Below, in pieces: positions 1 to 50,860 of a stretch of 50,860 nucleotides of DNA. This DNA is from a virus. A program made the position numbers and the translations under genes. Location: positions 1 through 50,860 of IMG/VR virus record IMGVR_UViG_3300047408_000275; one strand, written 5' to 3'. The notes below the pieces were generated by a model. It worked only from the letters and a program-made list of their open reading frames with translations. It searched no databases and was not told where the DNA came from. How positions within the stretch are numbered: the stretch's first letter is position 1; the number at the start of each line of letters is the position of its first letter.

Positions 1-127
1 GAAAGCCTCAGTTTAATAAGCTTTCAGAGATTGCAGAGATTGCAGAAGAATTTAAGCATGCAAAGCAGGAGTTGTTAAATACATCTGGAACGGCTATCGC
101 ATCTTCTGATATAGCAAAAGCAGAAAA
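1..127. repeat. terminal direct repeat, left copy
   Basis: These bases are identical to 50734-50860. The repeat lies inside the coding sequence of the ejection-type protein, and joining the two ends keeps the frame open. A repeat of exactly 127 bases is what a de Bruijn assembler leaves when it closes a circle with k=127. It therefore most likely marks circular closure (a circularly permuted or concatemeric genome) and not a biological terminal repeat. Confidence 0.95.
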
Positions 128-407
128 GCTTGTCAAGGGAACATTGGGCAGTATATTTAATGTCGGGGCTGGATATGCCATTGGAAACGCTGCGGGCGCT
201 GCTGTAGGCGTTGCAATGCCAAACCTCATATCTCGCCTTGTTGCCAATCCTAAGTTTGTCAATGAAGCACGGGCTTATGCAATTGCAAGACAGAATAATC
301 GCCAAGTTTATTCTGACACCATTTTAAAGCGCCTTATTAAGCTGACAGATGCAGAGCAAAGATTAATGATGGCGGAAGCTCATTCCGTTGAACACGAGAA
401 GGAATAA
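1..407 (+). CDS. 3' part of probable ejection/internal virion protein (continues from 48993)
   Basis: This is the C-terminal portion of the gene that begins at 48993 and is cut by the linearisation point. The frame is open from base 1 to the TAA ending at 407. Joined across the circle the product is about 715 aa. The part here is alpha-helical and contains an Ala/Gly-rich stretch (IGNAAGAAVGVA) that could insert into or cross a membrane, as DNA-ejection proteins do. The next gene starts 3 bases after the stop. No named family is recognised. Confidence 0.85.
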   Translation, partial: KPQFNKLSEIAEIAEEFKHAKQELLNTSGTAIASSDIAKAEKLVKGTLGSIFNVGAGYAIGNAAGAAVGVAMPNLISRLVANPKFVNEARAYAIARQNNRQVYSDTILKRLIKLTDAEQRLMMAEAHSVEHEKE

Positions 408-410
408 ACT

Positions 411-3047
411 ATGTTTACCGCAACCTATACCGACGTATTTTCTGGAAACTTGGTTACACCAGCATTTCCACAATATAGCGCTATCGCGCTTACATCAAAT
501 TTAACGCTTTCATGGCCAGCGCAATTTCAAAATACGAATGATGTCGTATCACTGATTATGGTTGTATCTCCCGATGTTGGCGGACGCACCCTCACATTGC
601 CGGATGCTAGAGAAGTTGGTACAGGGGATGAGTTTACGATAAATAACCCAACTGCTTTTAATTTTGATTTGCTAGACAATACTGGCGGCATTATCGTAAC
701 CATTGCGGGTCCAAGCGTGTCTGATTTTTGGTTAGATAGTAACGCAACACAGGCAGGAACCTGGACACGTGTTCCAAGGGGTGGCGGTGTTGCATCAGTA
801 ACGTCTGTGGGTGCGGTATCGACATCTCCAGACCTCGTTATCACTGGCTCTCCCATAACGACAGCAGGTACTTTTACTTTTTCATTTGCAGGAGACTTAT
901 TAGCCTTAGCATCATTAGGCGCCTCTACTGGGATTGCTGTTAGAACGGCTCCGGGCCTATGGGATTTAGTTTCTATACAAGGAACGGCGAATCAGATTGT
1001 CATTGTTAACGGTAGTGGCGTCCTCGGAGCCCCCACTGTATCACTGTCACCAGCTATTAGCGGAATCAATTCAATTGCTTTACCTAATCTATCATTTGGT
1101 GTTGCCGGCCCAAATATTATCTCATCAACAAATCTAAACGGGCCAATCACACTAACGCCTAATGGAACTGGTGTTATACAGCTAAGCAAAGAAACTGATG
1201 TTATGGCTGGCAATACTTTGAAATTTTTCAATCCTACAAACACATTTTATATTTCATTTCGTTATGGTGCAGCCACAGTAAATCAGGATTTATTGTGGCC
1301 TACGACTGCTGCTCTGACTGGTCAAGTTCTGTCTTACAATGGTGCTGGTGTTTTATCTTGGGCTTCTGTTACAACGTTTGGCGGCCCCAGCACGTTAAAT
1401 GCGTTAGCTAGGTATTCTAATACTACAGGAAGCTTAAAAGATTCTATCCTTATATTAGATGATGTAGGACATGCCACGGGATTAATGTCTTGCACGGTGG
1501 GAGATATTTTATTAGGCGTTCCAAATTCTCAAACAATTTCAACTTTTGCAGCAAATGAAGACTTAATTGTATCCCCAAATGGTGTGGGTGCATTTCAGGT
1601 GCAAGGCGATGTTTTGGTTAAGCCAAGCTCAGGAAGCCAGAGAAGCTTAAGACTTTACAACACGGCGGGAACATTTTATGCATCTCTAAAATCAAATGCA
1701 GGGATAGGTGCGAATGTATCTTGGTTTTTACCTGCCACCGATTCAGCAGGAACATTTGTAAGCGATGGCGCGGGAAATATGTCGATCCAGCCAGCGACCG
1801 TATATTTCCCCGCCGTTAGTACCACCAATGCGGTTTCGAGGTATTCTAACACGACCGGATTTCCATTGAAGGATTCCTTATTTATTATTAGTGATGCAGG
1901 TGCTGGAACTGGCCTGATTTCATGCGTGATAGGAAGCATAAGCTTAGGCGTTGCTGCAAATAATACGATCACAACGACTGGTGTAAATCAAGATTTAAAC
2001 ATATCTCCCAATGGAACTGGATCGACAGTTGTTTCAGGAAACTTAAAAGTAGCACCTACGGCTGGAGCTGCTAAGTCTATACAGCTAATGAACAATGCTG
2101 GAACTTTCTTTTCTGGTCTAAAAGCGCCGGCTGCTATTGGTGTATCCACAACATGGACATTACCAGCAGCAGATGGGGCAGGATATATGGTAAGCGATGG
2201 TGCCGGCAACCTCTCTTTTCTAGCCTTAGCAACCGTTGCTACAAACATTCCGCAATTTACAAATACAACTGGAACCATAGGTGCTTCACCGATAAGCATT
2301 AGCGCGGGCGGTACTCTAACAGGCGTAACATCTTTAACTATTGGAAATATTAACCTAGGCACAGTCGCAAATACGATAGCCTCAACAAACGCAAATGGTA
2401 ACATTAACTTTGTTCCAAACGGAACTGGACTTGTTACTTCTACAGCGGATGTATCTCTATTACTTGCTGCTACGCAATTAAAGCTTAGACTATATAATAG
2501 TGCTGGCACTTTCTTTACGGCACTCCAAGCAGGCGCTGCTGCTGCCAACACAACCTTTACGTTACCGCTAGCTGCTCCTGCTACGCCTGGAATACTTAAA
2601 TGTGATAACGCAGGCGTAATGACGATAGATGCTTTAGCTGCTGCTGCCGGCCCATTAAGGGCCAGCGCGGGAGGGGTTGTAAGCGTAAATAGCTTTGCAA
2701 CTACTGCAAACCATATCGCAAAATATAGCGATACTGTTGCAACGTTTGCAGACTCCGGATGCTTTATAGATGCCAACAACAATATTTCTGTAGGATTGGC
2801 TACCATTGGCACTGGCGCGACACAGACGATTACCTTGGGGCAAGGAACAGCCGCAGGAGGAGCAGGCGGCACCATTCTTTCTATAGGCAATAGAACTACT
2901 GGTACTGGAAATGTGCTTGCATTATTTGGTGCTGGCGATGGAGGTGTTTCTGGTTCAAGCACTTTAACCGCGGCTATTAATACAAAATTATCTGTGTTCG
3001 TAAACGGCACAAGATATTACATAATAGCCAGTACAGCCGCTGGATAG
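411..3047 (+). CDS. repeat-containing tail fibre-like protein (878 aa)
   Basis: A long, Cys-poor protein rich in Thr/Ser/Gly/Asn/Ala. Blocks of roughly 170 aa recur. Each carries a motif like SPNGTG or TPNGTG, then a RLYNxAGTFxxxL-type segment, then a FxLPAAxxAGxxVSDGAGNLS-type segment. Repeated beta-rich modules of this kind are typical of phage fibres and other trimeric surface appendages. A Shine-Dalgarno sequence (AAGGA) precedes the ATG. It is the last gene of the late transcription unit, directly after the ejection proteins, and faces a convergent - strand operon. Host-receptor binding is inferred from composition and position. No enzymatic domain or S74 chaperone is visible. Confidence 0.75.
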   Translation: MFTATYTDVFSGNLVTPAFPQYSAIALTSNLTLSWPAQFQNTNDVVSLIMVVSPDVGGRTLTLPDAREVGTGDEFTINNPTAFNFDLLDNTGGIIVTIAGPSVSDFWLDSNATQAGTWTRVPRGGGVASVTSVGAVSTSPDLVITGSPITTAGTFTFSFAGDLLALASLGASTGIAVRTAPGLWDLVSIQGTANQIVIVNGSGVLGAPTVSLSPAISGINSIALPNLSFGVAGPNIISSTNLNGPITLTPNGTGVIQLSKETDVMAGNTLKFFNPTNTFYISFRYGAATVNQDLLWPTTAALTGQVLSYNGAGVLSWASVTTFGGPSTLNALARYSNTTGSLKDSILILDDVGHATGLMSCTVGDILLGVPNSQTISTFAANEDLIVSPNGVGAFQVQGDVLVKPSSGSQRSLRLYNTAGTFYASLKSNAGIGANVSWFLPATDSAGTFVSDGAGNMSIQPATVYFPAVSTTNAVSRYSNTTGFPLKDSLFIISDAGAGTGLISCVIGSISLGVAANNTITTTGVNQDLNISPNGTGSTVVSGNLKVAPTAGAAKSIQLMNNAGTFFSGLKAPAAIGVSTTWTLPAADGAGYMVSDGAGNLSFLALATVATNIPQFTNTTGTIGASPISISAGGTLTGVTSLTIGNINLGTVANTIASTNANGNINFVPNGTGLVTSTADVSLLLAATQLKLRLYNSAGTFFTALQAGAAAANTTFTLPLAAPATPGILKCDNAGVMTIDALAAAAGPLRASAGGVVSVNSFATTANHIAKYSDTVATFADSGCFIDANNNISVGLATIGTGATQTITLGQGTAAGGAGGTILSIGNRTTGTGNVLALFGAGDGGVSGSSTLTAAINTKLSVFVNGTRYYIIASTAAG

Positions 3048-3055
3048 ATCAGTTA

Positions 3056-3451
3056 CTATGCAAGTTCTATAGCTCGCACGGCTTCATGTGGCGTTTTTAC
3101 CCATGTAACGGGAACGCCCATGTTGACGAGATTGCCAGTCAATGCTTTCCCAGACCATTGCAGCACAAATACGTGAAAGAAGGTTCTTTCTTTGGGCGGC
3201 TCTTGATATGGCTGCATTCCGTTTGGATTTTTGATACCTTGAACAGTGACGGTGTGCTTTTTAAGCATTAGAATTGTCCCTTCTGACTGCTCTAATATAA
3301 GTAGACCGTCGTCATAACAACATTGATCTATAACTATATCTATGATTGATTCTGTTATCTGCCTATCAATCGTAGATTTTAGTTTCCGGGGCTTCTTGTT
3401 TGTCTTTGCCTTACTTTTTGGCTTGGTTTTCTCTACTACTTTCTTAACCAT
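3056..3451 (-). CDS. hypothetical protein with Lys-rich N-terminus (131 aa)
   Basis: The first 27 residues are very basic (VEKTKPKSKAKTNKKPRK), like a histone-H1-type tail. The remainder is a mixed alpha/beta domain of about 100 aa that I do not recognise. AAGGAG precedes the ATG. It is the distal gene of the 7.7-3.06 kb operon and ends only a few bases from the convergent tail fibre gene. The tail suggests nucleic-acid binding, which is inference. Confidence 0.7.
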   Translation of the reverse strand: MVKKVVEKTKPKSKAKTNKKPRKLKSTIDRQITESIIDIVIDQCCYDDGLLILEQSEGTILMLKKHTVTVQGIKNPNGMQPYQEPPKERTFFHVFVLQWSGKALTGNLVNMGVPVTWVKTPHEAVRAIELA

Positions 3452-3460
3452 AAAAGCTCC

Positions 3461-3709
3461 TTAGATTTCTGGAACAATATTTCCACCTTTCTTCTTATAA
3501 GAAATATCAGAGAGACTCATTTCATTTGCAAGCGGTTGCCTATCGCCAACTAGCTCCATCTCAAATCCCATCTTGGCTATTAGACGCAAGTCTTTAATTC
3601 TAAGCGTATTTCTATTCTCCAATAGCTGAAACAGCGCTTCACTAACTGGGCAAGCCGACATAATGACATTTTCACCATTTATCCATCTTGATTTCAGTAT
3701 AATTTTCAT
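3461..3709 (-). CDS. hypothetical protein (82 aa)
   Basis: Small protein of unrecognised family (SEALFQLLENRNTLRIKDLR near the middle). The start region has only a weak Shine-Dalgarno, and a perfect 11-bp stem-loop ends about 10 bases upstream of the ATG, so initiation may depend on translation of the upstream gene. It lies between two Lys-rich genes of the same operon. Confidence 0.6.
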   Translation of the reverse strand: MKIILKSRWINGENVIMSACPVSEALFQLLENRNTLRIKDLRLIAKMGFEMELVGDRQPLANEMSLSDISYKKKGGNIVPEI

Positions 3710-3718
3710 TGGTTTCTC

Positions 3719-3745
3719 GATAGGCGGTATATTCTACCGCCTATC
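3719..3745 (-). promoter_or_regulatory. intercistronic stem-loop
   Basis: GATAGGCGGTA (3719-3729) pairs perfectly with TACCGCCTATC (3735-3745) around a 5-base loop. No U-run follows on either strand, so it is not a standard intrinsic terminator. It sits between the stop of the 3752-4042 gene and the start of the 3461-3709 gene. It could stabilise the mRNA, mark a processing site or control downstream translation. Confidence 0.7.
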
Positions 3746-3751
3746 TATCGC

Positions 3752-4042
3752 TTATTTTAACTTTACAACAAAAGTAACGACAATTTCCTTCTTGCTAACC
3801 ACAACCCCATTTATGGACTTCGTTTGTTTTAGCAATTTACCTTCTGAATCCAGCGTAAAAGAGCCGGCAATCTTATAGGCCTTTGGCTTAATTTTCTTAG
3901 GCTTATCCACCTTTTTAACGACAACCTTAACTTTCTTAACCACAGTCTTTTTTGCAGACACTTTCTTGGGCTTAGCTTTGACTTTAGCCTTAGGTTTATA
4001 CGATGCAAATGGTTCGTCTTCATCGCCATTACAATAGAACAT
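3752..4042 (-). CDS. Lys-rich histone-like hypothetical protein (96 aa)
   Basis: The start is the ATG preceded by AAAGGAG at a normal distance. An upstream in-frame start at 4075 would place this ribosome site inside the gene. Residues 15-58 are a Lys/Ala/Val/Pro tract (KPKAKVKAKPKKVSAKKTVV), resembling the C-terminal tails of H1-like proteins. The C-terminal 40 residues look beta-rich. It may be a DNA- or RNA-binding accessory factor. No family is assigned. Confidence 0.65.
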   Translation of the reverse strand: MFYCNGDEDEPFASYKPKAKVKAKPKKVSAKKTVVKKVKVVVKKVDKPKKIKPKAYKIAGSFTLDSEGKLLKQTKSINGVVVSKKEIVVTFVVKLK

Positions 4043-4068
4043 TAATAATAACTCCTTTAAATTAATAA

Positions 4069-4097
4069 TTGACAAGAGGCCGATAGTATCATATAAG
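4069..4097 (+). promoter_or_regulatory. sigma70-type promoter
   Basis: TTGACA (4069-4074), a 17-base spacer and TATAAG (4092-4097) lie 31 bases before the ATG at 4129. The match to the consensus is nearly perfect. It drives a short + strand island (4129-4768) inserted among - strand genes. Confidence 0.8.
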
Positions 4098-4128
4098 TTC
4101 GATTCTTGCTAATTTAAAGGAGAGCAAA

Positions 4129-4452
4129 ATGTCACAGGTTACAGATATAATTCAAAACGAATATATTGGAAAATATGCACTTGTTAGAGCATATGCTTCG
4201 GGCGTTCATTTTGGAAAAATAAAGGCATACGATCCAGAAATCCGACATGCAGTATTAGAAGATACTCGCATAATTCATAGTTGGTCAGGAAAAAGATTAT
4301 CGCTTCATGAAATATCTCTGGAATCTATTGTCAATGGTCGGCTGACAGTATCGATTCCTCAGAATATGGTAACGGACGTAATAGACATTCTATTTGTTTC
4401 AGCAGAAGCTGAAGCACATCTGAAAGAATTCCCAGCGTATAAATGTGAGTAA
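4129..4452 (+). CDS. phage protein resembling DUF6948 family (107 aa)
   Basis: AAAGGAG precedes the ATG. The sequence YALVRAYASGVHFGKI followed by RHAVLEDTRIIHSWSGKRLSLHEIS matches my memory of the DUF6948 phage family (VRTYSAGVFFG... and ...ARRIWYWxGAxSL...). The function of that family is unknown. It is transcribed from its own strong promoter and overlaps the following Gly-rich gene by 8 bases. The family assignment is from recall and not from a search. Confidence 0.6.
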   Translation: MSQVTDIIQNEYIGKYALVRAYASGVHFGKIKAYDPEIRHAVLEDTRIIHSWSGKRLSLHEISLESIVNGRLTVSIPQNMVTDVIDILFVSAEAEAHLKEFPAYKCE

Positions 4453-4768
4453 GCTTAACTTTATCTTTAACGTAATCAACTGTAACTTGCTAGAGCGTTC
4501 TGGTCTTGGCAATGGCAATGGCTATGGCTATGGCTATGGCTATGGCTATGGCTATGGCTATGGCTATGGCTCTGGCTCTGGCTATGGCTCTGGCGATGGC
4601 TCTGGCGATGGCTCTGGCTATGGCTCTGGCTATGGCTCTGGCGATGGCTCTGGCGATGGCTCTGGCGATGGCTCTGGCTATGGCTCTGGCGATGGCTCTG
4701 GCTATGGCTCTGGCTATGGCTATGGCTCTGGCTATGGCTCTGGCTATGGCTCTGGCGATGGCTATTAA
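4445..4768 (+). CDS. Gly-X repeat protein encoded by a hexanucleotide tract (107 aa)
   Basis: A GTG start overlaps the end of the preceding gene. After about 20 ordinary residues the protein becomes (Gly-X)n with X = Tyr, Ser or Asp, ending right at the stop. A Gly-Tyr/Ser/Asp polymer would be disordered and could be adhesive or phase-separating. Because the DNA tract is also free of stops in other frames, translation in this frame is likely but not certain. Coupling to 4129-4452 supports it. Confidence 0.5.
   Translation: MSKLNFIFNVINCNLLERSGLGNGNGYGYGYGYGYGYGYGYGSGSGYGSGDGSGDGSGYGSGYGSGDGSGDGSGDGSGYGSGDGSGYGSGYGYGSGYGSGYGSGDGY
4502..4766. repeat. hexanucleotide microsatellite (GGC-NAT/TCT)n
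   Basis: About 44 tandem units of the form GGCTAT, GGCTCT or GGCGAT. The order of variants is irregular but every unit keeps GGC. At least two other + strand frames are open through the tract (Ala-Met/Leu and Trp-Leu). Such tracts are prone to slippage, so length may vary between virions. Confidence 0.95.
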
Positions 4769-4780
4769 ATTTTCATATGC

Positions 4781-4894
4781 CTATTTGGACATATCTATTC
4801 CGAACATATATTTTAATATTAAATAGAGCACTGATGCGCCTACCATAAACCAACATAGAACAACAAATGTGTCAAACATTTCACTAGCAATCAT
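4781..4894 (-). CDS. small membrane protein (37 aa)
   Basis: An ATG preceded by AGGAG at good spacing opens a 37-codon frame. The product has one clear hydrophobic helix (TFVVLCWFMVGASVLYLIL, about residues 9-27) and a short basic/polar tail. It is the last gene of the - strand operon before the + strand Gly-rich island. The function is unknown. It could be a holin-like or host-membrane modulating peptide. Confidence 0.6.
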   Translation of the reverse strand: MIASEMFDTFVVLCWFMVGASVLYLILKYMFGIDMSK

Positions 4895-4944
4895 CACATA
4901 ACTCCTGTCGCATGTTTTAGAACATGCCAATCCCTTTTCAACTA

Positions 4945-5100
4945 TTATTTATGTTTTTGTATACGATCCACAATGTAAGACGAAAGAAAATAACACGAAG
5001 ATCCAATCAATACGGTCTCTAGATTCGTCAGTTCCCACCCTATTATTTTTGCTAAAGTAGTACAAATTAAACCGATAAGAACAGATATTAACACTATCAT
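4945..5100 (-). CDS. small membrane protein (51 aa)
   Basis: AAGGAG precedes the ATG, and the frame runs 51 codons to TAA. The N-terminus (IVLISVLIGLICTTLAKII) is a strong transmembrane helix, and a second moderately hydrophobic stretch follows (ETVLIGSSCYFLSSYIV). The C-terminus is basic (DRIQKHK). It starts 2 bases after the stop of the HigA-like gene, so it belongs to the same operon. A two-helix protein of this size could be a holin or antiholin, but nothing proves it. Confidence 0.6.
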   Translation of the reverse strand: MIVLISVLIGLICTTLAKIIGWELTNLETVLIGSSCYFLSSYIVDRIQKHK

Positions 5101-5102
5101 TA

Positions 5103-5357
5103 TTAACACTTCTCCTTTATTTTTTCGATATCATAGTCTCTCTGCAAATTAAGCCAAAATATTACCTCTGTATCAGGCAGAAGAATCGTTAGCTTTTCTG
5201 CAATATTCGGCGTTATTCGACCACTGCTCTTAATAAAAGAATAAATACTAGGATAAACATCTGAACGCCTATATAGCTTTACTCCCGATTTTCGTTCCCA
5301 TTCCTTTATATACGTCTTTACAATATTGTATGGCGCTCTAGGGTCTTTTAAAGACAT
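5103..5357 (-). CDS. HigA/VapI-like antitoxin-family protein (84 aa)
   Basis: The C-terminal half, GRITPNIAEKLTILLPDT then FWLNLQRDYD, follows the end of HigA-type Xre antitoxins (iTpemAlrLakalg...FWLnLQaaYDl). The N-terminal helix-turn-helix part is divergent. HigA normally represses and neutralises the HigB RNase. No HigB-like gene is next to it here; the neighbours are small membrane proteins. It may be a solitary regulator or an antitoxin mimic protecting against a host HigB. Confidence 0.55.
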   Translation of the reverse strand: MSLKDPRAPYNIVKTYIKEWERKSGVKLYRRSDVYPSIYSFIKSSGRITPNIAEKLTILLPDTEVIFWLNLQRDYDIEKIKEKC

Positions 5358-5358
5358 C

Positions 5359-5544
5359 TCAAGATTTCCTGAAAAAATCGTAAATATTTTTCATTGGAAC
5401 TGCGGATATACAGACCAAAAAAGCATCCTTCACGGATGGCTGAAAACCTAAAAATACGCATAACACAGCATATGACGGAAGTAGTACGCATAAAAATGGC
5501 GTAATTTCCTCTATACAATCTAAAAATTCGGTCATTATACTCAT
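5359..5544 (-). CDS. small membrane protein (61 aa)
   Basis: Largely hydrophobic middle (ITPFLCVLLPSYAVLCVFLG) with a second hydrophobic stretch (DAFLVCISAVPM). It ends 1 base before the start of the HigA-like gene and starts 1 base after the stop of the preceding gene. This tight packing supports a real gene although the Shine-Dalgarno is weak. Unrecognised family. Confidence 0.55.
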   Translation of the reverse strand: MSIMTEFLDCIEEITPFLCVLLPSYAVLCVFLGFQPSVKDAFLVCISAVPMKNIYDFFRKS

Positions 5545-5545
5545 A

Positions 5546-5791
5546 TTAAATCCTCCATGGGATTATCATTATAATCCCTTTGAGACAGGCTGTTAATAAC
5601 AGAAACAAGAACAAGTTCTCTAAAACACTTCTTGACATCATTCTTTTTCGGCTCTTTTCTATTGCATATTTTATCTTTTCTGGCAACTGTAGAACCGTAT
5701 ATTCAACAATGATATTCCGTATGCATATCGTTGCAATGATGAATATCTGTATTGCAATAAAAGCGCTGATAAAAAACGATACTTTTTCCAT
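5546..5791 (-). CDS. membrane protein with two transmembrane helices (81 aa)
   Basis: AAGGA precedes the ATG. Hydrophobic segments at about residues 5-27 (FFISAFIAIQIFIIATICI) and 60-78 (LFLFLLLTACLKGIIMIIP) flank a basic amphipathic loop (EKIKYAIEKSRKRMMSR). The topology is holin-like, but position within an early-type operon with many membrane genes makes a specific call unsafe. Confidence 0.6.
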   Translation of the reverse strand: MEKVSFFISAFIAIQIFIIATICIRNIIVEYTVLQLPEKIKYAIEKSRKRMMSRSVLENLFLFLLLTACLKGIIMIIPWRI

Positions 5792-5793
5792 AA

Positions 5794-6126
5794 TTAACTA
5801 TCCTTCTCAAAGCTTAAAAGTTTAAACTCGGGTTTTGAAACGGGTCGCAATCTTTCTGCCTCTAAGATATCCTTTAAAACCAATAAAAATACATCGTGCT
5901 TTTCCTTAACAAGATGAACACCCCTCATATTATATATCGCCGCTGTATAACCACCTCGCTCATTCAAGTCAAATTGCATAATGATTGGCAGGTATTCGCC
6001 TTTCCTTGCCCTCTCTTGAAGGCTTTCGTCGGCAGATTTCTTTTCATTAACAATCATGGAAACTTTAACAATGTAGCCAGTTGCAAAGAAAAACAACGAA
6101 TTAATGATCATGATATACCAGGTCAT
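5794..6126 (-). CDS. membrane-anchored hypothetical protein (110 aa)
   Basis: An N-terminal transmembrane anchor (MIINSLFFFATGYIVKVSMI) is followed by a soluble alpha/beta domain of about 85 aa. AAGGAAGGG lies upstream and the start overlaps the previous stop by 4 bases (ATGA-type coupling). The family is not recognised. Confidence 0.6.
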   Translation of the reverse strand: MTWYIMIINSLFFFATGYIVKVSMIVNEKKSADESLQERARKGEYLPIIMQFDLNERGGYTAAIYNMRGVHLVKEKHDVFLLVLKDILEAERLRPVSKPEFKLLSFEKDS

Positions 6127-6416
6127 TTATGCCCTTCCTTATCAGTACCGACCGGATCCCATTCCGGTATTTCCGAAAGATTGCCATCCAACACCCCAAT
6201 CTTATACGTCTTTCCATCCTTTAGCTCACTGATTACCTCATATTCTTTATCTCTACAGATGGTGAACCGCTTAAAGTTAGGGTCTCTGATGTAATATTGA
6301 ATATGAGGGTGTCTCTTGAACTCATTCAAACTACAGAAATCGAACTTGATTCTCCAGACTCCTCTGACCGCTAGAGCAAACTCATACCGCGGATCAAAAT
6401 ACTGAATAAACTTCAT
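6123..6416 (-). CDS. hypothetical protein (97 aa)
   Basis: Soluble, charged protein ([20 protein letters not shown]) of unknown family. The Shine-Dalgarno GGAGGAG lies within the end of csrA and the ATG overlaps the csrA stop by 4 bases, so the two are translationally coupled. Co-regulation with csrA is therefore likely, and partnership with it possible. Confidence 0.65.
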
Positions 6417-6616
6417 TCTTGAGACTCCTCCTCGACTTCTTGCTGCCTAGCGTCTAATATGCGCGCGGCTATTTCTTCACGATGAACGGGTATATTTTTC
6501 GGCGCATCAATGCCTATCTTAACTTGGCATCCATGAACCCCTATGACCGTGATGCAAATTTCCATGTTTTCGCCGATTAGAATATTTTCACCAGGCTTCC
6601 TCGTTAATATTAACAT
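6413..6616 (-). CDS. csrA: CsrA/RsmA-family carbon storage regulator (67 aa)
   Basis: The N-terminus [15 protein letters not shown] and the C-terminal core [17 protein letters not shown] are diagnostic of CsrA, an RNA-binding dimer that recognises GGA in hairpin loops and blocks or stabilises target mRNAs. The two key arginines are present (R6, and R46 in VHREE, numbered 44 in E. coli). A two-residue insertion lies in the beta1-beta2 region (after GEN). The acidic tail (EVEEESQE) is longer than usual. AAGGAG precedes the ATG and the gene follows the Erf gene directly. It may re-programme host metabolism or time phage mRNAs. Confidence 0.93.
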
Positions 6617-6617
6617 T

Positions 6618-7277
6618 TTATGCTCCTTGCTTAGCAGTCATCTCAGACCTAACTTTATTGACAATAGACCTTGCTTGTGTTTCGTTTAGTTTACATAGGT
6701 CGTCTACTTTGTAGTGCGTTTTCCAGGCATCCACCTTTTCCTTTGGAATTTGATGGATTGCTATCAAATCATTTATTTGTTTCATAAGCAAGTCAATGAC
6801 ATCTATTTCCCTGGGTTGATTTGGATTAAATTTGGCTTTCTGGCTACCATTATTATTTCGTTGTTGAGGAATATCGGCGTCGTCATCTTCTTGTGCCATT
6901 CCTAGAATAGACAATAATCCATAACGTCTTGCATAACTAATATTAAGCCCAACGAATTGGGCTCTATTAAGTGTTTCTTTGCCTTGACTATTTAGCATTA
7001 TATTTCCAGTTGCAAGACGCATTTTTTCAGAGAAAAATTGTCCAGATTTATGCAGAATTATGTTATAAATTTCAACATATTCTCCAGAGCAATCCCCGAT
7101 AAGTTGAGTCACGCCTAAGCCATGCTTAGCCAAAAGTTTTCTAGTGACCTGAAGAACCTGCTCTATTTTTGCATATTTTCCTTTTAACGATTGTGAATCA
7201 CGCTTTACATCTTCAACTTCTCCTTGAAATAGGCTAAAAGCTGCGAATACTTCGTTTGTTTCATTTGACATCTTCAT
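6618..7277 (-). CDS. erf: Erf-family single-strand annealing protein (219 aa)
   Basis: The segment [20 protein letters not shown] (about residues 114-133) is the signature of Erf proteins, which anneal complementary single strands for recombination and, in P22, circularisation of the infecting genome. The N-terminal [20 protein letters not shown] also fits the family. The C-terminal 80 residues are variable, as usual. AGGGGAG precedes the ATG at 7277; an ATG 2 codons later is also possible. It overlaps the preceding small gene. Together with VRR-NUC (8525-8899) it suggests a recombination module. Confidence 0.88.
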
Positions 7278-7437
7278 TTTCGTCTCCCCTGTTTAAAAAC
7301 TCTTGACAATTATTACCTACAAACTCTCCACCATCACATACGAGCTGAACATTATATGAATGCGGCTCTATTTCTGGCTCCCCTAATATAAAAGGAAGAT
7401 TAATAGTGGAGATGTTTTCCCAAATCTTATCTGACAC
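7261..7437 (-). CDS. small acidic hypothetical protein (58 aa)
   Basis: A GTG start directly abuts the stop of the upstream gene (TAAGTG) and is preceded by GGAGG. The frame runs 58 codons and ends inside the start of erf. The protein is acidic (ILGEPEIEPH... [10 protein letters not shown]) with no recognised domain. Tight coupling on both sides supports expression. Confidence 0.55.
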   Translation of the reverse strand: MSDKIWENISTINLPFILGEPEIEPHSYNVQLVCDGGEFVGNNCQEFLNRGDENEDVK

Positions 7438-7704
7438 TTACTTTCCTCCATAAACCCTTGTATATGCTCTGGAGAAAGCTCTCAAGAAAACTTTGCTCAT
7501 ATCATCCACCTGATAATAGGTCAAATCACCTATCCTATAACACATTTCCTTTCTATCGATTTCTTCTTGCTTCATTAAAAGCATAATCTTAAGAACAAGC
7601 GTATCTGCAAGGAAATCTCGTGTAATATCTGGGAGAGGTTTCGACTCCTGCCAGTTATCGTTGACCCACTCTGAATTTCTACTTTCATCGTTATTTAGCT
7701 TCAT
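7438..7704 (-). CDS. hypothetical protein, first gene of leftward operon (88 aa)
   Basis: AAAAGGAG precedes the ATG. It is a helical protein with a mixed-charge centre (ILMLMKQEEIDRKE-like) and an aromatic C-terminus (FLRAFSRAYTRVYGGK). It is the promoter-proximal gene of the operon that carries erf and csrA. Family unknown. Confidence 0.65.
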   Translation of the reverse strand: MKLNNDESRNSEWVNDNWQESKPLPDITRDFLADTLVLKIMLLMKQEEIDRKEMCYRIGDLTYYQVDDMSKVFLRAFSRAYTRVYGGK

Positions 7705-7720
7705 TTTAACTCCTTTTCTG

Positions 7721-7749
7721 TTGACACCTGGCCCTTATAATAGTACGAT
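7721..7749 (+). promoter_or_regulatory. rightward promoter of the divergent control region
   Basis: TTGACA (7721-7726), a 17-base spacer, then TACGAT (7744-7749), about 50 bases before the ATG at 7800. It overlaps base for base with the leftward promoter, so RNA polymerase can occupy only one of them at a time. Confidence 0.6.
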
Positions 7750-7766
7750 GTAAACTATCTTGTCAA
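7737..7766 (-). promoter_or_regulatory. leftward promoter of the erf-csrA operon
   Basis: On the - strand TTGACA (7766-7761), an 18-base spacer and TATTAT (7742-7737). The spacer contains AGTTTACATC, which recurs in the promoter at 13625-13653 at the same distance from TTGACA. A shared operator is possible. Confidence 0.7.
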
Positions 7767-7799
7767 CACTTTAAAACAAATATTTTAAGAGGGTAGTGA

Positions 7800-7982
7800 A
7801 TGAAAAAAGTAGTAGGAGCCTTATGTGTCCGATTTATTGATGAGGATTTGGAGGCTATAAATAAGGCATCAAGTAAGGTTGGTCTATGGTCTAGTTCATG
7901 GGTTAGAAAAGTTGTTCTACAGTATTTAGAGGGGATGGGAGAGCGAACATCTGATGTTAAGATTGAGGACCGCGTTCGATGA
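7800..7982 (+). CDS. ribbon-helix-helix-like small protein (60 aa)
   Basis: GAGGG precedes the ATG. The pattern CVRFIDEDLEAINKAS then SWVRKVVLQYLEG resembles Arc/CopG/MetJ-type ribbon-helix-helix DNA-binding proteins (a beta strand followed by two helices). It is the first rightward gene beside the divergent promoters, the classic position of a phage switch regulator. The fold call is by pattern only. Confidence 0.6.
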   Translation: MKKVVGALCVRFIDEDLEAINKASSKVGLWSSSWVRKVVLQYLEGMGERTSDVKIEDRVR

Positions 7983-8149
7983 TTGCAGATCCGAGGGCGA
8001 TTAGAAAAGACAAGGCGTTAGATAGAATGCGCAGAGAACTTCAAGAAATAAATCGGATTAAAAGAAGCCCTGAAGGAAAGAGGGCTTTTATGAGTAGGTG
8101 GCTGGAAGAAAATTTTGGAAAAAAGACAGGAGCAATTAAAGATGAGTGA
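7979..8149 (+). CDS. small basic hypothetical protein (56 aa)
   Basis: The ATG overlaps the previous stop (ATGA) and the frame runs 56 codons to TGA. It is Arg/Lys-rich and helical (RAIRKDKALDRMRRELQEI). No family recognised; nucleic-acid binding is possible from charge. Confidence 0.6.
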   Translation: MIADPRAIRKDKALDRMRRELQEINRIKRSPEGKRAFMSRWLEENFGKKTGAIKDE

Positions 8150-8318
8150 ATTTAGAAGAGCTGAAGCAGAGATATTTAATATGAAACGATTAATAGATTA
8201 TTCAGATTCTATAGGTCATTTTAAACGAAGAGAACAAAAAAAAGCTTTTGATAAGATGCTAAAGAATGAGGGATATCCAGGATTAAAAGAGTTTAGAGAT
8301 ATGAACATTAATGAGTGA
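8142..8318 (+). CDS. small hypothetical protein (58 aa)
   Basis: The start chosen is the ATG 15 bases after AGGAG; it overlaps the upstream gene by 8 bases. The protein is helical and highly charged (FRRAEAEIFNMKRLIDYSDS). An upstream in-frame ATG at 8115 would lie deep in the preceding gene. Family unknown. Confidence 0.6.
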   Translation: MSEFRRAEAEIFNMKRLIDYSDSIGHFKRREQKKAFDKMLKNEGYPGLKEFRDMNINE

Positions 8319-8532
8319 CGATAAAAAAGAAGTTTATTGGTTTTATCCACACAGCACCAATGAATGCATTGGTTATTTTATATGGAAGATTCCCAAACCA
8401 AAAAAATACAAGAATTATAAGACGAGAAGGAAGGAAGAGAGAGCCGAACAGCGATTTAAATTTGTTCCCAAAGTTGAAGGCTATTCATTTGGAGTAAGGT
8501 TTGCGGATACCTACAGAGGGCCAATTAAATAA
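8311..8532 (+). CDS. small basic hypothetical protein (73 aa)
   Basis: Starts 8 bases inside the previous gene. It is basic and rich in Tyr/Trp/Lys (KPKKYKNYKTRRKEERAEQR). It ends 8 bases into the 3' end of the convergent VRR-NUC gene. Unrecognised. Confidence 0.55.
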   Translation: MSDDKKEVYWFYPHSTNECIGYFIWKIPKPKKYKNYKTRRKEERAEQRFKFVPKVEGYSFGVRFADTYRGPIK

Positions 8533-8899
8533 CATCTATCTCCCTCAGATAAGATGATGTAGCATCCATAGCTTCTTCAAGGCTTCGGCATACGGCGCAT
8601 CTATATCCCTGAGCAGACAATACAGACATAACTTGCTTTTGTTCTTTTCGAACAATTCCCTTATCGCTTTTGAATTCGATAAACATTCCATGCTTATCAC
8701 CTTTTGCCACAAAAATACCGATGTCGGGGAAACCTTTCTTTAACCCCTCACGCTTTAACCTTTTACCGTATCTGACATCGCGCTTACCACCATTGGCAAA
8801 TGAGGCAGTCACATCAGCTATAGCGGGGTATTGGAGATTAAGCCACGTAATGTATGTACTTTGGATTGCAGATTCTGATGGAGATAACCTCAGATCCAT
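8525..8899 (-). CDS. VRR-NUC domain nuclease (124 aa)
   Basis: The whole protein is a stand-alone VRR-NUC (PD-(D/E)XK superfamily) domain: NGGKRD at 36-41, GFPDI with D59, then IEFKSDKG with E75 and K77, and the EQKQ helix at 86-89. Phage versions act as structure-specific (Holliday-junction or flap) nucleases in replication and recombination. It is transcribed leftward from its own promoter (9045-9073), separate from erf, but the two probably work together. Confidence 0.88.
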   Translation of the reverse strand: MDLRLSPSESAIQSTYITWLNLQYPAIADVTASFANGGKRDVRYGKRLKREGLKKGFPDIGIFVAKGDKHGMFIEFKSDKGIVRKEQKQVMSVLSAQGYRCAVCRSLEEAMDATSSYLREIDVI

Positions 8900-8992
8900 A
8901 AGGTCAATATCCTACAAAATTTGAGGTCAATGTCTTACGAGCGACCTATTCTAAGAAAGATATAGTGAAGGACGTTTTTTATTAAAGCGTAA

Positions 8993-9011
8993 AGCCCGCT
9001 CGACACGGGCT
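8993..9011. promoter_or_regulatory. GC-rich stem-loop between nuclease and replication genes
   Basis: AGCCCG (8993-8998) pairs with CGGGCT (9006-9011) around 7 bases. For the leftward transcript it lies in the leader and is followed by a weak U-rich stretch (TTTACGCTTTAAT), so it could attenuate. The 8900-9123 gap beside the replication gene is also a candidate origin region. Confidence 0.45.
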
Positions 9012-9044
9012 AACATCACGCTTATAGTGGCACTGCACCCCGCC

Positions 9045-9073
9045 AATATATACCTGAGTTAACTACGTGTCAA
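9045..9073 (-). promoter_or_regulatory. sigma70-type promoter for the VRR-NUC gene
   Basis: On the - strand TTGACA (9073-9068), a 17-base spacer and TATATT (9050-9045). The expected start is near 9038, giving a leader of about 140 bases that contains the AGCCCG/CGGGCT stem-loop. Confidence 0.7.
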
Positions 9074-9123
9074 GCGCTTTCCCGTTTATTTTTTAGTTAG
9101 GATAATACCTTCAAGGAGTCCAT

Positions 9124-10176
9124 ATGTTAAATAAAGATACTGACCAAGATGAAGACATCTTCATCATCAAGTACAAAAAAGAATCGGAGTATACGACGAT
9201 TTTTAATCAGTGCTTGAATGATGAAGACCTTTCAACAGATTCGGTGGCGATTTTAGCTTACGTTATGAGCAAGCCGAATGATTGGAAAATAAATATAAAA
9301 AATATATCGAACAGATACAAAATAGGACGAGACAAGGTGCGTAACTCAATAAATAATCTAATTCAGTATGGATATATGAAGAGAGTTCGACGAAGAAAAA
9401 AAGATGGCTCTCTCTCTAATATTTTAATCTATGCCTCTGACAAGCCAATGTTTTTATCAGAAAATTCACAGCTTTCTGAAAACCAGGAAGCTGTTGTTGC
9501 TGAGAATTATAACAAACAACCAGAGACTGAAATCCAGGCGGTGGTTACAACAGAGCCTGCTAACAAACAACCACGGCCTGAAAATCCGGCGCTGGTAAAT
9601 CAGGCTGTGGACTCCTTATATTCACAAAAGAAAGATGTTAACAAAGAAAACAACAACAACAAGATCACTACTAATCCTAAAGGCGCGCGCGCGACCCCCC
9701 CTTCTGATGGGGAGGTCAACCTATATTCTGATTCTTCTGTTGTTGTTTTTATGAAAAAGATTGAGGGGAGCGGTGTCCCAGAATCGACCCTTGTTGGATG
9801 GCTCAAAAAGCATGGGACGGACTACGTGGCTGAAAAGATACGCATCTACCAATCCAAGGGCGCCTTAGCAAACCCTGGCGGCTTCCTGAGTGCGGCGATA
9901 GCATACGACTGGAAGGAAAAGACCTCCGTCCAAACGCCGGCACTTGAGCCAAAGGACTGTAGACCAACAGATTACCCAACGCCCGATGAAAACCGAGAAT
10001 GGTTTAGACAGTTATCAGACAATGAGAAGAGCGGACTTAGGCAGTTAGCGCTAGTGAAGCATAATGCGTTTGATGAGATGCTCAAGCAGGCCAAGACCTC
10101 TATTTTAGATCCAGGCTTTCCTGATACCTTCCTGTTCAAAATGTTAATGGAGTTTGTTGGAAGAGCTAAACGATGA
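9124..10176 (+). CDS. helix-turn-helix replication-initiation type protein (350 aa)
   Basis: AAGGAG precedes the ATG. Residues about 25-110 form a winged helix-turn-helix like that in phage replisome organisers (LAYVMSKPNDWKI... IGRDKVRNSINNLIQYGYMK). A low-complexity linker of about 100 aa (rich in Glu/Gln/Asn) follows. The C-terminal part contains GALANPGGFLSAAIAYDW, a motif seen in phage and plasmid replication proteins. It likely binds the phage origin and recruits the host replisome. No helicase or polymerase is recognised elsewhere, which raises its importance. It overlaps the next small gene by 4 bases. Confidence 0.7.
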   Translation: MLNKDTDQDEDIFIIKYKKESEYTTIFNQCLNDEDLSTDSVAILAYVMSKPNDWKINIKNISNRYKIGRDKVRNSINNLIQYGYMKRVRRRKKDGSLSNILIYASDKPMFLSENSQLSENQEAVVAENYNKQPETEIQAVVTTEPANKQPRPENPALVNQAVDSLYSQKKDVNKENNNNKITTNPKGARATPPSDGEVNLYSDSSVVVFMKKIEGSGVPESTLVGWLKKHGTDYVAEKIRIYQSKGALANPGGFLSAAIAYDWKEKTSVQTPALEPKDCRPTDYPTPDENREWFRQLSDNEKSGLRQLALVKHNAFDEMLKQAKTSILDPGFPDTFLFKMLMEFVGRAKR

Positions 10177-10307
10177 GTCCAGAAACGCCACCAGACTCGC
10201 AAGGATTCGCAAGGCGGAACGAAATAGATAATATTGAATATTCGGACGGCCTATTAATTAAAACGTCGCCACGGTCGTTTTTGGAAGTTTTAGATGATAG
10301 AGATTAA
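10173..10307 (+). CDS. small hypothetical protein (44 aa)
   Basis: An ATG overlapping the replication gene stop (ATGA) opens 44 codons and overlaps the next gene by 14 bases. The protein is acidic with the C-terminus PRSFLEVLDDRD. The overlaps on both sides argue for a real gene. Unrecognised. Confidence 0.45.
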   Translation: MSPETPPDSQGFARRNEIDNIEYSDGLLIKTSPRSFLEVLDDRD

Positions 10308-10530
10308 CTGGCCAGCCGAATGCCTCGATACACTAGCCAGCTTAGCCGGAAAATACGGGCGCTGGTTAAACGCAAACGGAAGGCGCGCATGTTTCCTAAT
10401 CTGGTCGGGATGTACGCTCTACTGGGCCGTGCGTGACTTTAGGCTAGGGCTTTACTCGCAATGTATCTCGTGCATATTTTCTGTGGGACTGAACCTGTAT
10501 GGTTATCATAAATGGGGGAAAAACATATAG
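10294..10530 (+). CDS. small membrane protein (78 aa)
   Basis: Two hydrophobic segments (ACFLIWSGCTLYWAVRDF and SQCISCIFSVGLNLYGYH) with many aromatics, ending KWGKNI. The spacing resembles fragments of PnuC-like small-molecule transporters that occur as short phage proteins, but this is weak. A holin role is an alternative. Overlaps the preceding gene. Confidence 0.5.
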   Translation: MIEINWPAECLDTLASLAGKYGRWLNANGRRACFLIWSGCTLYWAVRDFRLGLYSQCISCIFSVGLNLYGYHKWGKNI

Positions 10531-10611
10531 TTTGAAAGATAGTTTAATATTTGCAATGTAAGTTGGTATGCAATAAGCTAAATTTTTGGTAATTAACTTA
10601 AGGACATTTTT

Positions 10612-11313
10612 ATGAAAAATTTAGCATTGATAGCTATTGCATTGGCATTTCTTTCCGGTTCTGTGCAGTCAAATACCTTGAACAATTATTTAGATTTTTA
10701 CATTGGTGCTGATGGTCAGCTTCGAGTAACGAAATTTAAGAAAGGATTCGGTAATAATTTATTGAAGAAAACATATCCGCAGGGGAATATTTATGCTGGC
10801 GTCATGCTGAGTGAAAATATTGGGGCGGAAGCGGGTTATGAATCGACAACTGAGAGAGCGTGTGATGCTACGTTATGGGATGGTGAGTGTTGCGCAGGAC
10901 GACATGTGCCGCCTGCTGCTGGGGTTGCGACATTTAAAACTAAGTTGCGGATAAAGGGACCACATGTAGGCTTGATTTTATTTCATCCGTTAAAAGATTC
11001 TCGTATTAGTCTTTTGGGGTCTGTAGGCTTAAGTTTTGTTAAGGGCACAGCAGAAATTAAAACAACGAGACTTGGTTTCCCGCCTATTGAAGGCGCTACA
11101 CGCTGCCTTAGCAAGCATAAAGAAGCTTTACGATTTATGGGGGGCGCCCAATATTTAACTCGGAGCGGATTAGGCTTTAGAGGAACCATGAGCTTTATTA
11201 AGACGCGAAAGATAGTGTTAAAGAAAAGCGATGACAATAGCAGCATTCAAATCCCAAGAATTAAGCTAAGAGATAGCGTTGTTTATGGGCTTGGAGCCTT
11301 TTGGGTATTCTAG
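10612..11313 (+). CDS. signal-peptide outer-membrane beta-barrel-like protein (233 aa)
   Basis: The N-terminus MKNLALIAIALAFLSGSVQS is a clear Sec signal peptide, followed by alternating beta segments with Gly and aromatic residues (YIGADGQLRV, IYAGVMLSENIGAEAGYE, HVGLILF). The chain ends ...VVYGLGAFWVF; a C-terminal Phe in an amphipathic strand is the outer-membrane assembly signal. Four Cys lie in one loop-like region. Phage genes of this sort (for example Lom in lambda) alter the host surface, often blocking superinfection or aiding colonisation. It has its own intergenic space on both sides, as an accessory (moron) gene would. Confidence 0.75.
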   Translation: MKNLALIAIALAFLSGSVQSNTLNNYLDFYIGADGQLRVTKFKKGFGNNLLKKTYPQGNIYAGVMLSENIGAEAGYESTTERACDATLWDGECCAGRHVPPAAGVATFKTKLRIKGPHVGLILFHPLKDSRISLLGSVGLSFVKGTAEIKTTRLGFPPIEGATRCLSKHKEALRFMGGAQYLTRSGLGFRGTMSFIKTRKIVLKKSDDNSSIQIPRIKLRDSVVYGLGAFWVF

Positions 11314-11321
11314 GCAGATAA

Positions 11322-11399
11322 CGACAGACCTAGCGTTAACTAGCGCTTCCATGAAAAGCGTCCGCAGAGAAACAGGAGTAAAGCCGCGGAAGTCTGTCG
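11322..11399. ncRNA. candidate structured RNA with three-way junction
   Basis: CGACAGAC (11322-11329) pairs with GTCTGTCG (11392-11399) and encloses two adjacent hairpins: CGCTT/AAGCG (11344-11348 with 11356-11360) and TCCGC/GCGGA (11361-11365 with 11386-11390). The second loop contains AAACAGGAGTAAA, which matches the ribosome-binding leader of the 13912 gene. The strand of transcription is not known. The 218-base gap (11314-11531) has no supported gene; a 68-codon - strand frame there lacks a ribosome site. Confidence 0.45.
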
Positions 11400-11531
11400 C
11401 GATAGCATTATAGCATAGGTTCTGGCTGTTTGATAATACTAAGACGTTTATTAAGCTGTAGATCTCCACCATAAAAACTATTGCTTGAATTTCTGAAGTC
11501 TATTTTACAGGTTCCTTTATATGTATAGATA

Positions 11532-11768
11532 TCATATTGGCTCTTCCTTTCGTTCAACCCAGCATAAATGTGGCTGAATAGTTTCTATGTAACGAATGTT
11601 TCTAAATAAGCACCTGAACTGATAAATGCCATCTTCAGCTTCAAAATGTAGACCAAATCTTACAGATTCTCCGGTCGCGAGATCTAAAAATTCTGGTTCT
11701 ACGATGCGAACGGATTTAATAAGTTTACCTTTAAGGTCTTTGAAGTCATCTTCTTTATCTATGCTCAT
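11532..11768 (-). CDS. hypothetical protein (78 aa)
   Basis: AGGAG precedes the ATG, within the end of the upstream 42-aa gene, to which it is coupled (ATGA overlap). Mixed alpha/beta composition with a beta-rich centre (VRFGLHFEAEDGIYQFRCLF). Last gene of a three-gene leftward operon. Family unknown. Confidence 0.65.
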   Translation of the reverse strand: MSIDKEDDFKDLKGKLIKSVRIVEPEFLDLATGESVRFGLHFEAEDGIYQFRCLFRNIRYIETIQPHLCWVERKEEPI

Positions 11769-11893
11769 TTTAGCTCCTCTATTGGCTGTTTAGGCATTAT
11801 TTTCTTCTCTAGCATATCTTCGTACGAAAAATCAGGATTTCCAAGCTCACCCAGAGGGCTGAAGTCGTTTTCAAAGTCTCTATCGGAGTTCAT
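11765..11893 (-). CDS. small acidic hypothetical protein (42 aa)
   Basis: The second ATG (11893) is chosen because AGGAG lies 7 bases upstream of it and only 1 base from the ATG at 11899. The frame ends in an ATGA overlap with 11532-11768 and begins in an ATGA overlap with 11890-12135. Acidic N-terminus (NSDRDFENDFSPLGELGN). Unrecognised. Confidence 0.6.
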   Translation of the reverse strand: MNSDRDFENDFSPLGELGNPDFSYEDMLEKKIMPKQPIEELK

Positions 11894-12135
11894 TTGCATA
11901 CTCCTAGGAATGGAATGCCTTTCTTTCTTGTAGCTCTTTCAAAATTTACTATTTTATCTTTAATGTTATCGATTCTTGTTATGAAATCCGTGCTGTATTT
12001 CTTTAGGCGTTCATCTAAGTAATTTTCATTTATTTTCTCTTCTGCGTCTGAAAGATATTCAATGAGCGCGACGTGAATGTCACATGCTTCCTCCTCAGAA
12101 AAAGTTATGTGATTCATATAGATTGACTTGTCCAT
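11890..12135 (-). CDS. hypothetical helical protein (81 aa)
   Basis: Start chosen at MDKSIY because AGGAGG precedes it at ideal distance. Predominantly helical and charged (EEEACDIHVALIEYLSDAEE). First gene of the operon driven by the promoter at 12178-12206. Family unknown. Confidence 0.65.
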   Translation of the reverse strand: MDKSIYMNHITFSEEEACDIHVALIEYLSDAEEKINENYLDERLKKYSTDFITRIDNIKDKIVNFERATRKKGIPFLGVCK

Positions 12136-12177
12136 GGTTTCCTCCTGCTTGCGATCCATAATGGTGAATTGCAATGG

Positions 12178-12206
12178 AGTTTAGTCTCAGGATTCGTGGT
12201 TGTCAA
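12178..12206 (-). promoter_or_regulatory. sigma70-type promoter for the 12135-11532 operon
   Basis: On the - strand TTGACA (12206-12201), a 17-base spacer and TAAACT (12183-12178), about 43 bases before the ATG at 12135. Confidence 0.6.
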
Positions 12207-12272
12207 TACCGCCAAAGAAAAGGTTTACGGCATTCGTTGCATACTATATGATGGCCTCGAGTAATAGCGGCG

Positions 12273-12302
12273 TTGACAGCGAAACGCGCTTAACCTGACT
12301 AT
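12273..12302 (+). promoter_or_regulatory. possible rightward promoter
   Basis: TTGACA (12273-12278) with GACTAT 18 bases further on (12297-12302). The -10 match is poor (3 of 6), but it is the only good -35 ahead of the + strand genes that start at 12336. Confidence 0.4.
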
Positions 12303-12335
12303 AGCGTATGAAACATCTAAAGGTACTGCTTTGCA

Positions 12336-12440
12336 ATGGCTCACGCTTTCTTGGTATATAAGACGAGTGAGGATAGTGATGTGGCTATGTTCTTTAGCAG
12401 GTGCAATTCCTGCCGGTTGCTCAATTTATGTAGGAGATGA
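12336..12440 (+). CDS. possible small Cys-containing protein (34 aa)
   Basis: The frame MAHAFLVYKTSEDSDVAMFF... ends with CNSC and CRR. Its stop overlaps the ribosome site (AGGAG) of the lipoprotein gene that follows, as in coupled genes. The Shine-Dalgarno is weak. It was preferred over a longer TTG-started frame at 12331 that would overlap the lipoprotein gene. Confidence 0.3.
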   Translation: MAHAFLVYKTSEDSDVAMFFSRCNSCRLLNLCRR

Positions 12441-12445
12441 ACAAT

Positions 12446-12568
12446 ATGCGATATCGGATATTAACTATGGTTGCATTCTTATTGCTGAGCGCGTGCTCTC
12501 CCGCTGGTATAAGGATAACAGAAGAAGTGATTGAAGATGTTGCTGAGAAAGAGCTTTTAAGTTATTAA
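12446..12568 (+). CDS. small lipoprotein (40 aa)
   Basis: AGGAG precedes the ATG. MRYRILTMVAFLLLSAC is a textbook lipoprotein signal with lipobox LSAC at residues 14-17, leaving a mature peptide of 24 residues (CSPAGIRITEEVIEDVAEKE...). The size is like an Rz1 o-spanin or a colicin-type lysis or exclusion lipoprotein. It is not proline-rich and no Rz-like partner surrounds it, so a spanin role is doubtful. Confidence 0.7.
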   Translation: MRYRILTMVAFLLLSACSPAGIRITEEVIEDVAEKELLSY

Positions 12569-12603
12569 TTTTCATTGCTATTTTATTCTCACCATGCCGT
12601 GTT

Positions 12604-12783
12604 ATGGCTAGCTGTTGTAAAAAAATTGTTGATTATATGGTTGTTAGACAGTCCCTTAGAGAAGATTTTAGCGAAACAGTGGGAAGACTTATCAGGGAAG
12701 GCTGGCAGCCATTTGGTGGTGTTGCGGTTATTAGATATGTGACAGCTCAAGCAATGGTTAAGTACGAAGAGTGTAGTAATTAA
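12604..12783 (+). CDS. DUF1737-like small protein (59 aa)
   Basis: The sequence IVDYMVVRQSLREDFSETV then LIREGWQPFGGVAVI and QAMVKYE fits the DUF1737 pattern (YxVV...V...I..GWxPxGG...QAMV), found in phages and bacteria; its function is unknown. No Shine-Dalgarno is visible before the ATG and no upstream start exists, so translation may be coupled to the lipoprotein gene. Confidence 0.7.
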   Translation: MASCCKKIVDYMVVRQSLREDFSETVGRLIREGWQPFGGVAVIRYVTAQAMVKYEECSN

Positions 12784-12796
12784 ATTGGGAGGAAGA

Positions 12797-13081
12797 ATGA
12801 AGATTATACTGAGGGCATGCATTGAGAAAAGTATTGATGGTAATGATGATATTGTTTTTTATCAGAGTTGTGCGTGTAACTCAACTGCCAAATTCTATGC
12901 GCTTATGGGAAGAAGCAGGTTATATGTCAAAGACATTCCGAGAGTGATTGCTATTGGTATAGAAGTGCAGATTGTAGAGGTTAGCGGCGAAGATATTTAT
13001 CGCATTTCCCTTGCTCTGAGAAACGAAAAGCTTTCTTGTAAATCTTCATACGTTCTTTCTATATCGGAAATACGTGAATAG
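12797..13081 (+). CDS. hypothetical protein (94 aa)
   Basis: GGGAGG precedes the ATG at 12797; the in-frame TTG upstream was rejected for that reason. The protein has beta-rich segments (VIAIGIEVQIVEVSGEDIYR) and several Cys in the first half. It has no recognised family. Confidence 0.6.
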   Translation: MKIILRACIEKSIDGNDDIVFYQSCACNSTAKFYALMGRSRLYVKDIPRVIAIGIEVQIVEVSGEDIYRISLALRNEKLSCKSSYVLSISEIRE

Positions 13082-13095
13082 CGATGGAATAGAAT

Positions 13096-13110
13096 TATTC
13101 CCAGGGAATA
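13096..13110. promoter_or_regulatory. perfect 15-bp palindrome, operator candidate
   Basis: TATTCCC-A-GGGAATA is a perfect dyad. It lies just downstream of the 12797-13081 gene and before the long stem-loop at 13118-13191. It looks like a dimeric regulator site. Confidence 0.45.
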
Positions 13111-13117
13111 AAAAAGC

Positions 13118-13191
13118 ATAATGGTCTGCTCAGGGTTTTTCCACATACCCCTAAAAGTAGTGTAATAGCGCTCTGGGCAGGCCGCCATTAT
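13118..13191. ncRNA. candidate structured RNA (long interrupted stem)
   Basis: ATAATGG (13118-13124) pairs with CCATTAT (13185-13191). After a small internal loop, CTGCTCAG (13126-13133) pairs with CTGGGCAG (13173-13180) with one wobble. Inside, an AGGG/CCCT pairing is possible. No U-run follows, so it is not a simple terminator. A 68-codon frame on the - strand covers it but lacks a ribosome site. Confidence 0.45.
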
Positions 13192-13244
13192 TGGGCGTAA
13201 CATTTAACAAGGTGGTTGTGAGGATTTAACATATTTTGGAATAT

Positions 13245-13270
13245 ATTGTTTTATAACAATGCGTTATAAT
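13245..13270 (+). promoter_or_regulatory. promoter with internal operator dyad
   Basis: A perfect -10 box TATAAT (13265-13270) is preceded directly by the dyad ATTGTT-TTAT-AACAAT (13245-13260), which occupies the space between -35 and -10. No good -35 is visible, so the promoter is probably activator- or repressor-controlled. It drives the Acb2/Tad1-like gene. Confidence 0.6.
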
Positions 13271-13305
13271 GGATTTATTTTAAAAACATTTAACGGAGCA
13301 GGAAA

Positions 13306-13614
13306 ATGAGTATATGTGATGTATGTGAGAAAGTAGAAATAGTTAAGTGTGACTATTGCAAAAAATCAGAGCTTCGTGCTAGAGAATGTGCGAATAAAGA
13401 TATCGTTTTTGGATTAACAGGTCAAAAACTGACAGCGGACCAAGAATTGTCTATTCTTAGGATAAAAGCTATCGCTAGAGAGCTTTATGAATATGTTGAT
13501 AGTCTTAATGACAATTTCTCTGCAGCAGAGTTTTCATTAGCTAAGCACAAGCTAGAAGAATGCGTGATGTGGGCCAGTAGAGGGATTACTAAATACGACA
13601 GAACCAAGCTTTAG
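13306..13614 (+). CDS. Acb2/Tad1-hairpin-like protein with N-terminal zinc-finger motif (102 aa)
   Basis: Residues about 42-96 (LTADQELSILRIKAIARELYEYV... then KLEECVMWASRGIT) resemble the helical hairpin of the Acb2/Tad1 family, whose members sequester cyclic nucleotide signals of CBASS and Thoeris immunity. The LEExxMWAxxxIT end is the part I recognise. The first 28 residues have CxxC (4, 7) and CxxC (15, 18), a likely zinc-binding addition. GGAG/AGGA precede the ATG. It has a regulated-looking promoter. Homology is by pattern recall; sponge activity is inferred. Confidence 0.6.
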   Translation: MSICDVCEKVEIVKCDYCKKSELRARECANKDIVFGLTGQKLTADQELSILRIKAIARELYEYVDSLNDNFSAAEFSLAKHKLEECVMWASRGITKYDRTKL

Positions 13615-13624
13615 CTTTGAAGTG

Positions 13625-13653
13625 TTGACAAGACTGTTTACATCTGGCAATAT
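13625..13653 (+). promoter_or_regulatory. promoter for the 13702-15457 gene set
   Basis: TTGACA (13625-13630) and CAATAT (13648-13653) with a 17-base spacer. The spacer carries ACTGTTTACATC at the same place as the leftward promoter at 7737-7766, giving TTGACAAGAnnGTTTACATC in both. The -10 match is weak. Confidence 0.55.
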
Positions 13654-13701
13654 TTCTTCTGTTGTCCTGCGTGCTGGGTATCTATTTTATAGAGGTATAT
13701 T

Positions 13702-13893
13702 ATGTCTTGTCTTATTTACCATAAATGGACGCGCTGGAATCAATACACCAGGAAAGGAAATATGGTCATAAATGGTATTATGTTTGACATGGTCGAATTT
13801 AAAGACAAGTTTCTCAACTATAAAGAAAATTATCAAGTAAGATTTTGTAAGGAATGCGGGAAGAGACAGGACGAGTTTATATCATATGAATAG
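13702..13893 (+). CDS. small protein with CxxC zinc-type motif (63 aa)
   Basis: AGAGG precedes the ATG. The start SCLIYHKWTRWNQY and the end VRFCKECGKRQDEFI resemble small phage proteins that open with a His-Lys-Trp segment and close with CxxCG, probably binding a metal. Function unknown. Confidence 0.65.
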   Translation: MSCLIYHKWTRWNQYTRKGNMVINGIMFDMVEFKDKFLNYKENYQVRFCKECGKRQDEFISYE

Positions 13894-13911
13894 GAGAAAC
13901 AGGAGTAAATC

Positions 13912-14121
13912 ATGTCAAATGAGACGATCAAAAGGTTAACGGGAAGATATCAAGATTGGCTTGTCAATTGTCTATCAGACAAGAATGAATTAATTGCCTA
14001 TCTGAAAGCATGTCTAGAAGATTTTGAGTTAAACGAACAAGAAGAATCATTTATAATTTTACAATGGTCGCTTGAAAGGGCGCTCGAGGCTCTGTCTAAA
14101 AAGGAGAAACAGGAATGCTAG
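13912..14121 (+). CDS. hypothetical helical protein (69 aa)
   Basis: ACAGGAG precedes the ATG. Acidic and helical (LKACLEDFELNEQEESFIIL). It overlaps the next gene by 7 bases. Unrecognised. Confidence 0.6.
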   Translation: MSNETIKRLTGRYQDWLVNCLSDKNELIAYLKACLEDFELNEQEESFIILQWSLERALEALSKKEKQEC

Positions 14122-14567
14122 AATTTTTCACATGGTACATGGTCGCATCCATTGTAGGTGCGTGGGCACTAATAGCCTATGTATTCTATAGGCTATCGCG
14201 GATGTCTGAGGACATACGTGAACTTGTAATGTCAAAAGTAAACGTTAAGAGCAATGAATTACAGATTGTTTCTATTGATAAACGATTAACAAAACACTCA
14301 GAAATATTGAGTGATCGCGCAAAAGATATCGGAATCCTTGAAGACACTCAGGCAGCGCTTCATCGGAAGATCTCAGACGAGACCACCAAACGGCAAGCGA
14401 TGATAGGAGAAATGCTTGAAATGTCTGCCAGCATGATTGCGCTTAAGTCTTACATAGATGAGCACATTAATGGTCGGCATAAAGACCTTTGTGATGACTT
14501 GAGAACATTAGACACATGCTTTAAGGAATCGCTTGATGACATAAAGGAGAAACTACTAAATGACTGA
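14115..14567 (+). CDS. membrane-anchored coiled-coil protein (150 aa)
   Basis: An N-terminal transmembrane helix (WYMVASIVGAWALIAYVFY) is followed by about 120 residues of heptad-patterned coiled coil (IDKRLTKHSEILSDRAKDIG, LDDIKEKLL). AGGA precedes the ATG. The layout (one anchor, long cytoplasmic or periplasmic coil) resembles Rz-type i-spanins, but an Rz1 partner is not embedded or adjacent. Role uncertain. Confidence 0.65.
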   Translation: MLEFFTWYMVASIVGAWALIAYVFYRLSRMSEDIRELVMSKVNVKSNELQIVSIDKRLTKHSEILSDRAKDIGILEDTQAALHRKISDETTKRQAMIGEMLEMSASMIALKSYIDEHINGRHKDLCDDLRTLDTCFKESLDDIKEKLLND

Positions 14568-14994
14568 CGACGATATGACTTTTGTCGAAAACGACAAAAA
14601 CCTAAAGCGCGATGACCCATCCGATTGCAAAGATTCTGATGATGCGATGAGCCTGCTAAGAAAGCGCGCTCAAAAGCAAGCAACACAAGAAGTGGCATCA
14701 CTTATGTCTGGCGAGGTTATTGAACTTACGCCAGAGATTCTAGAAGAGCTTGTGGTAAAAGCTCAAGAAACTAGCGATTACTTTAACGGTAAGCTTGACG
14801 ATTTCATGACGCTAGAGCTCGCGACTGCTGCGAGAACGTTGAGGCAGGCTGGCTTTACGTGGCGTGGGATTGCGCAAGAATTCAACGACATGCTTGATGG
14901 CGATTGGGGTAGTAATCAGATTATGGGTATGGAAATTTGCACAGCCGCGGCTAAGTTGTTGGGCGAAGATTCTGATGCGGAGCCTTGGAATTGA
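14560..14994 (+). CDS. hypothetical protein with C-terminal DGDWG module (144 aa)
   Basis: An acidic disordered start is followed by a helical region. The last 55 residues (RQAGFTWRGIAQEFNDMLDG, then DWG and GMEICTAAAKLLGE) are shared with the protein at 16881-17210 (HRLWDGDWG ... AEAFL ... SWN). Both end near Trp-Asn. The module is a phage paralogue family of unknown function. Overlaps 14115-14567 by 8 bases. Confidence 0.65.
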   Translation: MTDDDMTFVENDKNLKRDDPSDCKDSDDAMSLLRKRAQKQATQEVASLMSGEVIELTPEILEELVVKAQETSDYFNGKLDDFMTLELATAARTLRQAGFTWRGIAQEFNDMLDGDWGSNQIMGMEICTAAAKLLGEDSDAEPWN

Positions 14995-14995
14995 T

Positions 14996-15457
14996 ATGAG
15001 CAAACCTTTCCTCTTTATTGATACAGAATTTAACGGCTCACCCCTAAACGGGTTTTCCGGACAACTTATTTCAATGGCCATTCTTGATAAATTCAATGAG
15101 TTTTACGAGGTAATAAGGTTGTCAAATGACATACCAATCGACCCGTGGGTAGAGGAAAATGTAATCCCAGTTCTTAACAAGACCCCTATTTCATTCAAAG
15201 AGTTTCAGGGAAAGCTAGAATCTTTTCTAAATAAGTGTTTTTTTCCAGATGGATTTATTATTGTAGCCGACTGGCCAGATGACATTAAGTATTTCTGTGA
15301 TTCCTTGATTACTGATCCTGGGTATATGATTTCTGTGCCGTCCTTTGAGACGCGCGTTATATTAGATATAAACTCTAGTAATTCGAATATACCTCATAAT
15401 GCTCTGGAGGATGCGAAAGCTATTAGGGATTCTTGGTTAACTAAAATTTTAGGATAA
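14996..15457 (+). CDS. DEDDh-type 3'-5' exonuclease (153 aa)
   Basis: The start chosen is the ATG right after the previous stop, giving MSKPFLFIDTEFNG; a longer frame upstream overlaps the previous gene. Exo motif residues are visible: D9 and E11 (FIDTEF), D92 (VADWPDD), H134 and D139 (HNALEDAKA). This is the RNase T/DnaQ-like fold; substrate may be DNA or RNA. It lies a few genes from the RNA ligase and could trim RNA ends, though this is inference. It ends before a terminator. Confidence 0.78.
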   Translation: MSKPFLFIDTEFNGSPLNGFSGQLISMAILDKFNEFYEVIRLSNDIPIDPWVEENVIPVLNKTPISFKEFQGKLESFLNKCFFPDGFIIVADWPDDIKYFCDSLITDPGYMISVPSFETRVILDINSSNSNIPHNALEDAKAIRDSWLTKILG

Positions 15458-15506
15458 ACCGTCATGAAAGACTTTAGCAGCAAATCTGGTCATATAATGT
15501 TATGTT

Positions 15507-15537
15507 GGCCGCGTTAGAATAACGGGCGCCTTTTTTT
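15507..15537 (+). terminator. rho-independent terminator
   Basis: A GC-rich stem with GCGTTA-GAA-TAACG at its tip and GGC/GCC at its base is followed by seven T. It closes the transcription unit that ends with the exonuclease gene at 15457. Confidence 0.8.
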
Positions 15538-15604
15538 ATACTATGCCAAAGGGGTATTTCCCAGAGCACTTTAATAGAGATGATTATATTTCAGGGGAAT
15601 AACA

Positions 15605-15811
15605 ATGGCAGATGAAAAAATTAGAACAATAACAGCATATGCGCATAAGCCATTCGCGCTATCTTGGCAACTAATAATAAACTCTGTTTTGTATGACCTT
15701 AAAGAAAAATATGGTCGAGAGTTTTCGGCAGATGATAAAGAGGCGGATGATATCTTGAAAGTGCTTTTCGAAAAACATAAACAGTGGTGGGAAAAGGAGC
15801 CTTGGAAATGA
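15605..15811 (+). CDS. hypothetical protein (68 aa)
   Basis: CAGGGGA precedes the ATG. Helical with an aromatic, acidic C-terminus (LFEKHKQWWEKEPWK). Its stop overlaps the YopX-family start (ATGA). It follows the terminator, so a promoter should lie in 15538-15590, but I do not see a clear one. Unrecognised. Confidence 0.6.
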   Translation: MADEKIRTITAYAHKPFALSWQLIINSVLYDLKEKYGREFSADDKEADDILKVLFEKHKQWWEKEPWK

Positions 15812-16305
15812 GAGAGCTTAAATTTAGAACCTGGTTTGAAGACACCAATGAAGTAACAAAACCATGGACTATATGCGATGTTTCGGAGGGAAAAGATCCG
15901 AACTTTGGGTTCATAAGAAAAGAACCTTTTGGAGCTGGAACAGGAGGAACAGCAGTAGGAGGTATTTATTTAAGTCAGGTTAGAAATCATAGAATAATGC
16001 AATACACCGGACTTAAAGATAAAAACGGCAAGGAGATTTATGAGGGTGATATCCTGTCATGTTTTAGTTCATGGATAACGTGTAATAAAAGTAATAGAAT
16101 TAGAAGGCAAGAATTACAAGCAGGAATTGTTACTTTTAAATTTGGACATTTTAGGATTGAAGACGAAAAAGGATATTGTATCAAAGATATTGATGATGAG
16201 GAAGATTTGCAAATAATTGGTAATATATATCAAACTCCTGAAATTGAAATTGGAAAAATTGATATTTTATCTGAAATTCCTATGGGAAGCTGGGAGAGAT
16301 ATTGA
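15808..16305 (+). CDS. YopX-family protein (165 aa)
   Basis: Starts MRELKFRTW, with AAGGAG at the right distance inside the previous gene. The features IMQYTGLKDKNGKEIYEGDI and DLQIIGNIYQTPE are diagnostic of the YopX family, common in phages and prophages of many bacteria. The biochemical role is unknown. The usual family length (about 130-170 aa) is matched. Confidence 0.9.
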   Translation: MRELKFRTWFEDTNEVTKPWTICDVSEGKDPNFGFIRKEPFGAGTGGTAVGGIYLSQVRNHRIMQYTGLKDKNGKEIYEGDILSCFSSWITCNKSNRIRRQELQAGIVTFKFGHFRIEDEKGYCIKDIDDEEDLQIIGNIYQTPEIEIGKIDILSEIPMGSWERY

Positions 16306-16339
16306 AATAATCCGAAACATCTACGAAAACCACGACCTA

Positions 16340-16368
16340 TTGGAAACCCCTGAATAGTTTGTTATACT
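16340..16368 (+). promoter_or_regulatory. sigma70-type promoter
   Basis: TTGGAA (16340-16345), a 17-base spacer and TATACT (16363-16368), 37 bases before the GTG at 16405. It drives the 16405-18703 unit containing the RNA ligase. Confidence 0.75.
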
Positions 16369-16404
16369 GCCCACACATGGATAGAGCTTCAAGGAACAAG
16401 GATA

Positions 16405-16884
16405 GTGGGAGTGGCGCATAGCAAGAAAAGGATAAATCCATTCGCAGGAGCAAGGATTGATACCTTTAAAGCGCTATGCCAAGCATATGCTCCAGAAGCA
16501 CTTGCGCTAATCAAGGATATGATTGAAGATAGGTCTACACGAGAAGCCATAAGATTTCAGGCATTAAAATTCGTGGTAGAGCAGGCTTATGGAAAAGCTT
16601 CTCAATCGCTTGTGATTAGAGAAGAACAGGAAGTTTCGGCTGCGATGATGTCTACAGCGCAACTAAGACTAGCAGCAGCAGGGCAAACACAGGAATTAGT
16701 TTGCAGCCTTATAGAGTCAGGGAAGCTCGATGAATACACTCGTGCGTATAAAGGATTACGCGAGGAAAAGGATATAACACAGCCGATAGAAGCGCTCAAG
16801 GATAAGCGCGAGGCTGAGGCCAGGGATGGCCTCAAGGATGGACGTGTGTCAAAAATAAAAGCTAAGAGGGCGTCTAAGAAATGA
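16405..16884 (+). CDS. terminase small-subunit-like protein (159 aa)
   Basis: GTG start (another GTG two codons later is possible) with AGGA-type sequences upstream. The segment YAPEALALIKDMIEDRSTRE followed by AIRFQALKFVVEQAYGKA matches a motif found in phage small terminase-like and DNA-binding proteins (tPeAl..l.eim.d...p..aR..Aa..lldraYGka). The C-terminus is strongly basic. If it is the small terminase it lies about 6 kb from the large subunit, which is unusual, so it may be only a domain relative. Confidence 0.5.
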   Translation: MGVAHSKKRINPFAGARIDTFKALCQAYAPEALALIKDMIEDRSTREAIRFQALKFVVEQAYGKASQSLVIREEQEVSAAMMSTAQLRLAAAGQTQELVCSLIESGKLDEYTRAYKGLREEKDITQPIEALKDKREAEARDGLKDGRVSKIKAKRASKK

Positions 16885-17210
16885 GGTCTCTGCAAAATGT
16901 AAAATTAATTTTGTTTGGGCACGCACTTGAATTCGTGAACTCAGACGAAAGAGCTCGCCTTATCATTTATCTTCGCATTAATAAAAAAAGAAGTTACGAA
17001 ATTTCTGAGGAATGCCATAGGTTATGGGATGGTGATTGGGGCAATCCCGAATTAAATTATGATATGGGAGAAGCCCTGTACAAAGCCGCTGAAGCGTTTT
17101 TAACAAATGATGTTCCGACTTCGTGGAATCATATAGGGAAAGCTCTCGAAGAGGCAATATACAAGAATGATCAACAAGATGAAAAATGGTGGGAGGGAAT
17201 GCTAAAATGA
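16881..17210 (+). CDS. hypothetical protein with DGDWG module (109 aa)
   Basis: Contains HRLWDGDWGNPELNYDMGEA and a following AAEAFL...SWN, shared with the C-terminus of the protein at 14560-14994, so the two are paralogues of one phage module. Coupled by overlap to both neighbours (ATGA at each end). Function unknown. Confidence 0.65.
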   Translation: MRSLQNVKLILFGHALEFVNSDERARLIIYLRINKKRSYEISEECHRLWDGDWGNPELNYDMGEALYKAAEAFLTNDVPTSWNHIGKALEEAIYKNDQQDEKWWEGMLK

Positions 17211-18202
17211 CTAGAAAGCTCGCTTCAATACGTATGATAGGGTCAATCTCTCCAATTGAAGGTGCTGACAATATAGAACTTGCTCATGTTGATGGCTGGC
17301 AATGTGTTGTTAAGAAAGGCGAGTTCATCGCGGGACAGCTTTGTGTTTATTTTGAGATAGACTCATTTTTGCCTATCCGACCAGAAAAGGAAGGGTTTAG
17401 GCTTCGGACGATTAAGCTGAGGGGGAAGATATCTCAGGGGTTAGCGATTCCTTTTCATTCTTTCCCCGGTATTGAATGTGATAAGGCTGACATTCTTGGA
17501 AGTGATGTTACAGAGCTTCTTGGAGTCTTAAAATACGATCCGCCTATCCCAGCTCAGCTTGCGGGAATCTGCAAAGGGAATTTCCCTTCTTTCATTAGAA
17601 AGATAGACCAAGAGCACGTGCAGAACCTATGGCATAAAATTAAAGATTGTGAAGAGCATTTTGAAGTTACGATTAAACTTGATGGGTCAAGTTGTACCTA
17701 TTACCTTAACGATGGAATATTTGGCGTATGCTCTCGAAACTTGGAGCTTAAAGAAGATGAGAATAATACCTTCTGGAAGATAGCTAAAAGGCACGATATT
17801 GAGTCTATTTTGAGAAATTACGGTAAAAATATAGCATTACAGGGAGAGGTCATAGGTGAAGGTATTCAAGGTAACCCGGAGAAGATAAAAGGTCAGGAAT
17901 TCTATTTGTTTGATATATGGGATATTGATAGGCAACAATATTTAGATCCGGAAGAACGAGCAGTATTGTGGAGCAAATGTCTTAAAGACAGAGGAGTTTG
18001 TTGGTGTCCGTATGCTGAAGAGTTTAAGATGCTTGCGCCAAGATTGTCTCAATTTAAAGACATTAATGAGCTTCTTGATGCTGCAAATGGAAAGTCATTG
18101 AATTCTGGAATGCGAGAAGGAATTGTTTTTAAGTCTATGGAAATTGGCTCCGGCTTAAGATTTAAGGTTATATCTAATGAGTATCTTTTAAAAGGATATT
18201 AA
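17207..18202 (+). CDS. RNA ligase, Rnl5/DRB0094-like (331 aa)
   Basis: The start follows GGGAGG and overlaps the previous stop. Nucleotidyltransferase motifs are in order: I KLDGSS (K157 is the adenylation site), Ia VCSRN (174-178), III EFYLFDIW (231-238), IV EGIVFKS and V RFKVIS. An N-terminal domain of about 110 residues (KLASIRMIGSISPIEGADNI... VKKGEFIAGQLCVYFEIDSF) matches the OB-like domain that precedes the ligase core in DRB0094-type enzymes. Such enzymes reseal nicked RNA, and in phages RNA ligases undo anticodon cleavage by host defences. No polynucleotide kinase partner is visible. Confidence 0.9.
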   Translation: MTRKLASIRMIGSISPIEGADNIELAHVDGWQCVVKKGEFIAGQLCVYFEIDSFLPIRPEKEGFRLRTIKLRGKISQGLAIPFHSFPGIECDKADILGSDVTELLGVLKYDPPIPAQLAGICKGNFPSFIRKIDQEHVQNLWHKIKDCEEHFEVTIKLDGSSCTYYLNDGIFGVCSRNLELKEDENNTFWKIAKRHDIESILRNYGKNIALQGEVIGEGIQGNPEKIKGQEFYLFDIWDIDRQQYLDPEERAVLWSKCLKDRGVCWCPYAEEFKMLAPRLSQFKDINELLDAANGKSLNSGMREGIVFKSMEIGSGLRFKVISNEYLLKGY

Positions 18203-18265
18203 TTGCGCCAGACCAGTCAATAGAATATATTAAATATTTGGGAATTCAATAGAAGGAGACATAGC

Positions 18266-18703
18266 ATGAAAGATAAAATAGTAGCAGGCCTAATGCTTTT
18301 TTCTCAAGCAGCTCAAGCAGTAACAACTATAGACAAGAACAACTATCGCCAGCATTTATGCGATTCTGGTTTATTTATACCAGTTGTTAGAGAGGGTACG
18401 ACTCCTGCCGAAAATTGGTGGGAAAAAGGATTTATTAATCAAGATTACCAAGTATATTGTGGAACTAAAGCAAACTACGAGCGAGCTGTTGAGGATAGCA
18501 ATAAGAGGGGGGTTAATCATTATCCTTGTCTTGGAAACCAGAAGGATATGATTACAAAAGATGCTTGTGTAGAAAAGCATGGCATTGAATATGCCCAAAC
18601 TTGTGAACGATTAAAGGAAGATAGAGAAAAATATCGGGCTGCATGGAATTCAATGATGCCAGTCACATCATGTAACAATATGAGACGTATGAGACGAAGA
18701 TAG
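18266..18703 (+). CDS. exported Cys-rich protein (145 aa)
   Basis: AAGGAG precedes the ATG. MKDKIVAGLMLFSQAAQA is a signal peptide cleaved after AQA. The mature part has six cysteines in spaced pairs, consistent with disulfides in the periplasm, and an Arg/Met-rich end (NNMRRMRRR). No family recognised. It may modify the host envelope (exclusion or lysis). A strong terminator follows. Confidence 0.65.
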   Translation: MKDKIVAGLMLFSQAAQAVTTIDKNNYRQHLCDSGLFIPVVREGTTPAENWWEKGFINQDYQVYCGTKANYERAVEDSNKRGVNHYPCLGNQKDMITKDACVEKHGIEYAQTCERLKEDREKYRAAWNSMMPVTSCNNMRRMRRR

Positions 18704-18726
18704 TCAACAGTCATTGGTCATGTGTT

Positions 18727-18764
18727 GCCCTATATGTTCCTTTCCTGGCGTATAGGGCTTTTTT
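18727..18764 (+). terminator. rho-independent terminator
   Basis: GCCCTATA (18727-18734) pairs with TATAGGGC (18751-18758), followed by T6. It ends the 16405-18703 transcription unit. Confidence 0.88.
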
Positions 18765-18810
18765 GTTAGCGGTTTGTGATATGATGTTATTCGTGTAGAG
18801 GAGAATTAAT

Positions 18811-19566
18811 ATGGAAATTAGTATAATCAGTATTTTCGCATTGTCGTCATTAGCGACAGCAGTAATGCTTGGAGCATGTTATTTATTTATCTCGCGTGAT
18901 TCAAAAGAGATAGAGCGACTGAACATCAGAAATGCGGAGCTGTTTTTCGATAATTCTATGCTTAATGCTCAAGTTGTTGAGCTAAAGAATGCGTTAGATA
19001 AAAGCATTGTCAAATGTAAGCTAATTGAAGATAAGGATTACTTTTTTAATCGCTTTATCTCACCAGCTTATGTAAAGTTAGATTCTGATAAACAGTTATT
19101 ATGCAAATCGCTCGGTGTTACCAAGGAGGAGTACGATAATGAAATGCGGAGGTATGAAGGCCTAGAAGAAACGCTTTTAACTTATCGTGTTCATGACTTG
19201 CTTTTAGAGTCTGGATATCTTTACTCCAAGAAGTTTAAGAATAGATTTTCAACTGGTGAATGCGACAACTGTAATCAGAAGATAAATAAGCTTATTGAAG
19301 AGATTCAGGATGTAACGCAATCGGAATGTCATTGTAAGGAAAAATTTAATGGGGAATTTTCTGTCGAAGATATTTCGAAATCAGACGCCCTGTCTAACGA
19401 AACTTTTGGTCTGCTGATAAAGAACGCGAAATCGAAGAATATCGGGCGAAGGAAAAGTGAAGATATTTCTGACGCAGAAGCACTGGCTGACGCAATTAGC
19501 AAGGGGATTAAACTGAAGATAAAGGCATCTGCTAAAAGCCAGGATAGCTATAGTTTCGACTTTTAA
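18811..19566 (+). CDS. membrane-anchored coiled-coil protein with Cys cluster (251 aa)
   Basis: AGAGGAG precedes the ATG. A transmembrane helix (IFALSSLATAVMLGACYLFI) is followed by a coiled coil (residues about 30-70). A cluster CDNC (about residue 151) and CHC (about 172) may bind zinc. The C-terminus is Lys/Ser-rich. Family unknown. First gene after the terminator at 18727-18764. Confidence 0.6.
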   Translation: MEISIISIFALSSLATAVMLGACYLFISRDSKEIERLNIRNAELFFDNSMLNAQVVELKNALDKSIVKCKLIEDKDYFFNRFISPAYVKLDSDKQLLCKSLGVTKEEYDNEMRRYEGLEETLLTYRVHDLLLESGYLYSKKFKNRFSTGECDNCNQKINKLIEEIQDVTQSECHCKEKFNGEFSVEDISKSDALSNETFGLLIKNAKSKNIGRRKSEDISDAEALADAISKGIKLKIKASAKSQDSYSFDF

Positions 19567-19645
19567 ATAACATGGGAATAGACATGGTTAAAATAAATGG
19601 TGTCTATAAGTATGCTTTTTGTGACTCAAGTTTATGGTCGCTTAC

Positions 19646-20131
19646 ATGAGCGATAATAGAAATCTAAGGATGTTGGAATTATTTCTTTCTCGGAAAGATG
19701 GAGCCCCAGAAGACGAATATCGTAAATGTCTTGCAGAATTTGAGGATATGATAAGAAAGCATGGATATTATAAGCTTGTGTGTAATTTCGATGTATCACA
19801 ATCTCTGACTGAGCCACCGATGTCACCTACGCCAATGCCAGTCATAAAATTATATCCAATTGAAAAAGACCGCGAGTCATTTTCTTTTAAATATATAAAA
19901 ATAACAGAGGAGGTTCTCTCAGATGATGATATTGAACAAAAACGTCAAGAATTTGAAAAACTTGATAAGATAAAATGTTCAGAGGATTTGGCTATGGCTA
20001 AGAAAATTACTTGCGATAGAAGAATTGAAGGTCGTGGACATTATTTCAAATATGAAAACCGCTATGAAAGCCACCAGGATTGTTGCGCATTCTGTGGAAA
20101 ATATGTGTGCGATATTATAAATGAATCTTGA
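19646..20131 (+). CDS. hypothetical protein with C-terminal zinc-type motif (161 aa)
   Basis: Start taken at MSDNRN, though an in-frame ATG at 19634 is possible; neither has a good Shine-Dalgarno. Acidic body with a proline segment (EPPMSPTPMPVIKLYPIE), and a C-terminus with HxxC-C-CxxC (HQDCCAFCGKYVC) that suggests metal binding. It overlaps the next gene by 11 bases. Unrecognised. Confidence 0.55.
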   Translation: MSDNRNLRMLELFLSRKDGAPEDEYRKCLAEFEDMIRKHGYYKLVCNFDVSQSLTEPPMSPTPMPVIKLYPIEKDRESFSFKYIKITEEVLSDDDIEQKRQEFEKLDKIKCSEDLAMAKKITCDRRIEGRGHYFKYENRYESHQDCCAFCGKYVCDIINES

Positions 20132-20849
20132 GCCAGAAGACTTAAAAATAGACATATTCGGCTACGGCCTTCCATCAGGAGAAAGCTATTATAGGGTAAC
20201 TCATATACCTACTGGGAAGATAGGCTGCTGCGACCAGCATTGTATTCGTCATTTTGAAATGAAAGACATATCAGACTCAGATAGAAAAGAATGTGCAATC
20301 CAAAGGTTGTTTAGTTTACTTAGAAACCAGCATGAATCTTATAAATCTGTTGCTCATGATATCTGCAATCATATGGCGGAGCGCGATATCGAGGATATCG
20401 GCATAAATGACGCCATAAATCAATATATCGAACATTATGATAATGCGTGGGAATACTTCAAAACAAACAATAAATTTAATCACCCTATAATTCCAAAATT
20501 CTTGCTTTCTAGAGAAATCGTGGAGCGCTTCCATGGAGAGGCGGCAGCAAGAAAAGCTTTCGATGATTGGGTGTATGAGTTTAAGAATAGAAAGCCATCG
20601 AGTATAGAAGAGAAAAATCTTTCGCATCATGAGGACAAGATTCCATTAAAGAACCTTCTTAAGAATTGTGGCCTGGTGAGCAGTACGTCAGAAGCATTGC
20701 GAATGATAAAACAAAATGGTGTTAAGATAGATGATATTATAGCATCAGAAGATGTTCCTATAGCGGCTGACAATGTATATAGGGTTTTCCAGGTCGGTAA
20801 AAAACGTTTTTTAAAGGTAAGAGCGTCAAATAGCAAGGGGTTTGCGTGA
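20121..20849 (+). CDS. protein with tyrosyl-tRNA synthetase C-terminal region and S4 domain (242 aa)
   Basis: Residues about 127-153 (FLLSREIVERFHGEAAARKA) and 174-234 (KNLLKNCGLVSSTSEALRMI, then VKIDD and YRVFQVGKKRFLKV) match the end of bacterial TyrRS: the LAxEIVxxFHG helix and the S4 RNA-binding domain that grips tRNA-Tyr. The catalytic Rossmann domain (HIGH, KMSKS) is absent. The first 75 residues are unrelated to TyrRS; YRVTHIPTG faintly recalls the release-factor core strand, but no GGQ is present. It probably binds tRNA or other RNA. It lies between accessory genes and just before NADAR. Confidence 0.8.
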   Translation: MNLEPEDLKIDIFGYGLPSGESYYRVTHIPTGKIGCCDQHCIRHFEMKDISDSDRKECAIQRLFSLLRNQHESYKSVAHDICNHMAERDIEDIGINDAINQYIEHYDNAWEYFKTNNKFNHPIIPKFLLSREIVERFHGEAAARKAFDDWVYEFKNRKPSSIEEKNLSHHEDKIPLKNLLKNCGLVSSTSEALRMIKQNGVKIDDIIASEDVPIAADNVYRVFQVGKKRFLKVRASNSKGFA

Positions 20850-21295
20850 TGACTGATTACATATTTTATAAAGGTGATCCCCATGTGTTTTCAAACTTTC
20901 ACATCGCGCCTATACATATAGATGGTAAGGTTTGGGCTACATCTGAGCATTATTTTCAGGCGATGAAATTTCATGGTTATGATGATGAGCATAAAGAGAA
21001 AATAAGATTAGCCGAGACTACTGGTAAAGCATATAGGTTAGCATGGGAAAAAAAGATACCCTGCTCTAACTGGGATGAAATAAGAAATGATGTTATGCGA
21101 AAGGCTTTGCTGAATAAATTTGGTCAACATGTTGAGCTTGAAAAAATACTTCTTGATACTGGAGAAAAGAATATAGTACAGCGTTGCAGTAAGGATAAGT
21201 ACTGGGGCGATGGATATCCCGGTAAGGGGGAGAATATGTTAGGAAAGCTTTTGATGGAAACTAGGGAAAGGATTCGACGATATGAAAGCATTTGA
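20849..21295 (+). CDS. NADAR (YbiA/DUF1768) N-glycosidase (148 aa)
   Basis: The ATG overlaps the upstream stop (TGATG), with AGGGG upstream. Signature parts: DPHVFSNFHIAPIHIDGKVW, TSEHYFQAMKF (E33 in the catalytic position), and KYWGDGYPGKGENMLGKLLM with a following R. NADAR enzymes cleave N-glycosidic bonds of riboflavin intermediates and ADP-ribose conjugates; the antitoxin DarG1 uses this domain to remove DNA ADP-ribosylation made by DarT1. A phage copy could reverse such defence marks. Confidence 0.92.
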   Translation: MTDYIFYKGDPHVFSNFHIAPIHIDGKVWATSEHYFQAMKFHGYDDEHKEKIRLAETTGKAYRLAWEKKIPCSNWDEIRNDVMRKALLNKFGQHVELEKILLDTGEKNIVQRCSKDKYWGDGYPGKGENMLGKLLMETRERIRRYESI

Positions 21296-21488
21296 TAATC
21301 AGGATCAATTCGATTCAGAGATGGCCTTTGTGCCTAAGCATAAGTTTTTCCCAACGATACAAGCGTGGCGTGACAGTATGGTTAAGCGTATGGCGTTCCT
21401 GAAGGTATTGGATAAGTCGGCCACTGCTTCAGGTGTGTTTTTGGTTACAGATTCTTTTGCGGCTGATTTTTTAGAGAGGAATGATTAA
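21282..21488 (+). CDS. hypothetical protein (68 aa)
   Basis: Starts inside the last 14 bases of the NADAR gene. Mixed composition (FFPTIQAWRDSMVKRMAFLK, ADFLERND). Unknown family; likely co-translated with NADAR. Confidence 0.55.
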   Translation: MKAFDNQDQFDSEMAFVPKHKFFPTIQAWRDSMVKRMAFLKVLDKSATASGVFLVTDSFAADFLERND

Positions 21489-21490
21489 CA

Positions 21491-21550
21491 ATGATTTTAG
21501 TTATTCTTATCGTGTCTGCTCTAATGATATATTTTAAGGACAATGATTGA
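21491..21550 (+). CDS. possible membrane micropeptide (19 aa)
   Basis: ATG with AGAGGA about 11 bases upstream, encoding a single hydrophobic segment (MILVILIVSALMIYF) and an acidic tail. Its stop overlaps the next start (TGATG). Too short to be sure. Confidence 0.3.
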   Translation: MILVILIVSALMIYFKDND

Positions 21551-21675
21551 TGGGTATCAGAGAAAAATGTGACGTTTGTGAAGGATATACTAACGCCATT
21601 TATAATGCGTTTATTGTTGGCGAAGAATGTCCCGATTGTGGGGCTTGTTACGAAATAATTAGAAAGCTTCGCTAA
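21550..21675 (+). CDS. small double-CxxC zinc-ribbon-like protein (41 aa)
   Basis: AAGGA precedes the ATG. Contains CDVC and CPDCGAC, the spacing of a small zinc ribbon. It lies at the end of the rightward unit and faces the leftward genes at 21696-22885. Confidence 0.6.
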   Translation: MGIREKCDVCEGYTNAIYNAFIVGEECPDCGACYEIIRKLR

Positions 21676-21695
21676 AATTGTCGATTAATTCTTGC

Positions 21696-22010
21696 TTATC
21701 CATCTAATCCAAATCCATATCTGCTTAAGTTTAACCCAAAATCGTCTACTTGTTTTTGACCACTATCGATTAAGTTGATTTCTTTAACGCATTCATAAAA
21801 GCACCTTAAGCAGTAATTCCCAATGCCTGTCTCTACCCATGTCTCATCATTTTCTCTATATGTTCCGTCATATACTTGCGTTGCACATGTTTTGCAATAT
21901 ATCTTCTCAGATACGAGCGGATGGTTGTCAGGAAGCGGGCTATTAAATTCGCCTGTGGATAAATCACTATTCGATATATCGCTGTGTATCTTAGGTTCTT
22001 GCTTGCTCAC
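21696..22010 (-). CDS. CxxC-containing hypothetical protein (104 aa)
   Basis: A GTG start is used. The core has CKTC and CLRC separated by about 27 residues, typical of a zinc finger. The last 20 codons lie in DNA similar to the 3' end of the HNH-like gene at 22334, but read in a different frame there (a 16-base identity at 21745-21760 and 22376-22391). Confidence 0.6.
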   Translation of the reverse strand: MSKQEPKIHSDISNSDLSTGEFNSPLPDNHPLVSEKIYCKTCATQVYDGTYRENDETWVETGIGNYCLRCFYECVKEINLIDSGQKQVDDFGLNLSRYGFGLDG

Positions 22011-22025
22011 CTAATCCAAATCCAT
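21704..22025. repeat. short imperfect direct repeats at gene ends
   Basis: CTAATCCAAATCCAT occurs at 21704-21718 and 22011-22025, each within about 35 bases of similarity that starts TTCTTGCTT. The first copy codes the end of the 104-aa protein; the second is around its start. A third related segment lies at 22345-22391. Confidence 0.75.
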
Positions 22026-22037
22026 GCGTAAGCTTTC

Positions 22038-22322
22038 TTAGTCATACATATTCTCACTTGTGCCAAAAAGAAGAGCGTTAATAATTTTCTTTTGAATTCT
22101 ATCGTCATCTTCTTGCGACCATGATTTATTTAAAAAATCCTCTAGTAGACTCTTAGTTTTCTTTGTTTCTTCCGAGTCTTCTTCTTTTGATTCTATCTTA
22201 AATATAGGATTCCTTTCTTCGTATGACTTTAGCTTTCCATCCGGGCTATAAAAATCCGATACTGGAGCAGAATCCATCGCTTTGTTGTGCCATTTTCGGA
22301 ATTCTTCTAAAATGTCATCCAC
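22038..22322 (-). CDS. acidic hypothetical protein (94 aa)
   Basis: AAGGAG precedes the ATG. Very acidic and helical (EERNPIFKIESKEEDSEETK). Located between the zinc protein and the HNH-like gene on the same strand. Unrecognised. Confidence 0.6.
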   Translation of the reverse strand: MDDILEEFRKWHNKAMDSAPVSDFYSPDGKLKSYEERNPIFKIESKEEDSEETKKTKSLLEDFLNKSWSQEDDDRIQKKIINALLFGTSENMYD

Positions 22323-22333
22323 GCTTGTCTCCT

Positions 22334-22885
22334 TTAGTCTAAAGCCATATCTACTTCTAATCCAAAATAATCTGTTCTACTTGTTTTTGACTGATGAGGT
22401 TGGTACCAATAACAATTATCGCGGCTATATCCTGCTTGTGAATATATCCTTCTCAGCATACATGTTTCATTAGGCCTTCGTCCCATGTCTTCCAAGAAAT
22501 TACCATATCCATTCATATCATCCGTCCATCGTTCGCATATATGGAGCCCATTCTTGTTAGCCATATACTTTGCGTGAATCCAAGCTTTATTCTCTGGCTC
22601 TCCAACTACGCTTTTGCCATACTTAAATCTTCCTTGCTTATTAGGGTTGTGGCCAAAAGACAAGCACCCGCAGGATTTAGTATGCCCTCGGACAATATCG
22701 TTAACGTCTACAATTTTTGAGCCGCCACACTCGCATAGTATTTTTACCATTAGCCTACTTGATTTGTTAGAGCCTTTTCGCCCTGCTAGCTCGGATATCG
22801 TGACTTTTCCAAAGACTTGACCAACATACTTTTTGGAAAACCTGTTTAGACTTGTGCCAGAATATGGTATAAGTTCGCTTGTCAT
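22334..22885 (-). CDS. HNH/homing-endonuclease-like protein (183 aa)
   Basis: The N-terminal half has the beta-rich unit often fused to phage HNH enzymes: QVFGKVTISELAGRK ... ILCECGG ... DIVRGHTKSCGCL with four Cys. The second half matches the usual continuation (HICERWTDDMNGYGNFLEDM, GRRPNETCMLRRIYSQAGYS, RDNCYW), but the typical LDRIDNDGxY stretch is altered to MLRRIYSQAGY, so the acidic/His active site may be lost. It may be a degraded mobile endonuclease or a DNA-binding relic. Its promoter is at 22936-22964. Confidence 0.72.
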   Translation of the reverse strand: MTSELIPYSGTSLNRFSKKYVGQVFGKVTISELAGRKGSNKSSRLMVKILCECGGSKIVDVNDIVRGHTKSCGCLSFGHNPNKQGRFKYGKSVVGEPENKAWIHAKYMANKNGLHICERWTDDMNGYGNFLEDMGRRPNETCMLRRIYSQAGYSRDNCYWYQPHQSKTSRTDYFGLEVDMALD

Positions 22886-22935
22886 TTCATGCTTCCCAGT
22901 ATAGCCTCAGCTAAATGATGCTGAGACAAGCCGAC

Positions 22936-22964
22936 ACTATAATCGTATTAGTGGCGGTTTACAA
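22936..22964 (-). promoter_or_regulatory. sigma70-type promoter for the HNH-like gene
   Basis: On the - strand TTGTAA (22964-22959), a 17-base spacer and TATAGT (22941-22936). A CTCAGC/GCTGAG stem-loop lies in the leader between it and the ATG at 22885. Confidence 0.65.
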
Positions 22965-22986
22965 TACTATGAAGTCGTATATTGAT

Positions 22987-23062
22987 TCCCCCTTAGCTCA
23001 GCTGGTAGAGCACGCGGTTGTTACCCACTAGGTCGGTGGTTCGAGTCCATCAGGGGGAGCCA
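22987..23062 (+). tRNA. tRNA-Asn (GTT)
   Basis: 76 bases including an encoded CCA. The acceptor stem TCCCCCT/AGGGGGA, D-arm GCTC/GAGC and T-arm GGTGG/CCATC with TTCGAGT loop are canonical; the discriminator is G. The anticodon loop TTGTTAC gives GTT (Asn). The anticodon stem CGCGG/CCACT pairs at only three of five positions (27-43 C/T and 29-41 C/A are mismatched). It sits just before the terminase gene. Confidence 0.9.
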
Positions 23063-23114
23063 TTTTTATCATCTCTTATCTGTTTGACCTATTTCGTGCT
23101 ATCGTACTATCACA

Positions 23115-24716
23115 ATGGAATGTACTCAAACAGATATCTTCAAGGAATTATTATTAAGGCAACAAGCTTCAGATTCCCTGTACGAATTCATAAAACAGGC
23201 ATGGCCTGAGATAGAGAAAGGCACGCCATTCGTAGGCGGCTGGTATATTCAAGCGCTCTGCGAGCACCTAGAAGCCTTATATCGGGGTGATATTAAGAAC
23301 CTTTTAGTAAACGTTCCACCACGTAGCACCAAGACCACAACCTGCTCTGCTATGTTTCCGGCCTGGGTTTGGATTAACAAACCATCTACGCAATTCCTGT
23401 GTCTATCGCATTCCTTCGACCTAGCCATGGAGGCATCTCTAAAACATCGAGATATCATTACATCTCAATGGTATTCGCTCAGATGGGGGGATAGGTTCCA
23501 GCTAAAAATTGACCAGAACGAGAAGACCAAGTTTGCCAATGATAAGAGCGGCTACAGAAGCTCTACCAGCATGTTATCGCGCACAACTGGTAAGGGTGCG
23601 AACATGCTTATCGTTGATGATCCGAATAACGCCCTTGAGTCTGAAACAGATAGGGAATCTATCAACAAGCGATGGGATGCTGTGCTGTCTACCCGTCTTA
23701 ATGACATGAGTAAGGATACTCGTTTGGTTATCCAGCAAAGAACAGACTCAAATGACCTTACTGGCCATATATTGAATAGTGATGAAGCAGATGAATGGAC
23801 AAAATTCATCATTCCTATGGAGTTCGAAGAGAAGCGTCGATGCAAAACTATCATACTACCGTCGACTGATGGCAAGAAATGGCGAGACCCTAGAACGATA
23901 GAAAAAGAGTCCCTATGTCCTATTAGGTTTAATGAAAAGAACATAGAACGTCTTAAAAAGCGTCTTGGCTCCAATTACTTGATAGCGGGTCAGCTTCAGC
24001 AACGGCCGGCGCCCGAAGAAGGCGGGATGTTCAAGAAATCTTGGTTCCAGTGGTGGAAGAAAGAGAAGCCGCCTAATGTCTTCCAGATTATACAATCCTG
24101 GGATACGGCATTTAAGCGAGAAGATAAGCGAAAAGCCAATCAGAAGATATCCTATTCTGCCTGTACGACCTGGGGTCTATTCGATGATGATTTCGGTGTC
24201 ACAAACCTGGTTTTACTGAATCTTTGGAGAGACCGAGTTGAGTTCCCTGAGCTTAGGTCGATAGCACAGAAACTTGCAGAAGATTATCGTAATAATGGTT
24301 CTGTTAATATCGTTCCAGATGGAAAGCATGTGCCCGATATGATTCTCATAGAAGCAAAGGCTACTGGAGACCCGTTGATGCAGGAGCTTAGAAGAGCTGG
24401 TATCCAGACAACCATGTATGATCCAACTCTGGATGGCGACAAGATTAGGCGCGCAAGTCTCATAACACATATCGTTCAGTCAGGAAGGGTATGGTTACCC
24501 GCGAGACCGCCAAATTTCGACCGTCTTACGTCTTTTGCACATTTGTTCATGGAAAGCTGTGCTAACTTCCCAAACGATGAAGAATCGAAGGATATCGTTG
24601 ATACGTTCTCTCAAGTTGTTAGAAAGGTCACGAGAGGTGGTCTTGTTAGACATCCTACAGACCTTAAGGAAAAGCCAAGGAGCCAAGCACCGATTATTCT
24701 TTACGGAAATCGATGA
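23115..24716 (+). CDS. terL: terminase large subunit (533 aa)
   Basis: Two-domain motor-nuclease. ATPase: Walker A-like VNVPPRSTKTTT (66-76, with Thr where the GK glycine is usual), Walker B MLIVDD (164-169), and the SMLSRTTGKGAN segment before it. RNase H-like nuclease: IIQSWDTAFK with D330, then EAKATG and a late DTFSQ. It packages DNA into the prohead through the portal. Length is normal for the family. The Shine-Dalgarno is poor. No small terminase lies directly upstream; the nearest candidate is 16405-16884. Confidence 0.95.
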   Translation: MECTQTDIFKELLLRQQASDSLYEFIKQAWPEIEKGTPFVGGWYIQALCEHLEALYRGDIKNLLVNVPPRSTKTTTCSAMFPAWVWINKPSTQFLCLSHSFDLAMEASLKHRDIITSQWYSLRWGDRFQLKIDQNEKTKFANDKSGYRSSTSMLSRTTGKGANMLIVDDPNNALESETDRESINKRWDAVLSTRLNDMSKDTRLVIQQRTDSNDLTGHILNSDEADEWTKFIIPMEFEEKRRCKTIILPSTDGKKWRDPRTIEKESLCPIRFNEKNIERLKKRLGSNYLIAGQLQQRPAPEEGGMFKKSWFQWWKKEKPPNVFQIIQSWDTAFKREDKRKANQKISYSACTTWGLFDDDFGVTNLVLLNLWRDRVEFPELRSIAQKLAEDYRNNGSVNIVPDGKHVPDMILIEAKATGDPLMQELRRAGIQTTMYDPTLDGDKIRRASLITHIVQSGRVWLPARPPNFDRLTSFAHLFMESCANFPNDEESKDIVDTFSQVVRKVTRGGLVRHPTDLKEKPRSQAPIILYGNR

Positions 24717-24790
24717 CCAATATCAAATCTATCTTTACAAGCGTTGGCACAATGTTTACGATATAAATATTGGAAATATGGTTGCCGTAT

Positions 24791-24800
24791 CGACATGTCG
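24791..24800. promoter_or_regulatory. palindrome in terL-24859 gap
   Basis: CGACATGTCG is a perfect 10-bp dyad; a second dyad (GTAC-ATTTC-GTAC) lies about 20 bases downstream. The 142-base gap also holds TTGGCA and TATAAA-type boxes, so a regulated promoter is plausible. Confidence 0.4.
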
Positions 24801-24858
24801 TATATTGGTACATTTCGTACATATAGAAATTTGTAACTTGTTAAAAAGGGAGAATATC

Positions 24859-25320
24859 ATGATTAGTACTGAGAAAAAGTTTAAGGATAAAGTGACATAT
24901 GAACCAGGTGATTTAGAATTTTATCAAAAAATGTGGAGAATAGATCCAGATGCGGCAAAGAGCTGGATTGTAAACAGACTAAATACATTGATTGAAATTC
25001 AGGAGTATATAAAGACTGAAATAAAGCAATTGCGAGATATGTCAAATTATCCAGAAGATAAAAAAGCACTCGATTATTATAATTCTACTGGCGGCGAGAA
25101 AAGAACGTATTCTAGAACCGGTAATAATAAAACGATAGTTTTAGATTATATGCGTGAAAATCTTAATAAGAACGTTAGGATGAAGGAAATTATTAATAAA
25201 TTTCTTTCATTGGGTTCTGCTTCCGTTAATGTATATAATGTTATGAATGACATGGTTAAAGACGGTTCCATAAAGCGTGTAGGATATGGGACATATTCAC
25301 TTTCAGAGACAGATAATTAA
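24859..25320 (+). CDS. putative winged-helix regulator (153 aa)
   Basis: GGGAG precedes the ATG at 24859; the frame is open further upstream but overlaps terL, so the later start is preferred. The first half is a helical, coiled-coil-like region. The last 60 residues (IVLDYMRENLNKNVRMKEII, VNVYNVMNDMVKDGSIKRVG, YGTYSL) have the helix-turn-helix plus wing pattern. It may regulate the late genes or the dyads just upstream. Confidence 0.6.
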   Translation: MISTEKKFKDKVTYEPGDLEFYQKMWRIDPDAAKSWIVNRLNTLIEIQEYIKTEIKQLRDMSNYPEDKKALDYYNSTGGEKRTYSRTGNNKTIVLDYMRENLNKNVRMKEIINKFLSLGSASVNVYNVMNDMVKDGSIKRVGYGTYSLSETDN

Positions 25321-25339
25321 TTCAAGCAGGAGCATTAAA

Positions 25340-26122
25340 ATGTTAAGTTATCACAACGACGCTAACCTTAAGGGCTTGGTGGTTGCAGAGATGCGTAAGC
25401 ATCAGGAATCGGACCAGTTTATAAAAGGTGCATATGAAAGGTTAAATGGTAAATTCAAAGGCTGTGCCGTTGGGTGTACGATTGATTCTCTGAATATAAT
25501 CCTTTGTAAATCGTACAAAACTGATGATCATAAGGTATTCGAAGAAGCTATTGGAGTTCCTGAGTGGTTAGCGAGGCTTCAGGATTTGTTATTTGAACGG
25601 CTTCCGATAGGGGGGAATAGTCAATTTGCAGTAGATTTTCTTGAAGCGATTCCGGTTGGTATAAATCTTGATCGAGTAAAATGGAAGTTCTGTTCTTTTA
25701 TATTAAAAGAAGGAATAGACAGGATGCTTTCTCAGCCTAACTTATCAGATGAATTACGAGAACAGGTCGTAAATTCTATGAGAGGGGTTTTAAGTCTACA
25801 TGAATCAGCAATAAATACAGGTGAATGGAATATTGAAGCGGCGGAGTCGGCGAGGTTGGCGGCGGAGGCGGCGGCGTGGTCGGTGGCGAGGTCGGCGTGG
25901 TCGGCGGCGAGGTCGGCGGCGTGGTCGGCGGCGTGGTCGGCGTGGTCGGCGGAGTCAGCGGCGAGGTCGGCGGCGGAGTCGGCGGAGTCGGCGGCGTGGT
26001 CGGCGAGGTCGGCGAGGTCGGTGGCGAGGTCGGCGGAGGCGGCGGCGGAGTCGGCGGCGGAGTCGGCGGCTTATAAACGATATGCAGGGGAATTGATTAG
26101 ATTATTAAAAGAAGAGAGATAA
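25340..26122 (+). CDS. phage protein with Ala/Ser/Trp/Arg repeat tail (260 aa)
   Basis: CAGGAG precedes the ATG. Residues 1-165 form a conserved phage domain (KGCAVGCTID, FEEAIGVPEWLARLQDLLFE, FLEAIPVGINLDRVKWKFC). Residues about 168-245 are an irregular repeat of AAESAARSAAWSA-type tripeptides, and the C-terminus returns to normal (YAGELIRLLKEER). I recall similar phage proteins with this domain and an Ala/Ser repeat before a short helical end; the function is unknown. Confidence 0.7.
   Translation: MLSYHNDANLKGLVVAEMRKHQESDQFIKGAYERLNGKFKGCAVGCTIDSLNIILCKSYKTDDHKVFEEAIGVPEWLARLQDLLFERLPIGGNSQFAVDFLEAIPVGINLDRVKWKFCSFILKEGIDRMLSQPNLSDELREQVVNSMRGVLSLHESAINTGEWNIEAAESARLAAEAAAWSVARSAWSAARSAAWSAAWSAWSAESAARSAAESAESAAWSARSARSVARSAEAAAESAAESAAYKRYAGELIRLLKEER
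25838..26070. repeat. GC-rich trinucleotide/9-mer repeat tract
   Basis: About 230 bases built from GCG-GCG-(G/T)(A/G)G-TCG-type units, almost lacking C outside TCG/GCG and much richer in G than the surrounding DNA. It is read in frame as Ala, Ser, Trp, Arg and Glu and stays open in other + frames. The many GG runs could form G-quadruplexes on the + strand. Confidence 0.92.
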
Positions 26123-26445
26123 TGGAAGATATCTGCCCATATTGCGAGAAAGTGACAAACCTTGAGTTTATTAAACGACAAGGCTCGATAACTATTAAAG
26201 GAAAGCCTATTGATGTGGAAGACCAGTTTTTTCGTTGTATTGAATGTGGAAAAGATTTCGATGATCCAAAATCCACGTACGATGTCCTGGAGATTGCCTA
26301 TAAAAAATCAAACCCGAATAACCCATACATAAAGCGAATAGTGCTTCCGTCAAGAATATGTCCAGACGACTTACCGGGAGAAGTAATGGAATGGCTAGAT
26401 GGAAAAGAATGGCCAATTCTAGAAATTCCGATAGATAAAGACTAA
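26122..26445 (+). CDS. MqsA/YgiT-like zinc-finger protein (107 aa)
   Basis: CPYCEK at the N-terminus, a GSITIKGKPIDVE strand and CIECGKDF form the two CxxC halves of the MqsA/YgiT-type zinc domain. The helix-turn-helix half of MqsA is missing; the last 40 residues are different. The ATG overlaps the preceding stop. No MqsR-like toxin is present. Confidence 0.62.
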   Translation: MEDICPYCEKVTNLEFIKRQGSITIKGKPIDVEDQFFRCIECGKDFDDPKSTYDVLEIAYKKSNPNNPYIKRIVLPSRICPDDLPGEVMEWLDGKEWPILEIPIDKD

Positions 26446-26469
26446 TATTGACACACTGTTAATCAGGTC

Positions 26470-26498
26470 TTGTGTTGCAACAATAATCATTATATAAT
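26470..26498 (+). promoter_or_regulatory. promoter for the portal-headed late unit
   Basis: TATAAT (26493-26498) with TTGTGT 17 bases upstream (26470-26475). The palindrome TGTTGCAACA (26473-26482) overlaps the -35 side and may be an operator. A TTGACA at 26448 is not correctly spaced for this -10. Confidence 0.55.
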
Positions 26499-26518
26499 CA
26501 GGACGCTGCTAATTTCTT

Positions 26519-26568
26519 TCCTAGCGAGCATAGTTTCTATCATTCGATAGTTCGTAAACTTGCTAGGA
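26519..26568 (+). promoter_or_regulatory. structured leader hairpin before the portal gene
   Basis: TCCTAGCGAG (26519-26528) pairs with CTTGCTAGGA (26559-26568), with one G-U pair. Inside, CTATC/GATAG (26537-26541 with 26546-26550) closes a 4-base loop. It ends 12 bases before the portal ATG, which lacks a close Shine-Dalgarno, so it may control translation. Confidence 0.55.
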
Positions 26569-26580
26569 TAAGTTTCACCA

Positions 26581-28986
26581 ATGTATTCCCAAAATCCGTA
26601 TGAGCCAAGCTTAGACCAGCTAGAGAACGATCCGAATTTCTCGCCGGAGCTTATGGATTTAAATGAAATTCAAAAACACCAAGAATTACCTGATGGTTCA
26701 TCTGTATTCGTTGTCGGAAAGAAAGCAGGCGATACTGAAACATCGCCTGCTGACGACGATTTTTACGCTAATCTTGCCGAAGACCTTGACGATGGCACGC
26801 TTAATTCCCTATCTGCCGAACTCCTTTCTAATATTAAAGATGATAGGTCAAGTCGTGCAGAATGGGAAGCTACTTGTAACCTTGCTATTAAATACCTAGG
26901 CTTTAAGGTAGAAGAGTTCCATAACATTCCATTCGTTCGTTGCTGCGCTGCTTTTGATACAACCCTATCTACGACCCTTATGAATTTCTTTGCATCAGCT
27001 AAGGCCGAGCTATTCCCACCTGGGGGCCCAGCTAAAAGCATGATTGAAGGTTACCCATCGGAGCAGATGGAAGACCGCGGCGATCGAGTCCAAATGTTCA
27101 TGAACTTATTCTTGACGACCATAGACAAATCATATTATCCAGATTCAGATAGGTTATTAATGTATGTAGGTCTTTTTGGAAGCGCATTCAGGAAGGTTGT
27201 AATGGATCCAATTCTGGGTCGTCCAGCGCCTCGGTTTGTGAAACCTCAGAATCTTATCATCAATAATTTTACGACGTCCTTATTGGAATCTACCAGAATT
27301 ACAGAAGAGATATATCTTACACGTAAGGAAGTGTTGATTAGGCAACGAGATGGCGTATATAAAGAAGATTCACTACCTAAGAATGCAGATGATAACGAAG
27401 ACATGGACTCTTCAGTCAATAAGACCATAAAAAAAGCAGAAGGCGTTCAAGAATCTCAATCAGAAAACAAATCGTTATTTAAGTTCTATGAGTGCCATGT
27501 CGAACTTGAACCATCTGAGGTAAAAGATGTCTACGGAATGCCAAAGAAAGGCAAAAAGATTAAGAAAGACAATATCCCTAGACCTTATATTGTAGAAATT
27601 TGCGAAGCAACTAAGAAAATTGTATCAATTAGGCGTAATTGGGAAGAAAACGACCGAAATTTCAAGCGCATCGAATGCTATGTGCACTATTACTACCTGC
27701 CAGGATTTGGCATTTATTCTACAGGCCTTGCACAGTTGCAAGGCTCAAATGCTATTATGCTTACGGATATATTGCGTCAGCAGATTGATGCAGGAACGTT
27801 AAGGAACTTCCCGGGAGGCCTCAAGAAGCGTGGGATGCGCGAAGAAAATAACAATAAAGCTGTTGGTCCAGGTGAATTCTTAGAATTTGATACAGAAGGA
27901 CCTATTCAAGAATCTGTAATGCTGATGCCCTATCAGGAACCATCTTCTGTGCTGGCTCAGCTTAGAACAGAAGTGAAGACTGATACGATGGCATTAGGCG
28001 GCGCATCTCAACAAGGTGCTAACGTAGGTGGTTCTAACACACCTGTTGGGACAATCTTAGCTCAAATTGAGATTCAGAACCGTATTCCGTCTACTATCTT
28101 GAAGTCATTGCATTCAGCCTTAGGCTATGAGCTTCAACTATTAAAGAAATTATTTGCAAAGTACTTTAGTGATGAACCCTATCCATTTAGTGTTCCTGGA
28201 AACCACCAAAGTATTATGCGGGAGGACTTCAGTGACAACATTAATATTGTGCCTGTTTCTGACCCTAACGTTATTACCACCACCCAAAGAGTAATCGTTA
28301 ACGAAATCGTTCTCAAGATGGCGCAAGCCAATCCAACGATGTTTGACCTTCGGGAAGCGAATGAGCGCATGTTACGTGCCATGAAGATTGATGGCGTAGA
28401 AAAGCTCATGCCTAAGCCTCAAGAGATTATGCCTTTAGACCCTATCAGTGAAAATATGGCTATCATATTAGGTAAAGGTGCTAAAGCAGGAATACAGCAA
28501 GACCATCAGGCACATATTATTGTGCATTCTCAGGCTGGTCAGCAATTAGCACAAGACCCAGCCAAGGCAGCGCTTATGCAGGCGCATATTAGTGAGCATC
28601 AGGCATTTATGTATCTGATGCAAATGCAACAAGCTATGGGTATGCAGATGCCACCTGAACAAGCCCTCAAAGACCCACAAGTACAGAATCAAATTGCCAT
28701 GGCTGCCGCTCAAGCTGCACAACAATTACAACAACAGCAACAGGCGCAGAATCCGCCACCATTAGATCCGAATGTGGTGATGTTGAAAGATATTGAGCAA
28801 AGACGCGAAGCATCGCATCTTAAACATGAGGAAGCTCAGCTACGAGCCGAGACTGAAGCCTTTAAGGTACAGACTCAGTTCGAAAGCAGCAAAGTTAAAA
28901 TGGATGTTGACAAAGAAATGGCGAAAGATAGAAACGAAGTGACGTTAGCTATCGCCAAAATGAAGCAACCTAATAATTTGGAGTAA
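26581..28986 (+). CDS. portal (head-to-tail connecting) protein (801 aa)
   Basis: The N-terminal part (DDRSSRAEWEATCNLAIKYL, TTLMNFFASAKAELFPPGGP) and the conserved YLPGFGIYSTGLAQLQGSNA, LGGASQQGANVGGSNTPVGT and QIEIQNR segments fit podovirus and related portal proteins. The last 180 residues are Gln-rich and coiled-coil, possibly forming a barrel or crown. Position between terminase and scaffold agrees. It forms the dodecameric ring through which terL packages DNA. Confidence 0.88.
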   Translation: MYSQNPYEPSLDQLENDPNFSPELMDLNEIQKHQELPDGSSVFVVGKKAGDTETSPADDDFYANLAEDLDDGTLNSLSAELLSNIKDDRSSRAEWEATCNLAIKYLGFKVEEFHNIPFVRCCAAFDTTLSTTLMNFFASAKAELFPPGGPAKSMIEGYPSEQMEDRGDRVQMFMNLFLTTIDKSYYPDSDRLLMYVGLFGSAFRKVVMDPILGRPAPRFVKPQNLIINNFTTSLLESTRITEEIYLTRKEVLIRQRDGVYKEDSLPKNADDNEDMDSSVNKTIKKAEGVQESQSENKSLFKFYECHVELEPSEVKDVYGMPKKGKKIKKDNIPRPYIVEICEATKKIVSIRRNWEENDRNFKRIECYVHYYYLPGFGIYSTGLAQLQGSNAIMLTDILRQQIDAGTLRNFPGGLKKRGMREENNNKAVGPGEFLEFDTEGPIQESVMLMPYQEPSSVLAQLRTEVKTDTMALGGASQQGANVGGSNTPVGTILAQIEIQNRIPSTILKSLHSALGYELQLLKKLFAKYFSDEPYPFSVPGNHQSIMREDFSDNINIVPVSDPNVITTTQRVIVNEIVLKMAQANPTMFDLREANERMLRAMKIDGVEKLMPKPQEIMPLDPISENMAIILGKGAKAGIQQDHQAHIIVHSQAGQQLAQDPAKAALMQAHISEHQAFMYLMQMQQAMGMQMPPEQALKDPQVQNQIAMAAAQAAQQLQQQQQAQNPPPLDPNVVMLKDIEQRREASHLKHEEAQLRAETEAFKVQTQFESSKVKMDVDKEMAKDRNEVTLAIAKMKQPNNLE

Positions 28987-28989
28987 ATC

Positions 28990-30075
28990 ATGAGTTACGA
29001 ATACAAGTCTGGTTTTTGTGGTCACGATAGTATGCGCGATAAGGCAATGAAAGAATTTGGGCATGAGCTCAGAAGGGAAACAATGCATGTTCCTGAAAGC
29101 AATTCATCTAAAGCTAGAACTAATATGCCACTTTATAAAAAGGGCGGAAAGGTTCATGGTTTAACTAAAATGCAAACTGACCTATATATTCCTACCCGTT
29201 CTAAGCAGCATCATCAAAAGCAGGTTCGATTTGAGAAGGTAGAACATAAAGCTGATGGCGGCATGATGGGCGTTCCAGATATTGCTGCGCGCATCCAACA
29301 AGCAAATCAAATGCTAAGCGGTGCAGCAGCTCCTGTTGGCGTTAAGAGAGGCGGAAAAGTTCATCATGGGCACCGTCGAGTTCATAAAGCCAATGGTGGA
29401 ATGCTCGGTATGAGCGAAATGGGTAATCGTGACCTGGTGGCTGGCCGAAACGCTGTTGGATTAAAACATGGCGGCAAAGCACATCATGGTCGTGTAAAAA
29501 AGGATATCGGTGGAATTCTGAAAGATATTGGAAATGCAGCAACGTTTGGCATTCCCGGGGCTCTTGGCAAGGCGCGTGGCGGCCGCATGGGTAGTGGCAA
29601 GAATCAAGATGATAGTCAACGGATGTTACGGGGAGAGCCCTTACAGAAGGGTTACCACGGCCATGGGTTGAGACATGGCGGAAGAGCCCATCGTAAGTCT
29701 GAAGGTGGTCCTATGCGCGGCGAGAACCCAGGAATGGGCGCATCGAACAACTATGAGTCAAACATGAAAGGCGAGCATGAAATGAATGGCGCAATGAGAC
29801 ACGGCGGAAAAGTGCATCGCAAGTCTGAGGGTGGCCCTATGAGAGGTGAGCATCCTACACATCATATGTCTCGAAATAACTATGAATCCAATATGCGTGG
29901 TGAGCATGGCCATCATTCCACAATGCATCGCGGTGGAAAAATGCACCGTGCCGAAGGCGGAAGAATGTTAGCTGAAGGTGGTTATGCTGCTGGGGGGGTA
30001 GGTAAAATTCGGCATCGGCAGATGACAATGGGTGGCAAGCAAATCTCGCGAGCTGATAAATTTAGGCATGAATAA
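28990..30075 (+). CDS. His/Gly/Lys-rich repetitive virion-region protein (361 aa)
   Basis: GGAG precedes the ATG, 3 bases after the portal stop. From residue about 50 it consists of repeats such as RGGKVHHGHRRVHKANGGM, KHGGKAHHG and HGGKVHRKSEGGPMRGE. The protein is strongly basic with dozens of His, so it may bind DNA or metal in the capsid. Similar sequences occur beside portal genes in uncultured podoviruses, as I recall. Function unknown. Confidence 0.75.
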   Translation: MSYEYKSGFCGHDSMRDKAMKEFGHELRRETMHVPESNSSKARTNMPLYKKGGKVHGLTKMQTDLYIPTRSKQHHQKQVRFEKVEHKADGGMMGVPDIAARIQQANQMLSGAAAPVGVKRGGKVHHGHRRVHKANGGMLGMSEMGNRDLVAGRNAVGLKHGGKAHHGRVKKDIGGILKDIGNAATFGIPGALGKARGGRMGSGKNQDDSQRMLRGEPLQKGYHGHGLRHGGRAHRKSEGGPMRGENPGMGASNNYESNMKGEHEMNGAMRHGGKVHRKSEGGPMRGEHPTHHMSRNNYESNMRGEHGHHSTMHRGGKMHRAEGGRMLAEGGYAAGGVGKIRHRQMTMGGKQISRADKFRHE

Positions 30076-30078
30076 TCG

Positions 30079-30318
30079 ATGTTAGAAAAGTTTATTGAAA
30101 ACTTATTAATGAAGAGCCGGATAGAACAGGAAGTGTATGCAAAACATATACTTCCTGGGAATCTGTCGGACTTGGAGTACAAGTTTACCTGTGGAAAGCT
30201 GAAAGGATTGCAACAAGCTGATGATTTGGTTCGGTCGCTCTATAACGCGATGGTGAATCAAGTTAGATTCAGTGATATCAAGGAGAGATTAATAGATGAC
30301 GAACCGGAGCGCTACTAG
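30079..30318 (+). CDS. hypothetical helical protein (79 aa)
   Basis: Starts 3 bases after the previous stop and overlaps the next gene by 23 bases. Contains GNLSDLEYKFTCGKLKGLQQ, a helical arrangement common in small head-region proteins of phages. Function unknown. Confidence 0.7.
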   Translation: MLEKFIENLLMKSRIEQEVYAKHILPGNLSDLEYKFTCGKLKGLQQADDLVRSLYNAMVNQVRFSDIKERLIDDEPERY

Positions 30319-30748
30319 TCTTATTGAAGACTGTGAAGAGCAAGAAGCGAAGGAATGTGTTGAAAAGCATTTGGGGTTTTCTCCATTTTCTGCTTTTAGC
30401 AAACAAATCGCCGTAAAGATTTATGTTAGGCCTGACGAACTTTGTACATTCACAACAGATGAAGGAAAAGTTGTCAGCCTATATCTGCCGCCTACCATTT
30501 CTGCGAGTGATAAATTTAGAAACTGCACAGCATTAGTAATTGATGTGGCAAAAGATTGCTATATCGGAGATGAATATCAGGAATCTGGACCGTACTGCAA
30601 AGTCGGTGACTGGATAATGATGCCAAGGAACGTTGGAACACAAATCAACTATAGAGGAATTCCGATACAGATTATACCGGAAGACTCCTTCTATTGTGTG
30701 ATTGAAGATCCAACGCATATAGAGCGGTTATACAAAGGGAGAAAGTAA
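30296..30748 (+). CDS. GroES-like fold protein A (150 aa)
   Basis: AAGGAG precedes the ATG. The pattern FSKQIAVKIYVRPDE..., LYLPPTISASDKFRNCTALV, KVGDWIMMPRNVGTQINYRG and a terminal CVIEDPTHIER follows GroES-type beta-barrels seen in phages: a mobile-loop-like segment (36-50) sits where GroES contacts GroEL. It is a paralogue of the next gene. It may assist folding of capsid proteins with host GroEL; this is inferred. Confidence 0.6.
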   Translation: MTNRSATSLIEDCEEQEAKECVEKHLGFSPFSAFSKQIAVKIYVRPDELCTFTTDEGKVVSLYLPPTISASDKFRNCTALVIDVAKDCYIGDEYQESGPYCKVGDWIMMPRNVGTQINYRGIPIQIIPEDSFYCVIEDPTHIERLYKGRK

Positions 30749-31288
30749 ATGGAAGTTAAAGACTGTGTCATAAGCCCCATTATTACATCTGATGGTTTGA
30801 ATATCATCAGAGAAAATATAAAAAAGGTTGATTTAAATAGCGTAGTTGAGGGAAGTATTGAAAAAGAAACCAACATAACGATTGCAGCTTTAGAAAAGAA
30901 TGCTTTGCAAAAAAAATATGATGAAATGCCAAGGTCGGAATGGACTTTTGAAAATCAGCATGGTTTTGCACCGTTGAGAGCAGTTGGTGCTTATATCGCA
31001 GTTCAAATATACACACCGATAAAATCTGATGTGTTAATTATGGCAGACTCTGTTAAGGCGATGCAAAAATGGACTAGTAATGTTGGCCGAATATTTTCTA
31101 TTGGGAGTGCTTGTTATAAGGGCGACAGATTCAAAGATTGGGATGAGCTCCCAGAAATTGGTGATTGGGTTGTTTTTAAGGTAAATGCCGGGCCTGTTTT
31201 CAAGTATCGTGGCATTGATGTCGCCATCATGTTTGATGATTCTGTGAATGGAATAACCGAAGACCCATCTTACGTTTCCAGAGATTAA
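30749..31288 (+). CDS. GroES-like fold protein B (179 aa)
   Basis: The last 110 residues are paralogous to the preceding protein: AYIAVQIYTP, IGSACYKGDRF, EIGDWVVFKVNAG, FKYRGIDVAIMFDDS, ITEDPSY. An extra N-terminal 65 residues (helical, Lys/Glu) is unique. The start is 1 base after the previous stop. The two may form a heteromer; placed between portal and scaffold they probably act in head assembly. Confidence 0.6.
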   Translation: MEVKDCVISPIITSDGLNIIRENIKKVDLNSVVEGSIEKETNITIAALEKNALQKKYDEMPRSEWTFENQHGFAPLRAVGAYIAVQIYTPIKSDVLIMADSVKAMQKWTSNVGRIFSIGSACYKGDRFKDWDELPEIGDWVVFKVNAGPVFKYRGIDVAIMFDDSVNGITEDPSYVSRD

Positions 31289-31298
31289 AGGAGTAACT

Positions 31299-32297
31299 AT
31301 GAGTAGAAATAACTTAGATGACGAAAATGAAATCCAGTTTGGTCACGATGACCCAGAGCCAGAGTTAGATGATGGCGATGAAGAAAATGAAGATGAAAGT
31401 TCGGAAGAGCCCTCGTTAAGCAGCGATGACGATTCACTTCCTGATTCGTTGCCGGAAGAATCAATGGCAGATGAGCCGGAGGTTAAAGAGAAATCGCCTA
31501 AGAAACGAGATAAAGCTCAAACGCGTATTAATCACATTATGCGCGAGAAATTTCATGCTGAAGCAGAGTTGCAACGAGCAAAATATCAGATTGCAGAATT
31601 AGAGAAGATGCATCAGCTCTCTTCTGGTGCTGCAATGCGTCAATATGATGAAAATGCTAAAACCCGAATGGAGCAAGCTCGGGCTGCGCAAATTGCTGCC
31701 ATTGAATCTGGTGATGCTCAAGCTCAAGCAGATGCAATGACTGAAATTGCCGCCGCTACCAATGAGCTGCATGAGATAAACAATTGGAAGCAGAAAAATG
31801 TGTATGAGAGTCAGAATCAGCAATATCAACAGCCAGCTATAGAATATAGCCCGGTTGCAGATGAAGTTTTGAGAGATTGGGTTCAGGACAATGAGTGGTT
31901 CAATCCGCAAAGCGAGCGTTTCGATCGCGAATTGGCAGAATGCGTTAATCTTTGGGCAAATCAGTATGACCAACAGCTTATTCGGGAAGGAAACGCACGA
32001 AAGATTCGAAGTCCTGAATATTTCGACGTAATAGATGACATTGCCAATCAGGCTATTGAATTCCGAAACAATCAACTATCAGGGCAAAGGAGAGAGTTAA
32101 ATATGAAACCAGTTAGAGGCGGCGCATCCCCTGTTAGAGGATATGGCCAGGGAGCACAGGTCTCGTCTCAGCGCAAAGAGATGCTGAGTCCAGATGAGCG
32201 TGATATGGCAAGACGAATGGGCGTTACCGATAAAGTATATCTACAGTATCGATTACGTGATCAACAGGAAAATTCAAACAAACGTAGAGGGAGATAA
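31299..32297 (+). CDS. scaffold-like acidic/coiled-coil protein (332 aa)
   Basis: AAAGGAG precedes the ATG. The first 65 residues are strongly acidic and Ser-rich, then a helical coiled-coil region (HIMREKFHAEAELQRAKYQI), and a basic C-terminus (RRELNMKPVRGGASPVRGYG). This arrangement and the position before the capsid gene match podovirus scaffolding proteins, which direct capsid assembly and are then released. Confidence 0.72.
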   Translation: MSRNNLDDENEIQFGHDDPEPELDDGDEENEDESSEEPSLSSDDDSLPDSLPEESMADEPEVKEKSPKKRDKAQTRINHIMREKFHAEAELQRAKYQIAELEKMHQLSSGAAMRQYDENAKTRMEQARAAQIAAIESGDAQAQADAMTEIAAATNELHEINNWKQKNVYESQNQQYQQPAIEYSPVADEVLRDWVQDNEWFNPQSERFDRELAECVNLWANQYDQQLIREGNARKIRSPEYFDVIDDIANQAIEFRNNQLSGQRRELNMKPVRGGASPVRGYGQGAQVSSQRKEMLSPDERDMARRMGVTDKVYLQYRLRDQQENSNKRRGR

Positions 32298-32299
32298 TC

Positions 32300-32788
32300 A
32301 TGGCTAAAGAACCTAGAGAGAATAGAGCGGTCGGCGGACGTTCTGCCGAAAGACGAGAAGCAGAAATTAGACGATTGAAAGACATGGATTATCGAAATCC
32401 ATTATATGTTCCACCTGAATACATTCCAGATGGAATGGAGTATGCCTGGGGGACCTATAGTCTATTAGGCGTACCAAGACCATCACGTATGATGGAGCTG
32501 CGCCAGAAAGGATGGGAGGCCGTTCCAGCCGATAGACATCCAGACTTGGCATTTGCTGAGTTTGTGGAGTCAAACGCGCAGATGCGTGGACATATCTGGC
32601 GAGATGGTCTGATATTGATTGAGAGACCCGCAGAATATGGAGTGATAGAGCGCGAGCAATTGGAGGCAAAGAACTATCAAACCTTAATATCGATGCCGGG
32701 TACTGAAAACTTCTTAGGCGAACCAAGCATCCCAACATCATTCAAGGGCGATACGGCTTTGTCACGAGCCGCCTCTTTTGGAAGATAA
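32300..32788 (+). CDS. head-region hypothetical protein (162 aa)
   Basis: GGAG precedes the ATG. Conserved-looking pieces (DMDYRNPLYVPPEYIPDGME, YSLLGVPRPSRM, RHPDLAFAEFVES) recall small proteins between scaffold and capsid genes in uncultured podoviruses. No assigned role. It is followed by a long structured leader. Confidence 0.65.
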   Translation: MAKEPRENRAVGGRSAERREAEIRRLKDMDYRNPLYVPPEYIPDGMEYAWGTYSLLGVPRPSRMMELRQKGWEAVPADRHPDLAFAEFVESNAQMRGHIWRDGLILIERPAEYGVIEREQLEAKNYQTLISMPGTENFLGEPSIPTSFKGDTALSRAASFGR

Positions 32789-33001
32789 TCGAAAATTTTT
32801 TTCGAAAAAGCTTTTTCTTTGAAAAAAAGTAGTGTAGTATGGTTATAGGTAAGTTGGATATCGTCTGACTTACCTATAAACGAGTGAGCCAAATCTCGTA
32901 AAACAAGGCTGCGTAAATACGCCAATCATGTTAGTTACTTAAATGTACCTACTTGTTAAATCTAAGGCACGACTGCCTATAACGTCGGGTAGCAATACCG
33001 A
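32789..33001 (+). ncRNA. structured leader RNA before the capsid-operon
   Basis: Elements in order: overlapping dyads TCGAAAA-TTT-TTTTCGA (32789-32805) and GAAAAAGCTTTTTC (32804-32817); TTATAGGTAAG/CTTACCTATAA (32843-32853 with 32869-32879, 11 perfect pairs); ACGAG/CTCGT (32880-32884 with 32895-32899); GCGT/ACGC (32911-32922); AGGCA/TGCCT (32965-32969 with 32974-32978). The CGAC loop of the last hairpin can pair with GTCG at 32984-32987, which also belongs to a further hairpin TCGG..TA-GCAA-TACCGA (32985-33001). The two pairings exclude each other. A promoter may lie within the first half (TTGAAA at 32819), but no convincing -10 is evident. Confidence 0.55.
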
Positions 33002-33035
33002 TTCGATTGTAAAGATTTAATATGGAGATACATTT

Positions 33036-33668
33036 ATGTCATACGGTACTAATGCGCCACAAGGCTTCCAGGATGATATTACTTTATCTGGTTCGACTTG
33101 GAATGGTGCTCTTTCGATTTATCCTATTCTTTCAGCTTATAACACATCTATTTTTACAGGCGACCCTGTAGTTTTTGTTAACAACGGTACGATTGGCCAA
33201 GGTATTGGTGGTGCTGCTGGAGAGGCTACTCTCGGAGTATTTAAGGGCGTTACTTATACTGATGCTAATAACAATAAAGTATATGCGCCGTATTGGACAG
33301 CGGGTACCGCTTTATTCGGTGGGAATGCTGCAACTGCTGATGCGCTTATTATTGATGATCCAAATGTCGAATTCAACATCCAAGTAGGCACCACAAATGC
33401 TGGTGCACATACGGCAACTGTTAACCAAACCGATTTAAACTTAAACGCAAACTACGTTATTGGCGCAGGTTCTACACGCTCCGGACAATCTGCAACATTC
33501 TTGGATGCTGCGACTATTGCGGTTACTGCGACATTTGATTGCAAGATTTTGCGATTAACTCCAATCATCACGCCAACACCTAACGTGTTTGGTCTTTTAT
33601 TTAACAACGTTATCGTCAAATTTAACAATCATGTGTTGAATGGCGGAACCGGAACCCTAGGCGTTTAA
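33036..33668 (+). CDS. capsid decoration/stabilisation-like protein (210 aa)
   Basis: GGAG precedes the ATG. Beta-rich chain: PVVFVNNGTIGQGIGGAAG, LGVFKGVTYTD, YAPYWTAGTALFGGN, DDPNVEFNIQVGTTNAG. This pattern is shared by proteins found directly upstream of gpT-like capsid genes in many podoviruses, thought to decorate or stabilise the head. First gene after the structured leader. Confidence 0.65.
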   Translation: MSYGTNAPQGFQDDITLSGSTWNGALSIYPILSAYNTSIFTGDPVVFVNNGTIGQGIGGAAGEATLGVFKGVTYTDANNNKVYAPYWTAGTALFGGNAATADALIIDDPNVEFNIQVGTTNAGAHTATVNQTDLNLNANYVIGAGSTRSGQSATFLDAATIAVTATFDCKILRLTPIITPTPNVFGLLFNNVIVKFNNHVLNGGTGTLGV

Positions 33669-33679
33669 GGAGAATATTG

Positions 33680-34582
33680 ATGGCTATAAATACCACTGCA
33701 ATTGCAAATTTATTGAGACCAGGCCTAGCGGCTGTGTTCGGTGATTATCCATCGTATCCGTCACAATGGTCTGAGATTTTCGAGACGTACGATTCTGACA
33801 AAGCTGTCGAAATCGAAATCGAAATGAGAATGCTGGGCTTAGCTCAAATTCGTGGCGAAGGCGCGCCTACTGCTGTTGATAACGGAATGGGTCAGCGAAC
33901 AGTTACGTCATACGTACATAAGTACGTTGCATTGTCGTTCAGTATTACACGACAAGCGATTAAAGATAATCTTTATAAAACGAAATTCCCATTAATGGTA
34001 CGTGCTCTAAAGAAATCCATGGCTCAAACCAAAGAAATCTTAGGTGCATCTGTGCTTAATAATGGGTTTTCCGCTGCATTCCCAATTGGGGACGGTCAGC
34101 CATTATTCTCTACTGTTCATCCTATCGATGGCGGTGTTGTATCAAATCGTGGTGTTAATGCTGACTTAAATGAAGCGTCATTAGAGGCTGCAATAATTGC
34201 AGTTCAGCAATTTAGAGACCAGGCTGGATTAGTCGTTCAGACAAAGCCTGAGAAATTAATTGTTCCGCCACAAGTGCAATATTCTGCTGAAAGATTATTG
34301 AATTCTTCTTTCAGAACAAATACAGCTAATAACGACATTTCTGCGATTTATAACTTATCGAGTGTTCCTCAGGGTTATCGCGTTAATCAATATTTAACAA
34401 GCCCTTCGGCTTGGTTCATGTTGACGGATTCGCCTGATGGTTTCAAACATTATGTGCGAGAAGCAATCGAGACTGACGTTTACGCTGATTTCAATACTGA
34501 CAATCTGTTGGCTAAAGCATTAGAGCGATATTCATTCGGGGTTTCTAACTTCCGTGCTGGTTTTGCTAACTCGGGTGCTTAA
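33680..34582 (+). CDS. major capsid protein, Mu gpT-like (300 aa)
   Basis: AAGGAG lies 6-7 bases before ATG 33680; the TTG one codon upstream was rejected. The features SITRQAIKDNLYKTKFPLMV, KKSMAQTKEILGASVLNNGF, DGQPLFSTVHPIDGGVVSNR and QTKPEKLIVPPQVQYSAERL are typical of the Mu gpT-like HK97-fold major head protein family. Length and position (after scaffold) fit. Confidence 0.88.
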   Translation: MAINTTAIANLLRPGLAAVFGDYPSYPSQWSEIFETYDSDKAVEIEIEMRMLGLAQIRGEGAPTAVDNGMGQRTVTSYVHKYVALSFSITRQAIKDNLYKTKFPLMVRALKKSMAQTKEILGASVLNNGFSAAFPIGDGQPLFSTVHPIDGGVVSNRGVNADLNEASLEAAIIAVQQFRDQAGLVVQTKPEKLIVPPQVQYSAERLLNSSFRTNTANNDISAIYNLSSVPQGYRVNQYLTSPSAWFMLTDSPDGFKHYVREAIETDVYADFNTDNLLAKALERYSFGVSNFRAGFANSGA

Positions 34583-34609
34583 TTAAGCGTTTAGATCTGG
34601 AGAAATATT

Positions 34610-35311
34610 ATGGCTTTAAATGCGCCGGCAACTGGTTACTTAAATGTTCTCGTGGGCGATCCTGGAACAAATAATGCGACACCATCTTCAACGTTAGTTG
34701 GCGGTGTTCCTATTAGTTCTGTCATTGAACTTCAATCTACGACACGTGGTTTTGTTCCGCCAAGAATGACAACTGCTCAGCGTTTGGCAATCGTCACAAC
34801 TACAGACAGTATGCAGGTTTACGATACGGACTTGGGCGCATTGTTCATGAGAGCAGGCGGCGTTTGGGTATTGGCGACATCGTCAAAAAGTATTCAATAT
34901 GCAACGGGTGCTTTAACGCGCGCTCAGTTGATAACAATGTTTACTGTGCCGACAACGCTTCTAGCGACGCCTGGTGCTGGATTCATAAATGTTGTTAATG
35001 GATTTATGTTGAATCTTACTTACGGCGTGGGGGCTGCCCCATTCGTCGGCGGTGGAGATATTACATTGCAATATACAGCTGCAAGTAACCCTGGTGCTGG
35101 CTTTGATGCTTCTGAAGATATTTCAGCAGCGATGTTTACTGGCGCTGCCGTAAATAAATCCTCGTTTGCAAATGGTCATATTGATTCAACAACCACAGCT
35201 AATGGTGGAAATGCAGTTATAGCGATTACAAATGCTGCGGCTGATTTCACGGTCGGTACAGCCAGTTCTGCTGTTTGGCATATTTGGTATTCAACGGTTC
35301 CAGTTGCATAA
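34610..35311 (+). CDS. fibre/structural protein (233 aa)
   Basis: GGAGA precedes the ATG. Contains STTRGFVPPRMTTAQRLAIV near residue 45, the same unit as in the fibre at 38459 (STSGGVLIPRMTTAQI), which is common in phage tail-fibre or head-fibre N-terminal regions. The C-terminal 130 residues are beta-rich and end YSTVPVA. It may be a head fibre given its place directly after the capsid gene. Confidence 0.6.
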   Translation: MALNAPATGYLNVLVGDPGTNNATPSSTLVGGVPISSVIELQSTTRGFVPPRMTTAQRLAIVTTTDSMQVYDTDLGALFMRAGGVWVLATSSKSIQYATGALTRAQLITMFTVPTTLLATPGAGFINVVNGFMLNLTYGVGAAPFVGGGDITLQYTAASNPGAGFDASEDISAAMFTGAAVNKSSFANGHIDSTTTANGGNAVIAITNAAADFTVGTASSAVWHIWYSTVPVA

Positions 35312-35337
35312 GGTTTTTTAAACGTAAGGAGACGAAA

Positions 35338-35589
35338 ATGAGCATGGAGTTAATCAACAAGATTGAGGCTAAGATTTCTGAATTGGAAAATCAATTTAAG
35401 AAAAATACTGATTTCATTGTGAGCGCGAACTCTAGTATCGACAAGCTAGTTGCAGATAAGAATTCTGCGACGAGTGAATGCAATGTCATCAATGGTATGG
35501 TTCAGGCGTTCAGAGGTGTCATAGCAGAGGTAAAAGCGATGCTTTCACCTAATGCTGAGGCTAAACCTGACATTCAACCTGTTGAATAG
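35338..35589 (+). CDS. coiled-coil hypothetical protein (83 aa)
   Basis: AAGGAG precedes the ATG. Heptad pattern (LINKIEAKISELENQFKKNT ... VQAFRGVIAEVKAML) and an acidic/proline C-terminus. Possibly a small head or connector component. Family unknown. Confidence 0.65.
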   Translation: MSMELINKIEAKISELENQFKKNTDFIVSANSSIDKLVADKNSATSECNVINGMVQAFRGVIAEVKAMLSPNAEAKPDIQPVE

Positions 35590-35597
35590 GATTTTAA

Positions 35598-36281
35598 ATG
35601 TCTAAGCCAGTGAAAATTTTATGGCCTTTAGCGGATGTTGTTGCGGTTTGCTTAACGCAAGCTAATACGGCTGGAATCCCGTTGTTAATCAATGGGACTC
35701 TTGCAACCACAGATACGACGGTTGCTACTTATGCTCAATTTCCTGGTATAGCAAGAACCGTTTCAATAACGTCTGGCGGAAATCTTGCAGGCGTTCAATA
35801 CACAATCCAGGGAACAGATGTTTTTAATAATCCTGTCTCAGAGACGAGAGCAGGTCCAAATGCGACCACTGTTTACACAGCTCAGAAATTTAATACCGTT
35901 ACATCTGTAACGCCTGACACAACAAATGCCACAACGGTTAGGATTGGAACAGGGCTTACGGGTCAAACAGTTTGGTATAGAAGTGATTTTTATCGTCCAT
36001 ACAATGCGCTTACTGTTGCTGCCTTTGTTAATGCGGGCGTAGTTAGCTATACATTTGATACTACATTGGATGATCCAGCAGACCCAGCGGGTCCGGTATT
36101 ATGGGACGTCATAGATGGAGTCACTACGCCAACGATTCCTACTGCAACCCCAATGATAAATGCTTCTGTATCTATTATATCGACTTATTATTTTCCAACA
36201 AATGCTTCTAGGATACTCATTAATGCTTCAGATGCAGCAACGCATATGGAAATATCATTTCTTCAACAGGGGCTAAATTAA
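35598..36281 (+). CDS. beta-rich structural protein (227 aa)
   Basis: Thr/Ala/Asn-rich with repeated strands (SITSGGNLAGVQYTIQGTDV, YTFDTTLDDPADPAGPVLWD). Cys-poor and of virion-protein composition, located among head-tail genes. I recognise no named family. Confidence 0.6.
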   Translation: MSKPVKILWPLADVVAVCLTQANTAGIPLLINGTLATTDTTVATYAQFPGIARTVSITSGGNLAGVQYTIQGTDVFNNPVSETRAGPNATTVYTAQKFNTVTSVTPDTTNATTVRIGTGLTGQTVWYRSDFYRPYNALTVAAFVNAGVVSYTFDTTLDDPADPAGPVLWDVIDGVTTPTIPTATPMINASVSIISTYYFPTNASRILINASDAATHMEISFLQQGLN

Positions 36282-36506
36282 ATGAGTCGCTCTAAAAAGA
36301 TGGATATGTATCGTGAAGGCGGGGAATCTGGAGGAAAATGGATCAAAGGCGCTATTGGAAAGCCTGGTGCGCTTCATCGTTCTTTGCATGTTCCAAAAGG
36401 TCGTAAAATTCCGGCCTCAAAATTAAACAGTGCATTGCATTCTAGAAATGCTTTAACGCGTAAGCGAGCTAATTTAGCTAAAACGTTAGAAAGTTTTCAT
36501 CATTAG
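36282..36506 (+). CDS. small basic protein (74 aa)
   Basis: ATG overlaps the previous stop. Strongly basic (RKIPASKLNSALHSRNALTR, KRANLAKTLESFHH) with a KPGALHRSLHVPKG motif. Small proteins with GALHxSLGVPxGKKIPxxKL are frequent in podovirus and siphovirus head regions; a DNA-binding or packaging role is plausible. Confidence 0.65.
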   Translation: MSRSKKMDMYREGGESGGKWIKGAIGKPGALHRSLHVPKGRKIPASKLNSALHSRNALTRKRANLAKTLESFHH

Positions 36507-36526
36507 GATTTTTAGTGGATGGGTAA

Positions 36527-37579
36527 ATGTCAACATCAGGCACGTATAATTTTGGTTCTCCTCAGAATGTTGAGATTATAACAGACGCTTACGAGCGTAC
36601 TGGCGTCTTGCCTGACTTTATTACTCAGCAAAAAATCTACACTGCCTTACGTTCCATTAACTTCATATTGCAATCTTGGGTAAATAAAGGCCTAAATCTA
36701 TTCACTGTCAAGCAAGGGATGATATCTCTTAATAATGGCCAAACAGCTTATACGCTTCCAAATCATGGCATTGATATTCTTGAGGCTACGGTTAGAACCT
36801 CTTCCAGAAACTTAGGTGGAACGCCTGCCTCTGCTCCTGGCGGTATAGCTGGAAATGCGTTTGACGGAAATCCATTAACTGCCTGTACGCAAACGGGCCC
36901 AAATGGAAATATCTCCTATAACTGGGGCACTGGAAACTTTGCAATTTCTATGCTTGGCATTACATCATTTGCAACCAATGATTACACGTTGTCGGCTCAG
37001 TTTTCATTCGATGGCATTACGTGGACAACCTGTCTAACAATACCGACACAAACGTACGTTCAGAATCAGCTAACCTGGTTTGTCATTCCAGTTCCTGTTC
37101 CTGCAAGCAATTTTAGAATTCTGGAAACCGGTGGTGCTACCTTAAATATCAATGAGCTGTATTTCAATACAAACATCAATGACACGATTATTAACCGTGC
37201 ATCACGAAGTGAATACATAGCATTTCCAAATAAGACACAGACAGGGAGACCCTCAAGCTTTTGGGTAGACCGTCAGATTAATCCTGTTGTTTATATATAT
37301 CTGACGCCAGATGGCACATATAACAACCTGTTTTATACGTATACGCAGCAGATACAAGATATCGGCGCCCTAGTAGATACGGCAGGAATTCCAGCGCGAT
37401 TCTTGGAAGCATTAACAGCTGAATTAGCATTTAGGCTATCCATTAAGGAAGGAAAGCTCGATGTTGCTCAGACGTTGGCCGCACTTTCTGCGCAAGCGTA
37501 TTCCGAAGCCGCGATGGAAGATAGAGAGCGTGTACCGCTTAGGATTTATGGCGATTACATGCAGGGATGGACGCAATGA
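36527..37579 (+). CDS. head-tail adaptor with inserted F5/8C-like domain (350 aa)
   Basis: Residues 10-90 and 218-350 form the usual adaptor or tail-tubular-like helical protein (TDAYERTGVLPDFITQQKIY, SYYIAFP-type NKTQTGRPSSFWVDRQINPV, FLEALTAELAFRLSIKEGKL). Between them residues about 93-217 (NAFDGNPLTACTQTGPNGNI, SFDGITWTTC, FRILETGGATLNINELYF) resemble a discoidin/F5/8C jelly roll, a carbohydrate-binding fold. The insert would project from the neck. Confidence 0.65.
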   Translation: MSTSGTYNFGSPQNVEIITDAYERTGVLPDFITQQKIYTALRSINFILQSWVNKGLNLFTVKQGMISLNNGQTAYTLPNHGIDILEATVRTSSRNLGGTPASAPGGIAGNAFDGNPLTACTQTGPNGNISYNWGTGNFAISMLGITSFATNDYTLSAQFSFDGITWTTCLTIPTQTYVQNQLTWFVIPVPVPASNFRILETGGATLNINELYFNTNINDTIINRASRSEYIAFPNKTQTGRPSSFWVDRQINPVVYIYLTPDGTYNNLFYTYTQQIQDIGALVDTAGIPARFLEALTAELAFRLSIKEGKLDVAQTLAALSAQAYSEAAMEDRERVPLRIYGDYMQGWTQ

Positions 37580-38085
37580 GTGATAGACCAAAAGGTAAGC
37601 ATGTCATTGTTGATCCAGATTCTCCAATGGCTCTTGGCATCTGCGATAAGACGGGATTTGTGTTTAGACGAATTGACCTGGTTCGGCAAATGGAATGGCG
37701 TGGAAACGCATTGGTTTGGACAGGCTTTATGGTTGGAAAGCCATATGCAGACCAACCAAATCAGCAATTACGTCCGCCCATATTACCGCCAGACCCGGTG
37801 CCTGTTCAATGGCCTCGCACGCAACAACCCTCATCGGTTTATTGGGCTAATCAGAGCGTCCCCTGGAGTCAATTGACCGTTGTGAACTGGGTTAGCTGGG
37901 GCGGAACCGAAGACGGAACACTGGCAGCACCTGAGAATCAAAGATTGTCGGCATTGCAGGCGGAAACGCAACCACCTGTTAATTTTCAAAGTGCTGGCGT
38001 TCCTCAATATCAGCAACCAACACAGGCTCAGATTTTGCAATCTTTGCAAGGATATAACTGGAATACGTATGGCAACATTAACTAA
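37576..38085 (+). CDS. tail/neck hypothetical protein (169 aa)
   Basis: Start at 37576 gives an ATGA overlap with the adaptor stop; an ATG 3 codons earlier is possible. The motif ICDKTGFVFRRIDLVRQMEW then GNALVWTGFMVG is shared by proteins in podovirus neck regions. The C-terminus is Gln/Asn/Pro-rich. Role unknown. Confidence 0.6.
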   Translation: MSDRPKGKHVIVDPDSPMALGICDKTGFVFRRIDLVRQMEWRGNALVWTGFMVGKPYADQPNQQLRPPILPPDPVPVQWPRTQQPSSVYWANQSVPWSQLTVVNWVSWGGTEDGTLAAPENQRLSALQAETQPPVNFQSAGVPQYQQPTQAQILQSLQGYNWNTYGNIN

Positions 38086-38449
38086 TTTAGCGCCGCAATC
38101 TAGCTTTGCGGGTTTATTAAATACACTTTCGACAGGTGGGCTAACGCCTGTTTTACAAGTTATTCAAGATGGTTTTGGCAATAACTCAATACTTTCGTTA
38201 TCTACGACTGCATTAGATATCAACGGAACACTTTCTTTTGGGGGTGTGCCACTTCTAGCAACTCCAGACCAGATTGATAACGTTTGTGTAAATGCTTCTT
38301 TTTCTGCATTTACGACCGCCGTTAGAGTTCCTTCTGGCACAACAGCGCAAAGACCCGGCGTACCTTTTAATGGGGATATTCGATACAACACTACGACCAA
38401 TAGAGGCGAAATGTTCGCAAATGGCGTTTGGCAAGATTTAACTGCATAG
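38069..38449 (+). CDS. fibre-type small protein (126 aa)
   Basis: Start chosen at 38069 (MATLTNLA). The second half, SGTTAQRPGVPFNGDIRYNT and RGEMFANGVWQDLTA, is a familiar phage fibre or baseplate-like tail-end motif. It overlaps the previous gene by 17 bases and precedes the long fibre gene. Confidence 0.6.
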   Translation: MATLTNLAPQSSFAGLLNTLSTGGLTPVLQVIQDGFGNNSILSLSTTALDINGTLSFGGVPLLATPDQIDNVCVNASFSAFTTAVRVPSGTTAQRPGVPFNGDIRYNTTTNRGEMFANGVWQDLTA

Positions 38450-38458
38450 GATTAAGAT

Positions 38459-40738
38459 ATGATTAATTTAAACTCTCCCACAACATTTACTTCTGGTTTA
38501 TTAGTAACGGACACTTATCGCCCTGTCGGCGGCTCCCCTGATTCTATTCCTACTCTATCTGAAAATGGTAATGGAGCTATCAGTTCTGCGCTTGAGATAA
38601 ATTCAACCTCTGGTGGTGTTCTTATTCCTAGGATGACGACTGCACAAATTAACTTGCTGAATGCTGATAACGCATTAATGGTTTATGACACAACGCTTAA
38701 CCAGTTTAAGTTTTTTCAAGGCGGTGCTTTCGTTGCATATAGTACAGGTGGTGGCGCTGGATATTCTCCAGGAAACCCTACATTTCTACAAGATACATCT
38801 GCTGCTGGTACATTTAATGTATCTGTTGGTACGCCACCTGCGACATTTGGTGGGGGCGGAATGCGAATCGTGGCTATTGGTGACCAAGCCGTAGAATCAA
38901 ACACAAACGGAACTGACCTGATTGCCATAGGGTACCGAAGCTTAATTGGAAATACGACCGGATCATTTAATATAGCCATCGGAACACAATCTATGCTTCT
39001 TAATACAGTCGGCTCTAATTGTACAGCTGTAGGATATAGGGCGCTATTTTCTAATGATGCCGATAATAATACTGCCGTCGGATATTTTGCCCTTAATCTT
39101 AATGCCGACGGAATTGACAATGTAGCTGTAGGCGGACTTGCTTTAGAGTCAAATGATAAAGGGGACTATAATACAGCCGTCGGATATCTAGCATTGGCTT
39201 CAATTCAAACTACGGATGACTCATCTGCATTTGGAAATCGAGCACTTACTAACAGTGTCGGTGGGGAAAACTCTGCTTTTGGTTCTCTCGCGGGAACGTC
39301 GAACGCTACTGGGATCATTGATTGTTTTGGTTTCTCTTCCTTAACATCTAATACAAGCGGTATTCATAATAGCGCATTTTCCGCACTATCGATGGCGGAA
39401 AACGTAGACGGCTCTAACAATAGTTCTTTTGGTACATTCTCTCTTCAGCATAATATATCTGGCTCAAGAAACTGTGCTTTTGGTGCATTCAGCGCAAGAG
39501 CTAATACAGGAAGCGATAACTCAGTATATGGTTATTTTGCATTAGATTCTAATGCTGCTGGGAATCAAAACTCATCATTTGGCGCTGCGTCCTTACGTTC
39601 AGCAACCGCAGTTTCCGATTGCTCTGCATTTGGATATAACGCGCTTACCGTTAACCAATCTAATGAAAACACTGCATTTGGATCACTTTGTGCTAGCTCA
39701 AATACGACTGGCGTAAATATAACGGCTATGGGATATCAATCCATAACTTCAAATATTAGCGGAAACGATTTAACTTCCATAGGATTTTTAGCGCTTTCTG
39801 CAAATACGACTGGTGATAATTGTACAGCTGTTGGTTCTCTGGCGCTATCATTAAGTAACGGGGATAATAATACTGCTGTAGGATTCCATGCCCTTCAATC
39901 TAACACGACTGGAACGGATAATTGTTCAGTTGGAACATCTGCATTAGGTTCAAATGTTGGAGGAAGTTTCAATACATCAGTTGGCTCTGGCTCAAATTCT
40001 GTTAGCACAGCAAGCAACAATAGCTCATTCGGATATCAAAGTTTAAATATCAATTCTGATGGTAACTCTAACTCGGCATTTGGTTATCAAGCCGGTGCGT
40101 TCATTGTGCACGGAGACAGCAACGTATTCGTAGGAGACGATGCAGGTGGAAATACAGCTGCCACTTTTAATAATTGTACATTCATAGGAAGCGGTGCTAA
40201 TGCAAGTGTGGATGGGTTGACTAATGCTACCGCTATTGGAAATAACGCTTCTGTTGCAATAAGTAATGCACTTGTACTTGGTGATTCAACGGCGCCTACA
40301 TTCGTTGGTATTGGAACGGATAGTCCAGAAAATGAACTGCACGTTCTTGGGGTTATTCAGCTTAGATCAACATCAGCCATCACAGGTTCAGGCGTATTTT
40401 TTCAACAATATACTGGACCGACAACAGTTGCAGGCAGAATATTCTTTCCGCTTGATACTTCGTTAACTATTCAAACAGTGGTTGTCAAGGTAACTATATG
40501 TATCACCGCTGGCGTTGGTTCTGCTGCTTATGGATCTTCAACCTGTGCAGCCATATGGAATGGAGCCTCAACGGTATCTGTAGGCGCAATCCCAACAATT
40601 ACGCTCACCAATGGTGGAGTAGTAACGCCTGCCGCCACCTGGAGCATATCTGGAAATAATTTAGCTTTGACAATGAGCACTGGCGGTCTTCCTGAACGGT
40701 ATATGGTGAGCGCTGAATATTTTTACGATGATGTTTAG
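38459..40738 (+). CDS. tail fibre with beta-roll head-type repeats (759 aa)
   Basis: N-terminus contains STSGGVLIPRMTTAQINLLN, an attachment-type motif. Residues about 150-600 contain some 20 repeats of the pattern N-(T/S)-A-(V/F)-G-(Y/F)-x-A-L-x-(S/A)-N-x-x-G, which form left-handed beta-rolls in YadA-type trimeric adhesins. A segment VGIGTDSPENELHVLGVIQL follows, often found just before chaperone or tail-end domains; here a beta-rich C-terminal domain of about 130 aa follows and no S74 catalytic Ser/Lys pair is evident. Confidence 0.78.
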   Translation: MINLNSPTTFTSGLLVTDTYRPVGGSPDSIPTLSENGNGAISSALEINSTSGGVLIPRMTTAQINLLNADNALMVYDTTLNQFKFFQGGAFVAYSTGGGAGYSPGNPTFLQDTSAAGTFNVSVGTPPATFGGGGMRIVAIGDQAVESNTNGTDLIAIGYRSLIGNTTGSFNIAIGTQSMLLNTVGSNCTAVGYRALFSNDADNNTAVGYFALNLNADGIDNVAVGGLALESNDKGDYNTAVGYLALASIQTTDDSSAFGNRALTNSVGGENSAFGSLAGTSNATGIIDCFGFSSLTSNTSGIHNSAFSALSMAENVDGSNNSSFGTFSLQHNISGSRNCAFGAFSARANTGSDNSVYGYFALDSNAAGNQNSSFGAASLRSATAVSDCSAFGYNALTVNQSNENTAFGSLCASSNTTGVNITAMGYQSITSNISGNDLTSIGFLALSANTTGDNCTAVGSLALSLSNGDNNTAVGFHALQSNTTGTDNCSVGTSALGSNVGGSFNTSVGSGSNSVSTASNNSSFGYQSLNINSDGNSNSAFGYQAGAFIVHGDSNVFVGDDAGGNTAATFNNCTFIGSGANASVDGLTNATAIGNNASVAISNALVLGDSTAPTFVGIGTDSPENELHVLGVIQLRSTSAITGSGVFFQQYTGPTTVAGRIFFPLDTSLTIQTVVVKVTICITAGVGSAAYGSSTCAAIWNGASTVSVGAIPTITLTNGGVVTPAATWSISGNNLALTMSTGGLPERYMVSAEYFYDDV

Positions 40739-40747
40739 GTACATAAA

Positions 40748-41392
40748 ATGGTAATGACGTACACAAGTCTCGTTAATCAAGTGATAAGCTATCTCGATAG
40801 AGAAGGCGATGTTGCTACGTCTGAACAAATACCAAATTTCATCTATCAAGCGCAACAACGTTTAGCATTAGCATGCAAAACAATAGGCCTTGAATCATAC
40901 GTCGTAGGCGTATTTATACCTGGACAATCTGTTTATCAAAAGCCCGCAAATTGGCGACGTAACATCAGCATGAATGTCGGTTCAGGTGCGGGATTCAATA
41001 CACGTAATCCCGTCTTGCTCAGAACCTATGAATTCTTGCGTAGTTATACGCCAAATTCGGCCGATGTAACAAAGCGCGCGTTACCACAATTCTATTCAGA
41101 TTACGGGTTTTCCAACTATCTGGTAGCGCCAACTCCTGACCAAGCATATCCCTATGAGTATGCTTTTTTGAAGCTACCAGACCCTGTTACCGATATAAAC
41201 CAAACGAATTGGTGGACGAACTTTGCGCCACAAGTTTTATTAAACGCAACACTTCTAGAGGCAATGTATTTCTTGAAAGACGATGACCGTATTCAAGTTT
41301 ACAAAGCCGCTACAGATGAAGGGATACAACTTATCAACACCCAAGACGATATGAGAATCGTCGACAGGTCAAGTGCGAGGCAGTCTGACTAA
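40748..41392 (+). CDS. phage adaptor (gp4-like connector) protein (214 aa)
   Basis: The N-terminal YTSLVNQVISYLDREGDVAT, PNFIYQAQQRLALACKTIGL and PANWRRNISMNVGSGAGFN follow the phage adaptor family linking portal to tail. The C-terminal helix (MYFLKDDDRIQVYKAATDEG) is conserved-type. Overlaps the next gene by 1 base (TAATG). Confidence 0.72.
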   Translation: MVMTYTSLVNQVISYLDREGDVATSEQIPNFIYQAQQRLALACKTIGLESYVVGVFIPGQSVYQKPANWRRNISMNVGSGAGFNTRNPVLLRTYEFLRSYTPNSADVTKRALPQFYSDYGFSNYLVAPTPDQAYPYEYAFLKLPDPVTDINQTNWWTNFAPQVLLNATLLEAMYFLKDDDRIQVYKAATDEGIQLINTQDDMRIVDRSSARQSD

Positions 41393-42915
41393 TGGCTACT
41401 CCAGATAACATTTTTCCTCTTGCATGTCAGCCCGGAGTTCAGCGGGATGGAACGACTTTCGATTCACCAAACTATATCGATAGTAAATGGTGCAGATGGT
41501 ATCGCGGAAAACCACAAAAAATTGGCGGTTATAACAAAATGTTTAACTGGCCAACTAATGTTCCACGTGGAGTATTTGTTGTTCCTCAGACACCTTTGTT
41601 TAATATCTATGTTGGCGATTCTGACAGTCTTAAGTATTTTCCTGCTGATAATGCCACGGGATTAGCAGTTGGCCCTGCTGTTGATAGAACTCCTGCGTCG
41701 TTGACACCAAGCACTTTTAACACTTGGATTTTTGATGTCATGTATTCGACGGTAGATAACTCGGGAATTCTTATAGCAATGGCAACTCAGAATTTATACT
41801 CTATCGACCAAACGGTGGAATCTCCTATATTTTATGGTGATATAAATGCAAATACGCCATTAATAGAGACGGGATTTTATACCAGTGGTGGATTTGTTGT
41901 ATTGCATCCATTCCTGTTTTTATTTGGAAATGATGGAAATGTGACTTGGACAAATAGTAACGATCCAACCACAAAATTAGGCGATGCGAGAATCACAGGA
42001 AGTAAGGTTTTAACTGGTCTTCCTACACGGGGTGGAAATTTTTCTCCAGCTGGACTTCTCTGGAGCTTGGACAGCGTCATTCGTGTAACACAAGTGGGAA
42101 CCGATAGTATTGAGTTTAAATTCGATACGGTTACGTCGGAAAGCTCTCTTTTATCGAGCGCCGGTATCATTGAATATGATGGTAACTATTACTGGGCAGG
42201 TGTAGACAGATTCCTTTGGTACAACGGTGTGGTACAAGAGCTTCCAAACTCAATGTCATTACAGTATTTCTTTGATAACTTAAATTATTCTCAACGACAA
42301 AAAGTCTGGGCAACAAAATATACGAAATACGGTGAGGTATGGTGGCATTATCCTTCTGGAACCAATACCGAATGTGATAAAGCAATTATCTACAACGTCA
42401 GAGAGAATGTTTGGTATGACACATTAAGCGCACGTAGTTCTGGATATTTTGACCAAACATTTACAAGACCTATATGGGCAGACAATGTCGCAAATGCCGG
42501 AAATTATACAATTTGGAGGCATGAAATCGGTGTTGACCAAGTTGTTGATGATGTGCATACGGCTATTCAATCTAATTTTGAAATGAGTGTGATGGCATGG
42601 GTTGCAAATGGGCCTGGTGGTCAAAATAGCGCGACAGATAAAACCGTATATGCCTATCGATTTGAGCCAGATTTTGTGCAAACCGGCAATTTAACGCTCG
42701 TTGTTAAAGGAAGAGAATATGCAAATTCCATCGTAGAAGAATCTACGGGCTATATATTTAATAGTGATCCATTTTCCCCAGATTTTAAATTAAAAATAGA
42801 TTTGCGAGAACAGAGAAGATTAATGACGTTGCGATTTGATAGCAATGTCATCGGTGGATATTACCAGATGGGCAAGTGTTTATTAGTTCCAAGAATGGGA
42901 GATACAAGGCCATGA
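41392..42915 (+). CDS. P22 gp10-like tail/DNA-stabilisation protein (507 aa)
   Basis: The start PDNIFPLACQPGVQRDGTTF and YIDSKWCRWYRGKPQKIGGY correspond to the beginning of packaged-DNA stabilisation or tail hub proteins. Central beta-propeller-like segments (IYVGDSDSLKYF, VVLHPFLFLFGNDGNVTW) and YNVRENVWYDTLSARSS fit too. It likely forms the tail hub or nozzle under the adaptor. Confidence 0.75.
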   Translation: MATPDNIFPLACQPGVQRDGTTFDSPNYIDSKWCRWYRGKPQKIGGYNKMFNWPTNVPRGVFVVPQTPLFNIYVGDSDSLKYFPADNATGLAVGPAVDRTPASLTPSTFNTWIFDVMYSTVDNSGILIAMATQNLYSIDQTVESPIFYGDINANTPLIETGFYTSGGFVVLHPFLFLFGNDGNVTWTNSNDPTTKLGDARITGSKVLTGLPTRGGNFSPAGLLWSLDSVIRVTQVGTDSIEFKFDTVTSESSLLSSAGIIEYDGNYYWAGVDRFLWYNGVVQELPNSMSLQYFFDNLNYSQRQKVWATKYTKYGEVWWHYPSGTNTECDKAIIYNVRENVWYDTLSARSSGYFDQTFTRPIWADNVANAGNYTIWRHEIGVDQVVDDVHTAIQSNFEMSVMAWVANGPGGQNSATDKTVYAYRFEPDFVQTGNLTLVVKGREYANSIVEESTGYIFNSDPFSPDFKLKIDLREQRRLMTLRFDSNVIGGYYQMGKCLLVPRMGDTRP

Positions 42916-43145
42916 TAATACCAACAAAAGATATATCGTTAAATGCCTTAATCGGCTCAATGGTAATCGATTTTCCAAAAGATAATATCCCGTTATCAGG
43001 AAACGAAGAAAATTGGAAAGACTGGGCGAGCGCTCTATTGCTAGAGAGTTCGTTTCAAAATCTTGGAGCACCAGACCCAAACGCGTTTAAAGATAGAACC
43101 GCATGGGCGCAGGCGTTTTTTCACTCAGTGGCGTCAATTAGTTAG
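42912..43145 (+). CDS. small tail-region protein (77 aa)
   Basis: ATG overlaps the preceding stop (ATGA), so the longer frame upstream was rejected. Contains NWKDWASALLLESSFQNLGA and FKDRTAWAQAFFHSVASIS, patterns common in small podovirus tail proteins. Function unknown. Confidence 0.62.
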   Translation: MIIPTKDISLNALIGSMVIDFPKDNIPLSGNEENWKDWASALLLESSFQNLGAPDPNAFKDRTAWAQAFFHSVASIS

Positions 43146-43154
43146 GAGACAATT

Positions 43155-44423
43155 ATGTTCAGTAGTTTATTAGGTGCATTAGGTGGTCCATTAATCAGCG
43201 GTTTAATGGGCGGTGGAGGCGGCGGTGGTAGTAGCGGTGGTAGCTCTGGCGGCGGTTTGGCTGGCGGCCTGAGTAATGCGCTAGGCGGAATATTTAAAAC
43301 CTTTGCGCCATTAGCTGGAACAGCCGGTACGGCACTGGGGACATATTTTGGTGGTCCATTAGGTGGAATGCTGGGCGGAAGTTTAGGAAACGCTGTAGGG
43401 AATATGTTTGGTGGTGGTCAACAAGGACAGCAACAAGGTCAACAACAAGGTCAACAACAAGGTCAACAACAAGGCCAGCAGCAATATGGACCCCAGCAAT
43501 CCTATGGAAATCAAATGGGTACATCCATGGGCAATGCTATGAACCAAGGATTTAATCAATTCATTCCGCAACAATTGCAGGGTCAGACATTTGGCAATAT
43601 GGGAGGCGCCCTAGGCGGCTATCTCGGAAGCCAATTCGGACATCCCAATGCAGGCCGCGCGATTGGAGAAATGGTAAATCCATATATTCAGAGATATATG
43701 CCACAAGACATGCGAGAGCAACAAATGGGTAACTTTGGTGGCTACTTAGGCCAACAAGCCGGCCAACGATTTGATCAAGGAATGCAAAGTCGAGGGTTTA
43801 ACCCTTCAATGGGTGGGGGATATGGCGGCGGCTACGGTGGTGGCCAACAGTCCTATGGACCACCTGGCGGCGCTTCCTTTGGCGGCGAACAAGAGCAATA
43901 TGGCAACATTCCTGAAGCACCTCCATTCGGAGGAGGTGGACAAGAATATGGCAATATTCCCGAAGCCCCCCCATTTGGCGGTGGTGGATATGGCGGTGGA
44001 AACCAATATCCTCAACAAACGCCTTCTAGGCAAAACTTATTGAGCGATATTAGAAACTATCGAAGGCCTGGATCATCTCAGGGAAATTCCAGATCCGAGC
44101 AAGGCGGTTATGGCAACATTCCTGAAGCACCTGCATTTACACCGCCTACCATGGGCTCTTCAGGGATAAGAAGTGGTGCTCATATTGGCCTACGTTCTTC
44201 GACACATCCTGGAAGTTCTGGGAATATATTTGACGAGATAAGGAGCAGAGGTGGCCAGGGTCGTATGGGATTACGTCCTACGCAAACGCGAGCGAGCAGT
44301 GCATATCCCAGAGACGAAACGAATGATTTTATGGGTCGTATGATGGCTCAAAGAAGAGGCTCTATTGAACCATCCGATTACCAATATCAATCTGGTGGAA
44401 AGCCTTACGGCGGAGGATTCTAA
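43155..44423 (+). CDS. Gly/Gln-rich virion protein with glycine zippers (422 aa)
   Basis: Shine-Dalgarno AGGAG. The first 95 residues have repeated Gly-zipper-like hydrophobic stretches (LLGALGGPLISGLMGGGGGG, GTALGTYFGGPLGGMLGGSL), able to insert in a membrane. Then GQQQGQQQ repeats, and three copies of YGNIPEAPxF further on. This looks like a channel-forming ejection protein of the podovirus internal or tail complex. Confidence 0.55.
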   Translation: MFSSLLGALGGPLISGLMGGGGGGGSSGGSSGGGLAGGLSNALGGIFKTFAPLAGTAGTALGTYFGGPLGGMLGGSLGNAVGNMFGGGQQGQQQGQQQGQQQGQQQGQQQYGPQQSYGNQMGTSMGNAMNQGFNQFIPQQLQGQTFGNMGGALGGYLGSQFGHPNAGRAIGEMVNPYIQRYMPQDMREQQMGNFGGYLGQQAGQRFDQGMQSRGFNPSMGGGYGGGYGGGQQSYGPPGGASFGGEQEQYGNIPEAPPFGGGGQEYGNIPEAPPFGGGGYGGGNQYPQQTPSRQNLLSDIRNYRRPGSSQGNSRSEQGGYGNIPEAPAFTPPTMGSSGIRSGAHIGLRSSTHPGSSGNIFDEIRSRGGQGRMGLRPTQTRASSAYPRDETNDFMGRMMAQRRGSIEPSDYQYQSGGKPYGGGF

Positions 44424-44426
44424 AAA

Positions 44427-45569
44427 ATGAGAATTCGATTGCCAAGGGTATTTCATAAAGTTGAAAAGGCCGTCAGAAAGCCATTCAAGATGATTGCGCC
44501 AGTTGCCGGCTCTGTTGTAGGCGGCCTATTAGGTGGCCCTGCTGGCGCTATTGCTGGTGGTGCTCTTGGTGGCGGATTAACTTCTAGACATCACATGTTA
44601 GACCACGCCTTAGGCGGAGCGGCTGTTGGATTGGGACATAGTTTATTATCTCCTATGATAGGCCATAGTTTCGGTCTTGACCCAAATTCCATGCTTGGAA
44701 GAGCATCGATGATGGGAGGATCTTCTCTTGGAAGTCAAATGGGATTAGGTTCAGCAGCCTTAGGTAGCGCTTCCAAATTCTTTTCAGGGAACAAAGCTGG
44801 AGTACCTACGGGAGAAGAAAGTGGAGGGATAGGAGGAGCAGGCCTCGGGTTAGGTGGTATGGGCCTTCTTGATACCGCATTGCTTGCAACTACAATTGGT
44901 GGCGTTCTTAAGGGACGCTCAAAGATGCCAGCTTATGGCTCTCCAGAAAATGAAACAATGCATCAGGCTATGCATAGAAACAAGCCTGCTTGGGGACCTG
45001 AAGATGCTTACAAGCCACCTGCTCAAAATCAAACGGCTGCAAAGTTTCCACCAAAGGGATACCGAAAAACAAAATGGAAATTCTTTCCAACCCCTGAAGA
45101 GCAGGAAGCGCAATTACTTGAAGCTCAGACAGAAATGGCAGAGCCTGGTTATGAGCATCGATATGCAAAAGGTGGTCAAGTTAAAGGTTATTATGACGGA
45201 GCAGATGGTGGGCAATCTGATAAGATTCCTGTTGATTTGCCAGAAAAATCATACATTATGGACGCTACAACTGTTAGCTTGGTTGGCGATGGAAATTCTA
45301 AACATGGTGCTCGTAAAATAAAGAAACTTGTCGGTGATTTCGAAAGGTCAGGCATTGTCAGAAATTTAAAGCCAAGCCGAAATATTAAAGCAATGGTGTC
45401 AGACGGTGAATTATATTTGAGCCCTAAAGAAGTTGCGGCAGCAGGTGGCGGAAGTATTGATAAAGGCGTTGCAACCCTTGATAAGTTTAGAAAAAATCTT
45501 CGTAAACATAAAGGCGTTAAAAAATTCCTTCCGCCTAAATCAAAGCCTTTAGCACAATATTTGAGGTGA
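44427..45569 (+). CDS. virion/ejection protein with N-terminal glycine zipper (380 aa)
   Basis: GGAGG precedes the ATG. Residues 22-60 (MIAPVAGSVVGGLLGGPAGA, IAGGALGGGL) are membrane-active. The C-terminal half has a conserved phage unit: YAKGGQVKGYYDGADGGQSD, KIPVDLPEKSYIMDATTVSL and DGELYLSPKEVAAAGGGS. Such proteins occur with ejection proteins in podoviruses. Exact role unknown. Confidence 0.6.
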   Translation: MRIRLPRVFHKVEKAVRKPFKMIAPVAGSVVGGLLGGPAGAIAGGALGGGLTSRHHMLDHALGGAAVGLGHSLLSPMIGHSFGLDPNSMLGRASMMGGSSLGSQMGLGSAALGSASKFFSGNKAGVPTGEESGGIGGAGLGLGGMGLLDTALLATTIGGVLKGRSKMPAYGSPENETMHQAMHRNKPAWGPEDAYKPPAQNQTAAKFPPKGYRKTKWKFFPTPEEQEAQLLEAQTEMAEPGYEHRYAKGGQVKGYYDGADGGQSDKIPVDLPEKSYIMDATTVSLVGDGNSKHGARKIKKLVGDFERSGIVRNLKPSRNIKAMVSDGELYLSPKEVAAAGGGSIDKGVATLDKFRKNLRKHKGVKKFLPPKSKPLAQYLR

Positions 45570-45573
45570 TGTT

Positions 45574-46422
45574 ATGCCAATATTAAGTAATATTCAATTT
45601 GAAGAACTGCCACCATGGATGAAAGTGCCATATCAGAACATGGTTGCAGGCGCAGAACGATATGCTCAGCAGCCTTTCCAGCAATATCAAGGCGAACGAA
45701 TAGCGCCAATCGAAGCTGAAATGAAAACTGCTCATGATCTTGCGGCTCATGGCGTTGGCCAAGAAAGACCCATTCTAGAACAGGCTGGAAACCAAGTCAT
45801 GCAAGGAATGAGGCCTTTCCATGAGAATGCTGCTCAATACATGAATCCATACCAGGAGCATGTTATTAGACAAATTGCAGAAGAAGGCAATCGTAATTTT
45901 AGAGAAAATGTTCTTCCTGCATTAGAGGCTAAGTTTGTCAGGCTTGGACAACATGGTGGTTCTCGGCATGCGGATTTAAGTCTTCGTGCCGCACGTGATT
46001 TGCAGCATGAAATTATTAATCGACAGCAACAGGCATTAGCACAAGGCTATCAACAAGCGGGCCAAATGTATAACGCTCAACAGGCTAGGCAATTAGAAGG
46101 TGCTGGACAGTTAGGTAATATAGCTGCTGCTCAACAAGGATCTAGGCTCGCCGACGTAGCCGCAATGGAAAATATTGGACGATATAGACAACAGCAACAA
46201 CAAGCCGCTGCGGATGTACGTTACCAGAATTGGTTAAGAGAACAAGAACACCCCATGTATAGAATGCAACAGCAAGCTGCGATGATGCAGGGAATGCCTG
46301 CCCAGGGAATCAATCAGTCATACTATCAAACACCTGCAACCCCAGCGATGAATGTTATAGGTCAGCTTGGTCCATTGGCTGGCGCTATTTGGGGCACTCG
46401 CATGATGGCTGGCGGGAGATAG
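45574..46422 (+). CDS. ejection/virion protein (282 aa)
   Basis: Gln/Ala-rich helical protein with AAQYMNPYQEHVIRQIAEEG, NRNFRENVLPALEAKFVRLG and GGSRHADLSLRAARDLQHEI, a recurring arrangement in podovirus internal virion proteins. The C-terminus (NVIGQLGPLAGAIWGTRMMA) is hydrophobic. A DNA-ejection role is likely. Confidence 0.62.
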   Translation: MPILSNIQFEELPPWMKVPYQNMVAGAERYAQQPFQQYQGERIAPIEAEMKTAHDLAAHGVGQERPILEQAGNQVMQGMRPFHENAAQYMNPYQEHVIRQIAEEGNRNFRENVLPALEAKFVRLGQHGGSRHADLSLRAARDLQHEIINRQQQALAQGYQQAGQMYNAQQARQLEGAGQLGNIAAAQQGSRLADVAAMENIGRYRQQQQQAAADVRYQNWLREQEHPMYRMQQQAAMMQGMPAQGINQSYYQTPATPAMNVIGQLGPLAGAIWGTRMMAGGR

Positions 46423-46425
46423 TGG

Positions 46426-47760
46426 ATGAAAAGAAGAGGATATACCGCTAAGCAGATACAAGATAGCCAGTGGCGCGATAAGCGCGCAATTGAGCTAGCA
46501 GAGGCAAACGCGAATGGGATAGAACATCCAAATTTTCCCGGACGTGATATTTATGGATATGAAATTCCGGCTCATATTCTCGCTCAGCGTAGATTGCTTA
46601 ATCAGGCACAGCAGGCGCCAGCTCAGGCTGTACAGATGCCAGCGCCGCCTGTTCCACCCATGCCGCCACCAGCAATTGCACCAATAGTCAATCCAGTTGT
46701 TCAGGAAGGCGTTCGTCAACCTCAAATTCAGGGCGGAGGGAAGCCGCACTATAAGCCATATGATACGACTGCTGATGATGTGTGGGCAGCACAAGTTCGC
46801 GGGGATATGGTAGCCGAAGCAGCAAATAGACTTGCTATGCTGATGAACCCACCGGCTCTACCAGCACCGATTGCAGCTATTCCTCCAGTTGCTCAGCTGG
46901 AAGTTAAGGAACACAAAGAAGCTGCTGAGCCTCTTATAGCTAATAAGGCACTAAGAAAAGCTTATGTTCCTGAGCTCGGAGGCTGGTTTGATAAAAAAGA
47001 GATTATAGATAAGATTGCTGAGAATAAACAAAATAAAACAAATGCTTTTCGCGCCGCACAGAAAGCACCTCAAGAAATGGCAGCGCTTGAGAAAGAGCTT
47101 GCGAGACAAGAATTTTCTTGGTTAAAACAATACAATCTTAGCAAACATCAACCCTTAGATGTTAAAAAATATGGGGATTTTTATGCTGGAAAATTTGGAT
47201 TTCCAGGAAAGGATTCAAGCGCGTTAACCTTTTATGGTACGAATGCCACTAAGGGTGGTCAAGGTATTAGAGGCTGGAAGCATATGTCGCCAGCAGAACA
47301 AGATGAATTCATAAGACAAGAAAACGCTTTAAAGAATACGCCTGAAAGAATCGCTCAAAAACAAGCTAAGAAGCAAGCTGCGAATCAAGAGAATCAGAAC
47401 AGAGAATATAAGAAAATCGCAGAGCAGCAAGCTACGCGTTGGAAAGAGCTATCGCCCGCGGAAAGACAACAACAAATCTACAATAAGCAGCTTCAAGATT
47501 ATACGGGCGAACAGCAGCAGTACGAATATGCAAATCAGATGAATACAATTAATCAGAATCAACAGCCACAATTCGTGCAAGAAATGGGAGGGCAGAATAC
47601 AGGGGTTTCGCCTGTCATGATGAATGAATTAATGAATTACATGGAGTCTCAACCTACTCGATATGTGCCTATTAGGCCGAGAAGAAGTATTAATGAAAAG
47701 GTGATGAGCAGTTTCGATCCAAATCTGTTTAGTCCAGAATTTATATCGGAGGAATACTAA
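46426..47760 (+). CDS. Ala/Gln/Pro-rich virion protein (444 aa)
   Basis: GGGAG precedes the ATG. A Pro-rich segment (MPAPPVPPMPPPAIAPIVNP, about residues 67-86) lies between helical regions; much of the C-terminal half is Gln/Lys-rich helix. Family unknown. Stop overlaps the next start by 1 base (TAATG). Position among ejection genes suggests an internal virion protein. Confidence 0.55.
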   Translation: MKRRGYTAKQIQDSQWRDKRAIELAEANANGIEHPNFPGRDIYGYEIPAHILAQRRLLNQAQQAPAQAVQMPAPPVPPMPPPAIAPIVNPVVQEGVRQPQIQGGGKPHYKPYDTTADDVWAAQVRGDMVAEAANRLAMLMNPPALPAPIAAIPPVAQLEVKEHKEAAEPLIANKALRKAYVPELGGWFDKKEIIDKIAENKQNKTNAFRAAQKAPQEMAALEKELARQEFSWLKQYNLSKHQPLDVKKYGDFYAGKFGFPGKDSSALTFYGTNATKGGQGIRGWKHMSPAEQDEFIRQENALKNTPERIAQKQAKKQAANQENQNREYKKIAEQQATRWKELSPAERQQQIYNKQLQDYTGEQQQYEYANQMNTINQNQQPQFVQEMGGQNTGVSPVMMNELMNYMESQPTRYVPIRPRRSINEKVMSSFDPNLFSPEFISEEY

Positions 47761-48989
47761 TGGGAATGGCAGAAGATATGCAAATGCTTCAATATTTGCA
47801 ACAAAACGCTGGCCACGGCCAGATGCCACAGCAAGGAATGCAACAACCTATGGGTGGAATGCCGGAACAGCAACAGCAGATGCAACAAGAGATGCCTCAA
47901 CAACAGCCACAGAGACCTAATCCATTGCAGGCAGGTTCAATGGCCGCTGTAGAGGCTGCTAAGCGTTCTCTCGAAATGAGCGAGAACGAGAACCGTAGAG
48001 CGCTTGGAAGAGCCATGATTGGCATGATGTCTGGCATGAGCCAAGCGCCATCTTACGGACAAGGATTAGCAGGTAATTTAGGTGCTTTGACGGCTGGTTT
48101 TGCGCCTGCGCTGAGCGCTTATGATGCTGAACGTGACCGTATTATGCAGATGAATCATGCTTTGCAGATTCAGCAGAAGCAAGAAGAAATGATGGCTCGC
48201 AAGGAAGAGCGCGAGATGAAGCGTATGGCTCATGATTTAGAGATGGAAGGTCGAAAAATTAAGGTAGCTGAAGGATATCTTGGGCTTGAGCGCACGAAGC
48301 ACGCGGATGAGAAAGCTGAGCATGAAGCGCTATCTAAGATTGGCACTAAAGTTCCAATATCTACCTTGGGTAAAGGTGGTTGGGAATATGCACAAAAAGA
48401 GATTAAATCATACATCGACCAAGGTGAGGCGGCTCATCACGCTCTAGAAACCATAGGCCATGTTAAGAAAATTCTTAAAGACGATCCGGGCATTACTAAA
48501 AACATGGCAACAATATTGTTGGCAGCGCAAAGACATGACCCTAGCATTGTAAGACAAAAACTGAATAGTTGGTTCATCCCAGAAAAAACTCGTATGAACG
48601 CAGAGATGTTATCAAAACATCTTTCTAATCTTTATACATCTAAGCTTAAGGGGTTTTCGCCTCGAGGCATGAATATGTTTCTGGAAAAACAATTGCGGGA
48701 GGGAAATATCGATACAAATATGGATGCCCCTGGAATGCTTGAATTAGCAGAGCAGGACGAGGAAGCCTTGCAGCCTATCTATAAAAATGGCCAAGAAGTA
48801 TACGACGAATTAGAAAAAGGAAACTTTTATAGACCACGACCTCAAAAATTATCTGAGCACAAGGAACCCGAAAGTGGAGAGGATGTATCTCATAAAGCGG
48901 CGCCTTCTAGTACGACAGGAATGACTGAAGCACAAAAACAAGCACGCATTCAACAGCTTCTTAAAATGCGCGAAATGGCGCCGGAGTAA
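47760..48989 (+). CDS. Gln/Met-rich coiled-coil virion protein (409 aa)
   Basis: An N-terminal Gln/Met/Pro tract (MQMLQYLQQNAGHGQMPQQG) is followed by a hydrophobic, glycine-rich segment (YGQGLAGNLGALTAGFAPAL) and a long coiled coil (HALQIQQKQEEMMARKEERE). Layout fits an ejection protein. Sits directly before the last, origin-spanning gene. Confidence 0.58.
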   Translation: MGMAEDMQMLQYLQQNAGHGQMPQQGMQQPMGGMPEQQQQMQQEMPQQQPQRPNPLQAGSMAAVEAAKRSLEMSENENRRALGRAMIGMMSGMSQAPSYGQGLAGNLGALTAGFAPALSAYDAERDRIMQMNHALQIQQKQEEMMARKEEREMKRMAHDLEMEGRKIKVAEGYLGLERTKHADEKAEHEALSKIGTKVPISTLGKGGWEYAQKEIKSYIDQGEAAHHALETIGHVKKILKDDPGITKNMATILLAAQRHDPSIVRQKLNSWFIPEKTRMNAEMLSKHLSNLYTSKLKGFSPRGMNMFLEKQLREGNIDTNMDAPGMLELAEQDEEALQPIYKNGQEVYDELEKGNFYRPRPQKLSEHKEPESGEDVSHKAAPSSTTGMTEAQKQARIQQLLKMREMAPE

Positions 48990-48992
48990 CCT

Positions 48993-50860
48993 ATGGGAAT
49001 GACGCGAGAAGCTATCGATGCAGAATTAAGAGCGCTTGGATATCCTGTTGATAAACCTGCCGCACCTGTTTCAGCACCTGCCGCTATGACAAAGGCGCAA
49101 ATCGATGCCGAACTTGCTGCTTTAGGTGCTCCCGTCAAATCAGGATTTATGCACCGCGCGGGACAACTCGGCCGAGGGCTCTTGTCAGATATAGGCGCTT
49201 CCGCTGATACATTGCCTTATGGGAGCAATCCAATGGCTCCAGATGAAGAAAGAAACCTAGACCAACAAGCGGTATGGCTTGGCAGGGCGCCTGAGAACCC
49301 TGTTCCACAATTAAGCGAAACGTTGCCAGAAGCTGCTGGCCTTGGGCAAGAGTATGAGCCAACCAAAGGCGATACCTTAGGGAAGGTCGCAGAATTTGCA
49401 GGACGAATGCTAGCGCCGACACCATTGCTTCCTATGGCAGGATATGGAAACCTTATAGAGGCATCCGCGAAAGGTCTTAAACCAGCCGCAAAAGCATTAG
49501 CAAAAGAAGCCGCCCTGTCTGCAACTGCCGCTACAGCCATAAAAGCAACGCCGCGCCTTACCGAAGAAGGTACAGCAGGTAGCGCTATAGAAGATTTTGC
49601 TAAAGGGTTATTCGGAATCAAAGCCGCTGACAAGGTCGTGCAAAAAAATGTGCTTAAAGCGGCTGCCAGAGCGCCTAAGAATGCTTTGATGGGTGCTACT
49701 ACGGTTATGGCCAAGCCAAATGAACGCGCTTTGTCGCTTGCTAAAGAACATGGCGTTGAGCTTCCATTCAATGTTGGTATGAGAAGCCGACCCATGAACT
49801 TTATGGCTAATAACTATCTCAAATCCATGTTTACATCAGGGGTTTATGAGGATGCTTTAAAGCAATCCAATGAATCGATGGTTAATGCTGTTAAGAGAAA
49901 TATAGATGAGCTTGGACCATCGACCCTAAAGCCATCAGAAGCCTCAGGAGAATATAGAAGATTTATAGAGGCAGAAGAAAAATCAGCCGAGGAAGCGGCT
50001 GGCGCTCTTTACGAAAAGGCATCTAAGAGCCTCAAGAAAGATGATAGCGTAAAGCCTGTGCATACTGCAAAATTCATAGGCAACATGGAAGAGATGCTAA
50101 GCCGAGATATTCAATCCCCCGCAACGAAAAAAGTGGCTAATATAGTGGGCAACTTAGCCGAGAGTTGGGGCATATCGCCTCCCGGAAAGACATTGAAGCA
50201 ATTAGAAAATAACCCTAAGTTAATTGAGGCTTATTTGACACAATTCAAAAGACAAATGCCAGAAATTCCTGTCGAAAAGCTTATCGGTATTCGAAAGGAG
50301 CTTGGCACTATTACAAAGTTTGATCCAACCATAAAAGGCTCAGAATCATATTTGAATGGCCTCAGAAACGTCATTGATAAAGATATAGAGACTATGAACA
50401 ACAAGGAATTTCTATCTCAATGGCGCCATGCAAACAGCGTATTCAAAAATGATGTAGCAGATAGATTCAGAGGCGATATTGCCAGAAGTCTTTTATCAAA
50501 TGAGATGCCTACAGAAGCGTTTAGCCTTTTGAATACGCCTGCAAATGTGCGAGAGCTCGAAAAGATAGCAGGGAAATCTGAAAAATCAAAAGAGATATTC
50601 GATTCTCTTAAGAAAGCAAAGGTGAGAGAGATATTTTCTACATCTCTGCAAGATGAATCGTTGAGAGTCTCTCCATTCATCAACATATTTAATAAAAAAG
50701 AGAAGAATGCAGAGCTTTTGGAAGCCCTTATAGGAAAGCCTCAGTTTAATAAGCTTTCAGAGATTGCAGAGATTGCAGAAGAATTTAAGCATGCAAAGCA
50801 GGAGTTGTTAAATACATCTGGAACGGCTATCGCATCTTCTGATATAGCAAAAGCAGAAAA
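48993..50860 (+). CDS. probable ejection/internal virion protein, 5' part (continues at 1-407)
   Basis: GGAG precedes the ATG. An N-terminal tandem repeat (MTREAIDAELRALGYPV and MTKAQIDAELAALGAPV, about 28 residues apart) is followed by a helical body. Joined across the circle the protein has about 715 aa and shows Ala-rich, potentially membrane-active stretches (ALAKEAALSATAATAIKA). The coding frame matches on both sides of the duplicated 127 bases. Probably the largest ejection protein. Confidence 0.8.
   Translation, partial: MGMTREAIDAELRALGYPVDKPAAPVSAPAAMTKAQIDAELAALGAPVKSGFMHRAGQLGRGLLSDIGASADTLPYGSNPMAPDEERNLDQQAVWLGRAPENPVPQLSETLPEAAGLGQEYEPTKGDTLGKVAEFAGRMLAPTPLLPMAGYGNLIEASAKGLKPAAKALAKEAALSATAATAIKATPRLTEEGTAGSAIEDFAKGLFGIKAADKVVQKNVLKAAARAPKNALMGATTVMAKPNERALSLAKEHGVELPFNVGMRSRPMNFMANNYLKSMFTSGVYEDALKQSNESMVNAVKRNIDELGPSTLKPSEASGEYRRFIEAEEKSAEEAAGALYEKASKSLKKDDSVKPVHTAKFIGNMEEMLSRDIQSPATKKVANIVGNLAESWGISPPGKTLKQLENNPKLIEAYLTQFKRQMPEIPVEKLIGIRKELGTITKFDPTIKGSESYLNGLRNVIDKDIETMNNKEFLSQWRHANSVFKNDVADRFRGDIARSLLSNEMPTEAFSLLNTPANVRELEKIAGKSEKSKEIFDSLKKAKVREIFSTSLQDESLRVSPFINIFNKKEKNAELLEALIGKPQFNKLSEIAEIAEEFKHAKQELLNTSGTAIASSDIAKAE
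50734..50860. repeat. terminal direct repeat, right copy
   Basis: Identical to bases 1-127. It should be removed once when circularising, giving a unique length of 50,733 bases. Confidence 0.95.

Follow-up and report, generated by a model that had tools for sequence, protein, structure and literature searches.

The window analysed here, the whole 50,860-nucleotide stretch of viral DNA in IMG/VR record IMGVR_UViG_3300047408_000275, carries within 8 kb genes for an Acb2/Tad1-type hairpin protein, a DEDDh nuclease, an RNA ligase, a protein ending in a piece of tyrosyl-tRNA synthetase (TyrRS) and a NADAR protein (Table 1), and the question raised by this locus is whether these products work together against host defences. 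The initial annotation had read them as a counter-defence and RNA-repair cluster: all of its domain calls stand and the joint role is partly supported, while the functional reading came out weaker. The five named products are all encoded by open frames on the plus strand and neighbouring genes overlap by 1 to 14 bases at many junctions, an arrangement which resembles a co-expressed gene string. No close DNA relative of the stretch was found among GenBank phages; two relatives, L003 and L067, have TerL proteins 93% and 64% identical, respectively, to that of the window.

Table 1. Positions in the window of the features discussed in the text.
Feature	Positions	Strand	Basis or remark
Acb2/Tad1-hairpin protein, 102 aa	13306..13614	+	Pfam PF24729, phrog_1454
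DEDDh 3'-5' exonuclease-like protein, 154 aa	14993..15457	+	phrog_2259, motifs
YopX-family protein	15802..16305	+	PF09643 2.3e-18; common to L003 (47%)
Terminase-small-subunit-like (TerS-like) protein	16405..16884	+	phrog_10899 0.0032; 73% identical in L003
Rnl5-type ATP-dependent RNA ligase	17204..18202	+	N-terminal OB domain, motifs intact
Chimera, GGQ-less RF-1 (release-factor) domain, residues 1-75	20121..20345	+	
Chimera, C-terminal TyrRS part with S4 domain, residues 117-242	20469..20846	+	
NADAR (YbiA-type) protein, Gln111 replacing catalytic Glu	20849..21295	+	PF08719
tRNA-Asn(GTT) gene	22987..23062	+	

The proposed Rnl5-type ligase and DEDDh exonuclease were both borne out. The ligase matches the PHA02142 OB domain (6e-29) and RNA_ligase (1e-27), aligns over its whole length with the Naegleria Rnl5 structure 5cot (E 1.3e-84), passes the cut-off of TIGR02306 (DRB0094, the Rnl5 prototype) and presents complete motifs I, Ia, III, IV and V. 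It shares with Deinococcus DRB0094 and Naegleria NgrRnl the OB domain and the ligase core with all its motifs, and differs from them in being phage-borne, amid other nucleic-acid genes. The DEDDh protein matches phrog_2259 'Rnase H' (E 1.3e-23) and contains all the DEDDh residues, in the motifs DTE (D10-E12), DW..D (D93) and H....D (H135-D140).

The hairpin protein had been put forward as an Acb2/Tad1-like signal sponge, and its domain is clear, with an Acb2_Tad1_hairpin PF24729 match of E 1.4e-10 and 41.7 bits (curated cut-off 27) and a phrog_1454 match of 3e-5. The lack of similarity to Acb2/Tad1 that would have refuted the initial annotation was not observed. Searching the PDB with its sequence gave no match. 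Fold comparison weakly retrieved the T4 Acb2 structure 7uq2, at 2.8-2.9 Angstrom over 71-73 columns, ranked 12-13 amid generic hairpins and with a non-significant E-value; the AlphaFold models of this protein and of the chimera are poor (pLDDT 47-49) and lend weak support. With the sponges Acb2 (phage T4 Vs.4) and Tad1 the protein has in common the helical hairpin domain and the MWA tail motif, which is conserved with Acb2. It differs from them, as far as its sequence tells, by an additional N-terminal Cys pattern (C4-x2-C7-x7-C15-x2-C18) and by a non-aromatic residue at the position of T4 Acb2 Tyr8, namely Gly39 or Gln40 according to the alignment used, with Phe35 close by. The Y8A mutant of T4 Acb2 is binding-deficient (PMC12657230), and the missing aromatic makes the sponge function less secure than the domain. 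A Rickettsiales hairpin protein also lacks this aromatic, which is therefore not universal in the hairpin domain family. Although T68M reduces affinity in T4 Acb2 (PMC12657230), Thr68 was dropped as a diagnostic residue, being variable even within T4-like Acb2 proteins.

A similar situation was found for the NADAR protein, whose domain is certain from PF08719 (E 2.7e-32, 112.7 bits, cut-off 35.1) and TIGR02464 (125.1, cut-off 73.7). It belongs to the fold family of the YbiA/NADAR guanine-ADP-ribose hydrolases and keeps the equivalents of Glu33, Asp116 and Trp119. The family is recognised by a catalytic Glu in the last strand (Asp or His in other subfamilies), whereas the window protein has Gln111 (codon CAG) where YbiA-type enzymes carry this Glu. 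Among the other viral relatives 17 of 18 have Glu at the site, and Gln occurs in the window and in L067; a sequencing error is unlikely because the L067 protein, 63% related, has the identical Gln. In a DarT1-linked NADAR, changing the equivalent catalytic site to Asn or Ala abolished efficient activity (PMC11543638), and judging from its sequence the window protein may be inactive. The suggestion that it counters ADP-ribosylation is weakened by the Glu to Gln replacement. Moreover, rescue of cells from DarT1 was seen only with the NADARs of E. coli C7 and EPEC, and not with the phage NADAR (PMC11125620), so that a NADAR alone does not imply an anti-DarTG1 function.

Gene content differs from relative to relative, each having its own subset of the cluster. 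Upstream of TerL, the sequenced part of L003 contains no NADAR, ligase or DEDDh gene, and neither the Acb2 hairpin nor the chimera was found in L067, whose ligase stops after 243 residues and does not include motifs IV and V. Since each of the two showed only part of the cluster, its genes do not form a constant set; NADAR and ligase are neighbours in L067 too, yet the Acb2 hairpin and the chimera were not found there, which indicates a modular region. Beside the YopX and TerS-like genes, the latter probably serving packaging and not anti-defence, the cluster includes a spanin-like membrane gene and a gene for a signal-peptide-bearing, exported protein. Because of these intermixed genes and of the differing subsets in relatives, guilt by association, by which the small genes had been taken as anti-defence candidates, is a weak argument. 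The tRNA-Asn(GTT) gene shows by inspection two mismatches in the anticodon stem, and the L003 copy is fully paired. An assignment of the host from nearest matches was given up, since TerL points to Rickettsiales (Candidatus Bandiella, 51%) and the TyrRS tail of the chimera to beta/gamma-proteobacteria.

The stretch may well be an ordinary accessory region, whose genes were retained for RNA processing, nucleotide salvage and host takeover with no shared counter-defence role, and we place this possibility only somewhat below an even chance. The RNA ligase, DEDDh (124 phage records, many from jumbo phages) and NADAR (418 phage records) families are widespread in phages, packaging-like, lysis-like and exported genes are intermixed, relatives swap genes, and neither the NADAR catalytic Glu nor the Acb2 Tyr8 is retained. 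What such an account explains less well is the theme formed by four nucleic-acid or nucleotide-signal families within 8 kb together with a predicted tRNA-binding chimera, the persistence of NADAR and ligase together in L067, and the fact that tested members of the hairpin family include counter-defence sponges.

The chimera had been described as a TyrRS-derived S4 protein, which is right for its C-terminal tail; its N-terminus is instead RF-1-like. The open frame (20121-20849, 242 codons) overlaps the genes on both sides. Its tail matches TIGR00234 (E 1.7e-13, aligned positions 292-404), the TyrRS 6byq (5e-7) and beta-proteobacterial TyrRS (E 5e-20, 46-48% identity), and the top Foldseek match of the poor model is the T. 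thermophilus TyrRS-tRNATyr complex 9sfq (probability 0.98, E 0.12). What the chimera shares with tyrosyl-tRNA synthetases is the tail alone, made up of the S4 domain and the helices in front of it (identity reaching 48%); the Rossmann domain that bears the HIGH and KMSKS motifs and performs catalysis is absent, and a release-factor-like domain is attached to the tail. The N-terminal part matches the TehO RF-1 protein (pairwise 1e-8) and phrog_20323 (0.0037), and a profile made from ten other phage proteins ranked the chimera first among 3,259 ORFs (1.1e-5), a modest match chiefly over residues 1-37; a canonical RF profile gave 0.35.

With its short RF-1 domain containing (R)xTHxPTG and no GGQ, this part falls within a family of GGQ-less phage mini release factors (mini-RFs). 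GGQ is missing from all 12 proteins compared (that of the window and 11 related phage proteins) and present in 4 cellular controls, themselves chosen by GGQ. Most mini-RFs retain the THxPTG and RSQ..N core; in the window protein the RSQ..N part is missing. Those of Septimatrevirus, Acinetobacter T4-like phages, Myrna/Phabba and OLIVR5 are likewise short, GGQ-less and endowed with THxPTG, but free-standing, whereas the window protein is fused to a TyrRS tail. In the Acinetobacter phages DP45, AB1I1T, Mokit and Ac42 the mini-RF gene has tRNA genes nearby, and in DP45 also an RNA ligase gene. By tblastn against phages and plasmids no full-length relative of the chimera was found, the matches being TyrRS genes or RF-1 proteins, and pattern scans of viral contigs, L003 apart, likewise gave none. 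A release-factor-like domain without its catalytic motif and joined to a TyrRS tail appears in no other phage record searched. In L003 both halves are separate genes (pairwise 2e-6, tail identity 47%), which hints at parts working together.

Such a protein could also target host translation, the GGQ-less RF mimic and the S4 domain occupying large subunits or blocking ribosome rescue in favour of phage translation, which we regard as unlikely though worth weighing. Hsp15 is one of the S4 proteins that bind 50S. Hsp15-like S4 proteins were among the fold-search matches, all 12 mini-RFs are without GGQ with the core kept in most, and the RF-domain protein mtRF-R, which has GGQ, has MTRES1 as its partner when acting on the split large subunit (PMC8786322). 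The tail is nevertheless nearest to cellular TyrRS tails and not to Hsp15, RqcP or MTRES1, and the missing RSQ..N argues in the same direction. Known parallels to the counter-defence reading taken up below are mtRF-R with MTRES1 (PMC8786322) and RtcB2-PrfH, in which an RNA ligase has a release factor as its partner (PMC9223846); against that reading, RtcB2-PrfH itself gave no protection from tRNA-targeting toxins (PMC9223846). Both systems resemble the present one in combining a release-factor-like protein with an RNA ligase or a second large-subunit-binding factor (PMC9223846, PMC8786322). They differ in that their release factors are catalytic, and the window has an Rnl5 ligase in place of RtcB; the likeness suggests a possible working mode, not membership.

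A functionless, degenerate relic, formed when the captured 3' end of a TyrRS gene happened to join a small phage gene, would account for the lack of full-length relatives in the collections searched and for the difference between the N-terminal parts of the S4 proteins in the window and in L003. We find it improbable in view of the 242-codon frame overlapping both neighbours, of the S4 tail stretches GKKRFLKVR, STSE and DNVYR, identical in L003 in otherwise different proteins, and of the maintenance of both halves there. Finally, a phage-carried defence module acting in superinfection exclusion is very improbable. In its favour are NADAR matches to the PADLOC candidate PDC-M42C (2.8e-12) and, far under the cut-off, to NCBIfam DS32_2_antiphage; against it, the only further PADLOC match was a weak one to LmuA in the chimera (0.0024), the cluster has no recognisable gene for DarT or another toxin, and the Acb2 family acts against defence.

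We therefore return to counter-defence and repair, and propose tentatively, as a possibility short of probable, that this is a modular accessory stretch of a tailed phage, lying between replication genes and terminase and loaded with repair and counter-signal genes, with a putative sponge, a ligase, a predicted tRNA shield and a Gln-NADAR. The hairpin protein would sequester a nucleotide signal, probably without the cyclic-dinucleotide contact of T4 Acb2, and the Rnl5 ligase would reseal RNAs cut by host nucleases, most likely tRNAs. The chimera would have no catalytic role and would bind RNA as a shield or adaptor: the S4 tail of TyrRS origin would grip tRNA(Tyr), or a tRNA resembling it, and the RF domain without GGQ would dock on the ribosome or peptidyl-tRNA without hydrolysis; once docked, it would guard the tRNA against cleavage or release, cut tRNA being passed to the ligase. 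The Gln-NADAR may bind ADP-ribosylated guanine or ADP-ribose, with hydrolysis reduced or altered. What the sequences themselves show are the domains and motifs, the order of the genes and the relatives; all activities and the joint role are inferred. More doubtful is the specific idea that the chimera represents a new kind of counter-defence factor, in which a TyrRS tail and an emptied RF domain shield tRNA(Tyr) or 50S peptidyl-tRNA from nucleases such as PtuAB and feed Rnl5.

Whatever the chimera does, the database label 'release factor' is misleading for these short phage proteins, all those examined being without the peptide-release motif; several of their genes lie near phage tRNA genes. 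Known phage responses to defences that cut tRNAs are additional tRNAs and repair enzymes; if true, a shield derived from the tail of a synthetase would be a different phage answer to such defences, and the free-standing GGQ-less mini-RFs of many phages would then form a wider family of translation-protecting decoys.

The window is a complete virus record of 50,860 bases from a tailed phage, with recognisable genes for an annealing protein, a replication initiator, a terminase, a portal and a capsid, and the cluster studied here lies in an accessory region that has the replication genes on one side and the terminase on the other. Each of the five products which the initial annotation had named there is a genuine open frame. 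Profile searches uphold the families to which they were assigned, with the Acb2/Tad1 hairpin, the Rnl5 ligase and the NADAR above curated cut-offs. That observation stood, while its interpretation as counter-defence and RNA repair was only partly supported. Overlaps of 1-14 bases at many of the gene junctions make it likely that the cluster is co-expressed, at least in part.

Features of the window and of the related viral contigs L003 and L067 (gene numbers in the text are start coordinates, + strand)
Feature	Sequence	Positions	Remark
Hairpin protein	window	13306-13614	
DEDDh nuclease	window	14993-15457	
Rnl5 ligase	window	17204-18202	
Chimera	window	20121-20849	242 codons
NADAR	window	20849-21295	
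GDWG-motif genes	window	14560-14994; 16881-17210	
Low-complexity stretch	window	4445-4826	GYGYGSG or LAMA repeats encoded in two frames
tRNA-Asn(GTT)	window	22987-23062	just upstream of TerL
tRNA-Asn(GTT)	L003	6821-6897	just upstream of TerL
Lipoprotein-like sequence	window	12437-12568	
Lipoprotein-like sequence	L003	4389-4526	
mini-RF	L003	2704-2958	
TyrRS tail	L003	4788-5411	
Ankyrin-repeat gene	L003	70-477	Pfam
Ankyrin-repeat gene	L067	1965-2300	sequence similarity
Rnl5-type ligase	L067	4616-5524	

The most interesting element is 20121, of whose make-up just half had been seen. Its residues 117-240 correspond to the C-terminal portion of tyrosyl-tRNA synthetase (NCBIfam, E 1.7e-13), nearest to beta-proteobacterial (48% identity, E 5e-20) and gamma-proteobacterial TyrRS (42%, E 1.5e-19) and distant from the Rickettsiales TyrRS compared; the TyrRS catalytic domain is absent from the protein. 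Residues 1-75 are an RF-1 (release-factor) domain (phrog_20323, E 0.0037), which matches pairwise, with E 1e-8, an RF-1 protein of phage TehO that passes Pfam RF-1 in its own right. With a mini-RF profile built from ten GenBank phage proteins alone, 20121 ranked first among 3,259 ORFs (E 1.1e-5); the canonical release-factor profile gave E 0.35 only. The catalytic GGQ motif is absent from all ten profile proteins, from the window protein and from that of L003, and present in the four cellular controls, which were selected by GGQ.

The ten mini-RFs come from phages of Pseudomonas, Acinetobacter, Agrobacterium and Mycobacterium and are labelled release factor or hypothetical, additional copies within this group being labelled peptidyl-tRNA hydrolases. 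Their genes lie near tRNA genes in Acinetobacter phages DP45 (with an RNA ligase nearby too), AB1I1T, Mokit and Ac42; for the copy in Acinetobacter phage W16, no tRNA is annotated within 2.5 kb. Short RF-1-domain proteins, GGQ-less throughout and mostly annotated as release factors, are a widespread phage set (GenBank phages L058, L059, L060, L062, L063, L065 and L066), found near tRNA genes in several Acinetobacter T4-like phages, with vs and vs.1 close by as well in Ac42.

The ligase aligns over its full length to Naegleria Rnl5 and keeps the motifs KLDG, SRN, FYLFDIWD, EGIVFK and FKVIS. In the nuclease 14993 (PHROGs, E 1.3e-23) the DEDDh residues are all in place; relatives of it occur here and there among large phages, and the literature examined documents no counter-defence role for them. 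Two other genes of the window have a GDWG-containing motif in common (35% over 37 residues, E about 0.005) and are possibly distant paralogues. The proposed likeness of 13306 to Acb2/Tad1 was borne out as membership of the hairpin domain family (Pfam, 41.7 bits; cut-off 27), and an alignment of seven sequences showed the family's MWA tail, with no aromatic residue at the position of T4 Acb2 Tyr8, whose replacement by Ala gives a binding-deficient protein (PMC12657230); by sequence, 13306 is a candidate sponge only. A CxxC...CxxC pattern N-terminal to the domain suggests a putative small metal-binding knuckle.

The NADAR domain is present in 20849, which is YbiA-like by sequence (E. coli YbiA 2b3w, E 1.6e-34). 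YbiA-type enzymes carry a catalytic Glu 5 residues before a conserved Asp and 8 before a conserved Trp (E125, D130, W133; PMC11543638), and the site in 20849 reads Gln111-Arg-Cys-Ser-Lys-Asp116-Lys-Tyr-Trp119. This Gln is probably real and lineage-specific, since the closest viral relative, the L067 NADAR (63% identity), likewise has Gln while 17 of the 19 viral relatives have Glu (the remaining one Ser). It predicts a reduced or changed activity; in a DarT1-linked NADAR, replacing the corresponding Asp by Asn or Ala abolished efficient activity (PMC11543638). The anti-DarTG1 role attributed to 20849 does not follow from the domain alone, because a phage NADAR active in vitro did not rescue cells, DarT1 toxicity being relieved only by the E. 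coli C7 and EPEC NADARs (PMC11125620). Of the five genes, two carry residue changes that cast doubt on the function named for them.

The relatives show how modular the region is. In L003 (TerL 93% identical) the tRNA-Asn is kept, and so are the genes for YopX, the TerS-like protein, the exported protein and HNH; NADAR, ligase and DEDDh were not found in the 6.9 kb upstream of its TerL. By inspection, its tRNA-Asn anticodon stem pairs fully, whereas that of the window has two mismatches and altered loop-flanking positions; in both phages the tRNA is flanked on its other side by a gene for an HNH endonuclease. L067 (TerL 64%) has the Gln-NADAR followed directly by an Rnl5-type ligase, 62-70% identical to that of the window, which lacks motifs IV and V as the match ends after residue 243; the gene 3' of it resembles HigA antitoxins by eye. 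Neither the Acb2 hairpin nor the chimera was seen in the 52-kb L067 record. These differing subsets imply that the cluster parts travel in varying combinations, the apparent pairs being NADAR with ligase and mini-RF with TyrRS tail. A near-identical small lipoprotein-like sequence (CSPxGIRITEEVIEDVAE) stands at different places in the window and L003, which points to gene shuffling.

The halves of 20121 are fused in the window and separate in its close relative L003, a pattern that classically hints at parts linked in function. The tRNA arm treated in PMC11555353 is the one to which TyrRS attaches through its C-terminal S4 region. Such a region, free of the synthetase, could in a phage protect tRNA(Tyr) or direct a ligase to the tRNA(Tyr) fragments, and the GGQ-less half would dock on the ribosome or peptidyl-tRNA without hydrolysis. 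Partnerships of this kind exist in nature, one release-factor protein being paired with an RNA ligase in RtcB2-PrfH (PMC9223846) and another with MTRES1 (PMC8786322); for 20121, we infer the shielding or guiding and docking steps. A rival reading, which sees in the cluster an accessory region of the ordinary kind, has about the same likelihood. As to the hosts, the ankyrin-repeat genes of the relatives and a window TerL nearest to Candidatus Bandiella (Rickettsiales) hint at phages of intracellular bacteria, while the TyrRS tail points instead to beta- or gamma-proteobacteria.

What the first reader, a model, noticed from the sequence alone, without database searches (positions are those of the whole stretch)
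20121..20849. Phage chimera ending in the S4 tail of tyrosyl-tRNA synthetase
The last ~115 residues match the C-terminal helix and S4 domain of bacterial TyrRS, while the whole catalytic domain is missing and replaced by ~120 unrelated residues. A tRNA-binding module without catalysis could shield, sequester or present tRNA-Tyr, perhaps together with the nearby RNA ligase. The N-terminal VTHIPTG segment recalls the release-factor core without GGQ. I know of no described phage system using this arrangement.
Basis: partly seen in the sequence, partly recalled or inferred. Interest (0 to 1): 0.8.

Follow-up and report, generated by a model that had tools for sequence, protein, structure and literature searches.

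The report
Phage fusion: release-factor piece plus TyrRS tail
A phage gene joins a release-factor-like domain that has lost its catalytic GGQ loop to the tRNA-gripping tail of a bacterial tyrosyl-tRNA synthetase; neither enzyme's active site is present, so it is probably a non-catalytic RNA-binding (perhaps tRNA-binding) protein of a design not found elsewhere in the collections searched.

Summary
Window 20121-20849 encodes 242 aa. Residues ~117-234 are the C-terminal helix plus S4 domain of a proteobacterial-type TyrRS (TIGR00234 1.7e-13; next S4 family 0.0096; AlphaFold S4 part pLDDT 93-97; Foldseek top hits are TyrRS:tRNA-Tyr complexes). The N-terminal half is not a decayed TyrRS catalytic domain (shuffle z 0.1). 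Residues 1-~68 are a release-factor domain-3 homologue without GGQ (profile vs PDB: RF2 at 1.7e-7, almost only RFs; z 11.6). Residues ~50-118 are helical, origin unknown. A sister phage (L002, terminase 93% identical) has a syntenic S4 protein with the same tail (43%) on a different N-terminus, and carries the RF-like domain as a separate 84-aa gene. So two separable modules are fused here. In bacteria the tail was seen only on full-length TyrRS. Neighbouring RNA ligase and NADAR genes are absent from the sister's syntenic stretch, so an RNA-ligase partnership is not supported. Best reading: a non-catalytic RNA-binding protein aimed by a captured TyrRS domain, probably at tRNA-Tyr or tRNA-like RNA, in an accessory operon. 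Target and effect are untested. New variant of a known kind (free-standing synthetase-domain paralogue).

The parts
20121..20849 (+). CDS of the chimera (242 aa). Start overlaps the stop of the gene before it by 11 nt; stop overlaps the NADAR gene after it by 4 nt
   Evidence: reading frame has the phage's own codon bias over the whole ORF (not clear for residues 1-50 alone)
20121..20324 (+). Residues 1-68: release-factor domain-3-like module, GGQ loop lost and shortened; strands 8-13, 23-28, 34-37 and helix 52-68 in the model
   Evidence: Foldseek RF1 1rq0 rank 27, E 0.034; top viral fold hit is a phage RF-1 protein, E 0.032
20271..20474 (+). Residues 51-118: helical middle part of unknown origin
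   Evidence: model helices 74-85 and 94-115 at low confidence; only sub-threshold Pfam hits
20469..20822 (+). Residues 117-234: C-terminal part of a bacterial TyrRS (end of helical domain plus S4 domain)
20631..20822 (+). Residues 171-234: S4 core, with STSEALR (188-194) and GKK (226-228) motifs shared with TyrRS and the sister protein
   Evidence: pLDDT mostly 93-97; conserved columns
20846..21295 (+). NADAR-domain protein, same operon, overlapping start; not in the sister phage's syntenic stretch
   Evidence: PF08719 2.8e-32, TIGR02464 2.8e-36
19634..20131 (+). Upstream gene of the same operon, no family
18811..19566 (+). First gene after the terminator-like site, homologue in the sister phage
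18727..18758 (+). Intrinsic-terminator-like hairpin, 12 pairs plus T run; conserved in L002 (88.6% nt)
17186..18202 (+).
   Evidence: TIGR02306 4e-57
22987..23062 (+). tRNA-Asn(gtt), the only tRNA gene of the window; also in L002

Best explanation
A phage protein built from two translation-factor pieces, each without its active site. The tail is the tRNA-binding C-terminal domain of a bacterial tyrosyl-tRNA synthetase, captured in this phage lineage and diverged since. The front is a GGQ-less release-factor domain-3 module of the kind phages carry as small separate proteins. Shown by sequence: identity of both modules, absence of both catalytic sites, conservation of the tail in a sister phage while the front is different, operon setting in a variable accessory stretch. 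Inferred: the S4 domain still grips RNA, most likely the variable-arm/anticodon-arm side of tRNA-Tyr or a similarly shaped RNA, and brings the exchangeable N-terminal module to it. The effect is then non-catalytic: masking the RNA, or interfering with or tuning translation during infection.
For: Tail = TyrRS by several profiles and by fold. Front = RF domain 3 by profile, shuffles and (weakly) fold. Sister phage L002: same tail at the syntenic place with a different N-terminus, and the RF-like domain as a separate gene. The two phage tails group together, 96/95, apart from the bacterial TyrRS sampled, and share a C-terminal SKG extension and GKKRFLKVR. Tail under constraint: S4 part dN 0.36, dS 1.61. 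The TyrRS S4 domain binds the region between variable and anticodon arms (PMC4275181; PMC6310243).
Against: No binding data. dS is near saturation, so the constraint estimate is rough. Only two phages carry the family in the collections searched. Isolated TyrRS C-terminal domains bind RNA non-specifically (PMC4275181), so specificity for tRNA-Tyr may be lost. The N-terminal model is low confidence (blocks pLDDT 37-62). Tree branches of the two phage rows are long.
Confidence: 0.5

Rival explanations
1. tRNA-Tyr shield: the protein covers or holds host tRNA-Tyr so that host anti-phage nucleases cannot deplete it, with repair by the phage RNA ligase.
For: Tail descends from the tRNA-Tyr-binding domain. 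A defence that depletes tRNA-Tyr exists: retron-Eco7 PtuAB (PMC11555353). An RNA ligase lies 1.9 kb upstream and a NADAR gene directly downstream.
Against: RNA ligase lies before a terminator-like site in another unit and is missing with NADAR from the sister's syntenic stretch, where the S4 protein stays. No tRNA-Tyr in the phage. Does not explain the RF-like module.
Confidence: 0.15
2. Ribosome-directed factor: as in Hsp15 or RqcP, the S4 fold binds the ribosome or ribosome-bound tRNA, and the GGQ-less RF-like domain docks near the A site without hydrolysis, blocking or tuning termination, rescue or quality control.
For: Both modules come from proteins that work on tRNA or the ribosome. Hsp15, a bacterial RQC-complex chain and RF structures occur further down the fold-search list. 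Stand-alone GGQ-less RF-like proteins occur in other phages, and in the two Acinetobacter phages read they lie beside phage tRNA genes.
Against: The tail is clearly closer to TyrRS than to Hsp15, RqcP or other S4 families. RF domain 2 (stop-codon reading) is absent. The RF-like loop is shortened, so placement in the peptidyl-transferase centre is doubtful.
Confidence: 0.25
3. Relic: a chance gene fusion of captured host fragments, drifting without function.
For: Both catalytic parts are gone; only two phages have the tail; the N-terminal half differs wholly between them.
Against: Open frame with coding bias, tight operon overlaps, tail retained at the same place in a sister phage with dN/dS below 1 and key motifs intact.
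Confidence: 0.1

Closest known systems
Bacterial tyrosyl-tRNA synthetase, C-terminal (S4) domain; TIGR00234, PF22421/PF16714; PDB 1h3e
   Same: Residues 117-234 align with the last ~113 residues; same fold and motifs
   Different: No Rossmann catalytic domain, no HIGH/KMSKS, different N-terminus, C-terminal SKG extension
Phage stand-alone RF-1-domain proteins without GGQ (Pseudomonas phage TehO UDF60328.1; Acinetobacter phage Apostate YP_009886418.1; cf. PHROG 20323)
   Same: Residues 1-48 are 47% identical to TehO; GGQ also absent there: GASAW, GARRW, GASNW
   Different: Those keep the loop length with a Trp in place of the Gln and are not fused to an S4/TyrRS tail
Class I release factors RF1/RF2 (domain 3)
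   Same: Domain-3 sequence with the THIPTG motif
   Different: No GGQ, no domain 2 or 4
Free-standing synthetase-domain paralogues (Trbp111/CsaA, AlaX; from own knowledge)
   Same: An aaRS tRNA-binding or accessory domain used without aminoacylation
   Different: Those derive from other domains; no TyrRS-tail example fused to an RF-like module was found
CYT-18 type mitochondrial TyrRS (group I intron splicing), PMC4275181
   Same: TyrRS C-terminal domain re-used for another RNA
   Different: CYT-18 keeps the whole enzyme

Membership tests
Tyrosyl-tRNA synthetase | C-terminal helical/S4 tRNA-binding domain | tested here: met
   TIGR00234 E 1.7e-13 over profile 292-404/406; Foldseek 2.4e-7
Tyrosyl-tRNA synthetase | Class I catalytic domain with HIGH and KMSKS | tested here: not met
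   No motif, alignment z 0.1
Class I peptide release factor | Domain 3 sequence/fold | tested here: met
   Profile A2 vs PDB: RF2 1.7e-7; z 11.6; the fold itself rests on a low-confidence model
Class I peptide release factor | GGQ catalytic motif | tested here: not met
   Absent
Class I peptide release factor | Stop-codon reading domain 2 | tested here: not met
   No match outside domain 3 in any profile search
Phage GGQ-less RF-1-domain proteins | RF domain 3 without GGQ | tested here: met
   PHROG 20323 E 0.0037, z 14.8 to TehO
Phage GGQ-less RF-1-domain proteins | GAxxW loop seen in the three examples read | tested here: not met
   Loop is shortened in this protein
tRNA-Tyr-binding protein | Specific binding to tRNA-Tyr | not testable with these tools
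   Needs purified protein
Anti-defence (tRNA protection) protein | Rescue from a tRNA-depleting defence | not testable with these tools
   Needs a plaque assay

The most novel reading that the evidence does not exclude
A phage translation-interference factor that grips tRNA-Tyr (free or ribosome-bound) with a captured TyrRS domain and presents a catalytically dead release-factor domain, so as to protect tRNA or to block termination/rescue, with N-terminal modules exchanged between related phages.
Probability: 0.15. Interest if true: 0.8.

Novelty: new variant of a known kind. Interest (0 to 1): 0.55.

Why it matters
It joins two separate translation factors, each stripped of its active site, in one small phage protein and gives a sister phage in which the parts are separate. 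If it binds tRNA-Tyr it would be a protein-based way for a phage to handle a tRNA that some host defences attack. It also draws attention to a broader group of GGQ-less phage proteins filed as release factors that cannot be peptidyl-tRNA hydrolases of the usual GGQ kind.

Tried and rejected
N-terminus as a degenerate TyrRS catalytic domain: rejected (z 0.1). Tail as another S4 family (YaaA, ribosomal S4, RluF, Hsp15): rejected, all far weaker. RNA ligase as obligate partner: not supported. Phage tRNA-Tyr or other known RNA as built-in target: none found. Frameshift or assembly artefact joining two neighbouring genes: unlikely, since the modules lie about 2 kb apart in L002. Middle part as WIYLD (0.0035 at best) or LmuA (0.0024): too weak, treated as chance. 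Pattern scans for more family members: P0001, A1, A2, A3, A4 and A7 gave no member beyond L002. Hits in 'phages' records MT836568 and MT837450 are full-length TyrRS genes on contigs that look bacterial. Homology between the L002 S4 protein's N-terminus and the RF-like domain: not significant (z 2.0 and 0.7).

Full report
OBSERVATION. The ORF at 20121-20849 (+) encodes 242 aa. Residues 126-234 match the end of the TyrRS model TIGR00234 (50.4 bits, 1.7e-13, profile 292-404 of 406); the next S4-type model there, YaaA, scores 16.1 bits. Pfam S4 and TyrRS C-terminal models hit the same place below their cut-offs; a phage TyrRS PHROG hits at 3.8e-7 and the PDB TyrRS 6byq at 4.9e-7 over residues 117-234.

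THE TAIL. A genome scan with a tail alignment returned 80 loci, mostly Gammaproteobacteria with a few other Proteobacteria, at 39-50% identity; all 80 are open frames of about 400 aa or more, i.e. complete TyrRS. A search of 369 genomes of the class of G002 (Oceanimonas, a gammaproteobacterium) found matches in 277; every listed one lies in a frame of at least 356 aa (the list is cut). So no tail without catalytic domain was seen in bacteria. In IMG/VR the tail pattern found the sister phage L002, one complete TyrRS, two TyrRS pieces cut by contig ends, and a pair of contigs with a separate 82-aa S4 protein. The pattern scans need exact short motifs, so distant members can be missed.

THE FRONT. 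Residues 1-118 have no similarity to the TyrRS catalytic part (z 0.1) and no HIGH or KMSKS. Residues 1-75 align with RF2 (z 11.6), RF1 (10.8) and the 164-aa release-factor-like protein of Pseudomonas phage TehO (14.8) (47% identity over 48 residues). A profile of this N-terminus and the 84-aa L002 protein finds RF2/RF1 domain 3 in the PDB at 1.7e-7, with 41 of 42 hits being release factors. GGQ is absent in both, and in the three stand-alone phage RF-like proteins read here: RF2 GAGGQ; TehO GASAW; Apostate GARRW; PhT2 GASNW. Here the loop is shortened as well.

STRUCTURE. AlphaFold2 (24 sequences) gives pLDDT 93-97 for most of the S4 part, 74-87 for much of the helix 123-155, and 37-62 for the front, whose strands 8-13, 23-28, 34-37 and helix 52-68 fit the RF domain-3 order (the RF order is from general knowledge). 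Foldseek against the PDB ranks T. thermophilus TyrRS:tRNA-Tyr complexes first (2.4e-7), with RF1 1rq0 at rank 27 (0.034). Against viral models the first hit is a Mycobacterium phage RF-1 protein at 0.032, and nothing matches the tail convincingly.

SISTER PHAGE. L002 (IMGVR_UViG_3300037264_003955, 12.3 kb) shares terminase (93%) and portal (94%) with the window. At the syntenic place it has a 207-aa protein with the same tail (43% over 122 residues; 70% nt over window 20605-20840) but an N-terminus with no detectable similarity to either TyrRS or the RF-like domain. An 84-aa RF-like gene lies at L002:2704-2958, where the window has a small ORF and the RNA ligase. The RNA ligase and NADAR genes are not on the L002 contig; they may lie elsewhere in that phage. 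The two tails group together (96/95) on long branches. NG86 gives dN 0.36 and dS 1.61 for the S4 part; dS is near saturation, so this is only a sign of constraint.

SETTING. A terminator-like hairpin at 18727-18758, conserved in L002, separates the RNA ligase unit from a run of genes 18811-21295 in which the chimera overlaps both neighbours (such hairpins are no more frequent in this region than in shuffles, so the conservation is the better evidence). The gene before it has no family; the one after is a NADAR protein. NADAR enzymes reverse guanine ADP-ribosylation (PMC11125620, abstract). Together with the low identity of this stretch between sisters compared with the structural genes, this looks like an accessory region, possibly of counter-defence kind; that is inference.

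MECHANISM. [quoted passage not shown] removal of the domain lowers tRNA-Tyr affinity (PMC6310243). The STSE..R and GKK motifs are kept in both phage proteins. I therefore think the tail still binds RNA, tRNA-Tyr being the first candidate, and that the exchangeable front gives the effect without catalysis. Shield, ribosome and relic rivals are listed. Retron-Eco7 shows that tRNA-Tyr can be a defence target (PMC11555353), but nothing here ties this phage to it.

NOVELTY. Reuse of synthetase domains without aminoacylation is a known kind (Trbp111, AlaX; own knowledge) and stand-alone RF-like phage proteins are known by annotation. I found no record of this fusion in the collections and the open-access papers searched. 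The only other catalysis-free TyrRS-type S4 protein seen in a virus is the 82-aa one on L111/L112. Subscription literature was not searched.

Noticed in passing
L021:14-508; L124:392-628; L126:389-625: Stand-alone phage proteins, two of them annotated as release factor or peptidyl-tRNA hydrolase, lack GGQ and show GAxxW instead (TehO, Apostate, PhT2); in the two Acinetobacter phages they lie near phage tRNA genes. 127 phage-collection records match TehO's protein, some of them ordinary RFs.
   Followed up: partly
L111:2680-2928 (also L112): An unrelated viral contig pair has an 82-aa stand-alone S4 protein that scores best against TyrRS (5.4e-6; next S4 family 0.0029).
   Followed up: partly
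L002:2704-2958: Separate 84-aa RF-like gene without GGQ, at the place where the window has the RNA ligase.
   Followed up: yes
window 20846-21295: NADAR-domain gene overlapping the chimera's stop codon; candidate counter-defence or riboflavin-intermediate hydrolase.
   Followed up: partly
window 25286-26122: ORF with a long Ala/Ser/Trp/Arg-rich repeat tail (SAWSAARSAAWSA...) shortly after the terminase.
   Followed up: no
window 38459-40738: 759-aa ORF with many NTAVGYxAL-like repeats, resembling a trimeric-adhesin-like tail fibre.
   Followed up: no
window 22987-23062; L002:6821-6897: tRNA-Asn(gtt) kept just upstream of the terminase in both sister phages.
   Followed up: no
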